From the NCBI RefSeq assembly GCF_000013445.1, contig NC_007796.1, positions 1,152,936 to 1,216,935 of the forward strand: a stretch of DNA of 64,000 nucleotides. The letters run 5' to 3'. Origin of the DNA: Methanospirillum hungatei JF-1 (GTDB lineage: Archaea > Halobacteriota > Methanomicrobia > Methanomicrobiales > Methanospirillaceae). Of the stretch, positions 1-64,000 are shown one piece after another. The stretch's first letter is position 1. Each line of letters opens with the position of its first letter. Made by a program: the position numbers and the translations under genes. The notes below the pieces were generated by a model, which did not search any database, was not told the DNA's origin, and saw nothing but the letters and a program-made list of their open reading frames with translations.

Positions 1-786
1 AAGGGCGGCGATAATACCCACTGCATGCAGGCCATCGTTGGCCCCATGTCCTATCGCCTGAATTCCACCGGCGACGACCTGAAGGGGGAAGAAAATTTTA
101 TTTCTTGTACTTTGCCGGGAAAATCTGAAGATATAAGAGACCAGGATATCGAGAAAAAACCCTCCAAGAAAACCGATAGTCGGGGATATCACGATAAAAA
201 TAAAAATCGCCAGAAGGCCGCTTACTTCGAGAGCACCAACGCCCATAAGAGAAACAATCATAAGGGAAAACCCCCCGACAGCTCCTGCTACAACTCCCAG
301 CTTTACTGGTCCTTTGAGTATCCAGAAGATGATAGAAAGACAAACTCCTCCGCAGAGTGCTCCCACAAAACCAGACATGGCAACAGACTGGAGCATCAGA
401 AGAGACGGCCATATTACCGTGGAAAGGCCAAATGCTGCGATTGATGATCCAACCATACATCCGATAAGGGCATGACTTGCTGATATCGGAAATCCTTTCG
501 CCGTTAAAATACTAAGGAGCAGGACCCCGCAAAAAAGTGCAATTACCAAAGTTACAGGAGTCAGGGCACCCGCTTGTACAACACCGGTTCCAATGGTCTT
601 TGCAATAGCAGTCGTCAATAAAAATGGTCCTGCAATATTGCAGACTGCCGCCAGAATGAGGGCATATAGTGGTCTCACTGCCCGTGTGGCTACTATCGTG
701 GCAATCGAATTCCCGGCATCATTCAGACCATTGACAAAATTAAATAATAGTGCCAGGAAAATCCCAAAGATGATGATAAATTCCAT
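1..786 (-). CDS. pit: PiT-family inorganic phosphate transporter, 3' end outside the window
   Basis: This is the N-terminal 262 codons of a membrane phosphate permease that continues past the window start. The protein begins MEFIIIFGIFLALLFNFVNG. It carries the PiT signature GLNDAGNSIAT near residue 20 and, at the window edge, the second family motif GHGANDGLHAVG, which marks the start of the repeated second half. Several long hydrophobic segments lie between them. The family imports phosphate with a cation across the cytoplasmic membrane. The ATG lies only 3 nt after the TAA of the upstream DUF47 gene, so the two are almost certainly co-transcribed and translationally linked. The call rests on both signature motifs and on the DUF47 neighbour, which is a typical partner. 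Confidence 0.93.
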   Translation of the reverse strand, partial: MEFIIIFGIFLALLFNFVNGLNDAGNSIATIVATRAVRPLYALILAAVCNIAGPFLLTTAIAKTIGTGVVQAGALTPVTLVIALFCGVLLLSILTAKGFPISASHALIGCMVGSSIAAFGLSTVIWPSLLMLQSVAMSGFVGALCGGVCLSIIFWILKGPVKLGVVAGAVGGFSLMIVSLMGVGALEVSGLLAIFIFIVISPTIGFLGGFFLDILVSYIFRFSRQSTRNKIFFPLQVVAGGIQAIGHGANDGLHAVGIIAAL

Positions 787-789
787 GGC

Positions 790-1422
790 TTACGTATGAC
801 GAATGATAATCTCATTGAGGACATGTCCCACATCATTACATTCCTGCAAAACCTCTTCGAGATTTTCATAGATATCCTTGAGTTTTATAAGAAGTATCGG
901 ATCCTGCATAGAGAATAGTTCAGTTACAGCAGAAGAGAGGAGATCACTGGACCGGTTATATACATGATTGATATTCTGACAGGAGTTTTTTATCTCATGA
1001 ATCTCATTCCAGGACCCGAGCAGTCCAACACCTTCCCGAATTTCTGCGACTGATATAGATATAAATTCGGCAAAGGTATTCAAATGGGGGTAGGTCCCGA
1101 TCAACTGATAATTGCATATCTGATGTGCAACCCAGTCGATGATATCAATGACATCATCAAGAGCTTTTGCAAGACGGTGAATTTCATCTGGTTCAAGAGG
1201 AGTGATAAGTGACTCCTCCAATCTTGCAAAAATTTTTCTTAACAGTTCGTCAGATTCATGCTCAAGCTGATGTATCTTCTGGCAGGTAATGCCCCTGTGT
1301 TGATTCATATCAGATATCAGTTCGGTCAGATGCGATGAGGCTTGAACTATCTTTTCAGATATTTCACGAAAAATTTCCAGAAAATATTGATCTTCCGGGA
1401 GAATAATATTCCGTATCCGCAT
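790..1422 (-). CDS. DUF47 (PhoU-like) phosphate transport accessory protein
   Basis: This 210-residue soluble, mostly helical protein matches the DUF47/PhoU-like family in length and pattern. It begins MRIRNIILPEDQYFLEIFRE and has acidic-hydrophobic repeats such as IHQLEHESDELL and ALDDVIDIIDW. In other prokaryotes the family sits beside PiT transporters and is thought to control them. The gene is directly upstream of pit in the same operon with a 3-nt gap. An AT-rich TATA-like stretch lies about 30 nt before the ATG, so the transcript probably has a very short leader. The role as a Pit regulator is inferred from family and position. Confidence 0.88.
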   Translation of the reverse strand: MRIRNIILPEDQYFLEIFREISEKIVQASSHLTELISDMNQHRGITCQKIHQLEHESDELLRKIFARLEESLITPLEPDEIHRLAKALDDVIDIIDWVAHQICNYQLIGTYPHLNTFAEFISISVAEIREGVGLLGSWNEIHEIKNSCQNINHVYNRSSDLLSSAVTELFSMQDPILLIKLKDIYENLEEVLQECNDVGHVLNEIIIRHT

Positions 1423-1486
1423 ATCTTCTGGTGATACCTGATATATTATATGAGTATGTGTTCCGGCTCCAAATTACACAAAAGGA

Positions 1487-1500
1487 CCTGAAATTTCAGG
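1487..1500. terminator. Perfect 14-bp palindrome at gene end
   Basis: CCTGAAATTTCAGG is a perfect palindrome overlapping the stop of the exported-protein gene (1496-2044) and lying in front of the DUF47 operon promoter. It could fold as a short hairpin after the upstream gene or act as a protein site. The sequence alone does not decide which. Confidence 0.3.
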
Positions 1501-2044
1501 TCATATTGCTCATTATTGCAAAAAATTCGTCTGCCGGAACGGTTGCAAGTGCTGGAAAGGTTCTGTTCTGCACCGAATACCGCTGCATTACCTGATATTC
1601 AAGCCATGCACCATACAATGAAAGGCGGGCAGTAATCCCGGAGATCTGTGCAGGGTACTGAGGATCTGATCTGTTTAATCCAGGAATCCGGTTCAGACTG
1701 GTCAGTTCTGACTGGACTGTCCGGTTATATGCCTGCCTCAAATAAGACAAATCCTGTGACACATTATACGAGTACGTTTCATTCAAATTCTTCTTCAGGC
1801 GAATATTTGCATATTCTACAGAGAGATTCAGCACATCAGGGATGTCATAGGTGACAGAGCCATCAACCCGTCCTTTGATCTCATATAAATCAGGAATCCA
1901 GTACTGGTTCATCATAAACAGAAATTCGGTGTCATTACTGGTATGATTCCCCGATATACCGACATCCTCCCCTATACAGGGATAAATACACATGAGAAAA
2001 ATTGACAGATATATGATGGACATATATGTCAGACAAAAACGCAT
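1496..2044 (-). CDS. Exported hypothetical protein
   Basis: I do not recognise the family. The 182-residue product begins with a hydrophobic segment (MRFCLTYMSIIYLSIFLMC) ending near a likely cleavage site at IGEDVG, so it is probably secreted or surface exposed. The mature part carries several N-glycosylation sequons (NHT, NDT, NLS, NET, NVS, NRT, NRS, NMT), common in archaeal surface proteins. The start is supported by GGAGA placed 4-5 nt before the ATG. It stands alone between the phosphate operon and a divergent regulator. Confidence 0.6.
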   Translation of the reverse strand: MRFCLTYMSIIYLSIFLMCIYPCIGEDVGISGNHTSNDTEFLFMMNQYWIPDLYEIKGRVDGSVTYDIPDVLNLSVEYANIRLKKNLNETYSYNVSQDLSYLRQAYNRTVQSELTSLNRIPGLNRSDPQYPAQISGITARLSLYGAWLEYQVMQRYSVQNRTFPALATVPADEFFAIMSNMT

Positions 2045-2203
2045 AATTATCTCCTATAAACCTCTATTGATCATTGAGTTTATCTCTGGAGACATTTGAA
2101 GGTATCAGCCCTGAAAATCATTTAATAAAATCCAGATTATTGTAACCGGATACAAGAAACCATTAAAAAAGGGTATGCACAAAAAATAGGGGCAGGTTAG
2201 TGA

Positions 2204-3883
2204 GTGAATTCTGAAGTCCGTGTACTCCATGTTGATGACGAGCCCGTCATATGTGATTTAACCAAGTTGAGCCTTGAAAAAGGTGGACGACTCAAAGTCG
2301 ATGTGGCCTCTTCAGCTGAAGAAGCATTGGATCTTATCAGGTCGGGTTCATATTCTTGCATCATTTCAGACTATGAAATGCCAATAATGAACGGGCTCGA
2401 TTTTTTAAAAGAGGTTCGAAATATTGACCAGGACATTCCGTTCATCCTTTTTTCAGGAAGAGGGCGTGAGACAGTCATCATTGATGCTATAAATACCGGA
2501 GCAGATTTTTACATCCAAAAAGGCGGCGAACCAAAAGCACTGTTTGCCGAACTCAAGCATAAAGTGGAGTATGCCATTCAACAGCGTAATACGCGCATAG
2601 CACTTAAAAGAAGAGATGGTATTTTGGAAGCCGTCAGCCTGGTCGCGAATCTGTTTCTTGGTGGTGAAGCATTTGATCGGGCCCTGCAGGAGGCAATTAC
2701 CCTTTTTGGTCTGGCAACCGAAGTGGATACCGTCAGACTGTTCAGACTGAATTCAGATTCAGAAGACACAGATACACATCACTCCATAAAAAATATAGCT
2801 TCATGGACAAGGATTACGATTCAGACAGATGAACGGGAGCAATACATAAAAACCAATAATATCCCGGTGGAAAAGGGACTTTTATCCCGTCTTGTAAGGG
2901 GTGAGACCCTCATCCTCAATGCATCAGAGATCCAGATGTATGATCCTCTTAAGGGTGGAATAAGTGCAAAATCCATCGCCGTATTTCCGGTTTTTGTTGA
3001 TCAGAAAGTCTGGGGTATCTTTTGGTTTGCTGATTACATGAGTGAGCGGACATGGACTGGTGTGGAGATTGATGCTCTGCTCGCCGCATCAGCCATGATA
3101 GGTTCTGCTATCCAGCAGGATCAGATGCGACGATCGCTTATTGCAGCCAAGGAAGAATATGCATCCATGTATGCCCTGATGAGACGGCTTTGTGATACGG
3201 TCCCGGACATTTTATGGGCAAAAGATATTGATGGATCATTCCTCTTTGTAAACCAGGCAGGTTCTCATCTGCTCTGTGCAGAAAATACCAGTGATCCGGT
3301 AGGCAAAAGAGAGGAGGATTATCCCTGTGGACTTATTCATCATGGAATGTCAGAGTGCAAAAATGTGAGCCATCATAATATAAATGGGAGAATATCTCTC
3401 AAAACCGGATCAGAGGTCACTGAACTGGATATTATCACGGTCCCATTTGTCAATACCGAAGGAAACCAGATAGGAACTGTTACGTTAGGCAGGGATATTA
3501 CCAATTATTGTAAAATTGAGCAGGGTCTTCGAATATCGGAGAAGAGATATGAAAATATCATCCGTGCCATCCACATCGGAATACTTGTGGTTTCAGGAGA
3601 TGGAGTTATCAAAGATATTAATCCCCGTGCCTTGGAATTACTGGATGCACGAAAAAGTGAGATAATTGGAACATCCCTCAGTAAAAACCGGATTCTCCGT
3701 GAGATGGAAGTATCAGATGCAGTTCGTGAAGTGATATCGACTGGAAATGGCATTTCTTTCCTGACATCACGCTCGGTTACCAGAACCTCTGAAGATCTGT
3801 ACTGTATGGTAGGACTGCTGGTCCCGGAAAACGGAGGGGAAGCTGAGGTTCTTATCACTCTCGATCCCCATTACTCAGAATAA
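2204..3883 (+). CDS. Response regulator with GAF and two PAS domains
   Basis: The 559-residue signal protein starts with a receiver domain (about 1-125) whose key residues are all present: acidic pair Asp11-Asp12, phospho-acceptor Asp56 in SDYEMP, Ser84 and Lys106. A GAF-like domain follows (about 135-310), then two PAS domains (about 325-435 and 445-559). There is no HisKA or HATPase domain and no DNA-binding domain, so it is an output-less multi-sensor receiver, a common type in methanogens. The start is GTG at 2204; upstream in-frame codons close quickly. Its stop abuts the convergent tpiA stop with no gap. The partner kinase is unknown; the multi-PAS kinase at 26.5-29.4 kb is one candidate but not linked. 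Confidence 0.85.
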   Translation: MNSEVRVLHVDDEPVICDLTKLSLEKGGRLKVDVASSAEEALDLIRSGSYSCIISDYEMPIMNGLDFLKEVRNIDQDIPFILFSGRGRETVIIDAINTGADFYIQKGGEPKALFAELKHKVEYAIQQRNTRIALKRRDGILEAVSLVANLFLGGEAFDRALQEAITLFGLATEVDTVRLFRLNSDSEDTDTHHSIKNIASWTRITIQTDEREQYIKTNNIPVEKGLLSRLVRGETLILNASEIQMYDPLKGGISAKSIAVFPVFVDQKVWGIFWFADYMSERTWTGVEIDALLAASAMIGSAIQQDQMRRSLIAAKEEYASMYALMRRLCDTVPDILWAKDIDGSFLFVNQAGSHLLCAENTSDPVGKREEDYPCGLIHHGMSECKNVSHHNINGRISLKTGSEVTELDIITVPFVNTEGNQIGTVTLGRDITNYCKIEQGLRISEKRYENIIRAIHIGILVVSGDGVIKDINPRALELLDARKSEIIGTSLSKNRILREMEVSDAVREVISTGNGISFLTSRSVTRTSEDLYCMVGLLVPENGGEAEVLITLDPHYSE

Positions 3884-4567
3884 TCAGAGAAGTGAAACAA
3901 GGTCGCGAAGAACTGCTGCAGGATCTTCTGCCTTAACCACACTGGATGCCAGCAGGACTCCATCCGTTCCCAGGTCAACTGCTGTCTTTACACATTTTCC
4001 TGAGTGGATTCCGGCACCGGTAAGAACTTTTACTGCAGGACTGATTTTTCTGACAACATCTACAGAGTCAGTAATAATATCCGGATTTGCTTCAGATACA
4101 GATATTTTTCCACCAATAAGTTCTGGTGGTTCAATTGCCACATAATTCGGATTCAGGGCAGCAAGAGCAGCAGTGGTTGCCACATTATTCGAGCAGACAC
4201 ATGAGAGAAGCCCGGCACCTTTCAGGGCACTGACATTCTTTTCAATGTCTGCAACATTCAGCCGGTATTCTGAGTGATTTACCAGTGATCCGATTGCTCC
4301 TGCAGATTTGATCGCAGCCAGAGGCATTCGGCCGGTATGGGCACCAGGATCAACCGGGTCTACATGCTGGGCAAAAACCGGAATATCATAATGATGATTT
4401 ATGGGATGAATATCTGTATATAATGGTGCCAGTGCAATGGTAACCCCAGATTCATCCATTATTTCACGGGCGGCCCTGGCAATCCGATGAGCTCCGTTTC
4501 CGATTGATTCGGTATAACACTTCAGATTAACGAGGACGAGTGGTGTTTTCAATGACTGTTGTTTCAT
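3884..4567 (-). CDS. tpiA: Triosephosphate isomerase, archaeal type
   Basis: This 227-residue enzyme interconverts glyceraldehyde-3-phosphate and dihydroxyacetone phosphate in the cytoplasm. It has the short archaeal form (about 225 residues against about 250 in bacteria). The catalytic set is visible: Lys16 in VNLKCY, His98 in LVNHSEYR and Glu146 in AIEPPELIG, plus the phosphate-binding TGAGIHSG and GVLLAS near the end. It follows the U32-family gene on the same strand after 78 nt, so it may be the tail of the aromatic operon or have its own promoter. A link is plausible because the DKFP route draws on triose and fructose phosphates, but this is inference. Confidence 0.95.
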
Positions 4568-4645
4568 ATGGCATTCATTCGTCGTTGGAATACTTATCAG
4601 TTAACAATTGTTCACGTATGATACACGATAAAGGAGTCTTATTGG

Positions 4646-7150
4646 TTATGGTTTAACACTACAAAGACCCCTTCTGTACCCTGATCGGGTTATTCCTCCC
4701 CAGCTCATACTGATAATGGTATCTCTCAACTGATGCACCTCTTCTTCTGAAATATCAGGCATCATCCGTCTCCTCCATAACCGTGTCATTTCACCTGAAT
4801 AGGTAACACCCCGGCCGCGGGCGTCAATAATAAACCACCTAATTCCCATCTGATACAGTACCGGATATTCACTAATCAGGCTGTGCTCAGATGAATTCAT
4901 GATATGACTTCTTCCTGATTGTTCGCACCATACCGGGAATGAATACTCCTTTTCATCCTGAAGAACGAGCCCGGTTCCTTTTTGTTTGTGAGCATATGCA
5001 CATATATGATCTTCTGTAACCGCGGCTTCAATGAGACCCTGACAACATAGAGCTATGGAAGGGCCGGTTTTTTTCCTGTATACCTGACAGATATCAGAGA
5101 TCTCTTGTTCTGACAATTCAGGAGACAGGGTGCAGAACTCATACCGGTCACATGATGTTATCGATGCGGTATTTGTCACCGGCAGACCATAGTAAGAGGA
5201 AACCGAACAATCGGGGTTACATTCCAGGATATATTCACCAATACCAACTGAATCGACGAGAAAATGACGGATACCAAAAGAAGCAAATTTTTTCAGATGA
5301 GTAAGGAAGAGAGCCAGATCTTTCTGGCGAATCACTCCGGGGACTACAATGCCGATCTTACGAGCATGATCTGATAATCCACACATTTTATCAGGGAAAT
5401 CCTGCCAATCCAGATATACCCGGTCAGCACCATGATTCAAAGCAGTATTTGCATCAGGTATGGATGAGACAAGAACTATCAGGTTAGATCTCTCTATTGC
5501 CGGTTTCTGATTACCATTATTATCAGAAGATACATGGTCACCAATCACGTTCCGGATATTATAAACGATTTCTGGTTTTGGAAGGTGGGATTGAATAATT
5601 ATGTCTTCAGCGGCCTCTAGGATCTCACGCCGGAGTCTATTTAGTACACGAACAGGAGCAAACCATCCTTCTTCACCGGAGATCTTAATATCATCGAAGG
5701 TAAAAACCGTCCCTCCGGTCTTCATAAGTTGTTTCCGGATTTGATCCGGTGTCAGAGATCGTGTCTTTGCAGGTTCAACGATATCAGGACCTATGAATTC
5801 AAACTGATATGCATGTTCACGTCTGTCATATACAACTCCATTTCCAAAAATGATCCCTTCAGGAGAGAACAGAAGAGAACATGATATCGTGAGCGACCCA
5901 GCATACCGTTCATCCGGCTGGGCAAGAAGGGCTGAAATTTTTCGCTCCAGTTCCCTTCTTCCCGTTATATAGCAACAGACACCGGCCTTCGGGACAAAGG
6001 GAGCCTTCAATTCTATGAAGCCATCTCGAAAAACCGGATCATCCCTGAGGACAAGGCCCTCCATAAAATGCTCATTTCTGAAGACAAGTCCATCACCCTG
6101 CCGGAGAGTAATATCCGATACTGGTTTTACCCTGATTTTTCGGTTATCTGATGAGATGACAGAACCCAGATAATATCCCTGGTTACCAGGATAATCACGG
6201 CCCATAACCTGTGAATAATCTGACCCATTGATATATCCGGATGTAAATCCACGGGAAAAGGCAATCGAGAGATCTGCAATATCTTCAGGATCTGGATGGA
6301 ATGATTCGGTCCTGATTGCATCGAGAGCCTTTCGATAGATTGAGGTGACAGTTGCAACATAGGCAGGAGATCTCATTCTGCCTTCAATTTTGAGAGCAGC
6401 AATTGGCAATTTGACAATTTTATCAAGAAACGGATAGAGTGAGAGATCTTTCGTTGAAAGCAGGTATCCGGATTTTCCAATCTCACGGGCAGCATTAACC
6501 CTGCCATACTGGTCAAGTGGTCCTTCCATCATCCGGTATTGTTTCCGGCAGGGCTGAGCACACATCCCCCGGTTCCCGCTTCTCCCTCCGACAAGTGAGG
6601 ATAACAGGCACCGGCCTGAGTATGCATAACAGAGAGCCCCATGTGCAAACTCTTCCAGATCAACCGTATATTCGCTCAAAGCCTCTGAAATTTCTTCTAT
6701 CTCTTCTCCGGTCAATTCGCGTGCCAGCACGACTCTTCTGCACCCGTTTTTTGCAGCATACCGGGCACCAGGAATATTATGGACACCCATCTGCGTGGAT
6801 GCATGCAGAATGAGATCAGGGATGAACTGTCGTGCATAGGAAAGAAGTCCGATATCCTGAATAAGGACAGCATCTACCCCGATAGAAAACAGGAACAGAA
6901 GGTACGAAAGTGCTCTTTCCATCTCCTGTTCCGTTATCAGAGTATTTACGGTCACATATACCTCAATACCGCGAAGGTGAGCATATCTAACCGCATCTTT
7001 CAGTTCATCATCAGAGAAGTTTGACGCGAACTGACGTGCCCCAAACTCACGACCACCAAGATAGACCGCATCAGCACCGGCAGCACAGGCAGCGATGAGA
7101 GCTTCAGGTGATCCGGCCGGTGCAAGAAGAAGGGGAAGGTGAATAGTCAT
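4646..7150 (-). CDS. U32 family protein with DUF3656, RlhA/TrhP-like RNA hydroxylase candidate
   Basis: The 834-residue protein has the U32 fold at the N terminus (LLLAPAGSPEALIAACAAGA) and a long C-terminal part like DUF3656, as in the longer bacterial RlhA. Four cysteines at about 174, 181, 197 and 201 form C-x6-C-x15-C-x3-C around GALCYAYSGRC and RGMCAQPC. This pattern binds the iron-sulfur cluster needed by the E. coli hydroxylases RlhA (23S rRNA) and TrhP (tRNA). Despite the peptidase name, RNA hydroxylation is the better prediction. It starts 9 nt after aroC. TrhP is known to need prephenate, a product of this pathway, so placement in the aromatic operon fits. Activity and substrate here are inferred. 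Confidence 0.85.
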   Translation of the reverse strand: MTIHLPLLLAPAGSPEALIAACAAGADAVYLGGREFGARQFASNFSDDELKDAVRYAHLRGIEVYVTVNTLITEQEMERALSYLLFLFSIGVDAVLIQDIGLLSYARQFIPDLILHASTQMGVHNIPGARYAAKNGCRRVVLARELTGEEIEEISEALSEYTVDLEEFAHGALCYAYSGRCLLSSLVGGRSGNRGMCAQPCRKQYRMMEGPLDQYGRVNAAREIGKSGYLLSTKDLSLYPFLDKIVKLPIAALKIEGRMRSPAYVATVTSIYRKALDAIRTESFHPDPEDIADLSIAFSRGFTSGYINGSDYSQVMGRDYPGNQGYYLGSVISSDNRKIRVKPVSDITLRQGDGLVFRNEHFMEGLVLRDDPVFRDGFIELKAPFVPKAGVCCYITGRRELERKISALLAQPDERYAGSLTISCSLLFSPEGIIFGNGVVYDRREHAYQFEFIGPDIVEPAKTRSLTPDQIRKQLMKTGGTVFTFDDIKISGEEGWFAPVRVLNRLRREILEAAEDIIIQSHLPKPEIVYNIRNVIGDHVSSDNNGNQKPAIERSNLIVLVSSIPDANTALNHGADRVYLDWQDFPDKMCGLSDHARKIGIVVPGVIRQKDLALFLTHLKKFASFGIRHFLVDSVGIGEYILECNPDCSVSSYYGLPVTNTASITSCDRYEFCTLSPELSEQEISDICQVYRKKTGPSIALCCQGLIEAAVTEDHICAYAHKQKGTGLVLQDEKEYSFPVWCEQSGRSHIMNSSEHSLISEYPVLYQMGIRWFIIDARGRGVTYSGEMTRLWRRRMMPDISEEEVHQLRDTIISMSWGGITRSGYRRGLCSVKP

Positions 7151-7159
7151 AGATGATAA

Positions 7160-8167
7160 TCATGGCTCCTGTCTGCAATCTGGGATGATCTTTCTCTGCT
7201 CCAGAAGGGCATCCATGAGAACCAGTGCCATCATCGCTTCAGCCACCGGCACAATCCTAACCGCAATACAGGGATCATGCCTTCCTTTAACTGAAATCTT
7301 CCGTTCCATGCCATTCGTATCCACCGTCTGCTGAAGAGTCCTGATAGACGGGGTCGGTTTGATACTGAGTCGTACGAGGATATCCTGTCCTGATGAGATC
7401 CCCCCTAAAATACCTCCAGCATTATTTGAAAGATATCCCTCGGAAGTTATCTGATCATTGTGTTCCGAACCAGTCATTGATGCAGCCATTACACCTGATC
7501 CGATCTCCACTGCTTTAACGCCGCCGATACCCATCATCGCATAGGCGATGAGAGCATCGAGTTTTCCAAATACCGGGTCACCAAGACCAGGCGGACATCC
7601 TGATACCACAAGACTGACCACGCCACCAACAGACTCTCCCTGATCCCTCGCGTCACGGATAACCTGTTCCATTCTTTCAGGAACTTCTTCACCATGAACA
7701 GAAGTCAGGGAACCGGAGATAATGATGCCTTCTTTCTCAAGATACCGTCTGGCTATAGCACCCGCTGCTACCCGTGCAGCAGTCTCCCTGCCTGAGCTCC
7801 GCCCTCCGCCACGATGATCCCGTATTCCATACTTTTCAAAATACCCCCGATCTGCATGACCTGGACGAAATATCTCTTGTAATTCATCATAATCTGCAGA
7901 TTTCATTGAAGTGTTCTGAATAAGAAGGCAGATGGGAGTGCCAAGAGTATATCCTTGAAACACTCCGGAGAGGATCTGCACTGCATCTGCTTCTTTTCGT
8001 GGAGTTACGAAATCACTCTGTCCTGGTTTTCTTTTATCAAGATAATACTGAATTTCGTTTTCAGAAATTGCAAAGCCGGGAGGACATCCATCAATAACCA
8101 CACCAATTGCTGCTCCATGACTCTCACCAAATGTGGTAACCCGAAAATTCCGACCAAAGGTATTCAT
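7160..8167 (-). CDS. aroC: Chorismate synthase
   Basis: The 335-residue enzyme converts 5-enolpyruvylshikimate-3-phosphate to chorismate using reduced FMN. Family motifs are clear: MNTFGRNFRVTTFGESHG at the start, GRSSGRETAARVAAGAIA in the middle, and AGGILGGISSG with KPTPSIRTLQQTV towards the end. Length is near the usual range, slightly short. The ATG overlaps the stop of the upstream aroK-aroE fusion as ATGA, showing translational coupling. It is the last pathway enzyme in this operon before the U32-family gene. Confidence 0.97.
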   Translation of the reverse strand: MNTFGRNFRVTTFGESHGAAIGVVIDGCPPGFAISENEIQYYLDKRKPGQSDFVTPRKEADAVQILSGVFQGYTLGTPICLLIQNTSMKSADYDELQEIFRPGHADRGYFEKYGIRDHRGGGRSSGRETAARVAAGAIARRYLEKEGIIISGSLTSVHGEEVPERMEQVIRDARDQGESVGGVVSLVVSGCPPGLGDPVFGKLDALIAYAMMGIGGVKAVEIGSGVMAASMTGSEHNDQITSEGYLSNNAGGILGGISSGQDILVRLSIKPTPSIRTLQQTVDTNGMERKISVKGRHDPCIAVRIVPVAEAMMALVLMDALLEQRKIIPDCRQEP

Positions 8168-9546
8168 GCCAGTATTTCCCGAAGTCGCGAGATCGGAGTT
8201 TCAATCCCGGTAAGAATCCGGAACTGTTCAGCGAGCTGATGAATAAACATCTCGGTTCCAGGGATTACAGAGCAACCTGAAGCCAGGGCGGCCTGAAGAA
8301 GGGGAGTATCGCGGGGAGTATAGACCAGATCAAATACCTTCATCCCAGGTTCCAGGGCGGATGGAGGGATCGGGGTATGCGGGTCTGATCCCATTCCGAT
8401 AGGCGTTGCATTGATAAGAAGATCCGGATGATATTTTCCAATATCAGCAAGGGTTCCAATCTCTGCACCACTCTTTCTTGCAAGATGCTCAGCACGTTCA
8501 GGTGTCCGGTTTAGGATCACCGGTGTAAATCCCCGCATAGAAACAGCATATACTGCCGCAGCTGCTGCCCCACCCGCTCCGAGAATTACTGCTGTGTCTC
8601 CATGAGTCCCTTCAAGAGGCCGGTAGATACCTTTCCAGTCGGTATTAAATCCATACTTTTTATCATCCTGAATGAGAATGGTGTTTACCGCACCAATGGA
8701 TTCAGCATCATGCTTGATCTCATCCAGGTAGGGAATGACTGTCTCTTTGTGAGGGATGGTCACCGATAGTCCCCGAACTCCGGTCCCTGGCAAAAGTGAG
8801 AGGAAACGACCGGGATCCTTGTGTTCAAACCAGGTGTAATGAGCTGGCATCCCATAATCTGCAAATAAATGATTGTATATCCCCGGGCTTTTACTATGCA
8901 TACATGGATATCCCAAAATTCCATAGAGGAAAATATCATAATCCCCGGATATCTTTTTAAGATGAATCTTTTCTCCTGATGGGATTGCAGTCTTCATGAC
9001 AGAGGCAAAGAGCTCTTTCCGTTTATCCGGAACACAAATTCCATTTTCAATCAGATTCAGAATTTGTTTTGCTGCCTCCTCTGGTGTGGTGATGGTGGTA
9101 TCTATCACAATGTCAGCTACACTCCGGTATATCGGCATTCGTTCTTTCAGGACCTGTTCTATCTCTTCCCTGGGAGAAAGTCCGGTAAGGGAAGGACGGT
9201 CAGATTTATGAATCCTATTAAAAATCACTTCAGGACTTGTATTCAGAAGGATTACAAGACTATTCATTCTCAGCATCCGGACATTGACAGGCCGAATAAC
9301 TGCTCCACCCCCGGTACTGATTATCCCTGCATCAGATGGTATTCGTGCAATGACATGTTGCTCAATCTCACGAAATCCGGCTTCTCCTTCTGATTCGAAT
9401 ATCTGAGAAATCTTCTTTCCCGTCACATCCTCAATGAGTTGATCTGTATCGAGGTATCCCTGACCGGTCATTCGGGAAAGCGCCTTTCCAATACTGCTTT
9501 TACCGGTCCCCCGATAACCGATCAGCACAATACGGCGTTTTGCCAT
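8164..9546 (-). CDS. aroKE: Fused shikimate kinase and shikimate dehydrogenase
   Basis: One chain of 460 residues carries two pathway enzymes. Residues about 1-170 are a bacterial-type P-loop shikimate kinase (VLIGYRGTGKSS, DTDQLIE, GGGAVIR). Residues about 190-460 are shikimate dehydrogenase, with ILGYPCMHSKSP, TIPHKE holding the catalytic Lys, FNTDWKG and the NADP-binding GAGGAA. Most archaea use an unrelated GHMP-type kinase, so this AroK looks imported. I chose the ATG at 9546 (MAKRRIVLIGY), which matches the family N terminus; an upstream start at 9594 would overlap aroA by 73 nt. With this start the overlap is 25 nt. GGAGG lies 13 nt before the ATG, a somewhat long spacing. The fusion couples non-adjacent activities: dehydrogenase makes shikimate and kinase consumes it. 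Confidence 0.94.
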   Translation of the reverse strand: MAKRRIVLIGYRGTGKSSIGKALSRMTGQGYLDTDQLIEDVTGKKISQIFESEGEAGFREIEQHVIARIPSDAGIISTGGGAVIRPVNVRMLRMNSLVILLNTSPEVIFNRIHKSDRPSLTGLSPREEIEQVLKERMPIYRSVADIVIDTTITTPEEAAKQILNLIENGICVPDKRKELFASVMKTAIPSGEKIHLKKISGDYDIFLYGILGYPCMHSKSPGIYNHLFADYGMPAHYTWFEHKDPGRFLSLLPGTGVRGLSVTIPHKETVIPYLDEIKHDAESIGAVNTILIQDDKKYGFNTDWKGIYRPLEGTHGDTAVILGAGGAAAAAVYAVSMRGFTPVILNRTPERAEHLARKSGAEIGTLADIGKYHPDLLINATPIGMGSDPHTPIPPSALEPGMKVFDLVYTPRDTPLLQAALASGCSVIPGTEMFIHQLAEQFRILTGIETPISRLREILA

Positions 9547-10814
9547 ATCCGTCGTAATTCCTCCCAAAAACCTGGATAAGATTTTGTCACACATTCAGCA
9601 TCAAGGATTGTAACATCCCCGATAAAACATCCAAGTACTGCAAAACTCATTGCAGTCCGGTGATCATTCTCCGGATGGATGATTCCTCCATGCAACGGAG
9701 CAGGATGGATGACAATAACATCCTCTTCTGTCTCAACTCTTCCCCCGAGAGTAGTCAGTCCATTCGCAATCGCCGCAATCCTATCACTCTCCTTCATCCT
9801 GAGATGGTGGACCCCGGTTATCCGGGTTGGTGAGGAGGATACCGCGGCAACCATGCAGACGGTCTGTACGATATCCGGACAATCAGCCATATCAACCTTT
9901 ATTCCTTTGAGGAGAACATCTGGATCACGGGAAAGGATGATCGACTCCCGTTTTTCGGTTATGGAACATCCCATATTGACAAGGATCTCAAGTAGTCTCC
10001 GATCTCCCTGGGCAGATTGTGGATTCAGTCCTGATATGGTAGCAGATCCCCCGCAGATCGCTGCAAGGGCAAACCAGTACGATGATGATGAGAAGTCTCC
10101 TTCAATACCATAGGTCTGTGGTTTGTACCTCCTCTGCGAAGAGATCGTGAAAACCGGTTCTTTGTCATCTCCATCGACTAAAACTTCAGCGCCAAAAGCA
10201 CGCATGCTGTCAATAGTCATCATAATATAGGGGAGCGAAACCGGATCGCCGGTCAGGTGAATATGAACATCATTGTCTGCATAGGGAGCTGCAATCAGAA
10301 GAGATGAAATAAACTGACTTGAGATACTCCCGTCCACATACATATCTCCAGCAGGAAATGTCCCATCTATCCTCACCGGCGGACATCCCGGATTCTTAAG
10401 ACAGGTAATTTTTGCACCGGCATTATTCAGGGTATCAATAAGAGGGCCTAAGGGTCGTTCCTGCATTCGCCCACTGCCGGTCAGAACGACAGGGCCATCA
10501 GCAAGAAGAGAGACTCCGGTTAAGAGCCGCATCGAGGTTCCTGAATCCTGAATGTTAATCTCCTCAACAGGGGCCTTTAGATGCCCTCCCGTACCCTGAA
10601 CGCGGATATTCTCTCTGGACCAGTCAAGCCGTACTCCAAGCTGCATAAGAGCACGCGCAGTCATTCGTGTGTCATCGGCATCCAGTTGTCCGATGATCTC
10701 AGACTGACCATCTGCAAGTGCCGCAATGATAAGTGCCCGATGAGTATAACTTTTCGAAGGAGGTGCTGAACAGCTGAAACAGACCGGTCCGCATCGTCCT
10801 ATGTTCATCTGCAT
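9522..10814 (-). CDS. aroA: 3-phosphoshikimate 1-carboxyvinyltransferase (EPSP synthase)
   Basis: The enzyme adds enolpyruvate to shikimate-3-phosphate. Motifs seen are PPSKSYTHRALI near the N terminus, LDADDTRM, QDSGTSMRLL, GSGRMQERPL, SISSQFISSLLIAAP and MKESDRIAAI. Length (430 residues) is normal. Three in-frame ATGs are near the start. I prefer 10814 because GGAGAG sits 5 nt upstream; 10808 would give a tidy ATGA junction with the pheA stop but has poorer spacing. It is translationally coupled to pheA upstream and overlaps the aroKE start downstream. Confidence 0.96.
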   Translation of the reverse strand: MQMNIGRCGPVCFSCSAPPSKSYTHRALIIAALADGQSEIIGQLDADDTRMTARALMQLGVRLDWSRENIRVQGTGGHLKAPVEEINIQDSGTSMRLLTGVSLLADGPVVLTGSGRMQERPLGPLIDTLNNAGAKITCLKNPGCPPVRIDGTFPAGDMYVDGSISSQFISSLLIAAPYADNDVHIHLTGDPVSLPYIMMTIDSMRAFGAEVLVDGDDKEPVFTISSQRRYKPQTYGIEGDFSSSSYWFALAAICGGSATISGLNPQSAQGDRRLLEILVNMGCSITEKRESIILSRDPDVLLKGIKVDMADCPDIVQTVCMVAAVSSSPTRITGVHHLRMKESDRIAAIANGLTTLGGRVETEEDVIVIHPAPLHGGIIHPENDHRTAMSFAVLGCFIGDVTILDAECVTKSYPGFWEELRRIWQNAVLC

Positions 10815-11599
10815 GGATTCTCTCCGGTCAGATGATAACAACCCAGATGTTTTACCCTGGTGATTTTCCTGATACGATCAATTGCCTCTTTCCATTCACC
10901 TTCGCATTGCAGGTCAATAAAGAAGACATAATTTCCCATACATCTCTTTGAAGGCCGTGATTCAATCCTGGTCAAATTTACTCCGGTCTCCTTGAATGGA
11001 CTGAGAAGATCATATAAAAGACCGGCGCGGTTTTCTCCTGGATCAACTATTATACTGCATTTTTCTGGATGTTCATTGCTGTAGGGCTCTCTCCGAATCA
11101 CAATGAACCGGGTGATATTATCGGGATTATTCTCAATATTACTGGCAAGTACCGGGATACCTGAACTATCAGCCAGAGTCTGTGAAAGAATGGCACCAGA
11201 TCCTGGTCGTTCTTTCTGGGCAAGGGCACTTGCAGCATTACTCTCGGTATGAATGACCGGAATGCCCAGATCATCAATAAATTTGCTGCATTGCTCATGA
11301 CTTTGCGGATGAGCGAAGATAACTGAAATTTTATCGAGAGTTGTATGTGATGCCAGAGTATGATGAATCGGCATGTACCGTTCTTCAGAGATGTAAACCG
11401 GATGCTGCATGAGGCCGTCCATGGTTGCTGTAACTCCACCGGCTTCACTGTTCTCAAGAGGAACAAGACCCGGGATGCCGGTCTGAAGTACCTGAGTAAA
11501 AACCCGGCCGATTGTCGGGACGAGAATGATCTCCGTATCTATCATACATGCAAGATCATGCGAAAAAGTCCCTGCTGGACCAAGAGTTATGAGAGTCAC
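10805..11599 (-). CDS. pheA: Prephenate dehydratase
   Basis: This 264-residue protein converts prephenate to phenylpyruvate for phenylalanine synthesis. The catalytic domain (about 1-180) has LGPAGTFSHDLA at the N terminus, VPLENSEAGGV and TRFIVI. An ACT regulatory domain follows (about 190-264) with the ESRPS motif that binds phenylalanine in the family, so feedback inhibition is likely. There is no chorismate mutase domain. The start overlaps the tyrA stop by 4 nt (ATGA), and its end overlaps the aroA start. Confidence 0.95.
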   Translation of the reverse strand: MTLITLGPAGTFSHDLACMIDTEIILVPTIGRVFTQVLQTGIPGLVPLENSEAGGVTATMDGLMQHPVYISEERYMPIHHTLASHTTLDKISVIFAHPQSHEQCSKFIDDLGIPVIHTESNAASALAQKERPGSGAILSQTLADSSGIPVLASNIENNPDNITRFIVIRREPYSNEHPEKCSIIVDPGENRAGLLYDLLSPFKETGVNLTRIESRPSKRCMGNYVFFIDLQCEGEWKEAIDRIRKITRVKHLGCYHLTGENPCR

Positions 11600-12420
11600 C
11601 TGCTCACCATCGCCTGAATAAGGAGGTCAGTCTCCTTTTGTGCCTGGTCGCAGAATGATCCGTACCATTCGCGGGATGCAAGAAATTCTCCGGTAAATGC
11701 ATTCCGATCTCCTTCTTGAATTATACATAACATCTCATCAAACGCCTGCTTACAGGTATCCAGAACTGAAGGAACCTGAGGATTCATACAGAGGATATCA
11801 GCGTAAAGGTCTGGATTTTGAGCAAGTAATCTTCCTGCGATTCCGGTTTCGATCCGGTACACCGGACTCATATATGATTCAGTATCTGCCGGGGATATCC
11901 CAAGCCTCCTCATGGTCCCGGCTAGCAATATTGCCTTAAAATGAGTCAGCCCCTGAATCACTGCCATCATCCTGTCATGCTCTTCAGCTGTCGTTATCGT
12001 AACCCGGGCACCCTGGCTTTCAAAAATCTTCTGAAAAAAACTCAAATCATTCTCATGACATCGGGCGGGGGTAGCAACTATCGTCTGTCCCTGGATGGTC
12101 CCGACAGTCGGGCCAAACATCGGATGAAGTCCGATAACCCTGGCTTTCGAACACATCATAGCATTGACCGGATCAATCTTTAATGAAGTCAGATCTGCCA
12201 GGATCTGATGTTCACCAAGGAGGGGGGCTATCTCATAAATGACAGAGACCGTGTCTCTGATCGGAACAGAAATTACTATGACATCAGCCAGGCGGGCAAT
12301 ATCCTCTTTCTTTAGGGGAGTATTCCGTCCGGCTATGAGTACTTCGTGACCGGCGTTGCGAAAAACCTGTGAAAACAGATTTCCCATGCCCCCGGTCCCG
12401 CCAATGATGCCAATCTTCAT
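11596..12420 (-). CDS. tyrA: Prephenate dehydrogenase
   Basis: The enzyme makes 4-hydroxyphenylpyruvate for tyrosine synthesis. The N terminus MKIGIIGGTGGMGNLF is the NAD(P)-binding Rossmann motif, and HPMFGPTVG and VIQGLTHF are typical TyrA elements. I chose the ATG at 12420, which lies 1 nt after the stop of dehydroquinate synthase; a longer frame from 12474 adds 18 residues not expected in the family. Length is 274 residues. No ACT or chorismate mutase domain is visible, so chorismate mutase must be encoded elsewhere. Confidence 0.94.
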   Translation of the reverse strand: MKIGIIGGTGGMGNLFSQVFRNAGHEVLIAGRNTPLKKEDIARLADVIVISVPIRDTVSVIYEIAPLLGEHQILADLTSLKIDPVNAMMCSKARVIGLHPMFGPTVGTIQGQTIVATPARCHENDLSFFQKIFESQGARVTITTAEEHDRMMAVIQGLTHFKAILLAGTMRRLGISPADTESYMSPVYRIETGIAGRLLAQNPDLYADILCMNPQVPSVLDTCKQAFDEMLCIIQEGDRNAFTGEFLASREWYGSFCDQAQKETDLLIQAMVSR

Positions 12421-12421
12421 G

Positions 12422-13408
12422 TTATTTCTCAATGATGGTCTCATCAATTGCCATACCAAAATGACGACCGCCACTTTCTACACGGCCCAGGACAACATCA
12501 CCGGGTTTGAGTGAGGTTACAGATACTGCCGAATTATCCGGGCGAACAAGCCTGATGGTCTCTGCATTCTGCAGGATAATTGATACCTTCTGACACTCGC
12601 TCTCTGCTTCAACAAGAAAGAGCGGACGCCGTTCAATTTTCACCCTGCCAACAGTCGCTTCCCGGCAGGATCCGTTTCCATGAACTATCATCACCCGGTC
12701 ACCTGCCTTCAGGTCAGCCAGATATGCAGTCTTTCCTTCCGGAACCTGCAGATATGCATGAACGCCACCTGCATTCACCCTGAACGGCCTGGGCGCTACA
12801 TAGGGATTTACAAGCGTCTCTGCATGAACGAGAAAAAATCCGGATGATGTATTTCCAACAAGCATCCCTTCGCCGTCAACCATAAGAGAACAGGTATCGA
12901 CACAGACCCTCTCACCCATTCCGGCAGGTTTTACAGTGGTTACGGTCAGACGGTGGAGTTGTTGTCCGGATATTCCTGACTGAACCATCCGACATATGGA
13001 TCTGACAAGGTCCGGATCATCCGTTTTCACGAGGACACCCGAGACTCCTTTTTCAAGTACAGTCAGAGCCTGCTCAGCCTCTTTTATATCTGAAACGACG
13101 GCTATTACATTGTCCCCGCATGCCACCAGGTTTTCAAGAGGAATTATCGTCCAGTCAGGAGTGTGCACGATAATGCGGCAGGTCCTGGCAGCTTCCATTG
13201 CACGAGCCTGGTCCTCTGTATTCCCAATAGTAATCTCATGAATATCCTGCCCCGGAATTAGATCCCCATCAGGAGCGATGACCAGAATACGGCCCAGTTC
13301 TCTGACCGGACCTGCTGAATCTGCAATTACTCCTGCAGCTCCTGATTCAAGGGCGGCTATTGCAAGTTCCTTATCCCACGGACGAAGGTCTACAAATACC
13401 TGTTTCAT
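12422..13408 (-). CDS. 3-dehydroquinate synthase II (DKFP pathway)
   Basis: This 328-residue enzyme belongs to the archaeal type II dehydroquinate synthases, unrelated to bacterial AroB. It oxidatively deaminates and cyclises 2-amino-3,7-dideoxy-hept-6-ulosonate to 3-dehydroquinate with NAD. Family features are the N-terminal VFVDLRPWDKELAI, LVKTDDPDLV, the conserved core GEGMLVGNTSSGFFLVHAET, RPFRVNAGGVHAY and the C-terminal GGRHFGMAIDE. It is 6 nt from the preceding aldolase paralog and 1 nt from tyrA, so it is firmly inside the operon. Confidence 0.96.
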   Translation of the reverse strand: MKQVFVDLRPWDKELAIAALESGAAGVIADSAGPVRELGRILVIAPDGDLIPGQDIHEITIGNTEDQARAMEAARTCRIIVHTPDWTIIPLENLVACGDNVIAVVSDIKEAEQALTVLEKGVSGVLVKTDDPDLVRSICRMVQSGISGQQLHRLTVTTVKPAGMGERVCVDTCSLMVDGEGMLVGNTSSGFFLVHAETLVNPYVAPRPFRVNAGGVHAYLQVPEGKTAYLADLKAGDRVMIVHGNGSCREATVGRVKIERRPLFLVEAESECQKVSIILQNAETIRLVRPDNSAVSVTSLKPGDVVLGRVESGGRHFGMAIDETIIEK

Positions 13409-13414
13409 ATTCCC

Positions 13415-14188
13415 TCAAATAGCCTCAGGACGGACTCCCTGATGTACGACCTGCGATATATTGGACACAAATTTTGCAACATTGTCACGCTGGAAAGCAT
13501 TTCTTCCCATGCAGACCCCGGCACATTTTGCAAAGTGGACAGCATCGTAGATGGTCTTGTAACAGTCCAGGTCCTCTCCTTTCTCTCCACCTGCAATCAG
13601 TACCGGGATGGACGATGCCTTCACAATCTTTGCAAATGATTCCGGATCACCGGTGTAGTTCGTTTTTACCAGATCAGCACCCAGTTCTTCAGCCACACGA
13701 ACCGCATGACCGACATGTCGTGGATCATTTGGATCAATACCCTTCCCACGCGGGTAGATCATTGCGAGGAGAGGAATCCCCCAACGGTTACAGTCACGGA
13801 CAACCATGCCGGCAGATTCAATCATCTTTGATTCCTGTGGTGCACCAAGATTTATGTGAATGGATACCGCATCTGCTCCAAGTGATACCGCTTCTTCAAC
13901 ACTGCAGATGAGGACTTTGTCATTCGGGTCAGGATTCATGCTTGTACCGGCAGAAAGATGAATAATAAGCCCTATATCCCGTCCTTTTCTCCGATGACCC
14001 GGACGTACAAGGCCTTTATGCAGGATGATGGCATTTGCTCCACCGTCAGATACTTCGGCAACAGTCTCGGTCATATTTAAAAGACCGTCAATCTGTCCCA
14101 GAGTCATCCCATGATCCATGGGGATTATTACCGCTTTTCCGGTATTTCTATCCATTATCCGTTCGATACGGATCTGTTTTCCAATCAT
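13415..14188 (-). CDS. ADTH synthase / class I aldolase-like paralog B (DKFP pathway)
   Basis: This 257-residue TIM-barrel protein belongs to the family of archaeal class I aldolases that includes ADTH synthase and DKFP synthase. PMDHG near residue 25 and the Schiff-base Lys in [11 protein letters not shown] are present, as are the conserved [11 protein letters not shown] and MGRNAFQ. It is a tandem paralog of the next gene upstream, with which it overlaps as ATGA. Methanocaldococcus uses two members, MJ0400-like ADTH synthase and MJ1585-like DKFP synthase. This copy diverges more from my recollection of MJ0400 and could supply the second step or a fructose-bisphosphate aldolase activity. That division of labour is inferred. 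Confidence 0.9.
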
Positions 14189-14985
14189 AACATGCCTCCT
14201 TTCAGCATCTCATGCACTTCAGCTGCACTCATACCGTCATGAACAATTTTTGCACAAGCACGGACAAATGATGCCGGATTTGCATGCTGGAACGCATTTC
14301 TTCCGATAGAGAGTCCGGCTGCCCCGCCTTCCATCGAACCTTCGATAAGTTCAAGAGTGGTAAGATCATCCGTCTTTGATCCTCCTGCCACTACAACCGG
14401 AACCGGACAGCCCCTGGTAACTTCACGGAAAGTATCAGGATCACCGGTGTAATTGGTCTTCACAAGGTCAGCTCCTAGTTCTGCAGCCACCCTGGCCGCA
14501 AGCCGTACATGCTCCACGGCATGTTCGTCATCAATCTTCCGGCCACGCGGGTACATCATGGCAAGGAGCGGAACTCCCCATTCCATACATTCAATGGCAA
14601 CATGCCCGAGATCGGTCAGCATATGTGCTTCAGAATCGGCACCGATATTCACATGCATCGAAACTGCATCTGCACCCATCTTCAGGGCATTTGTTACCGA
14701 ATTGACCAGCACTTTTTCATTCGGATCCGGCCCGATAGCAGTCGATGCCGAGAGATGCAGAATAAGGCCGACATCATGGCCCCGTTGCCGGTGACCATGC
14801 AGGGCCAGACCCACATGACCTAGGACTGCATTTGCCCCCCCCTCTGCAACAGAATTTACTGCATCAGGAAGATCCACAAGGCCCTCAATGGGTCCAAGGG
14901 TTACTCCATGATCCATGGGAACAATAATTGTCTTTCTGGTGTTGCGATTCATGATTCTTTCAAGTCTGATATCTTTCCCTCTCAT
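14185..14985 (-). CDS. 2-amino-3,7-dideoxy-D-threo-hept-6-ulosonate (ADTH) synthase
   Basis: This 266-residue protein is the first structural gene of the aromatic operon. The family condenses 6-deoxy-5-ketofructose-1-phosphate with aspartate semialdehyde. The conserved [11 protein letters not shown], the MYPRG loop, the catalytic Lys in [23 protein letters not shown] and IGRNAFQH are all seen. The sequence resembles MJ0400-type enzymes more closely than the downstream paralog does. Translation starts at an ATG preceded by AAGGAGTGATC with good spacing. That Shine-Dalgarno is the element that the leader RNA upstream could sequester, so expression of this gene is likely the control point of the operon. 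Confidence 0.94.
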
Positions 14986-14990
14986 AACAG

Positions 14991-15074
14991 ATCACTCCTT
15001 TTTGATACGAGTAATCACTCAGTACCAAAAAAACTGATAAAAGCTAAAAAAGAACGAATAAAAACGATACTCGT
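14991..15074 (-). promoter_or_regulatory. Putative attenuator: alternative RNA hairpins before the ADTH synthase Shine-Dalgarno
   Basis: Seen on the minus strand: segment A, ACGAGTA (15068-15074), lies inside the leader frame just before its aromatic run. Segment 1, GAGT (15017-15020), overlaps the leader stop. Segment 2, ATTACTCGT (15007-15015), follows. Segment 3, GAGTGAT (14991-14997), is the Shine-Dalgarno of the first structural gene. Segment 2 can pair with A (7 Watson-Crick pairs), with 1 (short hairpin at the stop codon, extended by TAC/GTA around a bulge), or with 3 (7 pairs with one wobble, hiding the Shine-Dalgarno). The three pairings exclude one another. T-runs of 6 and 7 within the leader could also act as archaeal oligo-T termination signals. 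Which structure means ON cannot be read from sequence. Confidence 0.6.
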
Positions 15075-15162
15075 CAGAACGGTCGTTCGGTACAAAAGAC
15101 AAGCTGGAAGAAGCAGAACTGCAGAACGCAACAGACTTCACACCCTCCACACAGTTTGTCAT
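15019..15162 (-). CDS. Aromatic-rich leader peptide of the aromatic operon
   Basis: The 47-codon frame starts MTNCVEGVKSV and ends YRFYSFFFSFYQFFWY followed by TGA. The last 16 codons hold 7 Phe, 4 Tyr and 1 Trp. The ATG lies about 25 nt after the centre of a TATA box at 15184-15191, so the transcript probably starts at or next to the ATG and the peptide is read from a leaderless mRNA. The stop lies 33 nt before the ATG of ADTH synthase, first gene for Phe, Tyr and Trp synthesis. The arrangement is that of trp/phe leader peptides in bacteria, where ribosome stalling at scarce cognate codons controls the operon. The caveat is that T-rich DNA encodes Phe by default; the TAT, TAC and TGG codons and the location argue against chance. 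Confidence 0.72.
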   Translation of the reverse strand: MTNCVEGVKSVAFCSSASSSLSFVPNDRSDEYRFYSFFFSFYQFFWY

Positions 15163-15183
15163 GATCAGGGGTCAGTGTTGTTA

Positions 15184-15191
15184 CTTATAAA
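15184..15191 (-). promoter_or_regulatory. TATA box of the aromatic operon
   Basis: TTTATAAG on the minus strand is preceded by the direct repeat GATAGCGATAG, which may hold a purine-rich BRE. The predicted transcription start about 25 nt downstream falls at the leader-peptide ATG (15162). It lies about 87 nt after the MBF1 stop, so the operon has its own promoter. Confidence 0.65.
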
Positions 15192-15206
15192 CCTATCGCT
15201 ATCGTG

Positions 15207-15227
15207 CCATGCCATAGCATAGCATGG
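15207..15227 (-). promoter_or_regulatory. Inverted repeat upstream of the aromatic operon TATA box
   Basis: CCATGC and GCATGG flank a 9-nt spacer (catagcata), about 15 bp upstream of the TATA box. A TGTACA hexamer, the core of the TRP box bound by TrpY in Methanothermobacter, is just beyond at 15232-15237. Either could be an operator, or the repeat could be a terminator hairpin for MBF1. Evidence for any one role is weak. Confidence 0.35.
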
Positions 15228-15277
15228 ATGATGTACAATGCCTACATTATCATTTCACGCACAAAAAATGAGGAAAA

Positions 15278-15781
15278 TTACTTCTTCGCCTTCTTGATCT
15301 GGATGACATCCCCCATCGTGGTAGTCATCCTGGCGTGGTGCAGATCAGTCGGTTCTGATGAACCTTCGTCCAGCAGACTGATATTGAGTATCTTTTCCAA
15401 CTTCTTTCGAACCTCATCTTCCGGTATCAGTTCGCCTTTTTCAAGTTTCTTTACGAGGAGCTCACGCTCCATCATGGCAAGGGCAAGATCTTTCTGGGTC
15501 ATTCCCAGTTTCATCCGTGCATCCCGAATCCGGTCAGCATAATCTTCAACAAGATCGCCTCCCATCCGGTCAAACAGATCCCTGGATCGTTGGACCTGTG
15601 GTCTTGTGGAACCGGAATAGGCGGATGTTCGTACTGCCTGTGCTGCAGATGTCCGGGGAACTGCTCCCTGGACTTCAGTGCCATATTTTGCACAGCCATT
15701 ACACACCGAGAGCTCGGCCCCTTCGATCTTGATCCTTTTCAAAGGGCCTTTGGCTTCTGCGCCGCACATTTCACACTGCAT
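15278..15781 (-). CDS. Archaeal multiprotein bridging factor 1 (aMBF1)
   Basis: The product has an N-terminal zinc ribbon (MQCEMCG and CNGCAKYG) and a C-terminal Cro-type helix-turn-helix (about DARMKLGMTQKDLALAMM), the standard aMBF1 layout. It is thought to bridge regulators and the basal transcription machinery and to act in translation. I chose the ATG at 15781 because a TATA box in the 34-nt divergent gap to PAN (15813-15820) would put the transcript start near 15790. Upstream ATGs at 15793 and 15796 would then be excluded or marginal. The divergent start with PAN is very compact. Confidence 0.9.
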   Translation of the reverse strand: MQCEMCGAEAKGPLKRIKIEGAELSVCNGCAKYGTEVQGAVPRTSAAQAVRTSAYSGSTRPQVQRSRDLFDRMGGDLVEDYADRIRDARMKLGMTQKDLALAMMERELLVKKLEKGELIPEDEVRKKLEKILNISLLDEGSSEPTDLHHARMTTTMGDVIQIKKAKK

Positions 15782-15830
15782 TTTCGCAAACATCATATAG
15801 TCACTTACCCCTATATACCTGATTGATCAG

Positions 15831-17069
15831 ATGGCAGAAGCAGCCCGCCACCCGGATGACATGAAAACTCCTGACGAGTTATACCGGTATTTAGTAGACC
15901 GGGTTGCAGGAATGGAATCGCAAAACCAGGAATTGAAAGAGCAGATACGGCAACTGGAGTCAGATAAGCGATATATTGAGACCCAGAAGATCCGGTACGA
16001 ACGGGAGGTCAGGAAGCTGAAAAGCGAGATTGAACACCTGAAAACCCCCCCGCTCATTGTCGGAACCATAACTGATATCATCGATTCCGGCCGCGTTGTT
16101 GTGCGTTCTAGTGCGGGGCCCCGGTTTCTCGTCAGGGTGTCACAGGCAGTTAATCCGACCACCCTGAAAGCCGGTGTCAGATGTACCTTAAATCAGCAAT
16201 CCCTGGCTATAGTGGAAGTGCTCCCAAGCACATATGATTCACAGGTATATGGTATGGAACTGGTTGACGCTCCGACTGAGACCTATGAGGACATAGGCGG
16301 CCTTGAAAAGCAGATTATGGAGATTCGTGAAGCGGTCGAACTTCCGATGACAAGACCTGATCTGTTTGAGAAGATAGGTATTAACCCACCCAAAGGAGTC
16401 CTGCTTTATGGCCCTCCTGGTACGGGTAAAACCCTTCTTGCAAAGGCCGTTGCACATGAGACCCATGCAATCTTCCTGCACACTGTCGGTTCAGAACTGG
16501 TCCAGAAATATATTGGTGAAGGAGCCCGTCTTGTCAGGGAACTATTTGACCTTGCGAAAGAGAAGGCACCATCAATCGTATTCATCGATGAGATTGATGC
16601 CATCGGTGCATCACGCACAGAAGCCATGACCTCTGGAGACCGTGAAGTGCAGCGTACACTTATGCAACTCCTCGCAGCCATGGATGGTTTTGAGCCACGT
16701 GGTGATGTGAAAATTATCGGTGCAACAAACCGGATTGATATTCTTGATGCAGCTCTCCTGCGTCCGGGACGTTTTGACAGGATTATTGAAATTCCTCTCC
16801 CTGATACCGAAGGCAGATACTCCATTCTGAAAGTCCATACCCGGTGTATGAACCTGTCAGAGGATGTTGATCTTATGGAGGTAGCCCGGCTTACTGAAGG
16901 GAGAAACGGAGCAGAACTGAATGCAATCTGTATGGAAGCCGGCATGTTTGCTATCAGGAAGGAACACCCGCAAGTTGATCAGGAAGATTTCCTGACTGCT
17001 CTAAATAAATTCAGATGTGACTTTGAGAGGGATCACAGGTTGACGACCGCAGGCGTTATGTTTGCCTGA
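15831..17069 (+). CDS. pan: Proteasome-activating nucleotidase PAN, copy 1
   Basis: This 412-residue AAA+ ATPase unfolds proteins and feeds them to the 20S proteasome. It has an N-terminal coiled coil (about 20-75), an OB-fold region, Walker A GPPGTGKT, Walker [12 protein letters not shown], sensor motif GATNR and the arginine finger region RPGRFDRI. It ends MFA, a hydrophobic-aromatic-any tail like the HbYX motif used to open the proteasome gate. Its start is 50 nt from the aMBF1 start on the opposite strand. Its TGA abuts the stop of a convergent gene. A second PAN lies 0.5 kb away on the other strand. Confidence 0.95.
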
Positions 17070-17573
17070 TTACTCTTCTTCTCCCTCTTCTGTTTTTTGA
17101 AGATTGTCCGGTCTGACAGCTTCAGGTGCACAAAGCCGGCAGACGGTGCACTCTTCTTCAGAACAGAGTACTTCGAAAACATCCTCGTCACACGCCTGAT
17201 CTCTATCACGAGTGCATAATTCTGGAAAGGTATCATATTTTACCAGGTTACCATCTCCTTTGACCCGGTACCAGATCTTCCAGGGCCAGGGATCTGCGTG
17301 AGGTTCTCTTTCAAGATACCGTGATCTGGCAACGGACGGGGTACAATACATACCAGGAGCTATCTCAAAAAGATAATCAGACCCAAATTTCCTGATAAAG
17401 TACTTCAAATCTGAAGCCAGGGAGAGCGCTGCAGATAGTGAACTGACCTTAACAATTATGCCGACCGGAGTTTCTACAGGACCATAAAACCGAAGCGCAT
17501 TCCATGCGGTCTCGGATCTCCTGAGTTCCTGATATAACCTTATCCCCGGTCTGCTGAAAATCAGCAGATTCAT
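17070..17573 (-). CDS. Conserved hypothetical protein with Cys-rich acidic tail
   Basis: I do not recognise a named family. The 167-residue product is soluble with no signal peptide. The N-terminal two thirds look globular (begins MNLLIFSRPGIRLYQELRRS). The last 50 residues hold six cysteines, including CTRDRDQAC and CSEEECTVCRLC, and end in an acidic run. This could bind zinc or an iron-sulfur cluster. It starts 11 nt after the stop of PAN copy 2 on the same strand, so the two are likely co-transcribed, but I cannot give it a role in proteolysis. Confidence 0.7.
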   Translation of the reverse strand: MNLLIFSRPGIRLYQELRRSETAWNALRFYGPVETPVGIIVKVSSLSAALSLASDLKYFIRKFGSDYLFEIAPGMYCTPSVARSRYLEREPHADPWPWKIWYRVKGDGNLVKYDTFPELCTRDRDQACDEDVFEVLCSEEECTVCRLCAPEAVRPDNLQKTEEGEEE

Positions 17574-17584
17574 AAAAAACGATA

Positions 17585-18748
17585 TTAGCGGAACATCCGC
17601 TCTTCAGAATCATGCTCTTCGCCGGTAACCTTGTTTATGGCATCAAGCAGATCCTGGTTCGTTACTTCAAATGCACTCTTCCGAACGGCAAACATACCTG
17701 CTTCCCTGCAGACTGCCTGAATCTGTGCACCGGTGAGCCCCTCGGTCAGAACAGATATTTCAGCAAGATTTACATCAGGGGAAAGATTCATCTTTCGGGT
17801 ATGGATCTTTAATATCTCCTCACGGGCGATGATATCAGGTACCGGTATCTCAATGATCCGATCAAAACGACCAGGACGAAGAAGTGCCGCATCAAGCATA
17901 TCAACCCGGTTGGTTGCTGCCATAATCCTGACATCCCCCCGGTTATCAAACCCATCCATCTCTGCCAGCAGTTGCATCAGGGTACGCTGCACCTCAGCAC
18001 TCCCGCTTGTCCCGTCATTGGTCCGTGTTGTTCCGATTGCATCAATCTCATCGATAAACACAATAGACGGGGCCCGGTCACGTGCCAGTGAAAAGAGTTC
18101 GCGGACCATCTGGGCACCTTCACCAATGTATTTATGAACCAGCTCACTGCCACTCATCCGGATAAAAGTGGCTTTTGCATTATGAGCGACTGCTTTTGCA
18201 AGAAGGGTTTTTCCAGTCCCCGGAGGCCCATGGAGAAGAATTCCTTTGGGGGGTTCGACACCAATCCGCTCAAAAACTTCAGGCATTGTCAGCGGATATT
18301 CAACCGCTTCCCTGATCTCTTCTATCTCACCACTAAGACCTCCGACATACTCAAAGGTCACCTCGGGGGATTCATCAAGCTCCATTACCCTGACCCTTGA
18401 GTCATAGGTCTCTTCAAGCACCTTCACCACTGAAAGAGCATTGTTTACAGCGACTTTACATCCCGGATAGATGTGGGGGCGCAGTTCATCAGCGAGTACA
18501 GTTACATACTCCTGGTTGTTCCCCATCTGACGAAGATAAACCTCGCCATTTTCAAAAACATCCACTACCAGCGCAACAAAGAGGGGCATTCGTTTGAGTT
18601 GTGAATTCTCTCTTTTCAGTACAGAATTTTCCTTGATTAATTCCTCTGATCTGATAGACAACTCAAGATTCTGGGCCTCCAGCTCCTGGATCCGGATCTG
18701 ATAGTGAATCTCATTTTCACAGGAGATACGTGCAAGAGGCTGTTCCAT
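17585..18748 (-). CDS. Proteasome-activating nucleotidase PAN, copy 2
   Basis: The 387-residue AAA+ ATPase has the same order of parts as copy 1: coiled coil (about 15-55), OB-fold, Walker A GPPGTGKT, Walker [12 protein letters not shown], sensor AATNR and RPGRFDRI. It ends MFR, again a hydrophobic-aromatic-any tail suited to docking on the 20S proteasome. The two copies differ clearly in the coiled coil and OB region but keep nearly the same ATPase core. That fits two regulatory caps with different substrates, or mixed rings. Some archaea have two PANs; here they face away from each other across the short gene at 17070-17573. Confidence 0.93.
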   Translation of the reverse strand: MEQPLARISCENEIHYQIRIQELEAQNLELSIRSEELIKENSVLKRENSQLKRMPLFVALVVDVFENGEVYLRQMGNNQEYVTVLADELRPHIYPGCKVAVNNALSVVKVLEETYDSRVRVMELDESPEVTFEYVGGLSGEIEEIREAVEYPLTMPEVFERIGVEPPKGILLHGPPGTGKTLLAKAVAHNAKATFIRMSGSELVHKYIGEGAQMVRELFSLARDRAPSIVFIDEIDAIGTTRTNDGTSGSAEVQRTLMQLLAEMDGFDNRGDVRIMAATNRVDMLDAALLRPGRFDRIIEIPVPDIIAREEILKIHTRKMNLSPDVNLAEISVLTEGLTGAQIQAVCREAGMFAVRKSAFEVTNQDLLDAINKVTGEEHDSEERMFR

Positions 18749-18790
18749 AGTACATAATTATCCAGTCGTTCTACTTATACGTGAGTGTGC

Positions 18791-19207
18791 ATGATAATAC
18801 AGGGACGCGGAATATCGCGTGGTATTGGAAAAGGGCCCTTGCTCATTGGTCCTGATCCAATCTCATTTCTCTCCGGCGTAGATCCGGAGACTGGAATTGT
18901 ATTAGAACCCGGTCACCCGCTTGAAGGAAAAGACATCACGGGGTCGGTTCTGGCCTTTGAATATGGGAAAGGATCAACAGTCGGGAGTTATATTCTCTAT
19001 GCCCTCTCGCGCAATGGACATGCTCCAGCGGCGATCATCAACCAGGAAGCAGAGACCATCATCGTTGTCGGCGCCATAATGGGAAAGATACCCATGATCG
19101 ACCGGATTAAAACTCCCCTTACCAGCCTTCCATCCGGCACAATCGTAGAGGTAGACGGGACAGCAGGAACTCTGACCATCCCTGATGAAAAAGTGAATCA
19201 GGTCTGA
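18791..19207 (+). CDS. Phosphomevalonate dehydratase small subunit (DUF126)
   Basis: The 138-residue DUF126 protein resembles the small subunit of the AcnX-type enzyme that dehydrates 5-phosphomevalonate to trans-anhydromevalonate 5-phosphate in the archaeal mevalonate pathway for membrane isoprenoids. Features are MIIQGRGISRGIGKGPLL at the N terminus, GKGSTVGSYILYAL and the C-terminal TIVEVDGTAGTLTIP. I prefer the ATG at 18791; a GTG at 18785 adds two residues. The large subunit is not in the window. It is divergent from PAN copy 2 with only 42 nt between starts. Confidence 0.88.
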   Translation: MIIQGRGISRGIGKGPLLIGPDPISFLSGVDPETGIVLEPGHPLEGKDITGSVLAFEYGKGSTVGSYILYALSRNGHAPAAIINQEAETIIVVGAIMGKIPMIDRIKTPLTSLPSGTIVEVDGTAGTLTIPDEKVNQV

Positions 19208-19210
19208 AAA

Positions 19211-19888
19211 TCAGGAACTAAAAGAATATTCCCTGACATATTTTTTATCAAGGTATGGAAATCCCCATTCCGAACAATAGCCATCAAGTGTTTTTATATC
19301 GGTAATCACTTTCTTCCCATAATTATCTGCAAGATCCTGGTATCGACGGTAATTTCCAAGAGATGCCGCATCAGTCCCTGCATTCTTCCAGTACACAGCC
19401 TGTTTCAGACTTGATGCATAGGATCCAAGAGATCTGATAAAACCCAGGTATTTGTTAAAAATAACTTCCTCTTTTGATGTGAGACCAGGGAAGACATTTT
19501 TTTCAGGAAGTGACCGGTCAAGGGAATACTCATCTGTCAGGTCATTAATAGCCGTCTCAAGAGCCAGCGCCTTTTCCTGAATACCAGCTGCATCAAGAGC
19601 ACGATCAGCAGTCCTGATTGCCATATAAGCTTTCGTTAGTTCTGGAAAGGTGTCCTCAATAAAAACTCTTAGCTGCCCGGAACCGGGTGTATCAGGAGTC
19701 ATCACCCGTTTCTGAACAGGCTCTGCAGAAGAAGGGATCTGTGTCATTGTTACCACCGGCTCTCCGGCGGTCGATACCGGAACAGGACCACTATCAGAGA
19801 GCGAACCTAAGTCCTGATTTATACAACCTGATGACAGAATACCTATGGTCAATATAAATACAAGAATGAGGAGGACCTGATTCTTCAT
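19211..19888 (-). CDS. Putative lipoprotein of unknown function
   Basis: The 225-residue product starts with a hydrophobic segment that ends in a lipobox-like LSSGC at about residue 22, so it is probably anchored by lipid at the cell surface. A Ser/Pro/Thr-rich linker follows, then a helical domain. I do not recognise that domain. A TATA box (CTATATATA) lies about 23 bp before the ATG, suggesting a leaderless transcript. It is convergent with the DUF126 gene, with only 3 nt between the two stops. Confidence 0.65.
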   Translation of the reverse strand: MKNQVLLILVFILTIGILSSGCINQDLGSLSDSGPVPVSTAGEPVVTMTQIPSSAEPVQKRVMTPDTPGSGQLRVFIEDTFPELTKAYMAIRTADRALDAAGIQEKALALETAINDLTDEYSLDRSLPEKNVFPGLTSKEEVIFNKYLGFIRSLGSYASSLKQAVYWKNAGTDAASLGNYRRYQDLADNYGKKVITDIKTLDGYCSEWGFPYLDKKYVREYSFSS

Positions 19889-20057
19889 ATCATCGGATAG
19901 GAGGACTGAATATATATAGTGAACTGGTGACCAGAAGGTACCATCGTGCTCTCCCTTTTAATCCTGATAATATACGTGCTATAATTATCAATCTTCTGCC
20001 ATGTAAAGATAACAGAATAGATGGTATTCATATCCTTTTCGTCTCATACCTTCTTTT

Positions 20058-20984
20058 GTGGAACTCTTCACAATCATCCTGACCATAATAGGTCTGTGCA
20101 TGTTCGAGATAATCTGTAGTATTGATAACGCTATCATCAATGCAGAAGTGCTCGGCTCCATGCAACCAAAATACCGGAGATGGTTTCTGCTATGGGGAAT
20201 CCTATTCGCCGTATTTCTGGTCCGCGGACTGCTTCCTCTCCTCCTTGTCTGGTTTTCAACACCTGAACTGACTTTATGGGAGGCTTTCACTGCCATGTTC
20301 AGTGACAATCCTGATATAAAAGAGGCCATAGAAACCTCTTCCCCTATTCTGCTCATTGGTGGGGGAACATTTCTTATCTTTCTCTTTTTTCACTGGCTCT
20401 TCCTTGAAGAGAAACACTTCGGGCTTCCTGGAGAACGGTACTTCTTTTCCAAGGGGGTCTGGTTCTATGCAGTAGTATCCATCCTGCTCATGGCAATTGT
20501 CTGGTTTGCAATTGAAAAAAATGCCATGATGGCGTTTGGAGCAGTTGTCGGATCCACGGCCTTTTTTATTGTTCATGGTTTCCGCCAGAATGCAGAACTG
20601 CAGGAGCAGAAACTTATCAACGGGGATATGTCTGACATAAGTAAAATCCTGTACCTGGAAGTCATTGATGCGACATTCTCTATTGATGGAGTTCTTGGGG
20701 CATTTGCTTTTACTATGTCAGTCCCGCTCATTCTGATTGGAAACGCCCTTGGTGCCATTGCTGTCAGACAGATAACCGTCGGCAATATTGACAGGATAAA
20801 AAAATACCGGTTTTTGAAGAACGGAGCAATGTATTCAATCCTTTGTCTGGGGATTATCATGCTCATTGACAGTTTCGGATTTCACATCCCTGAATTTGTC
20901 TCGCCGGTGATTACATTCACAGTTGTAGGGTTATTTTACATGAAATCAGTGCGCGAAGCAGGGAGTAAGACTGAATCAGCCTGA
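20058..20984 (+). CDS. TerC/DUF475 family integral membrane protein
   Basis: The 308-residue protein has about eight hydrophobic segments. It carries the acidic family hallmarks in two membrane segments: CSIDNAIINAE near residue 22 and EVIDATFSIDGVLGAF near 200. The TerC family is linked to metal ion, mainly manganese, export and to tellurite resistance; the substrate here is unknown. The start is a GTG (MELFTII) without a clear Shine-Dalgarno. It stands alone between a divergent lipoprotein gene and gyrB. Confidence 0.83.
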   Translation: MELFTIILTIIGLCMFEIICSIDNAIINAEVLGSMQPKYRRWFLLWGILFAVFLVRGLLPLLLVWFSTPELTLWEAFTAMFSDNPDIKEAIETSSPILLIGGGTFLIFLFFHWLFLEEKHFGLPGERYFFSKGVWFYAVVSILLMAIVWFAIEKNAMMAFGAVVGSTAFFIVHGFRQNAELQEQKLINGDMSDISKILYLEVIDATFSIDGVLGAFAFTMSVPLILIGNALGAIAVRQITVGNIDRIKKYRFLKNGAMYSILCLGIIMLIDSFGFHIPEFVSPVITFTVVGLFYMKSVREAGSKTESA

Positions 20985-21076
20985 TTGATCCATGCATATT
21001 TTTGCAGCTGAATCACCATGTTTTAGTTGTACAAACACCAATAGTATTGGACACATTTTCGCATCACATATTTTTT

Positions 21077-21092
21077 GGGAGGTTTTTGTCTG
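21077..21092 (+). promoter_or_regulatory. Shine-Dalgarno and CTG start of gyrB
   Basis: GGGAGG at 21077-21082 is followed after 7 nt by an in-frame CTG at 21090. The reading from CTG gives L/M-SNTYNSENIKILRGL, which aligns from residue 1 with E. coli GyrB (MSNSYDSSSIKVLKGL). The only canonical start nearby is a TTG at 21075 that overlaps the Shine-Dalgarno itself. Confidence 0.65.
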
Positions 21093-23102
21093 TCCAATAC
21101 ATACAATTCTGAGAATATCAAAATTCTACGGGGCCTTGAACCGGTCAGGGAACGGCCGGCCATGTATATCGGGTCTACCGATAGCCGTGGTCTTCACCAT
21201 CTTGTTTATGAGGTGGTTGACAATTCCATTGACGAAGCCCTTGCAGGATACTGTACCCATATCCAGGTTGTCATCCACCAGGATGGGAGCGTCAGTGTGG
21301 AGGACAACGGGCGTGGTATCCCAATTGACCCGATGAAGGACAATGATAACAAAACTGCTCTTGAAACAGTTCTCACGGTCCTTCATGCAGGTGGAAAGTT
21401 TGATAAAAATACCTACCAGGTGTCAGGGGGTCTGCACGGGGTAGGTGTCTCAGTTGTCAATGCACTCTCTGTTGAACTGACTGCTACGGTCTGGAAAGAC
21501 GGGTATGAGTACCGGATGTTCTTTTCACGAGGTCAGCCACAGACAGACCTTGAGAAAAAAGAAGAAGACTTTGAAGAGATCAAGGATCGGTATATAAAGC
21601 GGTACGGGAGCCTTCCCGACAACTGCCCGGAAACAAAAGAAGAATTTCTGAATAGATATCTTTCCAAGATCTCCGGAACAATGATCAGGTTCAAACCGGA
21701 TTCGAAGATCTTTGAAACGATTGAGTTTGACTATGATATTCTTGCTCACCGATTGCGTGAACTCGCATTTCTGAATTCCGGGATCACCATCAGCATTGCT
21801 GACGAGCGGTGTGAGGATTTGGAGGAATGCAGCGAAGTCTTCTCTTATGAGGGCGGGATATCAGAATATGTCAGATATCTCAATCACGAAGCTCAGCCAA
21901 TCCATGAATCGGTCATCTCTTTTAGCCGAAAAGATGAAGAAGCCAGGGTTGAGGTTGACATCGCATTCCAGTATGCAGCCGCATATTCAGAAAAAGTATA
22001 CACCTACGTAAACAGTGTCAATACCAAGGAAGGCGGGACACACCTTGAGGGTTTCCGATCTGCCCTTACCAAGGCCATCAATAAAATGGGAAAGGAAAAC
22101 AAGGCGATCAAGGACCAGAACCTCTCCCTCAAGGGTGATGATGTCAGAGAGGGTCTTACTGCCATTATATCAGTCAGGATGGCAAATCCCCAGTTTGAAG
22201 GCCAGACCAAGATGAAACTGGGGAACAGTGAAGTCAAAGGAATTGTTGATTCACTGGTCTATGCATCACTTTGTGAATACTTCGAAGAGCATCCAAAAGA
22301 ACTCGCCGCTATTGTTGACAAGGCTGTATTGGCATATCAGGCCAGGGAAGCAGCACGTAAAGCAAAAGAACTTGCCAGAAGAAAGAGCACACTTGAATCA
22401 TCAGGACTTCCAGGAAAACTTGCCGACTGCTCAGAACGCTCTGCAGAAAAGAGTGAGATATACATCGTGGAAGGAGACTCTGCAGGTGGCAGTGCCAAAC
22501 AGGGGCGGGACAGACGGTTCCAGGCGATTCTTCCCCTTCGTGGTAAGATCCTGAACGTTGAAAAGGCAACGGTCCATAAGATATTGAAAAATAATGAAAT
22601 TCAGGCACTCATTTCAGCAATCGGGACCGGCGTGGGCGAGTCATTCGATATCGAAAAAGCACGGTATCACCACATCATCATCATGACCGATGCGGATGTG
22701 GACGGTGCCCATATCAGCACTCTTCTCATGACATTCTTCTTCAGATATCTGCAGCCACTCATTGAAGCAGGATATATCTACCTGGCCCAGCCTCCTCTCT
22801 ACCGGATTGCGAAGGGAAAACAGGAGAAGTACGCCTACACCGAAGAGGAGATGAAAGAGATTTTACAGGAGATGGGTGAAAAAGGCGTGAACGTTCAGCG
22901 GTACAAAGGTCTTGGAGAGATGAATGCATCCCAGCTCTGGGCAACAACCATGGACCCGGAGACAAGAGTGCTCAAACGGGTAGTCATCGAGGATGCAGCA
23001 TACGCAAATGAGATCTTTGAAAAGCTGATGGGTGATGATGTAACCGCCCGTCGGGATTTTATCAAACGGCATGCAAAAGAGGTGACGAACCTTGACATCT
23101 GA
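21090..23102 (+). CDS. gyrB: DNA gyrase subunit B
   Basis: GyrB is the ATPase subunit of the heterotetramer that adds negative supercoils. The GHKL ATP-binding domain is at the N terminus (EVVDNSIDEALAGYC, DNGRGIPID, GGLHGVGVSVVNAL). The TOPRIM domain has EGDSAGGSAKQGRD and MTDADVDGAHI, and the C terminus has QRYKGLGEM. Length (670 residues) lacks the E. coli-type insert, as in most GyrBs. Bacterial-type gyrase in Euryarchaeota is a known ancient import. The start appears to be CTG (see the separate site entry). The end overlaps the gyrA start by 11 nt, with the gyrA Shine-Dalgarno inside gyrB. Confidence 0.96.
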   Translation: MSNTYNSENIKILRGLEPVRERPAMYIGSTDSRGLHHLVYEVVDNSIDEALAGYCTHIQVVIHQDGSVSVEDNGRGIPIDPMKDNDNKTALETVLTVLHAGGKFDKNTYQVSGGLHGVGVSVVNALSVELTATVWKDGYEYRMFFSRGQPQTDLEKKEEDFEEIKDRYIKRYGSLPDNCPETKEEFLNRYLSKISGTMIRFKPDSKIFETIEFDYDILAHRLRELAFLNSGITISIADERCEDLEECSEVFSYEGGISEYVRYLNHEAQPIHESVISFSRKDEEARVEVDIAFQYAAAYSEKVYTYVNSVNTKEGGTHLEGFRSALTKAINKMGKENKAIKDQNLSLKGDDVREGLTAIISVRMANPQFEGQTKMKLGNSEVKGIVDSLVYASLCEYFEEHPKELAAIVDKAVLAYQAREAARKAKELARRKSTLESSGLPGKLADCSERSAEKSEIYIVEGDSAGGSAKQGRDRRFQAILPLRGKILNVEKATVHKILKNNEIQALISAIGTGVGESFDIEKARYHHIIIMTDADVDGAHISTLLMTFFFRYLQPLIEAGYIYLAQPPLYRIAKGKQEKYAYTEEEMKEILQEMGEKGVNVQRYKGLGEMNASQLWATTMDPETRVLKRVVIEDAAYANEIFEKLMGDDVTARRDFIKRHAKEVTNLDI

Positions 23103-25611
23103 AGAATCCCAGCAGCCACTCTTTGTCCCGAAGGTCAATCCTGTCAATATCGAAGAGGAGATGAAATCCTCCTATATCGATTATGCAATGTCTGTCATCA
23201 TCGGGCGTGCAATTCCTGATGTCAGGGATGGATTAAAACCAGTGCACCGGCGGTCACTCTTTGCCATGTGGGAGATGGGAAACACCCATGACAAGCCATA
23301 TAAAAAATCCGCCCGTGTAGTCGGAGATGTCATGGGTAAGTATCACCCGCATGGTGATGCATCCATCTATGATACCATCGTCAAGATGGCCCAGCCCTTC
23401 TCGTACCGGATGATGCTGGTCGACGGTCAGGGGAACTTCGGTTCTGTTGACGGTGACGCCCCTGCAGCAATGCGTTATACTGAGGTCAGACTGAAACGGG
23501 AAGCAGAAGAACTTCTCACCGATCTTGAAAAAGAGACCGTCGAGTTTGTCCCGAACTTTGATGAATCCCTGCAGGAACCATCTGTCCTTCCGGCAAAACT
23601 GCCCAACCTTCTCATTAACGGATCTGACGGTATTGCTGTTGGTATCGCAACCAAAATGCCACCCCACAACCTGGGAGAAGTATGTGATGCCGTCTGTCAC
23701 TACCTGGAACACCCGGATACGACGGTCTATGAACTCATGCAGATTATGCCCGGTCCTGATTTCCCGACCGGAGGTATCATCATGGGGACCGACGGGATTC
23801 AGAATGCATACCTCTCCGGACAGGGGAAACTGACCGTCAGGGGGGTTGCAGAGATAGATGAATCAGGAAAACGCAACCAGATCATCATCACCGAGATCCC
23901 GTACCAGGTTAATAAAGCCAAACTTATCGAGCATATCGCAGAGTTAGTCAAAGAGAAGAGGATTGAAGGGATTTCGGATCTCAGGGATGAATCTGACAAG
24001 GACGGCATGAGGATTGTCATCGATCTTCGGAAAGATGCACGACCTCAGCTGATCCTGAATCACCTCTATAAGCACACTGCTCTTGAAAGCACCTTTGGGA
24101 TTATTAACTACGCAATCGTTGATCGTCAGCCAAAGATCCTTGGACTTATCCCTCTGATTGAGCAGTTTGTCCGTCATCGAATAACGGTTATTACGAGAAG
24201 GAGCGAGTTTGACAAGCGAAAAGCTGAAGAACGGGTTCATATCCTCCGGGGTCTGCTCCATGCAATCGACAATATCGACGCAGTAATCACGACTATCCGA
24301 GCAGCACAGACTGCAGATGAGGCAAAGGAAGCACTTATTGCCAAATTCTCCCTTGATGAAGCACAGGCCGGTGCAATCCTTCAGATGCAGCTTCGCCGGC
24401 TTGCAGCTCTTGAAAAGCAGAAACTTATCGATGAACGGGAACAACTGGAAGCTGAAATCAGAAAGCTTATCGAACTTCTCTCATCCGAGGATAATATCAG
24501 GGCTGAAATTTCCCGGGAACTTCAGGAACTTCGGGAAAAATACGCCGACAAGAGAAGAACCCAGATCACCGGTGATCTACAGGAGATTGTCAGGGAAGAT
24601 CTTATCCCTAACAAGCAGGTTCTTGTCTGTCTGACTCACCAGAATTATGTCAAGCACATGGATGTGGATGCCTACCGGGTTCAGGGCAGGGGAGGCAGAG
24701 GTGTTATGGGAATCTCCATTAAAGATGGAGATTATGTAGAACAGGTCTTTGTTGCAAATACCCATGACCATCTCCTCTGTTTCACCTCAACTGGACGGGC
24801 ATACTGGCTCAGAGTCTTTGATATACCGGAAGGCTCCAGGCAGAGTAAAGGGAAGGCAATTGTAAATCTTCTTGACCTTCGGAGTGAGGAACGGGTAACC
24901 GCAGTCATCCCGGTCCAGGAGTTCTCATCTGATCGGTTCTTCCTCTTCCTGACCGAACGAGGTATGATCATTAAGATCCCACAGGATGAGTTTTCACGCC
25001 CGAGATCTACCGGAGTAAACGCTATTTCCCTGCGTGAGGGTGATAACCTGGTACATGTCATGGTCAGTGATGGTAGCCAGGAGATCATCATCACGACAAA
25101 ATATGGTCAGAGTCTTCGGTTCCATGAGGAACAAATACCTCTTCGACACCGCAATGCTCTTGGTGTAATCGGAATGCGAATGAAAGATGATGATATCGTA
25201 ACCAGTATGACCGTCATCGAAGAAGGGAAGCATCTCCTCACCATCACCTCTTCAGGGTATGGAAAACGGACGAACTTTGATGAGTACCGTGGTCATGGCC
25301 GTGGGACGATGGGTGTCAGAAACATCAAACTCAAACGAAATGATGGTATTGTCACGGCATTCTCCGCAGGGCCTGAAGAAGAGATCATCCTCATGAGTGC
25401 TGAAGGAATTGTCATCAGAACCAGCGTTGAAAAGATCACGATACAGGGTCGTTCAACCCAGGGTGTCAGGATAATGAGACTTGCGGCAGGTGACCGGGTG
25501 GTTGGTGTCACCTCACTCTCTCCGGAAGAGCAAAAAGATATCAGTGATGATATACCCCAGGCAGAAATAATCGACGAGGGACCGGATGAAAACGGTTCTT
25601 CTGACGAATAA
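23092..25611 (+). CDS. gyrA: DNA gyrase subunit A
   Basis: GyrA is the DNA breakage-reunion subunit. It has the winged-helix active site with catalytic Tyr in [11 protein letters not shown] (about residue 125), the tower and coiled-coil region, and a C-terminal beta-pinwheel with the GyrA box QGRGGRG needed for DNA wrapping and negative supercoiling. It ends in an acidic tail. The start is TTG at 23092, supported by GAGGTG 7 nt upstream within gyrB. Length of 839 residues is normal. Together with gyrB this forms a two-gene operon. Confidence 0.97.
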
Positions 25612-25657
25612 TTTTTTGTGTAAGCCTTTTATTACTTAAAAAACAGACATTGAAGAA

Positions 25658-26065
25658 ATGTCACTTTCTATTTACTCGGGTTATTCCCTCATGAATCATC
25701 CGTTATATCCGGGTTTCATCAGAGAAGTAAAAGAAGATAATGACATTCTTGCAGTGTATCACTATGGAAGTTCAGTAAACAGAAGTGATTTCAGAGACAT
25801 TGATATATGTATCATTTCATATAATGATGAGCAATCTGCTTTCTTTGATAGATTACTCCATTATTCAGGATCTTATGCAGCAATGGGTACGGTTCCCCTG
25901 GATATTACGTTATTCTCTCTTCTCCCTCTTTATATAAAAATACAAGTTATCAGGGAAGGAATACCAGTCTTTATTCGTGATGATGATATTCTTTTTGATA
26001 AAATCTTAAAAACGAACAGACAATGGGACGATTATGAACCATCTTACAGGATAATGATAGAGTGA
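25658..26065 (+). CDS. mntA: MntA-like minimal nucleotidyltransferase (antitoxin of MntA-HepT module)
   Basis: This 135-residue protein has the minimal nucleotidyltransferase motif: Gly37-Ser38 in YHYGSSVNRSD, Asp47 and Asp49 in RDIDICI, and a third Asp near 82 in LDITLF. MntA antitoxins in the family block their HEPN partner by adding AMPs to it. Its stop overlaps the GTG of the HEPN gene by 4 nt, the normal order for this toxin-antitoxin type. All catalytic acids are present, so it appears active. The ATG at 25658 is used; a start at Met12 is possible. It lies just after gyrA. Confidence 0.85.
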   Translation: MSLSIYSGYSLMNHPLYPGFIREVKEDNDILAVYHYGSSVNRSDFRDIDICIISYNDEQSAFFDRLLHYSGSYAAMGTVPLDITLFSLLPLYIKIQVIREGIPVFIRDDDILFDKILKTNRQWDDYEPSYRIMIE

Positions 26066-26484
26066 CCAATAAAGAAAGAATCCGCAATTCAATCCGTTTG
26101 CTTGACCAGTATATCGATGAATTAAACAAAATATTTCCGGAAAATTACGATGAATATAAAAAATCACTCATCATCAGAAGATCATCTGAGCGACAAATAC
26201 AGATCATAATTGAACAAATAAATGACATTTGTGCTATGCTCTATCGATATGTATGTTCAGGTATAGCGGGAGATGAATTGTCCATATTGGAAAAATTATC
26301 AGAACATTGTCTTTCCACAGAACTGTGTGAAAAAATCAGACATATGAAAGGTTTTCGAAATATCCTAGTACATGGATATACATCACTCAATGATGCCCTC
26401 GTTTACAACAATATCTTTCATGGGAGGGCATATATTTATCAATTTATGGAAGAGGTGGAAGATTGTTTGAAAAAATTACACTAA
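26062..26484 (+). CDS. hepT: HepT-like HEPN ribonuclease toxin
   Basis: The 140-residue helical HEPN protein carries the Rx4HxY motif of HepT toxins: Arg99, His104 and Tyr106 in FRNILVHGY. In the family the HEPN protein is an RNase, silenced by AMP addition at the motif Tyr by MntA. The GTG start overlaps the mntA stop (GTGA). Its 3' end overlaps the convergent histidine kinase by 9 nt. It is intact, unlike the broken nucleotidyltransferase-HEPN pair at 51.4-52.1 kb. Confidence 0.85.
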   Translation: MTNKERIRNSIRLLDQYIDELNKIFPENYDEYKKSLIIRRSSERQIQIIIEQINDICAMLYRYVCSGIAGDELSILEKLSEHCLSTELCEKIRHMKGFRNILVHGYTSLNDALVYNNIFHGRAYIYQFMEEVEDCLKKLH

Positions 26485-29379
26485 CCGGTACAGGTTTCGT
26501 GGTATTGATATCTCAAACCTGACACCTTTTCCTTCTTTCCCGGTTTCAGTAATAGAAAGTCCGGTAATTGAGAGGATCTCACGAGACAGGAATAACCCGA
26601 AACCGGTGTTTTTTCCAAACCCATGATGGAATATCTTCTTTTTATCCTTTTCAGGAATCCCGACACCATTATCTTCATATATTAAAAGAAGGGCCGAAGG
26701 AGTCTCCTCGGTAAAGAACCTGATCTGAGAGACAGTCTCTCCATGCATCAGGGAATTTGAGATAAGATTTGAGAAGACCTTTTCCAAAAGCGGGTCGGCA
26801 TATATCTCGATAGAGTTGAGATTATCATCCCAGCTCACACACTCCACCCGTCCATACTCACGGGCATTGGCAATGGTAGATCCCAGATTCTGCCACTGAG
26901 GCTCTTTGACACCAACATCCTGGTATTCCTTGGTAAACACAATCTGGCTTCTAATTGACTGGGTCGCTTCTACCTGTTTTGCGATAAATGGCTCGAGGTC
27001 AGGATCCTTATTCTTCTTTTTCAGAAGATCAAGGTATGCCAGTAAAATAGTAATTTGGTTCAGAACATCATGACGGGTAATAGATGAGAGCAGGTTGAGC
27101 TTTCGGTTACTCTGAACAAGGGCATCCTGAGCTATCTTCTGCTTGGTAATATCCATACACAGGAGCAGGATAGCCGGGTTATTCTGCCAGACAATCTCTG
27201 CCATACCAACTTCAAGCCACCGAAGTTCTCCGGTATTTGTTAAGGCACGAAGAGATACACCGGCATGTATCTGCTCTCCTTCACGGGCACGTTCCAGAAG
27301 GGTGGAGAATTCTTCCAGATCGTCGGGATGGATAATATCTGAAATAGTAGACTGGGTAAGGTTTTGTGAAGTATACCCAAATATTTCAGATGACTTTGGA
27401 TTTGCAAAAATAATCCTGGTATCACGAAGAACAAAAACACCTTCACCTGCATTATTGACCAACAGTCGGTACTGCTCTTCACGCTGTTTTAATGCTTCTT
27501 CAGAGGCTTTGCGGTCAGTGATGTCCCGGGCAATTGTCATCACAAGACTCTGAGTCCTAATCCGGATTGGATAGGTCATAACCTCAGCATAGAGAATCTT
27601 CCCGTCTTTCCTGCTGATATGAACCTCATCAGGACCTGTCGGCCGGCCCAGGGCATTTTTCGCAAAGAGAACAGCTGTCTTGGTGATATGCATCGACCCA
27701 ATCAGACCCATCGTGAAGATATTCCGTCCTTTCAAATCATCAGGTGTATACCCGGTAAGTTCTGTCGCAGCCCGGTTGGATTCGATAAAGGTACCTTTAA
27801 TATCGGTCAATAGATAAGCTTCAGGCGCATAATCAAAGAGGATCTTGAGACGTTCCTCATTATTTTTTACCTCCTGTTCCGCAGCTTTCCAATCGGAAAT
27901 ATCTGTGAGGACTACGGTCACCGCTCTGATCTCATCAGATTCATCATCCTTTACCGGAGTAAACCGCCGGATATAATCCTTTGAAAGCCAGTGGAACTCA
28001 TCCTGAACCTGACGCTTTGTAGAAATCACCCTTTGAAGTGCCTGGTCAAACCGCTGGTCTTCACCTGGCGGGAGCATGACCCGCATACGTTTTTCAAGAT
28101 ACTTATCAGCAATATCCCCAAGTTTGTTCCGGTGATATGAGTTCATAAAGAGGTAACAGCCTTCACGATCAACCATGAAGATTGAATCACCGGTTGACTC
28201 AACAACGCTCCGGTAGTTGGCCTGAGTAACCTGGAGCGTGGTAAGCGTCTTTCGCTGTTCGGTTACATCCTTAAAGGTCCAGACCCGGCCGATGATTGTC
28301 CCGCCAATACGTTGTGGGAGTGTATTGCGTTCAAATACCCGGCCATCACGAAACTCCAGAACATCAAATGCTTCTTTTTCCGGATGAGTCTTGAGGTAAT
28401 TGATCTTTTCAATAAAAGATTCGCGGTCCTCAAGCTGGTCTTCAAGATACGCCAACAGGACTTCTTCGTCCCGTTCCCCAATAACCGACTCAGGAACAAA
28501 CCACATGTCCAGGAACTTCTGATTATAATTGATGATCTTCCCAACCCGGTCAACAACAAAGATTCCATCAGACGTGGACTCAAATGTTGCTGTAACCAGT
28601 GATGCCCCCCTGGCCACCTCATCTTCAAGCCTGACGCGGTCAGTGATGTCTATTGAGACAACCGTTACCGCAAGGGTCTGCTGCGACGTCTGGTATCGGA
28701 CAGGGATAAACTTTCTATTGTAAAACCTGCCCTCTTTCTCATACTCTTCAGAAAAATAATTGTTATGCGTAATAACCTGGTTTAAGGAATGAACGAAACG
28801 CTGGGTCTCCTCTTCAGTATGGAGATCCTTGTACATCTTTGACTCATAATTTTCGCCATAAATACCAAGTCGTTTCTGATGAGGACTGTTGATGAATAGA
28901 TACCTGAAATGGCGGTCCACCATGTAGATGGAATCGTCAGTTGCTTCTACAATGGTCCTGAAATTGGTGTCTGCATAATGAAGCGCCTCTTCCCCTTGTT
29001 TCTGTCTGACGATCTGTCTGATAAATGTATTCAGCCGGAGAGTTTCCAGTTCGGTTTCATCATTCTGCAGAAAAAAATAATCAATTCCTGCTTTGACCGC
29101 TTCTTTTACCACTGCCGGCGCCTGATTTCCGGTGAAGATGGTAACCGGACTGTATTGAATTTGTTTTTTTACCTTCGCGATGAAATCCAGCCCATTTTCT
29201 TTTCCAAGATCAAAATCCCCAATGACGACATCATAATGAGCAGTCTGTAATTTATTGATGGTGTCCTTCACATCAGAGGCTGCGCTAATGGATATCTTCG
29301 CCCCGTTCTCTGTAAATAACTGGGTTATAAAGGAAAACTGCTTTGGATCTCCAATAGTCAGGATTGTGATGACAGCCAG
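26476..29379 (-). CDS. Multi-PAS sensor histidine kinase with degenerate receiver domain, CTG start
   Basis: The full product would be 967 residues: receiver-like domain (about 1-125), five PAS domains (about 130-760), a dimerisation segment with the phospho-acceptor His in ITRHDVLNQIT, and a HATPase domain with NLISNSLMHG, DNGVGIP and GFGLFLSREIL. The first canonical start (GTG at 29271) would cut off 36 residues of the receiver, removing its first beta strand. In frame upstream, no ATG, GTG or TTG occurs before a stop at 29386. A CTG at 29379 has AGGTGA 6 nt upstream and gives LAVITILTIGDPKQFSF, a proper receiver start. The receiver has lost part of the acidic pocket and the conserved Lys (FFLQND), so it may not be phosphorylated. 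Ligands are unknown. Confidence 0.85.
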   Translation of the reverse strand: MAVITILTIGDPKQFSFITQLFTENGAKISISAASDVKDTINKLQTAHYDVVIGDFDLGKENGLDFIAKVKKQIQYSPVTIFTGNQAPAVVKEAVKAGIDYFFLQNDETELETLRLNTFIRQIVRQKQGEEALHYADTNFRTIVEATDDSIYMVDRHFRYLFINSPHQKRLGIYGENYESKMYKDLHTEEETQRFVHSLNQVITHNNYFSEEYEKEGRFYNRKFIPVRYQTSQQTLAVTVVSIDITDRVRLEDEVARGASLVTATFESTSDGIFVVDRVGKIINYNQKFLDMWFVPESVIGERDEEVLLAYLEDQLEDRESFIEKINYLKTHPEKEAFDVLEFRDGRVFERNTLPQRIGGTIIGRVWTFKDVTEQRKTLTTLQVTQANYRSVVESTGDSIFMVDREGCYLFMNSYHRNKLGDIADKYLEKRMRVMLPPGEDQRFDQALQRVISTKRQVQDEFHWLSKDYIRRFTPVKDDESDEIRAVTVVLTDISDWKAAEQEVKNNEERLKILFDYAPEAYLLTDIKGTFIESNRAATELTGYTPDDLKGRNIFTMGLIGSMHITKTAVLFAKNALGRPTGPDEVHISRKDGKILYAEVMTYPIRIRTQSLVMTIARDITDRKASEEALKQREEQYRLLVNNAGEGVFVLRDTRIIFANPKSSEIFGYTSQNLTQSTISDIIHPDDLEEFSTLLERAREGEQIHAGVSLRALTNTGELRWLEVGMAEIVWQNNPAILLLCMDITKQKIAQDALVQSNRKLNLLSSITRHDVLNQITILLAYLDLLKKKNKDPDLEPFIAKQVEATQSIRSQIVFTKEYQDVGVKEPQWQNLGSTIANAREYGRVECVSWDDNLNSIEIYADPLLEKVFSNLISNSLMHGETVSQIRFFTEETPSALLLIYEDNGVGIPEKDKKKIFHHGFGKNTGFGLFLSREILSITGLSITETGKEGKGVRFEISIPRNLYRLV

Positions 29380-29481
29380 ATCAAATCACCTGAAGGTACG
29401 ATGAACAACATAAGATACTCTGCTAAATGATTAAAACCATCTGCTCCCGAAGGGGTATCCAGATACACGGGATGTAAAGCA

Positions 29482-30156
29482 TTATCTAACCGAATTTATA
29501 ATCCGTCCGAGGAGATCAAGCGCTTTCTCCTGGTTTTCCCTGACAGTTCTGATGATGGATTCATAGGTGATTTGAGCATCGCACACTCCATTGGCATAAT
29601 TGTCTACAGTGCAAATAGCTGCAAAAGGAAGTCCCAGTTCCGCGGCAACGGTCAGTTCACTTCCGATGGTCATTCCAACAATGTCTGCGAACCTCTTCAT
29701 CCATGAGATCTCAGCTTTACTCTCCAGCCTGGGTCCACGGGTTTGAATATAGGTTCCTCTCTGGATTGCCTCAGGAGAGAGTTTCATCAGAAGTGTCCGA
29801 AGATCAGCATCAAATTCAGGATTAACATGGTCGATTGTGTGATTCATAATGGTCGGAACCGGAGTCAGGCAGATAAAATCATCAGGAATAACACGGGATC
29901 CCGGAGGGATATCTTCCTGTAATGAACCGGTTGATCCAAGCGCTATGATGCGATCTGCGCCGGCAAGTTTGAGCGCAGCGATATGGGAACGATATGGAAT
30001 AATATGGGGAGCACATCGGTTCTGATGTCTGAGAAGAAGAAAAAATCCTTCACCTTTAAATAATTCACTTGTGCCATAAGGTGTATGTTGTTCAAATTTT
30101 GTAAATTCTGAGCCCTGATAGTCCAGTAATGAAGTTCCACCAATAATACCAAGCAT
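29482..30156 (-). CDS. 5'-methylthioadenosine phosphorylase-like purine nucleoside phosphorylase
   Basis: The protein belongs to the PNP/MTAP family that phosphorolyses methylthio-nucleosides. Motifs are MLGIIGGTS, TPYGTSELFKG, LLRHQNR, IALGSTGSLQ, RGPRLESKAEI, GMTIGSELTVAAELGLPFAAIC and VDNYANG. The RLESKAEI variant occurs in methylthioinosine phosphorylases of methanogens, so the true substrate may be methylthioinosine rather than methylthioadenosine. I chose the ATG at 30156; a TTG at 30168 adds four residues. Length is 224 residues. It appears to be a single-gene unit. Confidence 0.88.
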   Translation of the reverse strand: MLGIIGGTSLLDYQGSEFTKFEQHTPYGTSELFKGEGFFLLLRHQNRCAPHIIPYRSHIAALKLAGADRIIALGSTGSLQEDIPPGSRVIPDDFICLTPVPTIMNHTIDHVNPEFDADLRTLLMKLSPEAIQRGTYIQTRGPRLESKAEISWMKRFADIVGMTIGSELTVAAELGLPFAAICTVDNYANGVCDAQITYESIIRTVRENQEKALDLLGRIINSVR

Positions 30157-30257
30157 GTATGAGGTCAATCTATTGGTTGTCAGGAATCAAAATTCTTTCA
30201 GGAAGAATAACAGAGGGAACGAGTACGAAATCCATCTTTTCGAGAGAGATGGATGAG

Positions 30258-30264
30258 TATATAT
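30258..30264 (+). promoter_or_regulatory. TATA box of tRNA-Ala
   Basis: TATATAT is centred about 29 bp before the first base of the tRNA, close to the archaeal TATA-to-start distance of about 25 bp. A start near 30287 would leave a very short 5' extension. Confidence 0.6.
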
Positions 30265-30289
30265 GTGATAAGTATCAACCTAATAAGGC

Positions 30290-30361
30290 GGGCCGGTAGA
30301 TCAGTGGGAGATCGCTACCTTGGCATGGTAGAGGCCGCGGGTTCAATTCCCGCTCGGTCCA
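30290..30361 (+). tRNA. tRNA-Ala (anticodon GGC)
   Basis: The 72-nt cloverleaf can be drawn fully. The acceptor GGGCCGG pairs with TCGGTCC (two G-T pairs), followed by D stem GATC/GATC. The anticodon stem CTACC/GGTAG has loop TTGGCAT (anticodon GGC), and the T arm is GCGGG-TTCAATT-CCCGC. The discriminator is A. CCA is not encoded. There is no intron. T-runs just downstream (from about 30365) probably end transcription. Confidence 0.96.
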
Positions 30362-30459
30362 TCAGTTTTTACGTTTTTTTCTGACAAAATAATCTCCGAA
30401 GATCTGGAAAATAGTGAAAATAAAGGATGAATGATACAGGGATTACTCATCCCAAGAGA

Positions 30460-31107
30460 TCACATCTTATTTGATGATGCATACCTGCACAGGTCAGCCA
30501 GATTACAATTATCACAGGCCGGATGTCGTGCAGTACAGACTCGTCGCCCATGCAGGATGAAGAGCCCATTAATCTCTGCCCAGAATTCCTTTGGGAAAAC
30601 CCGTACCAGATCCATTTCTATCCGATCCGGGTCGCTCTCGTCGGTAAGTCCAAGGCGCATGGACACCCTTCTTACATGGGTATCAACAGCGATTCCCACC
30701 GTTTTGGAAAATGCATGATCAAGAACGATATTTGCAGTCTTCCTCCCTACTCCTGGTAACCGTACCAGATCATCCATCTCATCAGGCACCCGGCCATCAA
30801 ATTCTTTCATGACCATCTGCGATGCCGCAATGATATTCCTTGCCTTGGTGCGGAAAAATCCGGTCGGGTGGATTAGCTTCTCCACATCCTGAACGGGCGC
30901 CTCTGAAAGGGCAGCTACATCCGGATATTTCATAAAAAGTTCCCTGGTGACCATGTTTACGCACCGATCAGTAGTCTGTGCGGAAAGAATGGTAGCAATC
31001 AGAGTTTCATACGGATTTTTGAAATGCAGAAATTCATCCCTGCTGTTTAAGAGATCGTATCGTGACCGCAGACGTGAAAGAATCGTATTAGGGTCTAAAT
31101 CAGTCAT
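30460..31107 (-). CDS. nth: Endonuclease III
   Basis: This DNA glycosylase/AP lyase removes oxidised pyrimidines. It has the HhH motif LPGVGRKTANIVL with the catalytic Lys, the catalytic Asp in VDTHVRRVS, and the 4Fe-4S pattern C-x6-C-x2-C-x5-C (CTARHPACDNCNLADLC). I chose the ATG at 31107 (MTDLDPNTIL); the longer frame from 31146 would overlap the tRNA-Pro gene. Length is then 215 residues, normal. It begins 10 nt after the 3' end of tRNA-Pro on the same strand, so the two may share a transcript. Confidence 0.94.
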   Translation of the reverse strand: MTDLDPNTILSRLRSRYDLLNSRDEFLHFKNPYETLIATILSAQTTDRCVNMVTRELFMKYPDVAALSEAPVQDVEKLIHPTGFFRTKARNIIAASQMVMKEFDGRVPDEMDDLVRLPGVGRKTANIVLDHAFSKTVGIAVDTHVRRVSMRLGLTDESDPDRIEMDLVRVFPKEFWAEINGLFILHGRRVCTARHPACDNCNLADLCRYASSNKM

Positions 31108-31116
31108 AAAAGAAGA

Positions 31117-31191
31117 TGGGGTAACGCAGATTTGAACTGCGGTCAAAGCGTCCCAAACGCTCTAGGATGGACCAGGCTACCCTATTACCCC
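31117..31191 (-). tRNA. tRNA-Pro (anticodon TGG)
   Basis: The 75-nt tRNA has acceptor GGGGTAA pairing with TTACCCC and discriminator A. The anticodon arm is GAGCG-TTTGGGA-CGCTT, giving anticodon TGG, and the T arm is CCGCAG-TTCAAAT-CTGCG. CCA is not encoded and there is no intron. It lies directly upstream of nth. Confidence 0.94.
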
Positions 31192-31236
31192 GTGCGGGAC
31201 ATATGTTGAACCCGGTACCATTTATACCCTTCCTTT

Positions 31237-31947
31237 TTATTTTTTGAGTGGAAATGGATTTTTTCCATTCCTGGTAACGAGCGTTCCGACAAATCTGCCC
31301 GTTTCAAGGGTTGATTCCAGAAGAGCAGGATCACGTCCGTCCATCACCAGGAGGGGTATACCGCACCGCTCAACCATCTTCACGGCCACAATATCCATGA
31401 CCGTATTGACTCCTGCCACAGCCTGCTGACCGATGACAACATCTAAGAGTTCTGCAGGATTCATCGTCTCAAAGCGTTTTGCTGCAGGATCTTTGCGTGG
31501 ATCAGCTGAATAAATCCCATCAACCGCAGTCAGATTTATGAAAATATCTGCGCCAGTCCGCTCTGCGAGCACTGCAGCCACCGCATCTGTAGTCTGCCCG
31601 GGTGTGATACCCCCCATCACAACAATCTTCCCGGTTTCAGCAGCGCAGAGTGCTTCGGTATGACTGGTAACGACACAGGGGTAGGCAGCCTGCCCGAGTG
31701 CGCCGACGAGCAATGTCGCATTAAGCCTGGTAACCATGATTCCAAGTTCATCTGAAAACGCTTCATCCGCCTCGAAGGATCGTGCCAGAGAGATATACTG
31801 ACGGGCAGTTCCACCCCCGCCAACAACAACAAAAAGACGATTTTTCGCAGAAATTCTGGTCAAAACAGAGATATAGGGTTTGATATTCGGACGATCTATA
31901 TCAGGAAGAAGAATAGACCCGCCCAGTGAGAGCACGATAGTAGGCAT
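31237..31947 (-). CDS. pyrH: Uridylate kinase, archaeal type
   Basis: The 236-residue amino-acid-kinase-fold enzyme phosphorylates UMP to UDP. Seen are VLSLGGSIL at the N terminus, VVVGGGGTARQYI, GITPGQTTDAVAA, TAVDGIYSADPRKDP and the C-terminal GTLV. Length matches archaeal UMP kinases. It stands between tRNA-Pro and the divergent radical SAM gene. Confidence 0.95.
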   Translation of the reverse strand: MPTIVLSLGGSILLPDIDRPNIKPYISVLTRISAKNRLFVVVGGGGTARQYISLARSFEADEAFSDELGIMVTRLNATLLVGALGQAAYPCVVTSHTEALCAAETGKIVVMGGITPGQTTDAVAAVLAERTGADIFINLTAVDGIYSADPRKDPAAKRFETMNPAELLDVVIGQQAVAGVNTVMDIVAVKMVERCGIPLLVMDGRDPALLESTLETGRFVGTLVTRNGKNPFPLKK

Positions 31948-32048
31948 TCAACCTCATACGTTACCTGATCGAAAGCATATAGGTTATTCAGCACAATTAC
32001 ATCATTTATAAACCAGCCACCATCTTTCTCATACAAAACAGGGTAATC

Positions 32049-33056
32049 ATGGAAGCGCGACACTATTCCCGTGATGATGCGGGTATCATGCATTGCAATC
32101 TGTGTAATCATCATTGCAGGATTGCTGATACAAAAACTGGTATATGCGGTGTCAGGAGATCCATACGTGGCCAGCTAATCGCAGAGACCTATGGCAGGGT
32201 TTCATCTGAAGCCGTTGATCCCATCGAGAAAAAACCACTATACCATTTTCTCCCCGGAACACTCTCATATTCCCTGGGCGGAGTCGGGTGTAACTTCTCC
32301 TGCAGCCATTGCCAGAACTGGCATATCTCACACGCCAGTTTTGACAGCATCCGGCAAAAGACTCTCTCTCCTGAAGAGGGAGTAAAAAGGGCGATTGCAT
32401 CAGGATCATCATCGATATCATGGACATATAATGAGCCGACCATCTGGTTTGAGTATACCCAGGATATGGCCAGACTTGCCCACCAGCAGGGTCTGAAAAC
32501 CGTATACGTGACGAATGGATACATGACCGAAGATGCTCTGACAGATCTTGCCCCTGACCTTGATGCCTGGCGGGTAGATATCAAGGCCTTTACCGAGGAG
32601 TTCTACCATAAGGTCTGCAGGGCGCGTCTACAACCCGTTCTTGACACAGCCATACGTGCAAAAGAACTTGGGCTTCACATAGAGGTAGTCCATCTTATGA
32701 TCCCTGGCCTGAACGATTCACCGGAAGAGACCGGCCGACTAATCTCATGGGTGATTGACAATCTTGGGCAAGACACTCCCGTTCACTTTACCAGGTTTCA
32801 TCCTGATTTCCAAATGCAGGAAACACCAGCAACCCCTATCAGAACCCTCGAACGTGCTTTCCACCTCGCCAAGGAGAAAGGACTCCGGTATCCCTATCTT
32901 GGGAATGTCCCCGGACATGAATATGAACAGACATGGTGCCCCCATTGCAATAACCTCCTGATTGGGCGGTCAGGATATACAGTCGGACCAATTCATCTGC
33001 ATCATGGCAAATGCGCCCATTGTGGAAAAGAGACCGGCATCATCACATACATATGA
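32049..33056 (+). CDS. amrS: AmmeMemoRadiSam system radical SAM enzyme
   Basis: The 335-residue protein has the radical SAM cluster motif CNFSCSHC (about residue 80) in the AmrS context, preceded by an N-terminal Cys-rich part (CNLCNHHC, GICGVR) and EKKPLYHFLPG. A C-terminal zinc-ribbon-like segment (WCPHCNNLLIGR, CAHCGKETG) is present. The AmmeMemoRadiSam family has no settled reaction; its usual Memo and AMMECR1 partners are not adjacent. A TATA box (TTTATAAA, about 32011) precedes the ATG. The stop overlaps the next gene as ATGA. Confidence 0.9.
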   Translation: MEARHYSRDDAGIMHCNLCNHHCRIADTKTGICGVRRSIRGQLIAETYGRVSSEAVDPIEKKPLYHFLPGTLSYSLGGVGCNFSCSHCQNWHISHASFDSIRQKTLSPEEGVKRAIASGSSSISWTYNEPTIWFEYTQDMARLAHQQGLKTVYVTNGYMTEDALTDLAPDLDAWRVDIKAFTEEFYHKVCRARLQPVLDTAIRAKELGLHIEVVHLMIPGLNDSPEETGRLISWVIDNLGQDTPVHFTRFHPDFQMQETPATPIRTLERAFHLAKEKGLRYPYLGNVPGHEYEQTWCPHCNNLLIGRSGYTVGPIHLHHGKCAHCGKETGIITYI

Positions 33057-33529
33057 CTGGCGACCAGGAATACTCCTTTTTCTGTGATCGGATGGCAGGA
33101 TCATTATGTAAATACCTCCGTTTTATGGGATATGACTGCAGAAGCGCAAATGATCTACCACCAGGAAATCCCCGTGAAGATACTGATATCCTAAAGATCG
33201 CAGGGGAGGAGAAGAGGATTATTCTGACACAGGATGCAGAACTTGCACGACGGGGAGAAGGAAATGCTATCAGGCTTGTTTCATCAGATCTTGCTGCACA
33301 GATCAGACAACTTGTCCAGGCAGGCCTTATTCATCCGGAGATAAGACTGACAAGGTGTTCACGATGTAATGCGCTGTTACAGGAGGGAACATCTCCCGAA
33401 AAACCCAATACACCAATTCCAGAAGATATTCCACTTGTATATTGTCCAGTCTGTAACCGGCAGTACTGGGAAGGAACACATACAAAAAATATGAGAGACA
33501 ACCTGCTTCAGATGGTGAATAAAAAATAA
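33053..33529 (+). CDS. Mut7-C RNase domain protein
   Basis: The 158-residue product combines a Mut7-C PIN-like domain (FFCDRMAGSLCKYLRFMGYD, NPREDTDILKIA, RIILTQDAEL, all with conserved acids) and a C-terminal zinc ribbon (CSRCNALL and YCPVCNRQYW). The family is predicted to be ribonucleolytic. I chose the ATG at 33053, which overlaps the amrS stop (ATGA), over an earlier start at 33011 that lies inside amrS. Confidence 0.85.
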   Translation: MTGDQEYSFFCDRMAGSLCKYLRFMGYDCRSANDLPPGNPREDTDILKIAGEEKRIILTQDAELARRGEGNAIRLVSSDLAAQIRQLVQAGLIHPEIRLTRCSRCNALLQEGTSPEKPNTPIPEDIPLVYCPVCNRQYWEGTHTKNMRDNLLQMVNKK

Positions 33530-33545
33530 AAAATTGTAGCAGGAT

Positions 33546-34007
33546 TTATTTTTGTACCATAATTCCGGATTTCATTCTGATTACAAGCGACTTCTCTTCA
33601 GATTTCCCGCTGATTCCTATAATTCCGTCAATTTCATCTGCTACCGATTCCAGTTCGTCAAATATCCGGTTTGCATCCCGGCGAATCTCCCGTATTGAAT
33701 CACGAAGGCTCCTACCCCGCAGATGGATAAGACGACGGTCCCGGTAGATCATCCCTGAACGTGACAGATTTCTTAAATGATGATTTACTCTTCCCTGCGA
33801 TATCTCCAGCAGAGATCCGAGATCCTCTGAGGATATCCCGTCATTACCAGATAAATTCTCCAGTATTTTCAGAATAATCTGCGTTGACAGGTTATCGATA
33901 TCCCGACCGGATGACAGACCCAGGGTGTCGCATAACCAGTAGGTCTCTTCAATCAGGTCTTTTTTATGTGGACGGGGGAGGTTTTGGAGGATAAGCCGCT
34001 GATGCAT
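33546..34007 (-). CDS. Winged-helix transcriptional regulator divergent from groESL
   Basis: The 153-residue protein has a winged helix-turn-helix at about 45-100 (SSEDLGSLLEISQGRVNHHL, RSGMIYRDRRLIHL) and a helical C-terminal part. I do not recognise a named family. It is transcribed away from groES across a 132-bp gap that holds a perfect palindrome and a longer inverted repeat around the groES TATA box. The simplest reading is a local regulator of the chaperonin operon and of itself; this is inferred from layout only. Confidence 0.75.
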   Translation of the reverse strand: MHQRLILQNLPRPHKKDLIEETYWLCDTLGLSSGRDIDNLSTQIILKILENLSGNDGISSEDLGSLLEISQGRVNHHLRNLSRSGMIYRDRRLIHLRGRSLRDSIREIRRDANRIFDELESVADEIDGIIGISGKSEEKSLVIRMKSGIMVQK

Positions 34008-34027
34008 GGATGAGATACAATCAGGTT

Positions 34028-34106
34028 ATTGTTGATATCATATCAATATTATCGAAATGATCTTGAAGGAATTAGAAAAATATATATAGAATTTTTAATC
34101 AACAAT
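34028..34106 (+). promoter_or_regulatory. groESL promoter with operator-like repeats
   Basis: Seen: perfect 15-nt palindrome TTGATATCATATCAA (34032-34046), and a second inverted repeat with arms ATTGTTGAT (34028-34036) and ATCAACAAT (34098-34106) that bracket the TATA box TATATATA (34081-34088). The predicted start is near 34110, leaving a leader of about 30 nt with AAGGAG 7 nt before the groES ATG. The right arm sits between TATA and start, where a bound protein would block polymerase. The palindrome also lies in the promoter region of the divergent regulator. Confidence 0.6.
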
Positions 34107-34139
34107 TATGTGCATATTGCATTTCAAAGGAGTTAGCGT

Positions 34140-34412
34140 ATGGCAATTACACCAATCGGACCACGTGTCCTGATTAAACCTTATAAGCAGGAAGAGAAGA
34201 CCAAGGGAGGCATTTACATCCCTGACTCTGCCAAGGAAAAGAAGAAACAGGGAGAAGTAATCGCCGTCGGAACATTCGAAGACGGAAAAGAACTCCCCAT
34301 CAAGCCAGGAGACATTATTCTTTATGGTGGATACAGCCAGGAAGAGATTGAATTTGACAAAGAAGACTATGTTATCGTCGAGTTCAAGAATGTCGTTGCA
34401 AAACTGAACTAG
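34140..34412 (+). CDS. groES: Co-chaperonin GroES
   Basis: The 90-residue protein has the GroES pattern: IGPRVLIKPYKQEEKTKGGI with the mobile loop, PDSAKEKKKQGEVIAVG, and KPGDIILYGGYSQEEIEFD. It caps the GroEL ring during protein folding. The groEL Shine-Dalgarno (AGGTG) overlaps its TAG stop. Group I chaperonins in archaea are known from Methanosarcina-like and Methanomicrobiales genomes and come from bacteria. Confidence 0.95.
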   Translation: MAITPIGPRVLIKPYKQEEKTKGGIYIPDSAKEKKKQGEVIAVGTFEDGKELPIKPGDIILYGGYSQEEIEFDKEDYVIVEFKNVVAKLN

Positions 34413-36032
<1,620 letters not shown>

Positions 36033-36034
36033 TC

Positions 36035-36042
36035 TTTTTTTT
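36035..36042 (+). terminator. Oligo-T terminator after groEL
   Basis: Eight T residues 3 nt after the groEL stop, flanked by AATCT and AGATT that could pair. Oligo-T runs are the usual intrinsic terminators of archaeal RNA polymerase. Confidence 0.55.
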
Positions 36043-36058
36043 AGATTCTGATCACATT

Positions 36059-36277
36059 TCACATTCTGAACTTTCTTTTCTCTCGTTCCTTTGTGTTCGT
36101 AATATACATCACCCCAAAGAAGAGGGCGATACAAAAACACAGAACTGCAGCAATCACCAGTTTCCAGTCCATATCAGCAGATTCTGACGTCATGGCCATA
36201 CCAACAAATATCAGACCGATGATGCATACTCCGGTTATTTCAAAGGCATATAAAAACCGTTCACCGAGCTGGACCAT
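36059..36277 (-). CDS. Small two-helix membrane protein
   Basis: The 72-residue product has two hydrophobic helices (about residues 10-30 and 40-60) and a basic C terminus (NTKEREKRKF). I do not recognise a family. It follows the subtilase-like gene on the same strand after about 30 nt and may be co-transcribed. The overlapping plus-strand frame at 36093-36620 covers both genes and has no membrane or domain logic, so I treat it as a shadow. Confidence 0.5.
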   Translation of the reverse strand: MVQLGERFLYAFEITGVCIIGLIFVGMAMTSESADMDWKLVIAAVLCFCIALFFGVMYITNTKEREKRKFRM

Positions 36278-36307
36278 TGTGCTCTATTCTCCTGCAGATC
36301 AAATATT

Positions 36308-38116
36308 TTATACCTCTGATGACCGTATAAACGTTCCGTTTGTATCCATGAAGATCCAGAACGAGGTAAAGGGGGAGATATTCCGGGTATCTGAGAACCT
36401 GCCCTCTGCTCCACTAATAATAGCCGGATCATACTGCTGCGTGGATACATTAAAGGGAAGAATGCTCACCCATGATGATTCATTCGGGGAAAGAATGTCA
36501 CGGGCCGGGATCTCTTTCAGAAAAGGTGATCCGGCAAGATTCCATCCCTTTTCCACAGGTTTTGTACTGTTTGAGTTCATATTAAGAACAAGGGGCACAG
36601 ATACCGGTGCATCAGAGTAAACCAGAAGTCCGTCCAGAGGTGCCGGAGAGATCTCAGGGTTTTGAGCAATCCATCCACCAATTCCTTTGTAAGTCCATAT
36701 GGTATGACCATCGGTATTGACCTTTGAGAAGAGATCACGACAGGTCTTCTGGGATCGGAGCGGGGCAGGGATTGAGACAAAGTTCCAGCCAGGTACCAGC
36801 TGCAGCTCATGCAGGGTTGTATTTCCTGAACCAAGAGTCCGTCTCATCTCACGGGAACCGGTGCCTGAATTAAATGCGATGAGGGTCTTTTGCAACGTCA
36901 GATCCTCAGCGGCCTTCATCGCAGCCGGAGCATTCAAAAGCCCGTATCCATAGTAAATATCCCTCCCGGTTCTGCCCAGGTCAGTTGCTGATGACTGAAG
37001 CAGAGAGCGGATTTCTGCAGACGTCAGCCCCGGATACCCGTTCTTTATGAGAGCTGCAACCCCTGCAACCTCTGCAGCTGCAAATCCTGTTCCTGTGCCC
37101 CGGCAATAGGACGTGTTCAGACATGGAGTGATAATGTCCTCACCTGGTGCGACAAGCTCGTTATATATCCCGTAATTGGAAAAGTATGATAAACCGTCCG
37201 TTTTCGCAACGGATCCGACTGATAGTACATCAAAATGATCAGAAGGATAATGCATGGCGTTGGAATCCTCATCACCAGCCGGTGCAATGAGAAGAACCCC
37301 ATGGTCCTTTGCATAAGCTATGGCCCGATCCTCGGCTCGTGAAGGTTCAGTCCCGCCATATCCCATCAGGATGATATCAGCACCGGCATCGGTTGCATGA
37401 GCAATAGCTAGAGCAGAACGGGATGCGGACATATCATTTCCGGTTACCCCGATTCGTTCAGGGATTAAAACAAGTGAAGAGTTGGTCGAATTCTGTGATA
37501 CATTCCCTGCGATCAGGGAGATAACTCCACAGAGAGCAGTCCCGTACCCATCCGCATCTTCAGGTCTGCTGTCCTGCCCTGCCCAGTCATAGCCCTGGTC
37601 AATGGGACCGACATCCGGATGAGAGAGATCTACCCCGGTACTAATGACTGCAACTTTGAGGACCGATGTATTAAGACCCGACCGTCTGACCGTATCAACC
37701 CCGGTTCTGACAAGAGCCCACTGGTCAGGAGAACTATTGATAATCTGGTCATCTTTGGTGACAGATCCCGACTTGCGCTGTGCATCCTGCTCAATCTCAT
37801 GAACCCACGGCAGGTTTAACAGTTCATTTGTGACATATTCGGTCTCATTTGGATCTGTATCGACTGCGACAAAACCAAGCAGGGGAGACCGGAGAGAATA
37901 GGTAACATTTTCAGGAAGCGGGACATCAGGTGGAACAGGTTCATAGCCACCAGTCTCATTAGGAGCTGCATACACGATAAGACGCACTTCATCGCTATCA
38001 GCGCCGGAAACCTGAATGAAGAGCCCACAGAATAAGAGAATACCAATGAACCCCATCATCACTGGTTTTATAAAGCATCCGCTCTCATTCAGGCAACCCA
38101 AGTTAAGCCCCACCAT
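36308..38116 (-). CDS. Exported subtilase homolog lacking all catalytic residues
   Basis: The 602-residue protein has a signal peptide (hydrophobic part about 20-38), a subtilisin-like domain (about 130-400) and a C-terminal domain (about 430-602) shared with the next gene. Flanking consensus is well kept, but the triad is replaced: Asp32 is Ser159 (VAVISTGVD), His64 is Tyr191 (DGYGTALCG), Ser221 is Gly344 (GTGFAAAEVAG), and the oxyanion Asn is Asp282. It cannot be a serine protease. A binding, inhibitor or structural role at the cell surface is possible. Many NxS/T sequons suggest glycosylation. The start may instead be an ATG at 38059, which would give a shorter signal peptide. The frame is intact, so it is not a simple pseudogene. 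Confidence 0.85.
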   Translation of the reverse strand: MVGLNLGCLNESGCFIKPVMMGFIGILLFCGLFIQVSGADSDEVRLIVYAAPNETGGYEPVPPDVPLPENVTYSLRSPLLGFVAVDTDPNETEYVTNELLNLPWVHEIEQDAQRKSGSVTKDDQIINSSPDQWALVRTGVDTVRRSGLNTSVLKVAVISTGVDLSHPDVGPIDQGYDWAGQDSRPEDADGYGTALCGVISLIAGNVSQNSTNSSLVLIPERIGVTGNDMSASRSALAIAHATDAGADIILMGYGGTEPSRAEDRAIAYAKDHGVLLIAPAGDEDSNAMHYPSDHFDVLSVGSVAKTDGLSYFSNYGIYNELVAPGEDIITPCLNTSYCRGTGTGFAAAEVAGVAALIKNGYPGLTSAEIRSLLQSSATDLGRTGRDIYYGYGLLNAPAAMKAAEDLTLQKTLIAFNSGTGSREMRRTLGSGNTTLHELQLVPGWNFVSIPAPLRSQKTCRDLFSKVNTDGHTIWTYKGIGGWIAQNPEISPAPLDGLLVYSDAPVSVPLVLNMNSNSTKPVEKGWNLAGSPFLKEIPARDILSPNESSWVSILPFNVSTQQYDPAIISGAEGRFSDTRNISPFTSFWIFMDTNGTFIRSSEV

Positions 38117-38173
38117 GTATACTGCCCGAGTACTTCAACATCTGTATCAGGGAGACAAAAACCCTCTGATTTG

Positions 38174-40777
38174 TCAGCAGCCAGGGAACAAAATTCCAGG
38201 CCGGTTCATATAGATCCACCAACCTTCTGACGGATATAATAACCGTGATGGAGAATAGGTTCCTGAACCACCATTTATAATGGAAGGCCTGAATTCCTGG
38301 GTCCTGGGATCAAAGACCAAAACCGTAGTCCATGCATCGGTAAGCGGGGAGAGCAGATCCCGTGCAGTGATACTCTCCCGTCCTGGGACCCCGACCGGGT
38401 TCCACCCCGGATACAGTTGCTTCACCGTCTGGTTGGTCCCGGTTGTATCAAAATGCAGGTTGATACCAGCCTCCTGTTCAGAATATACCCAGACCACATC
38501 CATCTGAAGGAGAGTATCATTTGGGCGAACCACACTCCAGAACCCTCCTGCCGGATTATAGCGCCAGATAGAATGGCAGGCAGTCTGAACCGGGTTGAAG
38601 ATCTGTGCGGTTTCATTCCCCCTCGTAAGTGGATAGGGAATTGATACCATATTCCATCCAGGATAGAGGAGCAGTTTTTCTGCTGCATCATACATCCGTG
38701 GCTCAAAATTACACCCATTCATCACCGGGTACAAGATATTCCCTGATGTGTTCTCTGGAAGTGACAGGTTTGTTGCAACCGGTATCCCCCTCCCATATAC
38801 GGGATCCCAAGCATCAGTAGATGTACCGGTCGCATTCAGAATTATCTTCCTGACTTCACTCTCTTTCATACCCAAAGACCCACTCATAACAAGAGCTGCA
38901 AGCCCTGCAATATGAGGGGCGGCTGCACTGGTCCCGGTAAAGACTGCATGTTGCATTGAACCGGTCAGAACCGTGATATGATCCGGCGCAACCAGATCCG
39001 GCTTTTTTCGAAGCTCATAGACAGGGTACCTGATAAGTGCCGGCCCCCGGGAAGAATACTCCTGAACGGTGAGATTTTTCCCGCCAGGTGCCGCAGCCCC
39101 CACCACCAGAGCCTGTTTTACTGCCTGCTGACCAAAAACAGAATCTTCAGGAGTGTACGGATCTAATTCAACTGATCTGCCTGATAAGGGAAGGACATAG
39201 ATCTCGAGCAGGGCATCCTCTGCAGCTGCCTGGACAACCTTCACGGTAAACTCCCGTGGTCGGTCAGCAGAATTTACAAACCTGACCCACTCCATGGGAT
39301 CGTCATCTCCATCCTGAATATTTACACTTCTTGCAATCTCCCGCCCCGAGTCATCATACAGGAAGAGATCATAATTGTTCGCCGATGTGCCAAACCGATC
39401 GTCCCATTGCAGGATTACATGCCCGGCAAGACCTGATGGAACGGTAAATTTCATGTCTCGTCCGGTTGATCCCTGAAAATCCTGCCACAGATATCCCTGA
39501 TCCTCGTACCCGTGAAATGGAGCCTGGTAATGCTCCTTTGCAAAGTTACCAGCTGCAGTAATATAGAGAACATTATACGAAAGAACACGGTCGATTATAT
39601 TCTGACTGATATACCCGTCCTCGAAAAATGGTTCCACATAGGTGATATCATCGCAAATAATGTTACAACCATGGATAATCAGCTGGTCCAGGGCACGGAC
39701 AAATTCTATCTGGCTTGATCCCCGGTCATGAAAGACGAGTGTTGCATTCGGAGCAATATCATGGATGATCTGCAGCATGGCAAGTCCTTCGTCACCGCCA
39801 ACAGTATCAGATATAACCTCCACATCCGGGAGTTCTCCAAGAGCCTTCAGATCTTCAAGACCATCAACCCCGTCTGATATGACGCCGACTTTGACACCTT
39901 CCCCGGACAATCCTGAAATATTACGAAATTCCCGTGTCTTAAGCAGATAATCGCCCTCGGTCGTTATTTTGGATGTCCGGGGGGGTATCTGAACAACAAG
40001 GGAGAGTATACCATCCTGCATGGCCAGACGGGTGATATTATCTGCCCGTATCCATCCCCCGATACGGCCATATACCGAATCCGCAACCGGAGAAGAGAAA
40101 TAATCCAAAAATGAGGAGGGTGAAAAGGAAGGGCTAGTCTTCGCCGATATACGGACCTCAATATCAGCATCCCGAATCCTCACTTCACCGGTCTTTTCCA
40201 TGAGCGCCATCATATCTGCCCGTGACTGTCCGGGAGAGAGGTAGGTATCATCAAGAAGCTGCAAAAGGTCAGTGGAGAGTTTTTTCTTCCATGAATTTTC
40301 AGGAACAAAAACTGATGCTGGTTCATCCAGTATATTCTCGAATGACCCTGAACTGGCCGGAGGAATTACTGGCATGATACTTTTAATCCCGCTCATACCA
40401 GAAAGAAGAGTCAGGTTTTCAGATGTTGCCCATCCCGTGACAAGATGATAGGATGTGTCCTCTGCCGGATGAGAAAGCAAAGGGAGGATATTTTCACTTG
40501 TCTGATTCTTCTCAAGTTCCAAAAGGATATGAACTGACCAGGTACCGGTCTCATTTCTCCGTATCTGCCCGTTCTTCTCCATGTTGTCTATGATGTCATC
40601 AGGCGACTGACCAGGCGGACAGGAGGCCTTATGTAAGATCTGAAGAAGGTCGCTGGACAGGATATCGGATGCGGAGTTGTCGCTCACTAAGGCTTTGTCT
40701 GCCTCCCCAAACCCGCATATAGAAAATATTGTGAGTACTAGTATGACGGGTAATAAAAAAACCAAATCCTTTTGCAC
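38174..40777 (-). CDS. Exported S8/S53-like serine peptidase with duplicated N-terminal domain
   Basis: The 867-residue secreted protein has a signal peptide and two tandem copies of a domain of about 100 residues (about 41-140 and 168-267; each has DLLQ-L and PGQS motifs and ends in IPP). The peptidase domain follows (about 290-640), then a C-terminal domain (about 690-867) with PGWN repeats, also found in the neighbouring inactive paralog. The peptidase part has VISDGVDG, AAGN and GTSAAAPHIAG with Ser617. Where subtilisin has His it has GGDEGLAM with Glu330, resembling the Ser-Glu-Asp arrangement of sedolisins. It is likely active at the cell surface. The gene lies 57 nt upstream of the inactive paralog in the same direction. 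Confidence 0.85.
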   Translation of the reverse strand: MQKDLVFLLPVILVLTIFSICGFGEADKALVSDNSASDILSSDLLQILHKASCPPGQSPDDIIDNMEKNGQIRRNETGTWSVHILLELEKNQTSENILPLLSHPAEDTSYHLVTGWATSENLTLLSGMSGIKSIMPVIPPASSGSFENILDEPASVFVPENSWKKKLSTDLLQLLDDTYLSPGQSRADMMALMEKTGEVRIRDADIEVRISAKTSPSFSPSSFLDYFSSPVADSVYGRIGGWIRADNITRLAMQDGILSLVVQIPPRTSKITTEGDYLLKTREFRNISGLSGEGVKVGVISDGVDGLEDLKALGELPDVEVISDTVGGDEGLAMLQIIHDIAPNATLVFHDRGSSQIEFVRALDQLIIHGCNIICDDITYVEPFFEDGYISQNIIDRVLSYNVLYITAAGNFAKEHYQAPFHGYEDQGYLWQDFQGSTGRDMKFTVPSGLAGHVILQWDDRFGTSANNYDLFLYDDSGREIARSVNIQDGDDDPMEWVRFVNSADRPREFTVKVVQAAAEDALLEIYVLPLSGRSVELDPYTPEDSVFGQQAVKQALVVGAAAPGGKNLTVQEYSSRGPALIRYPVYELRKKPDLVAPDHITVLTGSMQHAVFTGTSAAAPHIAGLAALVMSGSLGMKESEVRKIILNATGTSTDAWDPVYGRGIPVATNLSLPENTSGNILYPVMNGCNFEPRMYDAAEKLLLYPGWNMVSIPYPLTRGNETAQIFNPVQTACHSIWRYNPAGGFWSVVRPNDTLLQMDVVWVYSEQEAGINLHFDTTGTNQTVKQLYPGWNPVGVPGRESITARDLLSPLTDAWTTVLVFDPRTQEFRPSIINGGSGTYSPSRLLYPSEGWWIYMNRPGILFPGC

Positions 40778-40870
40778 CGGCCCACCAGTGAGAAATAGGT
40801 TTACCTATGAATCATAAGAAGTCTTTCGCCATATATACCCTTATTTTACTAGGAGGGCAAACCTTGTGAC

Positions 40871-42190
40871 ATGGATGTTGAGGGTTATGCCCGCCGGAAT
40901 CTGAAGAGAGGCAGGGCGTCCCAGGATATTATATCAGATCTTGCTGACCGTATTGTTGAGATAAAAGGGACCAGCAGGGAATATGCTCTTTCCTTTGCAC
41001 AGGCGGTCTTGGTAGAAGTGACCGCTACCTCTGATCTTACGAGCGACATTCTCACCTATGAAAAGGCCGGTGTCACTATGGGTGCCTTCGGAGTCGGCTC
41101 ACGAGGGACCGGCGACTTTTATGCACACCGGAAGATAGCAGAGATCATCGGAAAATCAGGGGCCACCGTGGGAGTCGAAGATATGGATGATGCCGGTGTG
41201 GTTCAGGCCGGGGGTCAGTTTATTGTCTGCACCGTTGACGGGATGCATTCACGTCTCTCAGATTTTCCTTACCTTGCCGGTTTTCATGTGACCCGTGCGA
41301 CCCTTCGTGACTGCTATGTGATGGGAGCACGCCCGGTCATGTTGTTTTCTGACATTCACGTTGCCGATGACGGGGACGTTGCAAAGATCTTTGATTATAC
41401 CGCCGGGGTGACGACGGTTGGAGAACTGACCGAGGTGCCTCTTGTCAGCGGATCAACTCTCAGGATAGGCGGGGACATGGTCATTGGTGACCGCATGACC
41501 GGGTGTGTCGGGACCGTCGGAGTTGCAGACCACATCACCGCACGACGACAGGCGGCCCCAGGGGATCTGCTTCTTATGACCGAGGGTGCCGGAGGGGGGA
41601 CCATTGCTACAACAGCCCTCTACTACGGGTATCATGACGTGGTAGATCGGACTATCAACCTTACCTTCCTTCGTGCGGCAGATGCCATCCTGAGAAGTAA
41701 CCTGCTTGGTTCCATCCATGCAATGACCGATGTAACGAACGGAGGACTTCGGGGAGATGTTCACGAGATGGCAAAGACTGCCGGTCTTCGGTTCATTGTA
41801 GAAGAGGAAGCAGTTCAGGGACTTGTCGATCCACACGTTTACCGGATGCTGATGGACCTTGAGATCGATCCGCTTGGCGTATCCATCGATGCCCTTCTCA
41901 TCATCGCCCAGCCTGATGTCATCTCAAAGGCCCAGGCCCTGCTCTCTGATATCGGGGTTAAATCATCAGTCATAGGCCGGGTCGAAGAGGGCCGGGCTGA
42001 ACCAGTTCTATTGAGAAACGGAAAAGAAGAGGAATTTAACCCACGGTTCAGAGAGGCGGCATATACTCCGCTCAAGAAACTGGTAGAGAAAGAACAACAG
42101 GATTTTGAATTGATGAAAACGGAGGTTGACCGGGCTGCACAGGCCGCTATAGCCAAAAAGATGCGGGTGATGGAAAGGCTCAAGCCCTGA
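40871..42190 (+). CDS. AIR synthase (PurM)-related protein
   Basis: The 439-residue protein has the PurM/HypE/SelD ATP-binding fold: FGVGSRGTGDFYAHRKIAEI, VEDMDDAGVV, AHITARRQ-like linker and NGGLRGDVHEMAKTA, LGVSIDALLI in the C-terminal half. It is a methanogen type of AIR-synthase-related protein with unknown reaction, not PurM itself. A Lys/Arg-rich helical tail (about 390-439) is extra. A Shine-Dalgarno GGAGGG is 13 nt before the ATG. It precedes purL by 157 nt, but a role in purine synthesis is not shown. Confidence 0.8.
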   Translation: MDVEGYARRNLKRGRASQDIISDLADRIVEIKGTSREYALSFAQAVLVEVTATSDLTSDILTYEKAGVTMGAFGVGSRGTGDFYAHRKIAEIIGKSGATVGVEDMDDAGVVQAGGQFIVCTVDGMHSRLSDFPYLAGFHVTRATLRDCYVMGARPVMLFSDIHVADDGDVAKIFDYTAGVTTVGELTEVPLVSGSTLRIGGDMVIGDRMTGCVGTVGVADHITARRQAAPGDLLLMTEGAGGGTIATTALYYGYHDVVDRTINLTFLRAADAILRSNLLGSIHAMTDVTNGGLRGDVHEMAKTAGLRFIVEEEAVQGLVDPHVYRMLMDLEIDPLGVSIDALLIIAQPDVISKAQALLSDIGVKSSVIGRVEEGRAEPVLLRNGKEEEFNPRFREAAYTPLKKLVEKEQQDFELMKTEVDRAAQAAIAKKMRVMERLKP

Positions 42191-42347
42191 TCTTTGCCTC
42201 ACATCATCCCCGATTACCCCGAATATACACAGTACGGTCAGGAAAGCCAAAAATATGTCATTTTTAATCATACTTTTTTTACCCCGTTAAATATCCTTCA
42301 GTCTTGAGACTTATGATGGATTACAACCAAGTACTACCCAGGTATAC

Positions 42348-45287
42348 ATGGCATATGTCCACCGGATAGAAGTCCAATATAAAACCGATCCCAGACTAAA
42401 GGTCAGAACTGATCGGATCCGTTCACTTGGGTTTCCCATTGATGAACTTCATGTGATCGATATCTATACCATCTCAACGAATTCACATGACTTTAGCCCT
42501 GAAGAACTGCGTGAGATCGGAACTCAGCTCATAAACCCGGTGGTACAGACATGTACCGTTGATACGGCCACAATCGCACACTTTGATACGGCCATTGAAG
42601 TCGGGTTTCTTCCCGGAGTGACCGACAACGTAGGAACAACCGCACGCCAGACCATCGAAGACTACACCAAACGAAAATTCGGGCCAGGAGAAGCGGTATA
42701 CTCATCTCAGCTCTTCTTTGTCAAAGGAAGGCTTTCACCAGCAGCGATTGAAAACCTGGCCGCAACACTTGCCAATCCCCTTATCAACCGGGTTCATATA
42801 AAATCACGAGCAGAGTACGGCACGACAGGGATGGACAGAGTTGTCCCGGTTGTCAGCCTGCACGAACTCCCGACTGCTGAACCGGTAGATCTTGACGTTG
42901 ACGACCAGGAACTTATCAGAATCGGAAAGGAAGGCATCATAGACGCTGAGACCGGACAGAGAAGAGGCCCGCTCGCACTCGATCTGGTGCAGTTGCATGC
43001 AATCCGTGACTATTTTCAAGCTCAGGGGAGAAAACCGACCGATGTTGAGATAGAATCACTGGCCCAGACCTGGAGTGAGCATTGTAAGCATACGATCTTT
43101 GCCTCACCAATGGACGATGATATGCCAAGAGGGCTGTATAAAACCTGCATCCAGGCAGCTACCAATACCATACGGGCACAAAAAGGCGACAAGGACATCT
43201 GCCTGAGTGTCTTCTCCGACAATTCAGGGGCGATTATCTTTGACGACCATTATCTTGTCACCCATAAGGTCGAAACCCATAACTCCCCGTCTGCACTTGA
43301 TCCTTTTGGCGGGGCACTAACCGGCATTGTGGGGGTAAACCGGGACACCATCGGGTTTGGTCTGGGAGCAAAGCCCTGTATCAACATCTACGGGTTCTGT
43401 GTCGGCGACCCGGAGAGCAATCCGGTCCTCTATCGTGGGAAAAATAGGTCAAATCCGATCCTCTCTCCGCGACGGATTCTTGACGGGGTGGTGTCAGGTG
43501 TCGGTGTTGGCGGGAACTGTTCAGGCATCCCCACCCCCCAGGGATTTGTCTGGTTTGATGACCGGTATGTTGGAAAACCCCTGGTCTTTGCAGGAACGGT
43601 CGGCATAATGCCCCGAACTGACGGAACACGCAAGCTCTATGAGAAACAGGCACGGCCGGGAGATCTTATTGTCATGATTGGCGGGAGGGTCGGGAAAGAT
43701 GGCATTCATGGGGCAACGTTCTCCTCAGAGGCACTGGACCCGAAAAGTCCGGTCACCGCCGTCCAGATAGGAGATCCCATCACTCAGAAGAAATTATCCG
43801 ATGTTATCGTCAAGGAGGCCCGTGACCGGGGACTGTATACCAGTATCACCGATAACGGCGCCGGTGGAATCTCCTGTTCGGTTGCAGAGATGGCAAAGGA
43901 ATGTAATGGATGTCATGTCTTGCTCGATAAAGTACCGCTCAAATATCCGGGGATGGCACCCTGGGAGATCTGGATCTCTGAATCACAGGAACGCATGACA
44001 CTTGCGGTTCCACCAGAAAAACTGGATGAATTCATGGACCTCCTGGCCAGCCGGGACGTAGAGGCAACGGTTATCGGAACATTCACCAACACCGGCCGGT
44101 GTATTGTGGAGTATCATGGATCTGTCGTGATGGATATCGAACTCTCCTTCCTGCACGACGGTGTTCCGGTAAAACAATTAAAGACAGAACCAACAGTCCC
44201 GGTTCCATCAGATCCCATGCCACCGTGCCCGGAACAACTGGATCTGATCCTCAAAGAGATGCTTGCGAGAAAGAATATCTGTTCCAAGGAGTTCATCTCC
44301 ATCCAATATGACCATACCGTCCAGGGCGGTCATGTTCTTGGCCCGGTCCAGGGACCAGGACGAGTGCAGGGGATGGCAACCCTTATGAAAGTAGTTCCTG
44401 GTTCAAAGAAAGGAGTGGGTTTATCACAGGGCATCTTCCCGTCCTACTCAGAGATTGACTCCTACCGGATGGCGATTGCCTGTATTGACACCGCGATCCG
44501 TGGTCTTATCGCCCTTGGTATTCCGCTTGATGCGATAGCCATTCTTGATAATTTCTGCTGGTGTTCTTCAGATGATCCAAAGCGTCTGGCCCAGCTTAAA
44601 GCGGCAGCTCGTGGTTGTTATGACGGGGCCACCGGGTTTGAGACACCATTCATCTCAGGAAAAGACAGTATGTTCAACGACTTCAGGGGATATGACGGGG
44701 AGAGTAATCCGGTGCTGGTCTCCGTGCCCCCGACGCTCCTTATATCCTCCATCGGTATCCATCCGGATGTGACAAAAGCAGTCTCCCTTGATGCGAAGAT
44801 CGAAGGAGATCTCGTTTATCTGATCGGAGAGAACAGGGATGAACTTGGCGGTTCTGAATACGCTGCTCATCTTAATATCTCCGGTGGCATCGTCCCTGCC
44901 ATTGATATTCCAGCCATGAAGGCCAGATACCATCGACTCACCCATGCTATTTTACACGATCTTGTTGCATCTGCTTTCCCGGTTACCCACGGAGGACTTG
45001 CCGTTGCCCTTGCCAAGGTTGCAATCGGTGGAAAACTTGGTATGGATGTCACCCTTTCCGGAGACCTGCGATCAGATGTCCTTCTCTTTTCAGAAACACT
45101 CGGACGATTTATTGTGACGGTTGATCCTGATAAGAAACGATCATTTGAACTGGCAATGGGATCTGACGCAACACTGATTGGCAGGGTAACGGGGAAGAAC
45201 CTGCAGATAACCGGCCCCTCACTCAGAATATCTGTTCCGGTCAGTGAGCTTGAATCTGCGTATAAAAAACCATTCGGAGGGTACTAA
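42348..45287 (+). CDS. purL: FGAM synthase, fused PurS-PurS-PurL form
   Basis: The 979-residue enzyme makes formylglycinamidine ribonucleotide in purine synthesis. Residues about 1-90 and 95-180 are two PurS-like units (VHRIEVQYKTDP and FDTAIEVGFLPGVTDN), followed by the PurL core (from about 200) with QTWSEHCKHTIF, KVETHNSPSALDPFGGA, DNGAGGISCSVAEMA and a second half with GGSEYAAHLN. The usual archaeal PurL is about 720 residues with PurS separate; this long form resembles a bacterial PurSL type. The downstream purQ starts 2 nt after its stop, giving a complete three-part enzyme in two genes. Confidence 0.94.
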   Translation: MAYVHRIEVQYKTDPRLKVRTDRIRSLGFPIDELHVIDIYTISTNSHDFSPEELREIGTQLINPVVQTCTVDTATIAHFDTAIEVGFLPGVTDNVGTTARQTIEDYTKRKFGPGEAVYSSQLFFVKGRLSPAAIENLAATLANPLINRVHIKSRAEYGTTGMDRVVPVVSLHELPTAEPVDLDVDDQELIRIGKEGIIDAETGQRRGPLALDLVQLHAIRDYFQAQGRKPTDVEIESLAQTWSEHCKHTIFASPMDDDMPRGLYKTCIQAATNTIRAQKGDKDICLSVFSDNSGAIIFDDHYLVTHKVETHNSPSALDPFGGALTGIVGVNRDTIGFGLGAKPCINIYGFCVGDPESNPVLYRGKNRSNPILSPRRILDGVVSGVGVGGNCSGIPTPQGFVWFDDRYVGKPLVFAGTVGIMPRTDGTRKLYEKQARPGDLIVMIGGRVGKDGIHGATFSSEALDPKSPVTAVQIGDPITQKKLSDVIVKEARDRGLYTSITDNGAGGISCSVAEMAKECNGCHVLLDKVPLKYPGMAPWEIWISESQERMTLAVPPEKLDEFMDLLASRDVEATVIGTFTNTGRCIVEYHGSVVMDIELSFLHDGVPVKQLKTEPTVPVPSDPMPPCPEQLDLILKEMLARKNICSKEFISIQYDHTVQGGHVLGPVQGPGRVQGMATLMKVVPGSKKGVGLSQGIFPSYSEIDSYRMAIACIDTAIRGLIALGIPLDAIAILDNFCWCSSDDPKRLAQLKAAARGCYDGATGFETPFISGKDSMFNDFRGYDGESNPVLVSVPPTLLISSIGIHPDVTKAVSLDAKIEGDLVYLIGENRDELGGSEYAAHLNISGGIVPAIDIPAMKARYHRLTHAILHDLVASAFPVTHGGLAVALAKVAIGGKLGMDVTLSGDLRSDVLLFSETLGRFIVTVDPDKKRSFELAMGSDATLIGRVTGKNLQITGPSLRISVPVSELESAYKKPFGGY

Positions 45288-45289
45288 TC

Positions 45290-46138
45290 ATGAATCCGAC
45301 AGCGACACGACACGCCTCCGGACAGAAGGAGCAGGAGTTGATCCCGGATAAGGCGCTTATTATGAGCGGGTACGGGATTAATTCAGAGATTGAGACCAGG
45401 GAGGTGCTTTTACGTGCCGGCATGGATGCTGACATCATTCACATCAACGATCTTATCGACCGGAAATACCGGATGTGCGATTATCGTCTTTTGGTTTTCC
45501 CTGGCGGGTTCTCCTATGGTGATGATACCGGAGCAGGAAATGCCTATGCCAACCGGGTCAGGAATAATCTTTGGAATGATGTGACCGAATTCCTCGAGGA
45601 AGATAACCTGGTCCTTGGTATTTGCAACGGGTTTCAAATCCTCGCAAATCTTGGGCTTGTACCGGCATTTAACAAGCAGTACAAACGAGATATCGCTCTC
45701 ATGCCAAACCGGAAGGGGGTGCTAGAATGCCGCTATGTAACCATCAAACCGGCTTCAGAAACCCTCTGGACGAAGGGAATAGAACGAATCGTCTGCCCGG
45801 TCTCTCATGGAGAAGGGAACTTTTCCTGCTCTAAGGAAGTGCTTACTGAGCTCAGGAGCCAAAAGATGATAGCCTTCACCTACTGCCGGGAGAATCTGAA
45901 ACCTGCCGACGGAGAATACCCCTACAATCCGAACGGCTCGGTCGCGGACATTGCCGGAATCACTTCAGCAGACGGAAAAGTCCTTGCCATGATGCCTCAC
46001 CCTGAGCGGGCTATGGAGTTTGTCAATGAATATGACTGGCCATTACAGAAAGAGAGACTTCGACGTCAGCAGCAGCCGATTCCGACCGAATCGATGAATA
46101 TGAAACTATTTCGAAATATCGTTGAGTATTTCAGATAA
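45290..46138 (+). CDS. purQ: FGAM synthase glutaminase subunit PurQ
   Basis: The class I glutamine amidotransferase supplies ammonia to PurL. The nucleophile is Cys in LGICNGFQIL, and the His-Glu pair is in MMPHPERAMEF. The protein is 282 residues, longer than typical archaeal PurQ (about 220), with extra residues at both ends matching the form that travels with the long PurL. It starts 2 nt after purL. Confidence 0.94.
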   Translation: MNPTATRHASGQKEQELIPDKALIMSGYGINSEIETREVLLRAGMDADIIHINDLIDRKYRMCDYRLLVFPGGFSYGDDTGAGNAYANRVRNNLWNDVTEFLEEDNLVLGICNGFQILANLGLVPAFNKQYKRDIALMPNRKGVLECRYVTIKPASETLWTKGIERIVCPVSHGEGNFSCSKEVLTELRSQKMIAFTYCRENLKPADGEYPYNPNGSVADIAGITSADGKVLAMMPHPERAMEFVNEYDWPLQKERLRRQQQPIPTESMNMKLFRNIVEYFR

Positions 46139-46281
46139 TTCTCACAGAAAAACTGTCCCTTTTTCAGGGAGGGGAATCTCCAAAATTTTTAACCATCCAC
46201 TAATTCTAATCAAAAATCTTTCATTTTCGAGTAACTTATTCTAACCTATACCATTATGTATTTGTAACGTAATGGTAACCT

Positions 46282-47763
46282 ATGCGAAAAGATGGTACAT
46301 GTCTGCTGATTTTTTCTCTTTTTCTATTTTCCCTTTCATCTCCAGGGGGAGTTTCAGCCGAACCAATCGATGCACAGAACACAGATCTCTGGGATATCGT
46401 TGAAGATGCCTATGTATACTGTTACCCATTGGTTGTGGTTGATGCCACGCAGAAAAAATTTACGAACACTGAGGTCCCGAATCCCACACAGGCACCGATA
46501 AACCAACTGGCCCACAGTAATTTTGTGTTTACAGCAGAAAACAGACTTGTTGTTTCACCGAACGTTGATGATATCTATTCGAGTGCATTTCTGGATCTGA
46601 ATAATACTGCTTTTGTTTTTGTGAAACCACCAACCTATCGGTTCTGCTCAGCACAGTTTTTGGATGCCTATACAAACACCATTGATGTGGTCGGGTCAGG
46701 GAGCAAGACAGATAATCCAGAAGATGAAGTCATCTGTCTGATAACCGGCAAAGATTACGAGGGAGATGTTCCTGACGGTATGAAACATATCGTGATACCA
46801 ACAGACATGGCCTGGATCATTATCCGGACTGTGGTAAACGGGCCTTCAGACATCCCGAATGTTACAGCAATCCAGCAAAAAATGATGCTGGTGCCCCTTG
46901 ATGTATACCTGAATAACGAGATCTATGTCCCGGAAAAAGGAACATATAATGAGAAATACAACTTCAACCCAGCCGAATATGTATTCAACATGTCAGCTGA
47001 AGAGTTCTTTACCACGGCAAATGCCCTCATGATAAAAAATCCTCCCTCACCGGATGACACTGAAATACTGGAAAAAATGAAGCAGATAAACGTCGGACCA
47101 GGCCTCATCTTTGATGCTGCTATTCTGGGACCAGACGGGCCTGAACGGTGGAATTCCATGGTTGGTCAGATCGAATCTGATCTTATCAGCAAAACAAAAG
47201 AATACATGAATGCTCTTGATGGTTGGAAATTTTATGGCGAGCCAATCGGAGAATGGGGTACTGTCTATGCGTACCGGGGACTGATTGCCATCAAAGGACT
47301 TGGTGCCAATCCCACCTATGTAGCTATCTATCCTGAGGCCGATTCAGACTCTGATGGCCAGATATTAACTGGGGCTCATACATATCGCCTTCATATCGAT
47401 AAAGACATGCTTCCACCGGTTAAGAATGACGGGTTCTGGTCTTTTACCATCTATGGAAGTGATAACTTTTTAATTCCGAATGAAATTGACCGGTACTGTA
47501 TCAATGACCGAAGTAATGTGACCTTCAATGAGGATGGATCACTGGACATTCTGCTCCAGGCTGACAAACCAGCTGAGGAGATGATGAATAACTGGCTACC
47601 GGTCGGGACAGCAGATTTTCATATCTATTTACGCATATACGGGCCAGATCTGGAGAAGATAAAGAGTACCTGGACCCCTCCGAAAATTGTCAGGGTTATG
47701 AATGATGAAAATATTTCAGACGATAATTCTACAGAAATCCGGGAATCGGTCGTAGAAGTATGA
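46282..47763 (+). CDS. Exported DUF1254/DUF1214 domain protein
   Basis: The 493-residue product begins with a signal peptide (MRKDGTCLLIFSLFLFSLSS). The N-terminal DUF1254 region has DAYVYCYPLVVVDATQKKFT and NVDDIYSSAFLDL. The C-terminal DUF1214 region has TYRLHIDKDMLPPVKNDGFW and the IDRYCINDRS stretch. Function in the family is not known. It is monocistronic, with an AT-rich promoter region in the 143-nt gap after purQ. Confidence 0.8.
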   Translation: MRKDGTCLLIFSLFLFSLSSPGGVSAEPIDAQNTDLWDIVEDAYVYCYPLVVVDATQKKFTNTEVPNPTQAPINQLAHSNFVFTAENRLVVSPNVDDIYSSAFLDLNNTAFVFVKPPTYRFCSAQFLDAYTNTIDVVGSGSKTDNPEDEVICLITGKDYEGDVPDGMKHIVIPTDMAWIIIRTVVNGPSDIPNVTAIQQKMMLVPLDVYLNNEIYVPEKGTYNEKYNFNPAEYVFNMSAEEFFTTANALMIKNPPSPDDTEILEKMKQINVGPGLIFDAAILGPDGPERWNSMVGQIESDLISKTKEYMNALDGWKFYGEPIGEWGTVYAYRGLIAIKGLGANPTYVAIYPEADSDSDGQILTGAHTYRLHIDKDMLPPVKNDGFWSFTIYGSDNFLIPNEIDRYCINDRSNVTFNEDGSLDILLQADKPAEEMMNNWLPVGTADFHIYLRIYGPDLEKIKSTWTPPKIVRVMNDENISDDNSTEIRESVVEV

Positions 47764-47963
47764 GATAACCGATTTCATTCCTGTTTTTCTGGGCTTTTCA
47801 TATACTTTATGTGGGTTAGAATCATTATCAGAAAAAAATTCAACCGATTTTTAAGATATAAGCCTACATAAACCCTTTTGCTTAACAATCCTCATTTAAA
47901 CGAAATGGCAAATAGCCATCTCTCCTGATTATCTGCCTTGGAAAATCAAATAAAAAAGAAAAT

Positions 47964-48371
47964 TTATGTGATTCTGTAAAATTTATCAATTGCTACGCTT
48001 ATCGGATCATTATCAGAAAGATATGTCAGCTCAAATTCATCAGGACCGATGATCTTCCCATTTGAATATCCGTTATTCTGTTCTGCAAGTGATAACTCAG
48101 TTCCGTCTGCACTGATCACTCCGGCAAGTTCACGGGTAACTTCAGTACCATCACTCTTCTTAAACGAGGAATATCCGATAATAATCCGGTCCTTCTGCTC
48201 AGTAATATTCAGAAAGAATAATCCGCTTTCTACCTCAGAAAAACCCTGACCACTCTTATATTCAACATACGGCCCTGTCCAGTTCCCGACCAGATCCGGA
48301 ATGTCTGCGGTCGTTATTCCTGCCATACCAACAATCAGGCCCAACAGTAACACTGCCATTAACCCTTTCAT
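47964..48371 (-). CDS. Exported hypothetical protein
   Basis: The 135-residue product has a clear signal peptide (MKGLMAVLLLGLIVGMAGIT) and a small beta-rich mature part with GNWTGPYVEYKSGQGF and ELTYLSDNDP. The pattern resembles lipocalin-like or avidin-like single-domain proteins, but I do not recognise the family. It stands alone. Confidence 0.6.
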   Translation of the reverse strand: MKGLMAVLLLGLIVGMAGITTADIPDLVGNWTGPYVEYKSGQGFSEVESGLFFLNITEQKDRIIIGYSSFKKSDGTEVTRELAGVISADGTELSLAEQNNGYSNGKIIGPDEFELTYLSDNDPISVAIDKFYRIT

Positions 48372-48997
48372 ACGATAGAATCACTCCCTGAAAACATATA
48401 ATTACCGACCAACCCCAGATAATCAGAATCAGACACATTCAATATATAGATATTAGCTAATAACTCCCTTCCAACAAATTAAGTTTTATAAATACTATAT
48501 AAATTTGCGATCATCAAAGGGGGGTTTTTAGATATCCTCTATAATCGGTGTCCATACTATCTCTGAAATGTCATGTTCAACCGCGACCTTAGGAAAGTAT
48601 TGTAGTGAAAAAAGAAGAATCGAGCGTGAGTTTTCAATTTGATTAATTTTTAGCGAAATTCTCAATCTCTTAAAAAAGGTTGAATCATATATGCTAAATG
48701 GGAGAAAAATATATGCTCATCTATTCCTGTCTTTATAATGAGTCTTCCGCTCATGCTTGTCTTATACCCAAGGGTACGTTCATGGGGACTGTTCTGGACC
48801 GATGTGATCCGGCTTGAAGGAATCAGACTCAATTCGGTCAGATCGTATGGTCGGATAATGGTAATCATTTCAGGGATATGCCTGGGCTATGCCAGAGGGA
48901 TTATTAATTGCCTGTATTTTTCAGGGAGCGGGGTTCTGTCCGGTGGAATAGGGATTGCTATGATCCGTATCGGTTCACGAATTTAAAAAAAGGTATT
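48372..48997. other. 626-bp gap, one weak plus-strand frame
   Basis: The stretch is AT-rich at its left side with several TATA-like runs (near 48444 and 48485). A plus-strand frame 48738-48986 (82 codons, hydrophobic middle VIISGICLGYARGIIN) and an overlapping minus frame 48662-48868 compete. Neither has a Shine-Dalgarno or a family motif I know. The plus frame could be a small membrane protein. I see no RNA gene or repeat. Confidence 0.3.
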
Positions 48998-49657
48998 TTA
49001 CCAGTAATATTCACATTCGTAATAACAATCAGAACAATCTTCTTCATACAGTATGCAGTCATCAGATTCATATGTCAGATCATATGAATCACAATCACAG
49101 GATCCGCCTCCTTCTAATCCACCATAATTATCATCATACGTTCCTGAATCACTCTCAAATTCGATCGTATACCGCTGATATGCTGAAAATTGGCTTCCTT
49201 CATTACATACTTGAAAGGCCTGACATTCATGAGGAGCAATGAGTTCTGCAACCCAGGGACGGTTTCCTTGCGGATTGTTTACATAACATGTATAGACTAC
49301 TTTATAGGGAGATCCAGATATTGCAGCTGTTTCTTCCTTCTGGCATTCAGGACCAAGGTATTCATTTCCCTTATCTGCTGGATAATATCCTCCACCTCCG
49401 CGGGTCTTTAATGACTTAAATCCAGGATAATAGGGATCTACTTTCCAGGTGACAGTGAGCCAGCCGGTTGTCGGAATTTCAAAATTAGCTTTAACTCGTT
49501 GGACTGGATTATCAGAAGTATATCTTCGTTCTTTTGATGCCAGCTCAAGATCGACTAATGTTACTGCTGTAACAGGAAAGGTCACGAGCATACCGAGAAG
49601 GATGAGAAGGAAACAATAATATATCATTTTTTTCTCAGGTAATACATTCATAGACAT
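48998..49657 (-). CDS. Exported protein with Cys/Asp/Tyr-rich tail
   Basis: The 219-residue product has a signal peptide (hydrophobic IYYCFLLILLGMLVTFPV) and a beta-rich domain. The tail of about 40 residues is dominated by Cys, Asp, Glu and Tyr (SCDCDSYDLTYESDDC, DCSDCYYECEYYW). The tail could bind metal or form disulfides at the surface. I do not recognise the family. Later in-frame ATGs (M3, M11) are possible starts. Confidence 0.6.
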   Translation of the reverse strand: MSMNVLPEKKMIYYCFLLILLGMLVTFPVTAVTLVDLELASKERRYTSDNPVQRVKANFEIPTTGWLTVTWKVDPYYPGFKSLKTRGGGGYYPADKGNEYLGPECQKEETAAISGSPYKVVYTCYVNNPQGNRPWVAELIAPHECQAFQVCNEGSQFSAYQRYTIEFESDSGTYDDNYGGLEGGGSCDCDSYDLTYESDDCILYEEDCSDCYYECEYYW

Positions 49658-49961
49658 ATCACCATCCCAATCATGTATATGAAAAAAACCGAATTATCTT
49701 TTTATTCTCCATGAAGACTGAAGATAGTAATCAGATAAAGACTCATTTTTTCATATAACATATCATAATACCATTTATTATTTAAATGTTTTGATGCGAG
49801 GAGGAATATCATTCGCTATAAAAAATTTACGAATATTGTACTATATTCAGAAAATGGTAATGTGGGTCTAACTCTTAATAATAATGTTTGCATATAATAC
49901 AGAAAATACCTGTGAGTTCCTCATGGCCCAATCACATTGTATAAGAGAGGATATGATCTTC
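49658..49961. other. 304-bp AT-rich gap without a gene
   Basis: I see no open frame of note, RNA gene or repeat. The right part may hold the end of the PEGA gene transcript; the left part holds the promoter of the exported protein. Confidence 0.5.
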
Positions 49962-50492
49962 TCACGCCTCGCCGGTTGAGTTTCCAAGAGGCACTAATAC
50001 CGCCTTTATGTTCAGAACCTCATCATGGAACAGGGTGAACGATCGGGTATAATCAAAATACCCCGGATATTTAATGACCAGTTCATTGGCCCCAGACTCC
50101 AGACCAAATACTTTCAACGAGTTCAAATTTCTTGTTTTCCCCTTATATTCACCATTCACATACACATCCGCTCCGGGTGGTGAACTTGTAATCAAAAATC
50201 CGGTGTTTTGATAGTAATTCGATTGTGCACTATTGGTATCCGAACCAGAGGGTTTGAGTAAATCCTGAATATTTGAAATTTTTGGTGTCTTGAACATATC
50301 AGAATAATCAAACGTTGGAGCATGAATGCCGGTATAATACCATGTGGATCCATACCCGAGATGGTGATCAAGATAATATTTGAACCAGTCAATTTGGTCT
50401 TCATCAGTGGCAGCTGAAACCAGGCATCCTGCTATGATTATGAAAAAAAGTATACACAAGGCATATTTGATCATTGATTTCACCAACATCAC
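49962..50492 (-). CDS. Exported PEGA-domain protein 1
   Basis: The 176-residue product has a signal peptide with an AGCLVSA lipobox-like end, a variable spacer, and one PEGA domain (about 100-170): GFLITSSPPGADVYVNGEYK followed by LESGANELVIKYPGYFDYTRSF. PEGA domains occur in archaeal surface proteins. It is a paralog of the gene at 50809-51216, sharing signal peptide and domain, separated by about 316 bp. Its spacer is rich in Tyr, Asp and Ser. Confidence 0.75.
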   Translation of the reverse strand: MMLVKSMIKYALCILFFIIIAGCLVSAATDEDQIDWFKYYLDHHLGYGSTWYYTGIHAPTFDYSDMFKTPKISNIQDLLKPSGSDTNSAQSNYYQNTGFLITSSPPGADVYVNGEYKGKTRNLNSLKVFGLESGANELVIKYPGYFDYTRSFTLFHDEVLNIKAVLVPLGNSTGEA

Positions 50493-50808
50493 TTGTTGAT
50501 ATGAATGTATTCGTGACTCAATAGTATTTGAGAGTTACCCAACTTTTCATCGAAAATTTACGGCCATTTCCGGTGTCAGAGATTAGCCAGGATTCTCATG
50601 CGAGCAGTTCATTGCAAAATAATATGCGATATTGGAAAAGAGCTCCATTTCATCAAAACCTGGGAAGCGAAATTATTATAATGGTATCATGATGAAAAAA
50701 CTACTTCATTGATTTTCTCACTCGAATATCAGAAAAGATGCTAAAATGGCTGAAATCAGTCAGCGATAAGAGATGTAAAAAAGGGGAAATTTGATTATGA
50801 ATCAGACC
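50493..50808. other. 316-bp gap between PEGA paralogs
   Basis: AT-rich, with no supported gene. The duplication of the two flanking genes does not extend visibly into this spacer. Confidence 0.5.
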
Positions 50809-51216
50809 TTACAACTTTGAAAGAATTGCTTCAATACTTTTAATCTCACCCTCATTTACCGTATAGTTACCAGCATAATCCTTGTATCCCGGAAAACTTA
50901 TGCTCACATTATATTCACCTGGAATAAGGCCTTTTACTTCCTTCGCCTTTAATGAGCGGGTAATACCTACACTTTCACCATTGACAAAGATCTCTGCTCC
51001 GGGAGGGGTGCTGGTAATGCTAAACCCGGTGTTCGGATTATATACACGCTCGGTATTCACAGTTGAATCTAAAGTAAAGTCAGTTTTTAACTTGGTTCCC
51101 CAGGTTCCATAGTAATCGTTATAATCATAGTCGGCTGTTACAACAGATACCAGACACCCCATGATAAACAGGAGTCCGAACATTCCAATACTATACTTGA
51201 TCATATGATGCACCAT
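50809..51216 (-). CDS. Exported PEGA-domain protein 2
   Basis: The 135-residue product has a signal peptide with MGCLVSVVTA, a short spacer and a PEGA domain (about 65-135): GFSITSTPPGAEIFVNGESV and IPGEYNVSISFPGYKDY. It is a shorter paralog of PEGA protein 1, mostly through a shorter spacer. A surface location is likely; the ligand is unknown. Confidence 0.75.
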   Translation of the reverse strand: MVHHMIKYSIGMFGLLFIMGCLVSVVTADYDYNDYYGTWGTKLKTDFTLDSTVNTERVYNPNTGFSITSTPPGAEIFVNGESVGITRSLKAKEVKGLIPGEYNVSISFPGYKDYAGNYTVNEGEIKSIEAILSKL

Positions 51217-51378
51217 ACATTTTCCCCGGTTGAAGATAAGGTTTCTTGAAAAAATCGGAGGATAATCAACTTTCTGGTGTGACGTTTCCCATTTACGCTC
51301 AGTAGAATTTTTTAATCGTTACCAGGGAAGGGAGAGGAGCATGAAAAGAACGGTAGTTCTTCATACTTCGCCTTCATA

Positions 51379-51708
51379 TCAAGCAGGAATAGGAAAATTA
51401 ATACCTTGGCGGATAAATGACATTCGAAGAGACATTTCGTTTTCAAACTCATCGGGAGTAAGAAGAATGTAATCAATTTGTTTACGGTATATTTTAATTA
51501 CTTGACGGATAGGTTTTTTATTGCTTTTCTTCTATCAAGTGAGCTCATTCCAATAAATGATGGAGAAACTATTGCAAGATCAACATCACTTTCGTTCGTT
51601 GCAGTTCCTTCATTGTGTGAACCAAATATGATGATAGCATTGAGCTTAATGTTTTTTTTTAATTTCTTCAGATAAATCTTGTATTAAAGATTCAATCCAC
51701 GAATCCAT
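51379..51708 (-). pseudogene. Broken minimal nucleotidyltransferase gene (MNT of a MNT-HEPN pair)
   Basis: Reading across frames gives MDSWIESLIQDLSEEIKKK, then after a shift in a run of nine A (51652-51660) IIIFGSHNEGTATNESDVDL with the GS-x9-DxD nucleotidyltransferase motif, then after a second shift in a run of six A (51514-51519) RQVIKIYRKQIDYILLTPDE to the stop at 51379. Two frameshifts, both in homopolymers, interrupt it. Sequencing error could explain these alone, but the partner HEPN gene is also damaged by other means. The ATG lies within the end of the HEPN gene, the normal overlap for such pairs. Confidence 0.7.
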
Positions 51709-52066
51709 GATAAAAAATCTCCGGTATCATCAATTATCATCTGTGCAGTCTCTTCAGAAATATCATTGACGAGTGTTTCAAGCATTGGAAGATATCGTAT
51801 CTTCACGCTTATATCCTCTAATAGATCTATGAAATTATCATACTTTTCAGGAATTCCACCAGGAATAGTTTGGATCAAAAATTCAAGACTATGAGTTCTT
51901 GGAGGTTGTGTCTTTGAATAATAAAGATACAGCGCTTTCAACCCCTTTTCAAGCGTCAAATGACAACAAAATATTGCTTTAGGAAATCTTTTCCTTGAAA
52001 AAGGTATTCAGCATCTTCATAATCTTATTCTGCCTGAAATACCCATTCTAATACTTCAGGATCCAT
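51684..52066 (-). pseudogene. Broken HEPN-domain gene
   Basis: The start MDPEVLEWVFQAE is followed by an in-frame TAA (52025-52027), then DYEDAEYLFQGKDFLKQYFV in the same frame. A shift near 51958-51970 follows, then LEKGLKALYLYYSKTQPPRT in another frame, the standard core of HEPN proteins that accompany nucleotidyltransferases. The region that should read roughly CFHAQQ is altered. A nonsense change plus an indel make this a true relic, not one reading error. It lies upstream of and overlapping the broken nucleotidyltransferase gene. Confidence 0.7.
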
Positions 52067-52155
52067 TATTCATATATCCTTGTCAATGGTAAGATAAAAT
52101 TGTTAATGGATGAATTTTCTTTCTATTAGGCCAGATTCTATACAATTAGATCCAT

Positions 52156-53201
52156 CTATATACACGAAGCCGATGCAGATGAACCGGATATATTAGTACT
52201 ATTCCGGAAAATTATCGTCCTCATGCCATCAGGAGATACAACGCATCGGACATGAACAGGTTTTAGAGAATTATCTTTGCATTGAACTGAGCACATGATC
52301 TCCTGATATGCCATTTCAGGCAATCGCTCATACATATGCATCAACAACTCCCGGTTTTTACTATCAGGACTACTTTTCCGGACCCAGGTATTCCATTCAG
52401 GAATATCATCGATGGTATATCCAAATTCAGAGATAAACGAAGGATTCAGGTAGGTTACTCCACCAGCATAGTCGGTAATGAGAACCGGATCACCAATGTA
52501 TGCGATAACATCCAGGAACCGGGATTCACTCTTGCTCATACACTCCTGCGTAAGTCTTCTGGCAATCGCTATGGAAGCCTGACGAATAAATGACTCAATA
52601 ACCATATGGTTTTCCAGTTCTTCATCAGGCCGAAGACACATCCCTACAAACCCAAAGAGCTGGTTTTGCCAGGCCAGACCAGCGATACACATCTTCCCTA
52701 TTGATTGCTGCACGATAAAGGCTTCACAAACTTCCCTTGAAAATACCTCACTACAGATATCATAAAAAGAAAGCGGTTCATACGGAAAAAAGGGCCGAAA
52801 TGGAAACTCCCTCATAATCTTCATCGTTTCAACGGTCTCATAATAGGGAGGCTTACTCATATATTCCTGAATGGGAAAAACAAGACCGGATACATCATTC
52901 CCGTTATTGAGCTGTCTTGAACATTCGAAAAATGATGCATCCCGGATTGACTCGATCTTGTACCCTTTCTTCAATGGATCATACGAAACAACCCAGGTCC
53001 GGGGGGGTTTGGGGAGGAGTTCTGAAACCTTGTCGGCAATATACTCATAAATATTCGCATCGGATGGCAGATCAACCAGTTCCATGGCAGTATGAGCTAG
53101 AAATTCCATATTTTTCAGGTATTTTTTCGTATCTGTAATATCCTCAAGAATGATAGTAAGACCGGTATCACCTTCGTCAAATATTGTTTGAATAACCTCC
53201 A
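52156..53201 (-). pseudogene. 3' part of a sensor gene split by an IS element
   Basis: This fragment encodes the end of a PAS domain (VIQTIFDEGDTGLTIILEDI), a GAF-like domain with a run of conserved aromatic residues (about 30-210), and a final PAS domain. It lacks its own N terminus: the first in-frame start is a GTG formed at the insertion boundary. Removing the IS and one TGGAG repeat joins it in frame to the 5' part at 55018-55485, giving K-M-E-V-I-Q-T-I-F. The original gene encoded an HTH-PAS-GAF-PAS regulator of about 500 residues. The fragment stays open to its stop, so the insertion may be recent. Confidence 0.88.
53197..53201. repeat. Target site duplication, left copy (CTCCA)
   Basis: The 5-bp CTCCA immediately left of the IS matches the copy at 55018-55022 immediately right of it. 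One copy is needed to restore the host reading frame. Confidence 0.85.
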
Positions 53202-55017
53202 CTTACCTTTCGCTGATCTTATAAGGTAAATGTTAAATTATAAAGCTTAACTTTATATCTGAGAAGTGTACATATATATGGGATGATCGCTCCGACACAT
53301 CAAATTGAACACATCGGCGGAATCCCATATATCTTTGAAACATTAAAAGAACTTCAAATCATACGAATTTTGAATGAGGTATATTCGCCTCACAGAAACT
53401 GGGTGGGTTTGCCGATTGGTGAAACGATTGCCATTTGGATCTGCTACTGCCTGACCGAAAATGATCATCGTATGTGTCCCTTGGAGAAGTGGGTTACTAC
53501 CAAAAAAAATTTACTGGAAAAATTGATTGGTTTTCAATTTAGTCCAAAATGCTTTACTGATGACCATTTGGCTCGTATATTATCTCTATTGCACAATAAT
53601 GAACTTTGGAACCGATTTGAATCTGAATTAAATCGTTCTACACTGCGTATATATGGTTTAACGGATGAAAACATCGTCCGTCTTGATATGACAACAGTAA
53701 ACAGCAATGGAATTATCGATAAAAACGGATTAATACAATTTGGCAACTCAAAAGATGACGCCTCCCTCCCTCAAATAAAAATCGTACTTTCAGTGCTTGA
53801 TGTGCTGGGTTTGCCCCTCACCGTTAGTGTAGTCCCTGGAAATTGTGCTGATGATCCTCTCTATATCCCTGCAATGGAAAAGGTGAAAAAATCTACGGGA
53901 CAATCTGGATTACTTTTTGTGGGAGATTGCAAAATGGGTGCCATAGCAACTCGTTTGTATACGACTATCAATAATGACTTTTATTTATGCCCGTTATCAG
54001 AAGTCTCTCATCCTACTCAGGAAATTTATTCTGCAATCATAGCACATCAGGAGTCTAATCTTTCCTTCACACAAGTTTCACGATCGTACTATGATGGAAG
54101 CGATGCGATTATAGCCGAAGGATTTGAGAAAAAAATATCTCATTCAATGGAATATGAGGGGAAAATCATAACCTGGGAGGAACGGCTAATCTACGCAAAA
54201 TCATTTGCTCATGCAAATAAATTCAGATTATCACTTGAAGAGCAAGTAAAAAAAGCTTTCTTTGAGATAAATTCAATGAATAAAAGAGGAAAGGGAAAGA
54301 AAATTTACCGAACAATCGAGGAAGCAAAAGAAAAAGTACATGCTATTCTTGGAGATAAGGGATTAACAGCGGTATTCGAAGTTGAGTATATCGAGCATAT
54401 TAGTAATACTCCAAAACGAAAATACGGAAACAATCCCGCCAGAATTGAACAATCGACGAGAATTGAGGTTAAACCAACTATTAACTTGCAAGCCCTTCAA
54501 CAAGCGCAGGAATTATCAGGATGGAGGGTATATGTAACAAATAAACCAGAAAATGAATTATCGATGCAAGATGTTGTTCTGACTTACCGTGATCAGTATA
54601 TCATAGAGCATCAATTTCATCGGCTGAAGGGAAAGGCACTTTCACTTGCCCCAATGTTTATTCAACGAGATGACAGAATTGATGGTTTAGTGAAGTTTTT
54701 GACTATTGTAATGAGACCACTTGTTATTATTGAGAAAAAAGTCAGGGATTCGCTGAAAAGTAGAGGTCAGGGTTTGAGTGGTCTTTTCGAATATAATCCA
54801 ACGAAAATAGTAAATAATCCTAAAACTGAAAGAATTATTGAGTTTTTCAAAGAGATTTATTTGTTAGTTTCATTTTATGGTGAACAGGTTTTTTACACAA
54901 TTACTGGGATAAATCAAAAGCATCGAGAGATTTTAAATCTGATGAATGTTGATATTAGTGTTTATACTCAATTGGGATCAATTCAGGAATCTGAATTTAA
55001 GATCAGCGAACGGTGAG
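53202..55017 (+). mobile_element. IS1634-like insertion sequence, 1816 bp
   Basis: Ends are imperfect inverted repeats of about 20 bp. The left end reads CTTACCTTTCGCTGATCTTA; the right end, reverse complemented, reads CTCACCGTTCGCTGATCTTA. They differ at two positions. A 5-bp target duplication CTCCA flanks both ends. The element holds a single intact transposase gene whose stop codon lies within the right repeat. It sits in, and antiparallel to, a sensor gene whose frame is restored exactly by its removal. Base composition is more AT-rich than the surrounding housekeeping genes. Confidence 0.92.
53283..55016 (+). CDS. IS1634-family DDE transposase
   Basis: The 577-residue transposase has an N-terminal DUF4277-like segment (EHIGGIPYIFETLKELQ) and an RNase H-type catalytic core with Asp135 (RLDMTTVNSNG), Asp215 (LLFVGDCKMG) and Glu442 in YRDQYIIEHQFHRLKGK, the Y-x2-R-x3-IE signature region. 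All three acids are present, so it looks active. The ATG at 53283 is used because an ATG at 53278 is closed by a stop after two codons. AT-rich TATA-like stretches lie 10-50 bp upstream. Confidence 0.92.
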   Translation: MIAPTHQIEHIGGIPYIFETLKELQIIRILNEVYSPHRNWVGLPIGETIAIWICYCLTENDHRMCPLEKWVTTKKNLLEKLIGFQFSPKCFTDDHLARILSLLHNNELWNRFESELNRSTLRIYGLTDENIVRLDMTTVNSNGIIDKNGLIQFGNSKDDASLPQIKIVLSVLDVLGLPLTVSVVPGNCADDPLYIPAMEKVKKSTGQSGLLFVGDCKMGAIATRLYTTINNDFYLCPLSEVSHPTQEIYSAIIAHQESNLSFTQVSRSYYDGSDAIIAEGFEKKISHSMEYEGKIITWEERLIYAKSFAHANKFRLSLEEQVKKAFFEINSMNKRGKGKKIYRTIEEAKEKVHAILGDKGLTAVFEVEYIEHISNTPKRKYGNNPARIEQSTRIEVKPTINLQALQQAQELSGWRVYVTNKPENELSMQDVVLTYRDQYIIEHQFHRLKGKALSLAPMFIQRDDRIDGLVKFLTIVMRPLVIIEKKVRDSLKSRGQGLSGLFEYNPTKIVNNPKTERIIEFFKEIYLLVSFYGEQVFYTITGINQKHREILNLMNVDISVYTQLGSIQESEFKISER

Positions 55018-55485
55018 CTCCATTTTAAAAAAGAGATTATTTTTTTCGGTGGAGTAGCGGATCTCATTCATGACATGATCACCTTTCGTCGAGGTAATCG
55101 TCGCAACGGATTCTGGAGATGAGACGACTGGTATCATATCCTCAATGATATGCCGCCCGATGAGGTCTTCTTTCTGCATATTACAAAACTGTATGAAATG
55201 CTCATTTGCCTGGACGATATTGAGATTATCATCCACGATAAGGATCATATTCCGGGTAAAACACAAAAAAGCAGATAGGGGAATCCGTTGTGATATCCAG
55301 TAGACGTGGGCTGAACCTATTGTTTTTGATTCAACTTTCCCTTCGGCTTTCAGAATATTCAGACATCGGGCTATACTATTGCGGTCCTTATGAAGTTTTT
55401 TCGAGAGATCGGTTATGGTCAGTCCCCGGGGATTTGACTTCAGGCTTTTGAGGACCAGACTTGGAATATCGGTATCCTCTGCCAT
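55018..55485 (-). pseudogene. 5' part of the IS-interrupted HTH-PAS sensor gene
   Basis: The fragment starts MAEDTDIPSLVLKSLKSNPR and carries a winged helix-turn-helix (about 10-65; TITDLSKKLHKDRNSIARCL) followed by the first part of a PAS domain (ILIVDDNLNIVQANEHFIQF). It reads into the IS after KMELT. A TTG five codons upstream is an alternative start. Alone it could give a short HTH-PAS protein of about 160 residues, with a few IS-encoded residues at its end, that may still bind DNA. The right copy of the target duplication is at 55018-55022. Confidence 0.85.
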
Positions 55486-55704
55486 AAGCAGAGATAACAA
55501 TCTTTGACATGATAATCTTTGTGTTTATAAATATTTATAAATAATACAGGATGAGAAAAGGCATTTGATATCAGCTTATGACTCTCACCTGGTCCCGACC
55601 TGGTTCAGCTCAGTCCAGACTTTGTCCAGACCTGATCATTCAGATACCATGGTGAATGAGAATCATTAATACGGGAGAATAACAGTTACCATCAAGCATG
55701 ATTT

Positions 55705-56888
55705 ATGAAAAAAAAATCAAGGTATTCATCGTTTTCTTAACCCCATCCTGTGTAGCAATCCAGTTATGACCAGCTGTGTGGCTGAATATCTTTCTGCCGG
55801 ACAAGTAATCGATCTTCCGAATTCTCCCCCTGTATCATTTTCAGAGGGAATGTAGACTCTTGTTGAAGATGAGATTGAGAATGCAGGCATTCCAGGGATC
55901 CTTATCGAAGTCGTTACACCAGAATGGACATGGATGAGTGCAGCAGGATATTGTTCTCCCCTATCCAGTGAATCTCTAGACTCAGATATGCGTTTTTTGA
56001 TTGCCAGCGTTACAAAATTGGTTACAAGTATTGTAATTCTCAAACTGGCCGAAGAAGGAAAATTATCTCTTGCTGACCCGATCGAAAGATGGCTGCCAGC
56101 ATACTTGATGGATAGAATCCCAAACGGAAAAGAAATGACCATCCGCCAACTTCTTGATCATACCAGTGGGATCGCTGACTATGATAAAGAATTAATTAAT
56201 CTTGAAGAACTTCATAATCCCGACGTTCCAATACCCTGCCAGGTAAGCATTGAACAAGGTCTCAGTGCCAGCCCACTCTTCAGCCCTGGTACGAATTATA
56301 CCTACTCGAATGTAAATTATATTCTTCTCACGCTCATTATCGATGCTGCTTCAGGGATTCCATACGAGGATTATGTCACACGAAACATCATCATACCCGC
56401 CGGACTCAAACACGTTTATTCAGCATACCAATCATACACCCGGCCCACACATCCGGGCGACAATGCCAAAAGAAAACGGGACGATAAATGATTTTACCGA
56501 CCTCTATATTCTGTTTGACCGGGGAGCAGGTGATATTGTCAGCACAGTGAGTGACATGAACCGTCTTCATAAAGCTCTCCGGCAGGGGGACCTGTTAAGG
56601 AATGAATCTATTGCAGATATGGAAAAACCAACGCCACAATATGGTAAAACCGGATATGGTCTTGGGTATACCACGACCCAGGTTTCTCCACTGGATATTA
56701 CCATTCAGGGACATACCGAGGGATATTCAGGATCATTCTCCTTCTGGTATTATCTGCCTGAAAAGGATACATACCTTATCTCTGACCTGAACTCTATTGG
56801 AACAGACCCGAATGCGATGAAGACGATCCGATCCTCTATCCTGCAATATCTGAAAGGGACCATTCCGGATAAAAATAAAAAGCAGTAA
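55705..56888 (+). pseudogene. Beta-lactamase-family (class C-like) serine hydrolase, broken
   Basis: The coding remnant keeps all catalytic motifs: SxxK as ASVTKL, YxN as YSNVNY and HxG as GHTEGYSG. The frame is broken. The ATG at 55705 is followed by a run of nine A and frame changes. There is an in-frame TAG just before TLVEDEIENAGIPGILIEVV (near 55849), and a shift near 56420 splits LKHVYSAYQ from NGTINDFTDLYILFDRGAGD. The original would have been an exported esterase or peptidase of about 390 residues. With at least three lesions it is inactive. Confidence 0.82.
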
Positions 56889-56929
56889 TTGGAGAGAGTT
56901 CCTACCGGATTTTTTTAAGAAATTAGCCG

Positions 56930-57697
56930 TTACTGTTCATGCATTCTTTTAACTGCGGTGTATGTATCGATGAATGATGTGAGTATCCGGAATCCTCTTT
57001 CCGTAATAATATAATCTCCCCGTTCATGCCTTTGAATGATCATACCGGCTTGCTGTAACTTTCTTACATGGAATAATAAATTTCCACCCCTGAGTCTGGT
57101 CAGGTGAGAAAGTTCTGAGAATGTTTTTGTCTGCTTTGAAACTGCCTGGATTATTTGAAACCGGGTAGGACTCGCAAACGGTTCGATCATCTGTGAAACG
57201 ATCTCTTCATCAGTAATCTGAACCAGTGTAGGTTCGTTTTCTTTTTTATCCAGGATCCCTAAGGATCTCATAAGATCAATCTGTTTATTGAATAATCGAA
57301 AAACTTCGGTAAAACAGATATCACATTTGTCAAATGGTCCTTTCTTTTTCAACTCAACAAGTTGGTTTTCGTAGGATTGGACAATCTCTTCGGTGATTTC
57401 CCCATTTTTGATATGCTGCGAGGTGGTAGTGAGAAAGTCAAGAAAGATCTGAAAACAGGTATCATGCATCTTGCATTCATGAACCATGGCATGAGAAAGA
57501 CAGTCTCCTGCTCGTTCAACCTGATGATGTGCCAGTAATCCGGAGTATTCATTCCTGATATCTGAAATAATGGCGTTTACATGAATCTGATTGGTCCGTT
57601 CCATAAACCGATGAAGATCTTCACGGAGTGAATGAATCTCCTGTTTAATAGAATCAAGAGGAAGATGAGTGTCCGATGGATTTTCCATACCTACCAT
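56930..57697 (-). CDS. Winged-helix regulator with two Cys pairs
   Basis: The 255-residue protein has a helical N-terminal domain and a C-terminal ArsR-like winged helix (about 165-245: IEPFASPTRFQIIQAV, LFHVRKLQQAGMI, YIITERGFRIL). The middle holds two Cys pairs, HECKMHDTCF and KCDICF, that could bind metal, an iron-sulfur cluster or form a redox switch. It is divergent from a two-gene unit of small proteins, the first also rich in Cys. Family is ArsR-like; the signal is unknown. Met4 (57688) is another start. Confidence 0.75.
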   Translation of the reverse strand: MVGMENPSDTHLPLDSIKQEIHSLREDLHRFMERTNQIHVNAIISDIRNEYSGLLAHHQVERAGDCLSHAMVHECKMHDTCFQIFLDFLTTTSQHIKNGEITEEIVQSYENQLVELKKKGPFDKCDICFTEVFRLFNKQIDLMRSLGILDKKENEPTLVQITDEEIVSQMIEPFASPTRFQIIQAVSKQTKTFSELSHLTRLRGGNLLFHVRKLQQAGMIIQRHERGDYIITERGFRILTSFIDTYTAVKRMHEQ

Positions 57698-57818
57698 CCT
57701 GTTAGACTGATGAGGAGATAACTTTTCGAGTTAGGAAAATATACCACCAGCCATATTAGTCATTTTAATAACGCTCAAGTATATTTATTCAACTGATGAT
57801 GTAGTATTGGTGAGACAG

Positions 57819-57977
57819 ATGCCAACATGGAAATGTACCGGTACAGAAGTTACGGCAGAGAAAGCACAGGAATCTCTAGATAACATCAAGTCTGCCTGCT
57901 TCGGATGTCAGATCCATAGCAATGACTGCCCAATTTCTCATGCTGCCCAGGAAATTGCATGCATGATTGAGGAGTGA
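57819..57977 (+). CDS. Small Cys-rich protein (52 residues)
   Basis: The peptide begins MPTWKCTGTEVTAEKA and has cysteines at 6, 27, 30, 37 and 48, including ACFGCQIHSNDC and ACMIEE at the end. I do not recognise the family. Translation is supported by GGTGA 5-6 nt before the ATG and a TATA-like GTATATTTAT about 35 nt upstream. It is followed after 5 nt by the MTH865-family gene, whose Shine-Dalgarno overlaps its stop, so the two form an operon divergent from the Cys-pair regulator. Confidence 0.7.
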   Translation: MPTWKCTGTEVTAEKAQESLDNIKSACFGCQIHSNDCPISHAAQEIACMIEE

Positions 57978-57982
57978 GAAGA

Positions 57983-58225
57983 ATGACAACAGTAAAAGAC
58001 CAGATCCATGCACAGATATCAGGAGCACTTGCAAACGCCTCCTTTCCGATAGATACGCCAGAAGCATTACTTGCAGCGTTTCCCGCAGGAGCGGATACCA
58101 CCTGTCAGGTGGGAGATCTGAAGATGACCGCCGGAGAAGCAGGAAAACTCCTTATTGCCACTGATTTCCCCTTTACCAGTGCAAAACAGGTAGCAGACAT
58201 TATTGTTGAGCGTGCGGGGTTATAG
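57983..58225 (+). CDS. MTH865 family protein
   Basis: The 80-residue protein matches the small MTH865 family: MTTVKDQIHAQISGAL, FPIDTPEALLAAFPAGADTT, CQVGDLKMTAGEAGKLL and the closing VADIIVERAGL. The family has a helical, EF-hand-like fold and no known function. The ATG at 57983 is placed by GGAGTGA just upstream. The operon partner is the Cys-rich 52-residue protein. Confidence 0.85.
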   Translation: MTTVKDQIHAQISGALANASFPIDTPEALLAAFPAGADTTCQVGDLKMTAGEAGKLLIATDFPFTSAKQVADIIVERAGL

Positions 58226-58294
58226 ATCCCGAAATTCCTCCATGTTTATTTATTTTTGTCTAAAATCTACTGGATTTTTACTCACGTTTCATCA

Positions 58295-58321
58295 ACCGCT
58301 TACATCTGATGAAGAAGCGGT
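58295..58321. repeat. Hairpin-forming inverted repeat
   Basis: ACCGCTT and AAGCGGT (7 bp) flank an 13-nt spacer containing CATCTGATG, itself partly self-complementary. It lies between the end of the MTH865 gene and the convergent methyltransferase, so it may be a transcription end signal for either strand. Confidence 0.35.
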
Positions 58322-58433
58322 ATTATTACATCTCACCTTATCTTTGATGATCAATGGAAATCCGCCCTGATAAGAATCGGAAATATTTTTAATTTTATGG
58401 TTCAATCGAGAAAAATAGAAAAAGGGGTGATTT

Positions 58434-59186
58434 TTACAAGGATTTTCTCATAATCAGGTACGTATTCCCAAACTCATCTGAGTATCTGTCAAAGATGTCG
58501 GTTTGCTTTTTCAACCCATCAATTACCATCAGAGCGTCCTTATCGTCTGCATATTCTTCTTCAAGACCTCCAAACCTCTCCCTCAATTGTCCGTAGAAAC
58601 TTTCCTCCCATACTTGTGAAGGGAGCCGGAAGGAACCAACCAGTTCTAACCCGGCATTCCGGACTATCTCAAATCCTTCATCTTCGGTTATCATGGTGGG
58701 ATGGAATTCGGCGAAGAATTCCCGTGGCTCTTCGGAGGGGGTTTTTGTAAACCAGAATATATCCGAGATCATGATATATCCACCCAGTTTCAGGAATTTT
58801 TTCCAGTATCTGACAGCTTGTTCGATACCGATGATGGATGCACATCCTTCTGCCCAAATAATGTCAAAAGACTCCTCTTCAAAGGGAAGATTATCCATAG
58901 ATGCACAGACCGTTTTAATCCGTCCTGAAAACCCTTCGACAATTATTTTTTCTTCCAACGTATCGATATATGGCTGGTGGATATCTACCGCCCGGATCCT
59001 ACAGGACTGACACAGGCGGGCAAGGGCCATCGTCTGTGCACCCTTCCCACACCCGACATCAAGAATCTCACCACCTCCTGGAGGGAGGTCTGTGATAAAT
59101 AAAAATGCCTTTTTGGTGTGCTCATCATCGCCCCCACCCAGTCTGGGGAGAGATTCAAAAACCTTAAATACTGAACTGGTGTCCAT
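58434..59186 (-). CDS. Class I SAM-dependent methyltransferase
   Basis: The 250-residue protein has the SAM-binding motif EILDVGCGKGAQTMAL (about 40-55), acidic post-motif AVDIHQPYI, motif II-like SFDIIWAEGCASIIG and a C-terminal part with a long helical hairpin. The family is Methyltransf_11/25-like small-molecule methyltransferases; the substrate is unknown. The gene is alone and convergent with the MTH865 unit. Confidence 0.85.
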   Translation of the reverse strand: MDTSSVFKVFESLPRLGGGDDEHTKKAFLFITDLPPGGGEILDVGCGKGAQTMALARLCQSCRIRAVDIHQPYIDTLEEKIIVEGFSGRIKTVCASMDNLPFEEESFDIIWAEGCASIIGIEQAVRYWKKFLKLGGYIMISDIFWFTKTPSEEPREFFAEFHPTMITEDEGFEIVRNAGLELVGSFRLPSQVWEESFYGQLRERFGGLEEEYADDKDALMVIDGLKKQTDIFDRYSDEFGNTYLIMRKSL

Positions 59187-59615
59187 ATTTTTTTAAATCT
59201 TAACATTTTAAGTAGTTTCTGTTCCTTTCGGCAGAGGAACGTTTGTTTTCTTTAAAACAGTCTGTATCAGTTATTCTGATCTGAATCGAGACTAGCCGTA
59301 ATATGAGGAGATGGTGGGATCAGAATAATCCATTATGCTACTGGGAATACCATATCGGAAACCAAAACGCTAATTTTCTCCAGTCAAAACCCAGATAGAT
59401 GAGCAAATAAGAACTGGAAGATATCCTGAAAAACAAGATTTTAACCACCATGGAGAAGACCATGCGATATAATGCACGATTACGAAAAGAATACCCCCGC
59501 TCACTCATCCAGCTTGCAGGCACGACGATCCGGGCAGGGGCAGTACATAATTATCGACGGACACGAATTTATTATTTATCCACAGATAAACTGAGCCAGC
59601 GATGTCGTATAAAAA
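59187..59615. other. 429-bp gap with only weak small frames
   Basis: A 40-codon plus-strand frame at 59472-59594 (MHDYEKNTPAHSSSLQ to GHEFIIYPQIN) has protein-like ends but no solid Shine-Dalgarno. Overlapping frames on both strands are no better. I see no RNA gene. The stretch has the look of degraded coding sequence next to the accessory region. Confidence 0.3.
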
Positions 59616-59825
59616 TCACTCCTTCTTCTCTTTATTAGTAATACTCAGAGAGCAGGCAGAGTTTATGACAAAAGAATCAGAGTTTGGACCATCGGCAAGA
59701 AACCCCCCTTCAACGGTTAGTTCCTCATATATCCTTCGATATTCCTTTTCGTATTCGATTCCCGCCTCTTCCTCTTTACCTGGAATAAACCAATATCCTG
59801 AACAAAGTGAAGGAGTAGATACGGA
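59616..59825 (-). pseudogene. 69-codon open extension after the stop of the 59826-60377 gene
   Basis: In the same frame and directly after the TGA of the next gene upstream, 69 codons stay open to a second TGA at 59616-59618. The composition is protein-like (GYWFIPGKEEEAGIEYEKEY, then RRIYEELTVEGGFLADGP). It contains no ATG, GTG or TTG to start on its own. It is either the C-terminal tail of that gene cut off by a nonsense change, or a relic of another gene. There is nothing to support selenocysteine insertion. Confidence 0.45.
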
Positions 59826-60377
59826 TCACCGCAATTCGAGATCTCGTTTAAATGAATCATGTATCCCATCAATTATATCACGGGTCCGATATTCATCATG
59901 AAATTTCCCTTCGATTTTCTTAACCTCTTCGGAAATATCCTTCATCCCAACGACTTTCCCATGCAGTAATTCAAGATCCCACACTGTCCCATATGCTGAT
60001 GGTTTCTGAAATCCCATATGGACATAATGATCCCTCTTAAAATCCGTTCCAATCCGGAGTAAACCGGTATAGGGAATGTGAATCTGAAGACCTGCATATT
60101 CAAATGCATCATATCGTCCAGGGGTCGCTTCAATCCCATGAATCTTTGGATAATGGCCACGACCATCATTCACACACAAGGTATCCAGATAGAGAGCATC
60201 TTCCACAATTTTATAGGCACAATAAAATCCGCGATAGCATGCGGTGTGCATCATTTGGGGAGATAATCCATATGTTTCAGGATTGAAAAGCCCGATTTCG
60301 TCATCGTAGCCTTCAAATCCAATAAGTTCATACGTTTTAGTATTCCAAATGACCGTATCCGGTATTTGTGCTGTCAT
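59826..60377 (-). CDS. Conserved hypothetical protein
   Basis: The 183-residue soluble protein begins MTAQIPDTVIWNTKTYELIG and includes TACYRGFYCAYKIVEDALYL and YVHMGFQKPSAYGTVWDLEL. The pattern recalls a small family of hypothetical proteins in bacteria, but I cannot name it or give a function. No signal peptide or membrane helix is seen. Its stop codon is followed in frame by a long open stretch (59616-59825), so the gene may have been longer. Confidence 0.65.
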   Translation of the reverse strand: MTAQIPDTVIWNTKTYELIGFEGYDDEIGLFNPETYGLSPQMMHTACYRGFYCAYKIVEDALYLDTLCVNDGRGHYPKIHGIEATPGRYDAFEYAGLQIHIPYTGLLRIGTDFKRDHYVHMGFQKPSAYGTVWDLELLHGKVVGMKDISEEVKKIEGKFHDEYRTRDIIDGIHDSFKRDLELR

Positions 60378-60792
60378 AGTACCCGTGATGAATGATTAGG
60401 AGGCAAGGGATAAAAAAATTTGGAGATTGTAAAATATCCATTGCAGGTTCTCCCTAAATTCCTCCAAATAGAGGTTCTTAAATAGATTATTCTAAAGTAG
60501 ACCGAAAAGTCCAGGGAGATGGGTAGAAGCAAACAGAAAAATGATAGGGTACGCGTCGATACGGTACTATCCAGAGAAGGTTCAGGAGACTCTTATGCTT
60601 ATGAAACTTTGCATATACTCATGGATGGGAAAGTGACTGTATTAGACGTACCTTTTCCATAAGAACATTCGTCTATCAGAAAGGAGGAGAGATAGTATTT
60701 TGGTAAGAATATTATACCGAAGATATCGTATTGATCATCTCATCATCTCTCGCACAGGGGATGAAACTACCTCCTGACACCAGGAAGAACTC
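60378..60792. other. 415-bp gap with a possible 47-codon gene
   Basis: A plus-strand frame 60519-60662 reads MGRSKQKNDRVRVDTVLSRE and ends LHILMDGKVTVLDVPFP. It looks protein-like and has GGGAG directly before the ATG, a spacing too short for a normal Shine-Dalgarno. I do not recognise it. The rest holds no clear gene. Confidence 0.3.
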
Positions 60793-60879
60793 ATGATTGA
60801 ACTGGTAGTCAGCCTCTTTAAGCGGAGAATAATTACCGCTGCACAGGCATGCAGATTAACAGGATTTTCTGAAAAATTT
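60793..60879 (+). pseudogene. UPF0175-like antitoxin remnant
   Basis: The frame MIELVVSLFKRRIITAAQAC followed by RLTGFSEKFLL resembles the core of UPF0175 antitoxin-like proteins (helix, then K-I-x-A-x-A-A-x-L-x-G-x-S). There is no normal N terminus: a stop lies seven codons before the ATG. The frame runs on into the convergent brxL gene, where coding for brxL takes precedence. I read it as a relic. Confidence 0.35.
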
Positions 60880-62925
60880 TTACTCATCCAGCATCTTCAG
60901 CAATGCATCCCTTGGTTCTGTATAATACAATACAACCAATCTGGCAGCGAGTTCATCAGACATTTCGTTCATCTGTTTTCTGCAGGAAACCGGGAGAACT
61001 ATTGCTAAAGCCCCTTTTTCTGCTGCAAGTTCAGCCATATCAAGTGCATTGTAAACCGGCTCAAGAGTTCCACCAACACTCATTCCTCCAGCAATAACAT
61101 ATCCTCCTTTTGTGCTTTTATTAAGAGCAGCAGAACAAAGGGCGATTAATATAGGAACAGACAATGAAGATCCTCCACTGACCGGGGTCATTGCCCGGAC
61201 CTGAACTGAGAATTCAACAGAAGTAGGATCATGATCCCCGACAAGAGATTTTGCACGAGTATAGAGAACTTGTTCAGCAGATCTTAAACTTTCCCGAAGT
61301 CCAGCAGCAGCTTTTACATTTATCAGCCGGATAGAAGATCCGGGAGTAACAGTAATCTCGAGTTTATAAAGTCCGTTCCCTTCATTTCCTTCTCCAGGAC
61401 CTAAAGCCCAGACTTGGCCGGGAGGGAGAGGCTCAGGTGAAATTGTATTCTCGCGATGGAGTTCTGGTGTTGATACATATTGCTCAATCCCTTCTATTCC
61501 GAGCCGGTAACTAAACATAGTATTTCGGAATTCTGCGGAACCGATCCGTTTTTGTTGTTCCTTTACTCTTCTTCTACATTCAAGAGCAAGGCGGACAGCC
61601 CATTCAAGATCTTCATCCGAAATATCCGAGTCATGAGCAGGATATAGAAGTTTTAGTAATCCATCAAGGGTTTTTAAGACACCTGTCCGGTCTCTTCCTG
61701 ATAGAGCATCCCCAAATGATACCCGATCCATTATCTTCGGTAAGCGGGAATCATTTCTGAGTTGTCTAAAGCATTCAGACAGGAAATCAGATACAAGACC
61801 GAAATGAGTGGTAAGTTGTGTCGGGTGATATTTCGGGAAATCCCATCCTGGTATGTAACTGTGAATCCGGTCCATGAAAGCAGTATCATCTCTCATCTCC
61901 GGAGGGAGGGGGCCAAAAAGATGACCGATCCGTTGTTGATGTTCAACATCGACATCGAAATTTCCCACCATTACAAGCCCCCCCTCAGCCCGGATATTTT
62001 CTCTTCCACGGCTGAATTGACCGGAGGCCATATAGCCTTTCATGATATTGACCCCCTCTTTCGTGTCAAATTTTATTCCCGCTACTTCATCAAAACAAAC
62101 AAGATCATATTGACAGACAAGTCCTCTCTGGCCCGTTGCATTATTGACGAACATCTTTGCAACGGTTGCTTTTCCTCCACTAACGAGATGTGAATATGGA
62201 CTGATTTCCTGGTAGATGTAACTTTTACCCGTTCCTCTTGGACCTAGTTCAACACAATTGTAGTTCTTTTCTACATAGGGGATCATCCGGAGGAAAATAA
62301 CATCCTGTGCTCTTTTTGAGAGGGTTTCTGGTTCAAGTCCAATACTTCTGATAAGAAATGAACGCCAGTCTTCGGTGCTCATCTGCTTCCGACCTTCAGC
62401 AAGATCGGAAAGGACATTTCTTTTCGAGAGTTGAATCGGTTTTAAGTTTGTGATAGAGAATGGTCGGCCCCCTTTCCCCTCTATTCCGCTTCCATATTCG
62501 ATCTCGACTTCAGCATAAAACCCCCCGGTGAGCATCCGTTCATTATCATAGACCATTTCCGCAGGGATGTATACATCATCAAGGATCAAAGAGGGAAGAC
62601 TAGCTTCAAAAGTATCAGTTTTCGTATCCAGCCGTGCGGTAACGAGATCTATTATTTTGACTGATCCTTTCTCCCTGGCACGGGCTTTAAATAACTCCTG
62701 TTCACCTGCCCGAACTATCCGTTCCTGAAGTTGTCTTTGAACGATCTCAAGTCCTTCTTTGATCTCTTCGTCATCAGTTGTTGCGCAATATCGTCCGATA
62801 AGGAATTCAGCTACATAGGTAGGGACCGGATAACTTCCTCTGAATTGCTGTGCCAGATCTTTCCGGACAACGTATCCATCAAATATCTTGGTTACTTGTT
62901 CGTCCAGGTTATCTAATTCGGCCAT
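60880..62925 (-). CDS. brxL: BREX system Lon-like ATPase BrxL
   Basis: The 681-residue protein is the BrxL of BREX phage-defence systems. It has an N-terminal domain (MAELDNLDEQVTKIFDGYVV), an AAA+ core with Walker A LGPRGTGKSY and Walker B LVCFDEVAG, and a C-terminal Lon-like domain with SGGSSLSVPI and IAGGMSVGGTLEPV. Aligned with Lon, the catalytic Lys position (Lon GGLKEK) is Leu here (YNALDM). This fits the view that BrxL acts as a DNA-binding ATPase and not a protease. It starts 5 nt after pglZ, the usual pglZ-brxL order of type 1 BREX. Confidence 0.93.
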   Translation of the reverse strand: MAELDNLDEQVTKIFDGYVVRKDLAQQFRGSYPVPTYVAEFLIGRYCATTDDEEIKEGLEIVQRQLQERIVRAGEQELFKARAREKGSVKIIDLVTARLDTKTDTFEASLPSLILDDVYIPAEMVYDNERMLTGGFYAEVEIEYGSGIEGKGGRPFSITNLKPIQLSKRNVLSDLAEGRKQMSTEDWRSFLIRSIGLEPETLSKRAQDVIFLRMIPYVEKNYNCVELGPRGTGKSYIYQEISPYSHLVSGGKATVAKMFVNNATGQRGLVCQYDLVCFDEVAGIKFDTKEGVNIMKGYMASGQFSRGRENIRAEGGLVMVGNFDVDVEHQQRIGHLFGPLPPEMRDDTAFMDRIHSYIPGWDFPKYHPTQLTTHFGLVSDFLSECFRQLRNDSRLPKIMDRVSFGDALSGRDRTGVLKTLDGLLKLLYPAHDSDISDEDLEWAVRLALECRRRVKEQQKRIGSAEFRNTMFSYRLGIEGIEQYVSTPELHRENTISPEPLPPGQVWALGPGEGNEGNGLYKLEITVTPGSSIRLINVKAAAGLRESLRSAEQVLYTRAKSLVGDHDPTSVEFSVQVRAMTPVSGGSSLSVPILIALCSAALNKSTKGGYVIAGGMSVGGTLEPVYNALDMAELAAEKGALAIVLPVSCRKQMNEMSDELAARLVVLYYTEPRDALLKMLDE

Positions 62926-62930
62926 TTTAC

Positions 62931-64000
62931 TTACATCCCTCCAATAGTGGTCTCTTCCTGAGTGATGATCTTTCCAGTTTGATCAGTAATCACCAACCAG
63001 GCCTTTTTTCCTTCGTGTGTGTCATCCCAGATTGCGATGGAGATTACGCCATCAATCGGAATTTTTATTTGGTCTAGTGAATTTCCATCCTTATCTTTTA
63101 GGAACGTTGAGGTAGCATCTCCGGGCTGTTCCCGAATATCTATGATATATCCAGGACCAGTTGTGGCGGTAATTTTACAACGCATTCCCTTCCATTTTAT
63201 CTCATCGATGACCACACCAGTCTTAAGACTCCTCCCTTTTATAATAGTAATTTCTGGAATTACCATCTCCTGAGGAGACAAGCCACCATGATCGAAGACC
63301 GTATTCTCCTCAAAGCAGGCACCCTTGGGGGCACATGCAATATTCTTCGATCTGTCCCAGAACCATGGGAGAACCGGATATGATACCTGGGCGTTATCAC
63401 GTAACAGAGCACAACGTCCCTTTTTTATCTCTGTATTTCCCACGGGAAGTTCTGCTTTTTCCATGCCACCCGGGAGATAGATAAAGCCATGGTCAGTGAC
63501 AATATTGATCTTTTCCCATCCAGTTTGGATTAATTCAATAATTCGTGCTTCTATTCTGGACAATTCCCGATCAACAGTATGAGCAAGAGTCAATCCCTTA
63601 TCATGTCCTTCATGATCGATATTGCCAAATTCTGTCCATCCTCCTCCTGTTGGGTCGCCCAATTCATCATTTTTAATGACCTGGTATCCTTGTTCTTTGA
63701 GGAGTGAACGGAGTGATTCGATACGTGCAAAAGCTCCTGAACCTGTCTTTGGAGTGAGTTCATCTCCTGCATATAGTTTGGAAGCGACGGGCATTACCGC
63801 CGGTTTAGCCGTCTCTGTAATGCTTGGGATGACTGATAATTGAGGGGTAAGGGTAGTCTGATATCCAGCAGCAGACAGGAGGGATTGTAACCGATGACCG
63901 AGGTCCATCCGTAGACCATCAATGAAAAAGTAGAGAACTCCAGCTTGTGCAGGGATTTCTTTTTTCTTCTGCTCTGGAGGGGCTTGTATCCAGGTTTTTT
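62931..64000 (-). CDS. pglZ: BREX alkaline-phosphatase-like protein PglZ, 5' end outside the window
   Basis: This is the C-terminal 356 codons of PglZ. It shows the alkaline-phosphatase-superfamily metal motifs VLYFFIDGLRMDLG near the window edge and NIVTDHGFIYLPGG about 150 residues later. The tail (from about residue 230 of the fragment) is a beta-rich domain ending ITQEETTIGGM. PglZ is a core component shared by all BREX types and works with the methyltransferase PglX, which should lie beyond position 64000. The frame is open to the window end. Confidence 0.92.
   Translation of the reverse strand, partial: KTWIQAPPEQKKKEIPAQAGVLYFFIDGLRMDLGHRLQSLLSAAGYQTTLTPQLSVIPSITETAKPAVMPVASKLYAGDELTPKTGSGAFARIESLRSLLKEQGYQVIKNDELGDPTGGGWTEFGNIDHEGHDKGLTLAHTVDRELSRIEARIIELIQTGWEKINIVTDHGFIYLPGGMEKAELPVGNTEIKKGRCALLRDNAQVSYPVLPWFWDRSKNIACAPKGACFEENTVFDHGGLSPQEMVIPEITIIKGRSLKTGVVIDEIKWKGMRCKITATTGPGYIIDIREQPGDATSTFLKDKDGNSLDQIKIPIDGVISIAIWDDTHEGKKAWLVITDQTGKIITQEETTIGGM

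Follow-up and report, generated by a model that had tools for sequence, protein, structure and literature searches.

A putative leader-peptide sensor upstream of the aromatic amino acid operon of Methanospirillum hungatei

The window analysed here is a 64 kb stretch of the 3,544,738-base, single-contig genome of Methanospirillum hungatei JF-1 (G000), and carries an eight-gene operon for aromatic biosynthesis on its minus strand. The first gene (14185..14985, minus strand) encodes 2-amino-3,7-dideoxy-D-threo-hept-6-ulosonate (ADTH) synthase and matches TIGR01949 above the cut-off. The remaining genes span 7160..14188 on the same strand, with identities partly read from sequence alone, and include a second ADTH synthase homologue (14188-13415), 3-dehydroquinate synthase II (13408-12422) and prephenate dehydratase (11599-10805), with prephenate dehydrogenase located between the latter two. 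The ORFs that follow prephenate dehydratase, also on the minus strand, are named from sequence only as putative EPSP synthase, shikimate kinase/dehydrogenase and chorismate synthase. The first operon gene has a Shine-Dalgarno site, GGAGTGATC (14990..14998, minus strand), that is complementary to the 16S tail GAUCACCUCC, and GGATCACCTCCT occurs 6 times in the genome. Just upstream of the operon sits a leader ORF of 47 codons plus a TGA stop, MTNCVEGVKSVAFCSSASSSLSFVPNDRSDEYRFYSFFFSFYQFFWY (15019..15162, minus strand), which starts with the ATG at 15162-15160 and stops at 15021-15019, and relatives have an aromatic-ended ORF in the same place.

A TATA-like box, TTTATAAG (15184..15191, minus strand), marks the inferred promoter position, and the transcript would be expected to start at or near the leader ATG, making it leaderless or nearly so. 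Directly upstream of this box is an imperfect palindrome, CCATGCtatgctatgGCATGG (15207..15227). Palindromes of the type CCATGC...GCATGG are found at the matching position across the Methanospirillum loci L002-L012, and the element is a possible transcription-factor site. Further upstream, T4 and T6 runs after the stop codon of the neighbouring aMBF1 gene (15263-15277) resemble the aMBF1 terminator.

The leader ends in an aromatic tail, YRFYSFFFSFYQFFWY (15022..15069, minus strand), in which 12 of the 16 codons specify Phe, Tyr or Trp. On the minus strand, the leader codons here read ...CGT TTT TAT TCG TTC TTT TTT AGC TTT TAT CAG TTT TTT TGG TAC TGA. This aromatic content is the highest among 268 upstream regions, the runner-up having 9 such codons, and chance does not explain the aromatic-rich peptide itself. 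The first-pass annotation had drawn attention to runs of six and seven T within the leader frame on the transcript-sense strand, and both are present: the T6 run at 15051-15046 consists of two TTT Phe codons, and the T7 run at 15033-15027 of TTT TTT and the first T of the Trp codon. Two further runs accompany those named, a T5 run (15060..15064, minus strand) and a T4 run (15039..15042, minus strand) made of TTT and the T of TAT. The T-runs are built from Phe codons together with the opening T of the codon that follows, and with T5, T6, T4 and T7 falling within 38 nt, the leader RNA contains at least two U4 tracts close together.

Conservation of the leader was assessed in 61 genomes of the same order of methanogenic archaea, in the region preceding the orthologous ADTH synthase gene, and in 58 of these an ORF ending in an aromatic cluster lies shortly before the gene. 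A named set of genomes (largely the same ones) repeats the leader, and includes Methanospirillum stamsii, Methanolinea, Methanoregula and Methanoculleus. The leader sequence diverges across the order although the leader is kept, with ends elsewhere in the order such as FWPFSGFRYFSYFWY, FYRYFNWFSQF, RFAYFNYFRYFGYRA and FFSNFSVYYRFYYWY, each followed by the stop codon. In 50 of 57 distinct leaders with a common 5′ element, the tail is open in one frame at lengths that vary from 37 to 68 codons, which argues that the ORF is maintained. The distance from the leader stop to the gene start has a median of 45 nt. The weakest leaders hold 4-7 aromatic codons out of 16 and are not outstanding singly, the evidence for them being their common position. 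In the three genomes that have no leader (L059-L061), the only ADTH homologue found is 51-54% identical; all three have a palindromic element such as GTGTTAACACGTAGCAC closely upstream of this remaining homologue.

A strongly conserved 5′ element is also present at the expected transcript start in L036 and most loci outside Methanospirillum (e.g., ATGCGTGGTGAATGTTTTTTCGCCGGTGAATGTTTTTATC). An ATG in this element, shifted by one frame relative to the aromatic leader, opens a short ORF, MRGECFFAGECFY, that runs to its own stop, and the element is also an 18-nt tandem repeat. In these loci, translation of the long leader therefore seems to need a GTG start or a +1 shift.

Codon choice in the tails is biased. 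Across 21 genomes, 84 of 111 Phe residues in the tails are encoded by TTT where 55 would be expected, and 57 of 67 Tyr residues by TAT where 34 would be. Other pyrimidine-ending codons in the leaders are without such bias (46 vs 55 expected; z -1.7, where codon and run counts treat related leaders as independent and the z-values here and below are somewhat inflated). General selection for U-rich RNA is ruled out, as the bias is confined to Phe and Tyr codons. The TTT/TAT bias was also sought in 131 aromatic-rich windows of ordinary genes, where there was none, ruling out a trait of any aromatic-rich stretch. In archaea, one tRNA with the anticodon GAA reads both Phe codons, and GUA reads both Tyr codons. 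With these single anticodons, TTT and TAT are the wobble-read members of each pair, and the simplest reading of the preference is that slower or more sensitive sensor codons would be chosen.

Having noted the T-runs, the first-pass annotation proposed that the Phe codons play a dual role, serving both as regulatory codons and as a conditional terminator. Part of this proposal stands: codons of a regulatory type are present in a real, conserved leader, and the U-tract content is terminator-like. Run statistics were computed on 464 kb of G000. In its coding sense strands (352 kb), runs of at least six T occur at 0.33 per kb and runs of at least seven T at 0.08 per kb, compared to 2.64 and 1.39 per kb, respectively, in the 100 nt after stops, so that the post-stop regions are 8 and 17 times denser than the insides of genes. 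Three runs of T5 or longer within 45 nt occur once in the 352 kb of G000 coding sequence, and at least two U4 tracts are found in the last 60 nt of 43 of the 58 leaders, compared to 2.1% of 60-nt G000 coding windows. Given this peptide and the codon usage of G000, the probability of a longest run of at least seven is 0.72, and that of at least three runs of T5 or longer is 0.17. The stretch is unusual as DNA, yet it is fully accounted for by the coding of this peptide.

The idea that the T-runs have a second, selected function did not hold up: maintenance of the U-tracts as such in relatives was looked for in run length, in shuffles and in the context of TTT, and none of the three showed it. 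The longest T-run is four or shorter in 22 of the 58 leaders (L059-L061 left out). The longest runs of the leaders come to 297, compared to 321.8 after synonymous-codon shuffling of each leader (z -3.8), and the shortfall persists when the sample is reduced to about one leader per genus (z -2.8); ordinary aromatic-rich coding windows give z -1.5 in the same test. The number of U4 tracts in the leaders equals the shuffled value (50 vs 50.6). The share of TTT is 0.63 before T and 0.90 otherwise, where both are expected to be ∼0.5. Were T-run building the motive, TTT would be favored most before T, and the opposite is seen, which argues against selection for T-runs. Tyr and Trp, moreover, make up ∼45% of the leader aromatic codons, and by themselves make no T-runs. 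A conserved T-run element is thereby ruled out by the conservation, permutation and context tests. Aromatic codons all begin with T and TTT is preferred over TTC, from which T-runs arise; the runs look like a by-product of the sensor codons rather than a separately maintained terminator.

Two hairpins around the end of the leader are supported by covariation and folds. Hairpin H1 (15004..15026, minus strand; GGUAC-U-GAGU/ACUC-GUAUC) has a 5′ arm formed, in Methanospirillum, by the last two codons of the leader and its stop codon. The alternative hairpin H2 (14990..15016, minus strand) pairs 15016-15009 (GAUUACUC) with 14997-14990 (GAGUGAUC). Bases 15012-15009 are common to both, making H1 and H2 mutually exclusive. 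For H1, 97% of cells are paired in 11 Methanospirillum sequences, with 3 pairs showing two-sided change; for H2, 95.5% of cells are paired, with 2 such pairs. Most of these changes trace back to a single division within the genus (L009-L012 vs the rest) and represent few independent events. Sliding either hairpin by 1-3 columns drops the pairing to 24-48%. In folding, the first gene's Shine-Dalgarno site is exposed when H1 forms and hidden when H2 does, and the two hairpins have nearly equal folding energies in the window’s species. When the H1 5′ arm is masked, the mean unpaired probability of the Shine-Dalgarno site falls from 0.24 to 0.00 in L001, leaving it almost fully paired, and masking lowers this probability in every other Methanospirillum locus as well.

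H1 itself is seen in Methanospirillum only. Most of the folded loci have a hairpin after the leader stop that often includes part of the Shine-Dalgarno site, and in many other genera this hairpin begins within a few bases of the stop; in some, it leaves the Shine-Dalgarno site uncovered. In the many genera with the closely spaced hairpin, stalling of a ribosome on the final codons or close to them would hold the post-stop hairpin open, which is a sensible regulatory sign. For Methanospirillum, the sign is not readable from the sequence.

Taken together, the locus is probably a leader-peptide sensor (attenuator) that serves an archaeal operon for aromatic amino acids. Ribosomes would translate the short leader, which is packed with Phe, Tyr and Trp codons at its end, and when charged aromatic tRNA is scarce they would slow or stall at the tail. 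The position of the ribosome would then select between H1 and H2 around the leader stop codon, such that the choice of H1 opens the Shine-Dalgarno site of the first gene and the choice of H2 hides it. Because H1 and H2 act on the Shine-Dalgarno site, control would most likely be exerted at translation initiation, and the two exclusive, covarying hairpins appear to be a better-supported switch than a T-run terminator. If true, the order-wide leader and its Phe/Tyr-limited codon bias would be direct evidence that translating ribosomes read tRNA charging in archaea.

Amino acid sensing by a leader peptide is a classic bacterial mechanism. In the ribosome-mediated transcription attenuation of enteric pheA, trp and his, the operon is likewise directly preceded by a short leader ORF in which codons for the end product abound, and alternative RNA structures that exclude each other around the end of the leader are a further feature shared with the bacterial type. 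Unlike bacterial attenuators, the locus described here has no terminator hairpin and T-run before the first gene, its alternative hairpins would act on the Shine-Dalgarno site, and its host is an archaeon. In translational attenuation of the erm type, a leader ORF precedes a hairpin in which the Shine-Dalgarno site of the downstream gene is sequestered. The same arrangement is found here, and folding likewise predicts two states, with the site base-paired in one and accessible in the other, but erm-type systems sense an antibiotic, whereas the signal here would be aromatic tRNA charging. Bacterial leaders also depend on the choice among synonymous codons, and the biased choice in enteric attenuators resembles that seen here (PMC1183508). 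Archaeal regulation of aromatic synthesis was described in 2019 as little known beyond TrpY (PMC6737238), no report of leader-peptide amino acid sensing in archaea was found in the open-access literature searched, and the sensor is apparently of a type that archaea were not known to have.

A conditional transcription terminator is the alternative most directly tied to the T-runs. When the leader is not covered by ribosomes, aCPSF1/FttA would bind the U-tracts and transcription would stop before the operon, with translation suppressing the stop; we consider this unlikely. Its appeal lies in the enrichment of long T-runs after stop codons described above, in the U4 tracts of most leaders, in a candidate RMMBL-domain protein that is encoded, and in the modest needs of the machinery: efficient binding of aCPSF1 requires at least two U4 tracts in Methanococcus maripaludis (PMC8716108), and the U-rich RNA that FttA uses lies 30-36 nt behind the polymerase (PMC11616081). 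Known aCPSF1/FttA terminators have several U4-U7 tracts within ∼40 nt, as does the leader; unlike theirs, the tracts here lie within a translated frame where the transcript begins, are explained by codons and are not conserved in run length. Runs that fall below shuffles of the leaders’ own codons, a U4 tract number no higher than in shuffles, and a TTT preference that weakens where a run would lengthen all argue against such a terminator. The T-run after the neighboring aMBF1 stop provides a contrast, as it stays at T5-T7 in eight Methanospirillum loci with varying surrounding bases and without a coding reason. The sign would also be wrong: a ribosome halted by starvation on the first Phe codons would leave the U-tracts beyond it exposed, T7 among them, and starvation would thus cut transcription of an operon that is needed. 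A conditional terminator is physically possible, but is without comparative support. A variant in which the aromatic codons double as aCPSF1/FttA sites and leader translation decides operon transcription is equally doubtful; it would need no hairpin terminator and could possibly act jointly with the Shine-Dalgarno switch, and the leader is a natural site for asking whether archaeal transcription termination depends on leader translation. An intrinsic terminator of the hairpin-plus-T type was rejected, with none found between the leader and the first gene and no terminator-like site (a stem-loop followed by a T-run) in 14800-15400; from the leader stop to the start of the gene, 50 of the 58 leaders have no T-run longer than four.

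Two further readings dispense with sensing by the leader. The T-runs may have no regulatory role and the leader may encode an unremarkable small protein or act as a coupling ORF, doing no more than hand ribosomes to the first gene. The small gap from stop to start (the median given above) would allow re-initiation, and the T-runs agree with the peptide and codon usage, but a generic small protein is not expected to place its terminal aromatic codons always before aromatic biosynthesis genes, nor to have a codon bias limited to Phe and Tyr, and we find this rather improbable. Somewhat more improbable is that the main control is a DNA-binding protein that occupies the palindrome ahead of the TATA box, as TrpY is for Methanothermobacter trp, with the leader adding little. 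The palindrome at 15227-15207 is kept within the genus, and the trpE genes of these genomes have TrpY-like TGTAYATATATGTAC elements and no Trp leader, yet such a regulator leaves the conserved aromatic tail, the codon bias and the hairpins unexplained. TrpY and Tar are the known regulators of aromatic genes in archaea (PMC6737238), which favors a regulator of this kind; the two act on the same pathway but, unlike the system proposed here, are protein regulators at promoters and have no leader peptide (PMC6737238).

Among the other archaea sampled, the aromatic leader was absent: neither 20 loci from the phylum's remaining families nor the archaeal loci from outside the order among L197-L231 showed it. 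Rough scans of these genomes, with some loci taken from an internal start, found neither a Trp leader ahead of trpE nor a His leader ahead of hisG, which argues against a general family of such leaders in these genomes, and curated Rfam covariance models gave no match to a relevant riboswitch or leader family. L069, L074, L076 and other trpE loci have TGTAYATATATGTAC-like elements upstream, as in TrpY control. Among bacterial metagenome-assembled contigs, L201, L200, L214-L216 and L218 (Gracilibacteria, Desulfobacteraceae and relatives) encode a similar ADTH synthase and carry aromatic-rich short ORFs upstream of it, such as MNTNRFYFYGFYFWIT, which ends at a stop codon.
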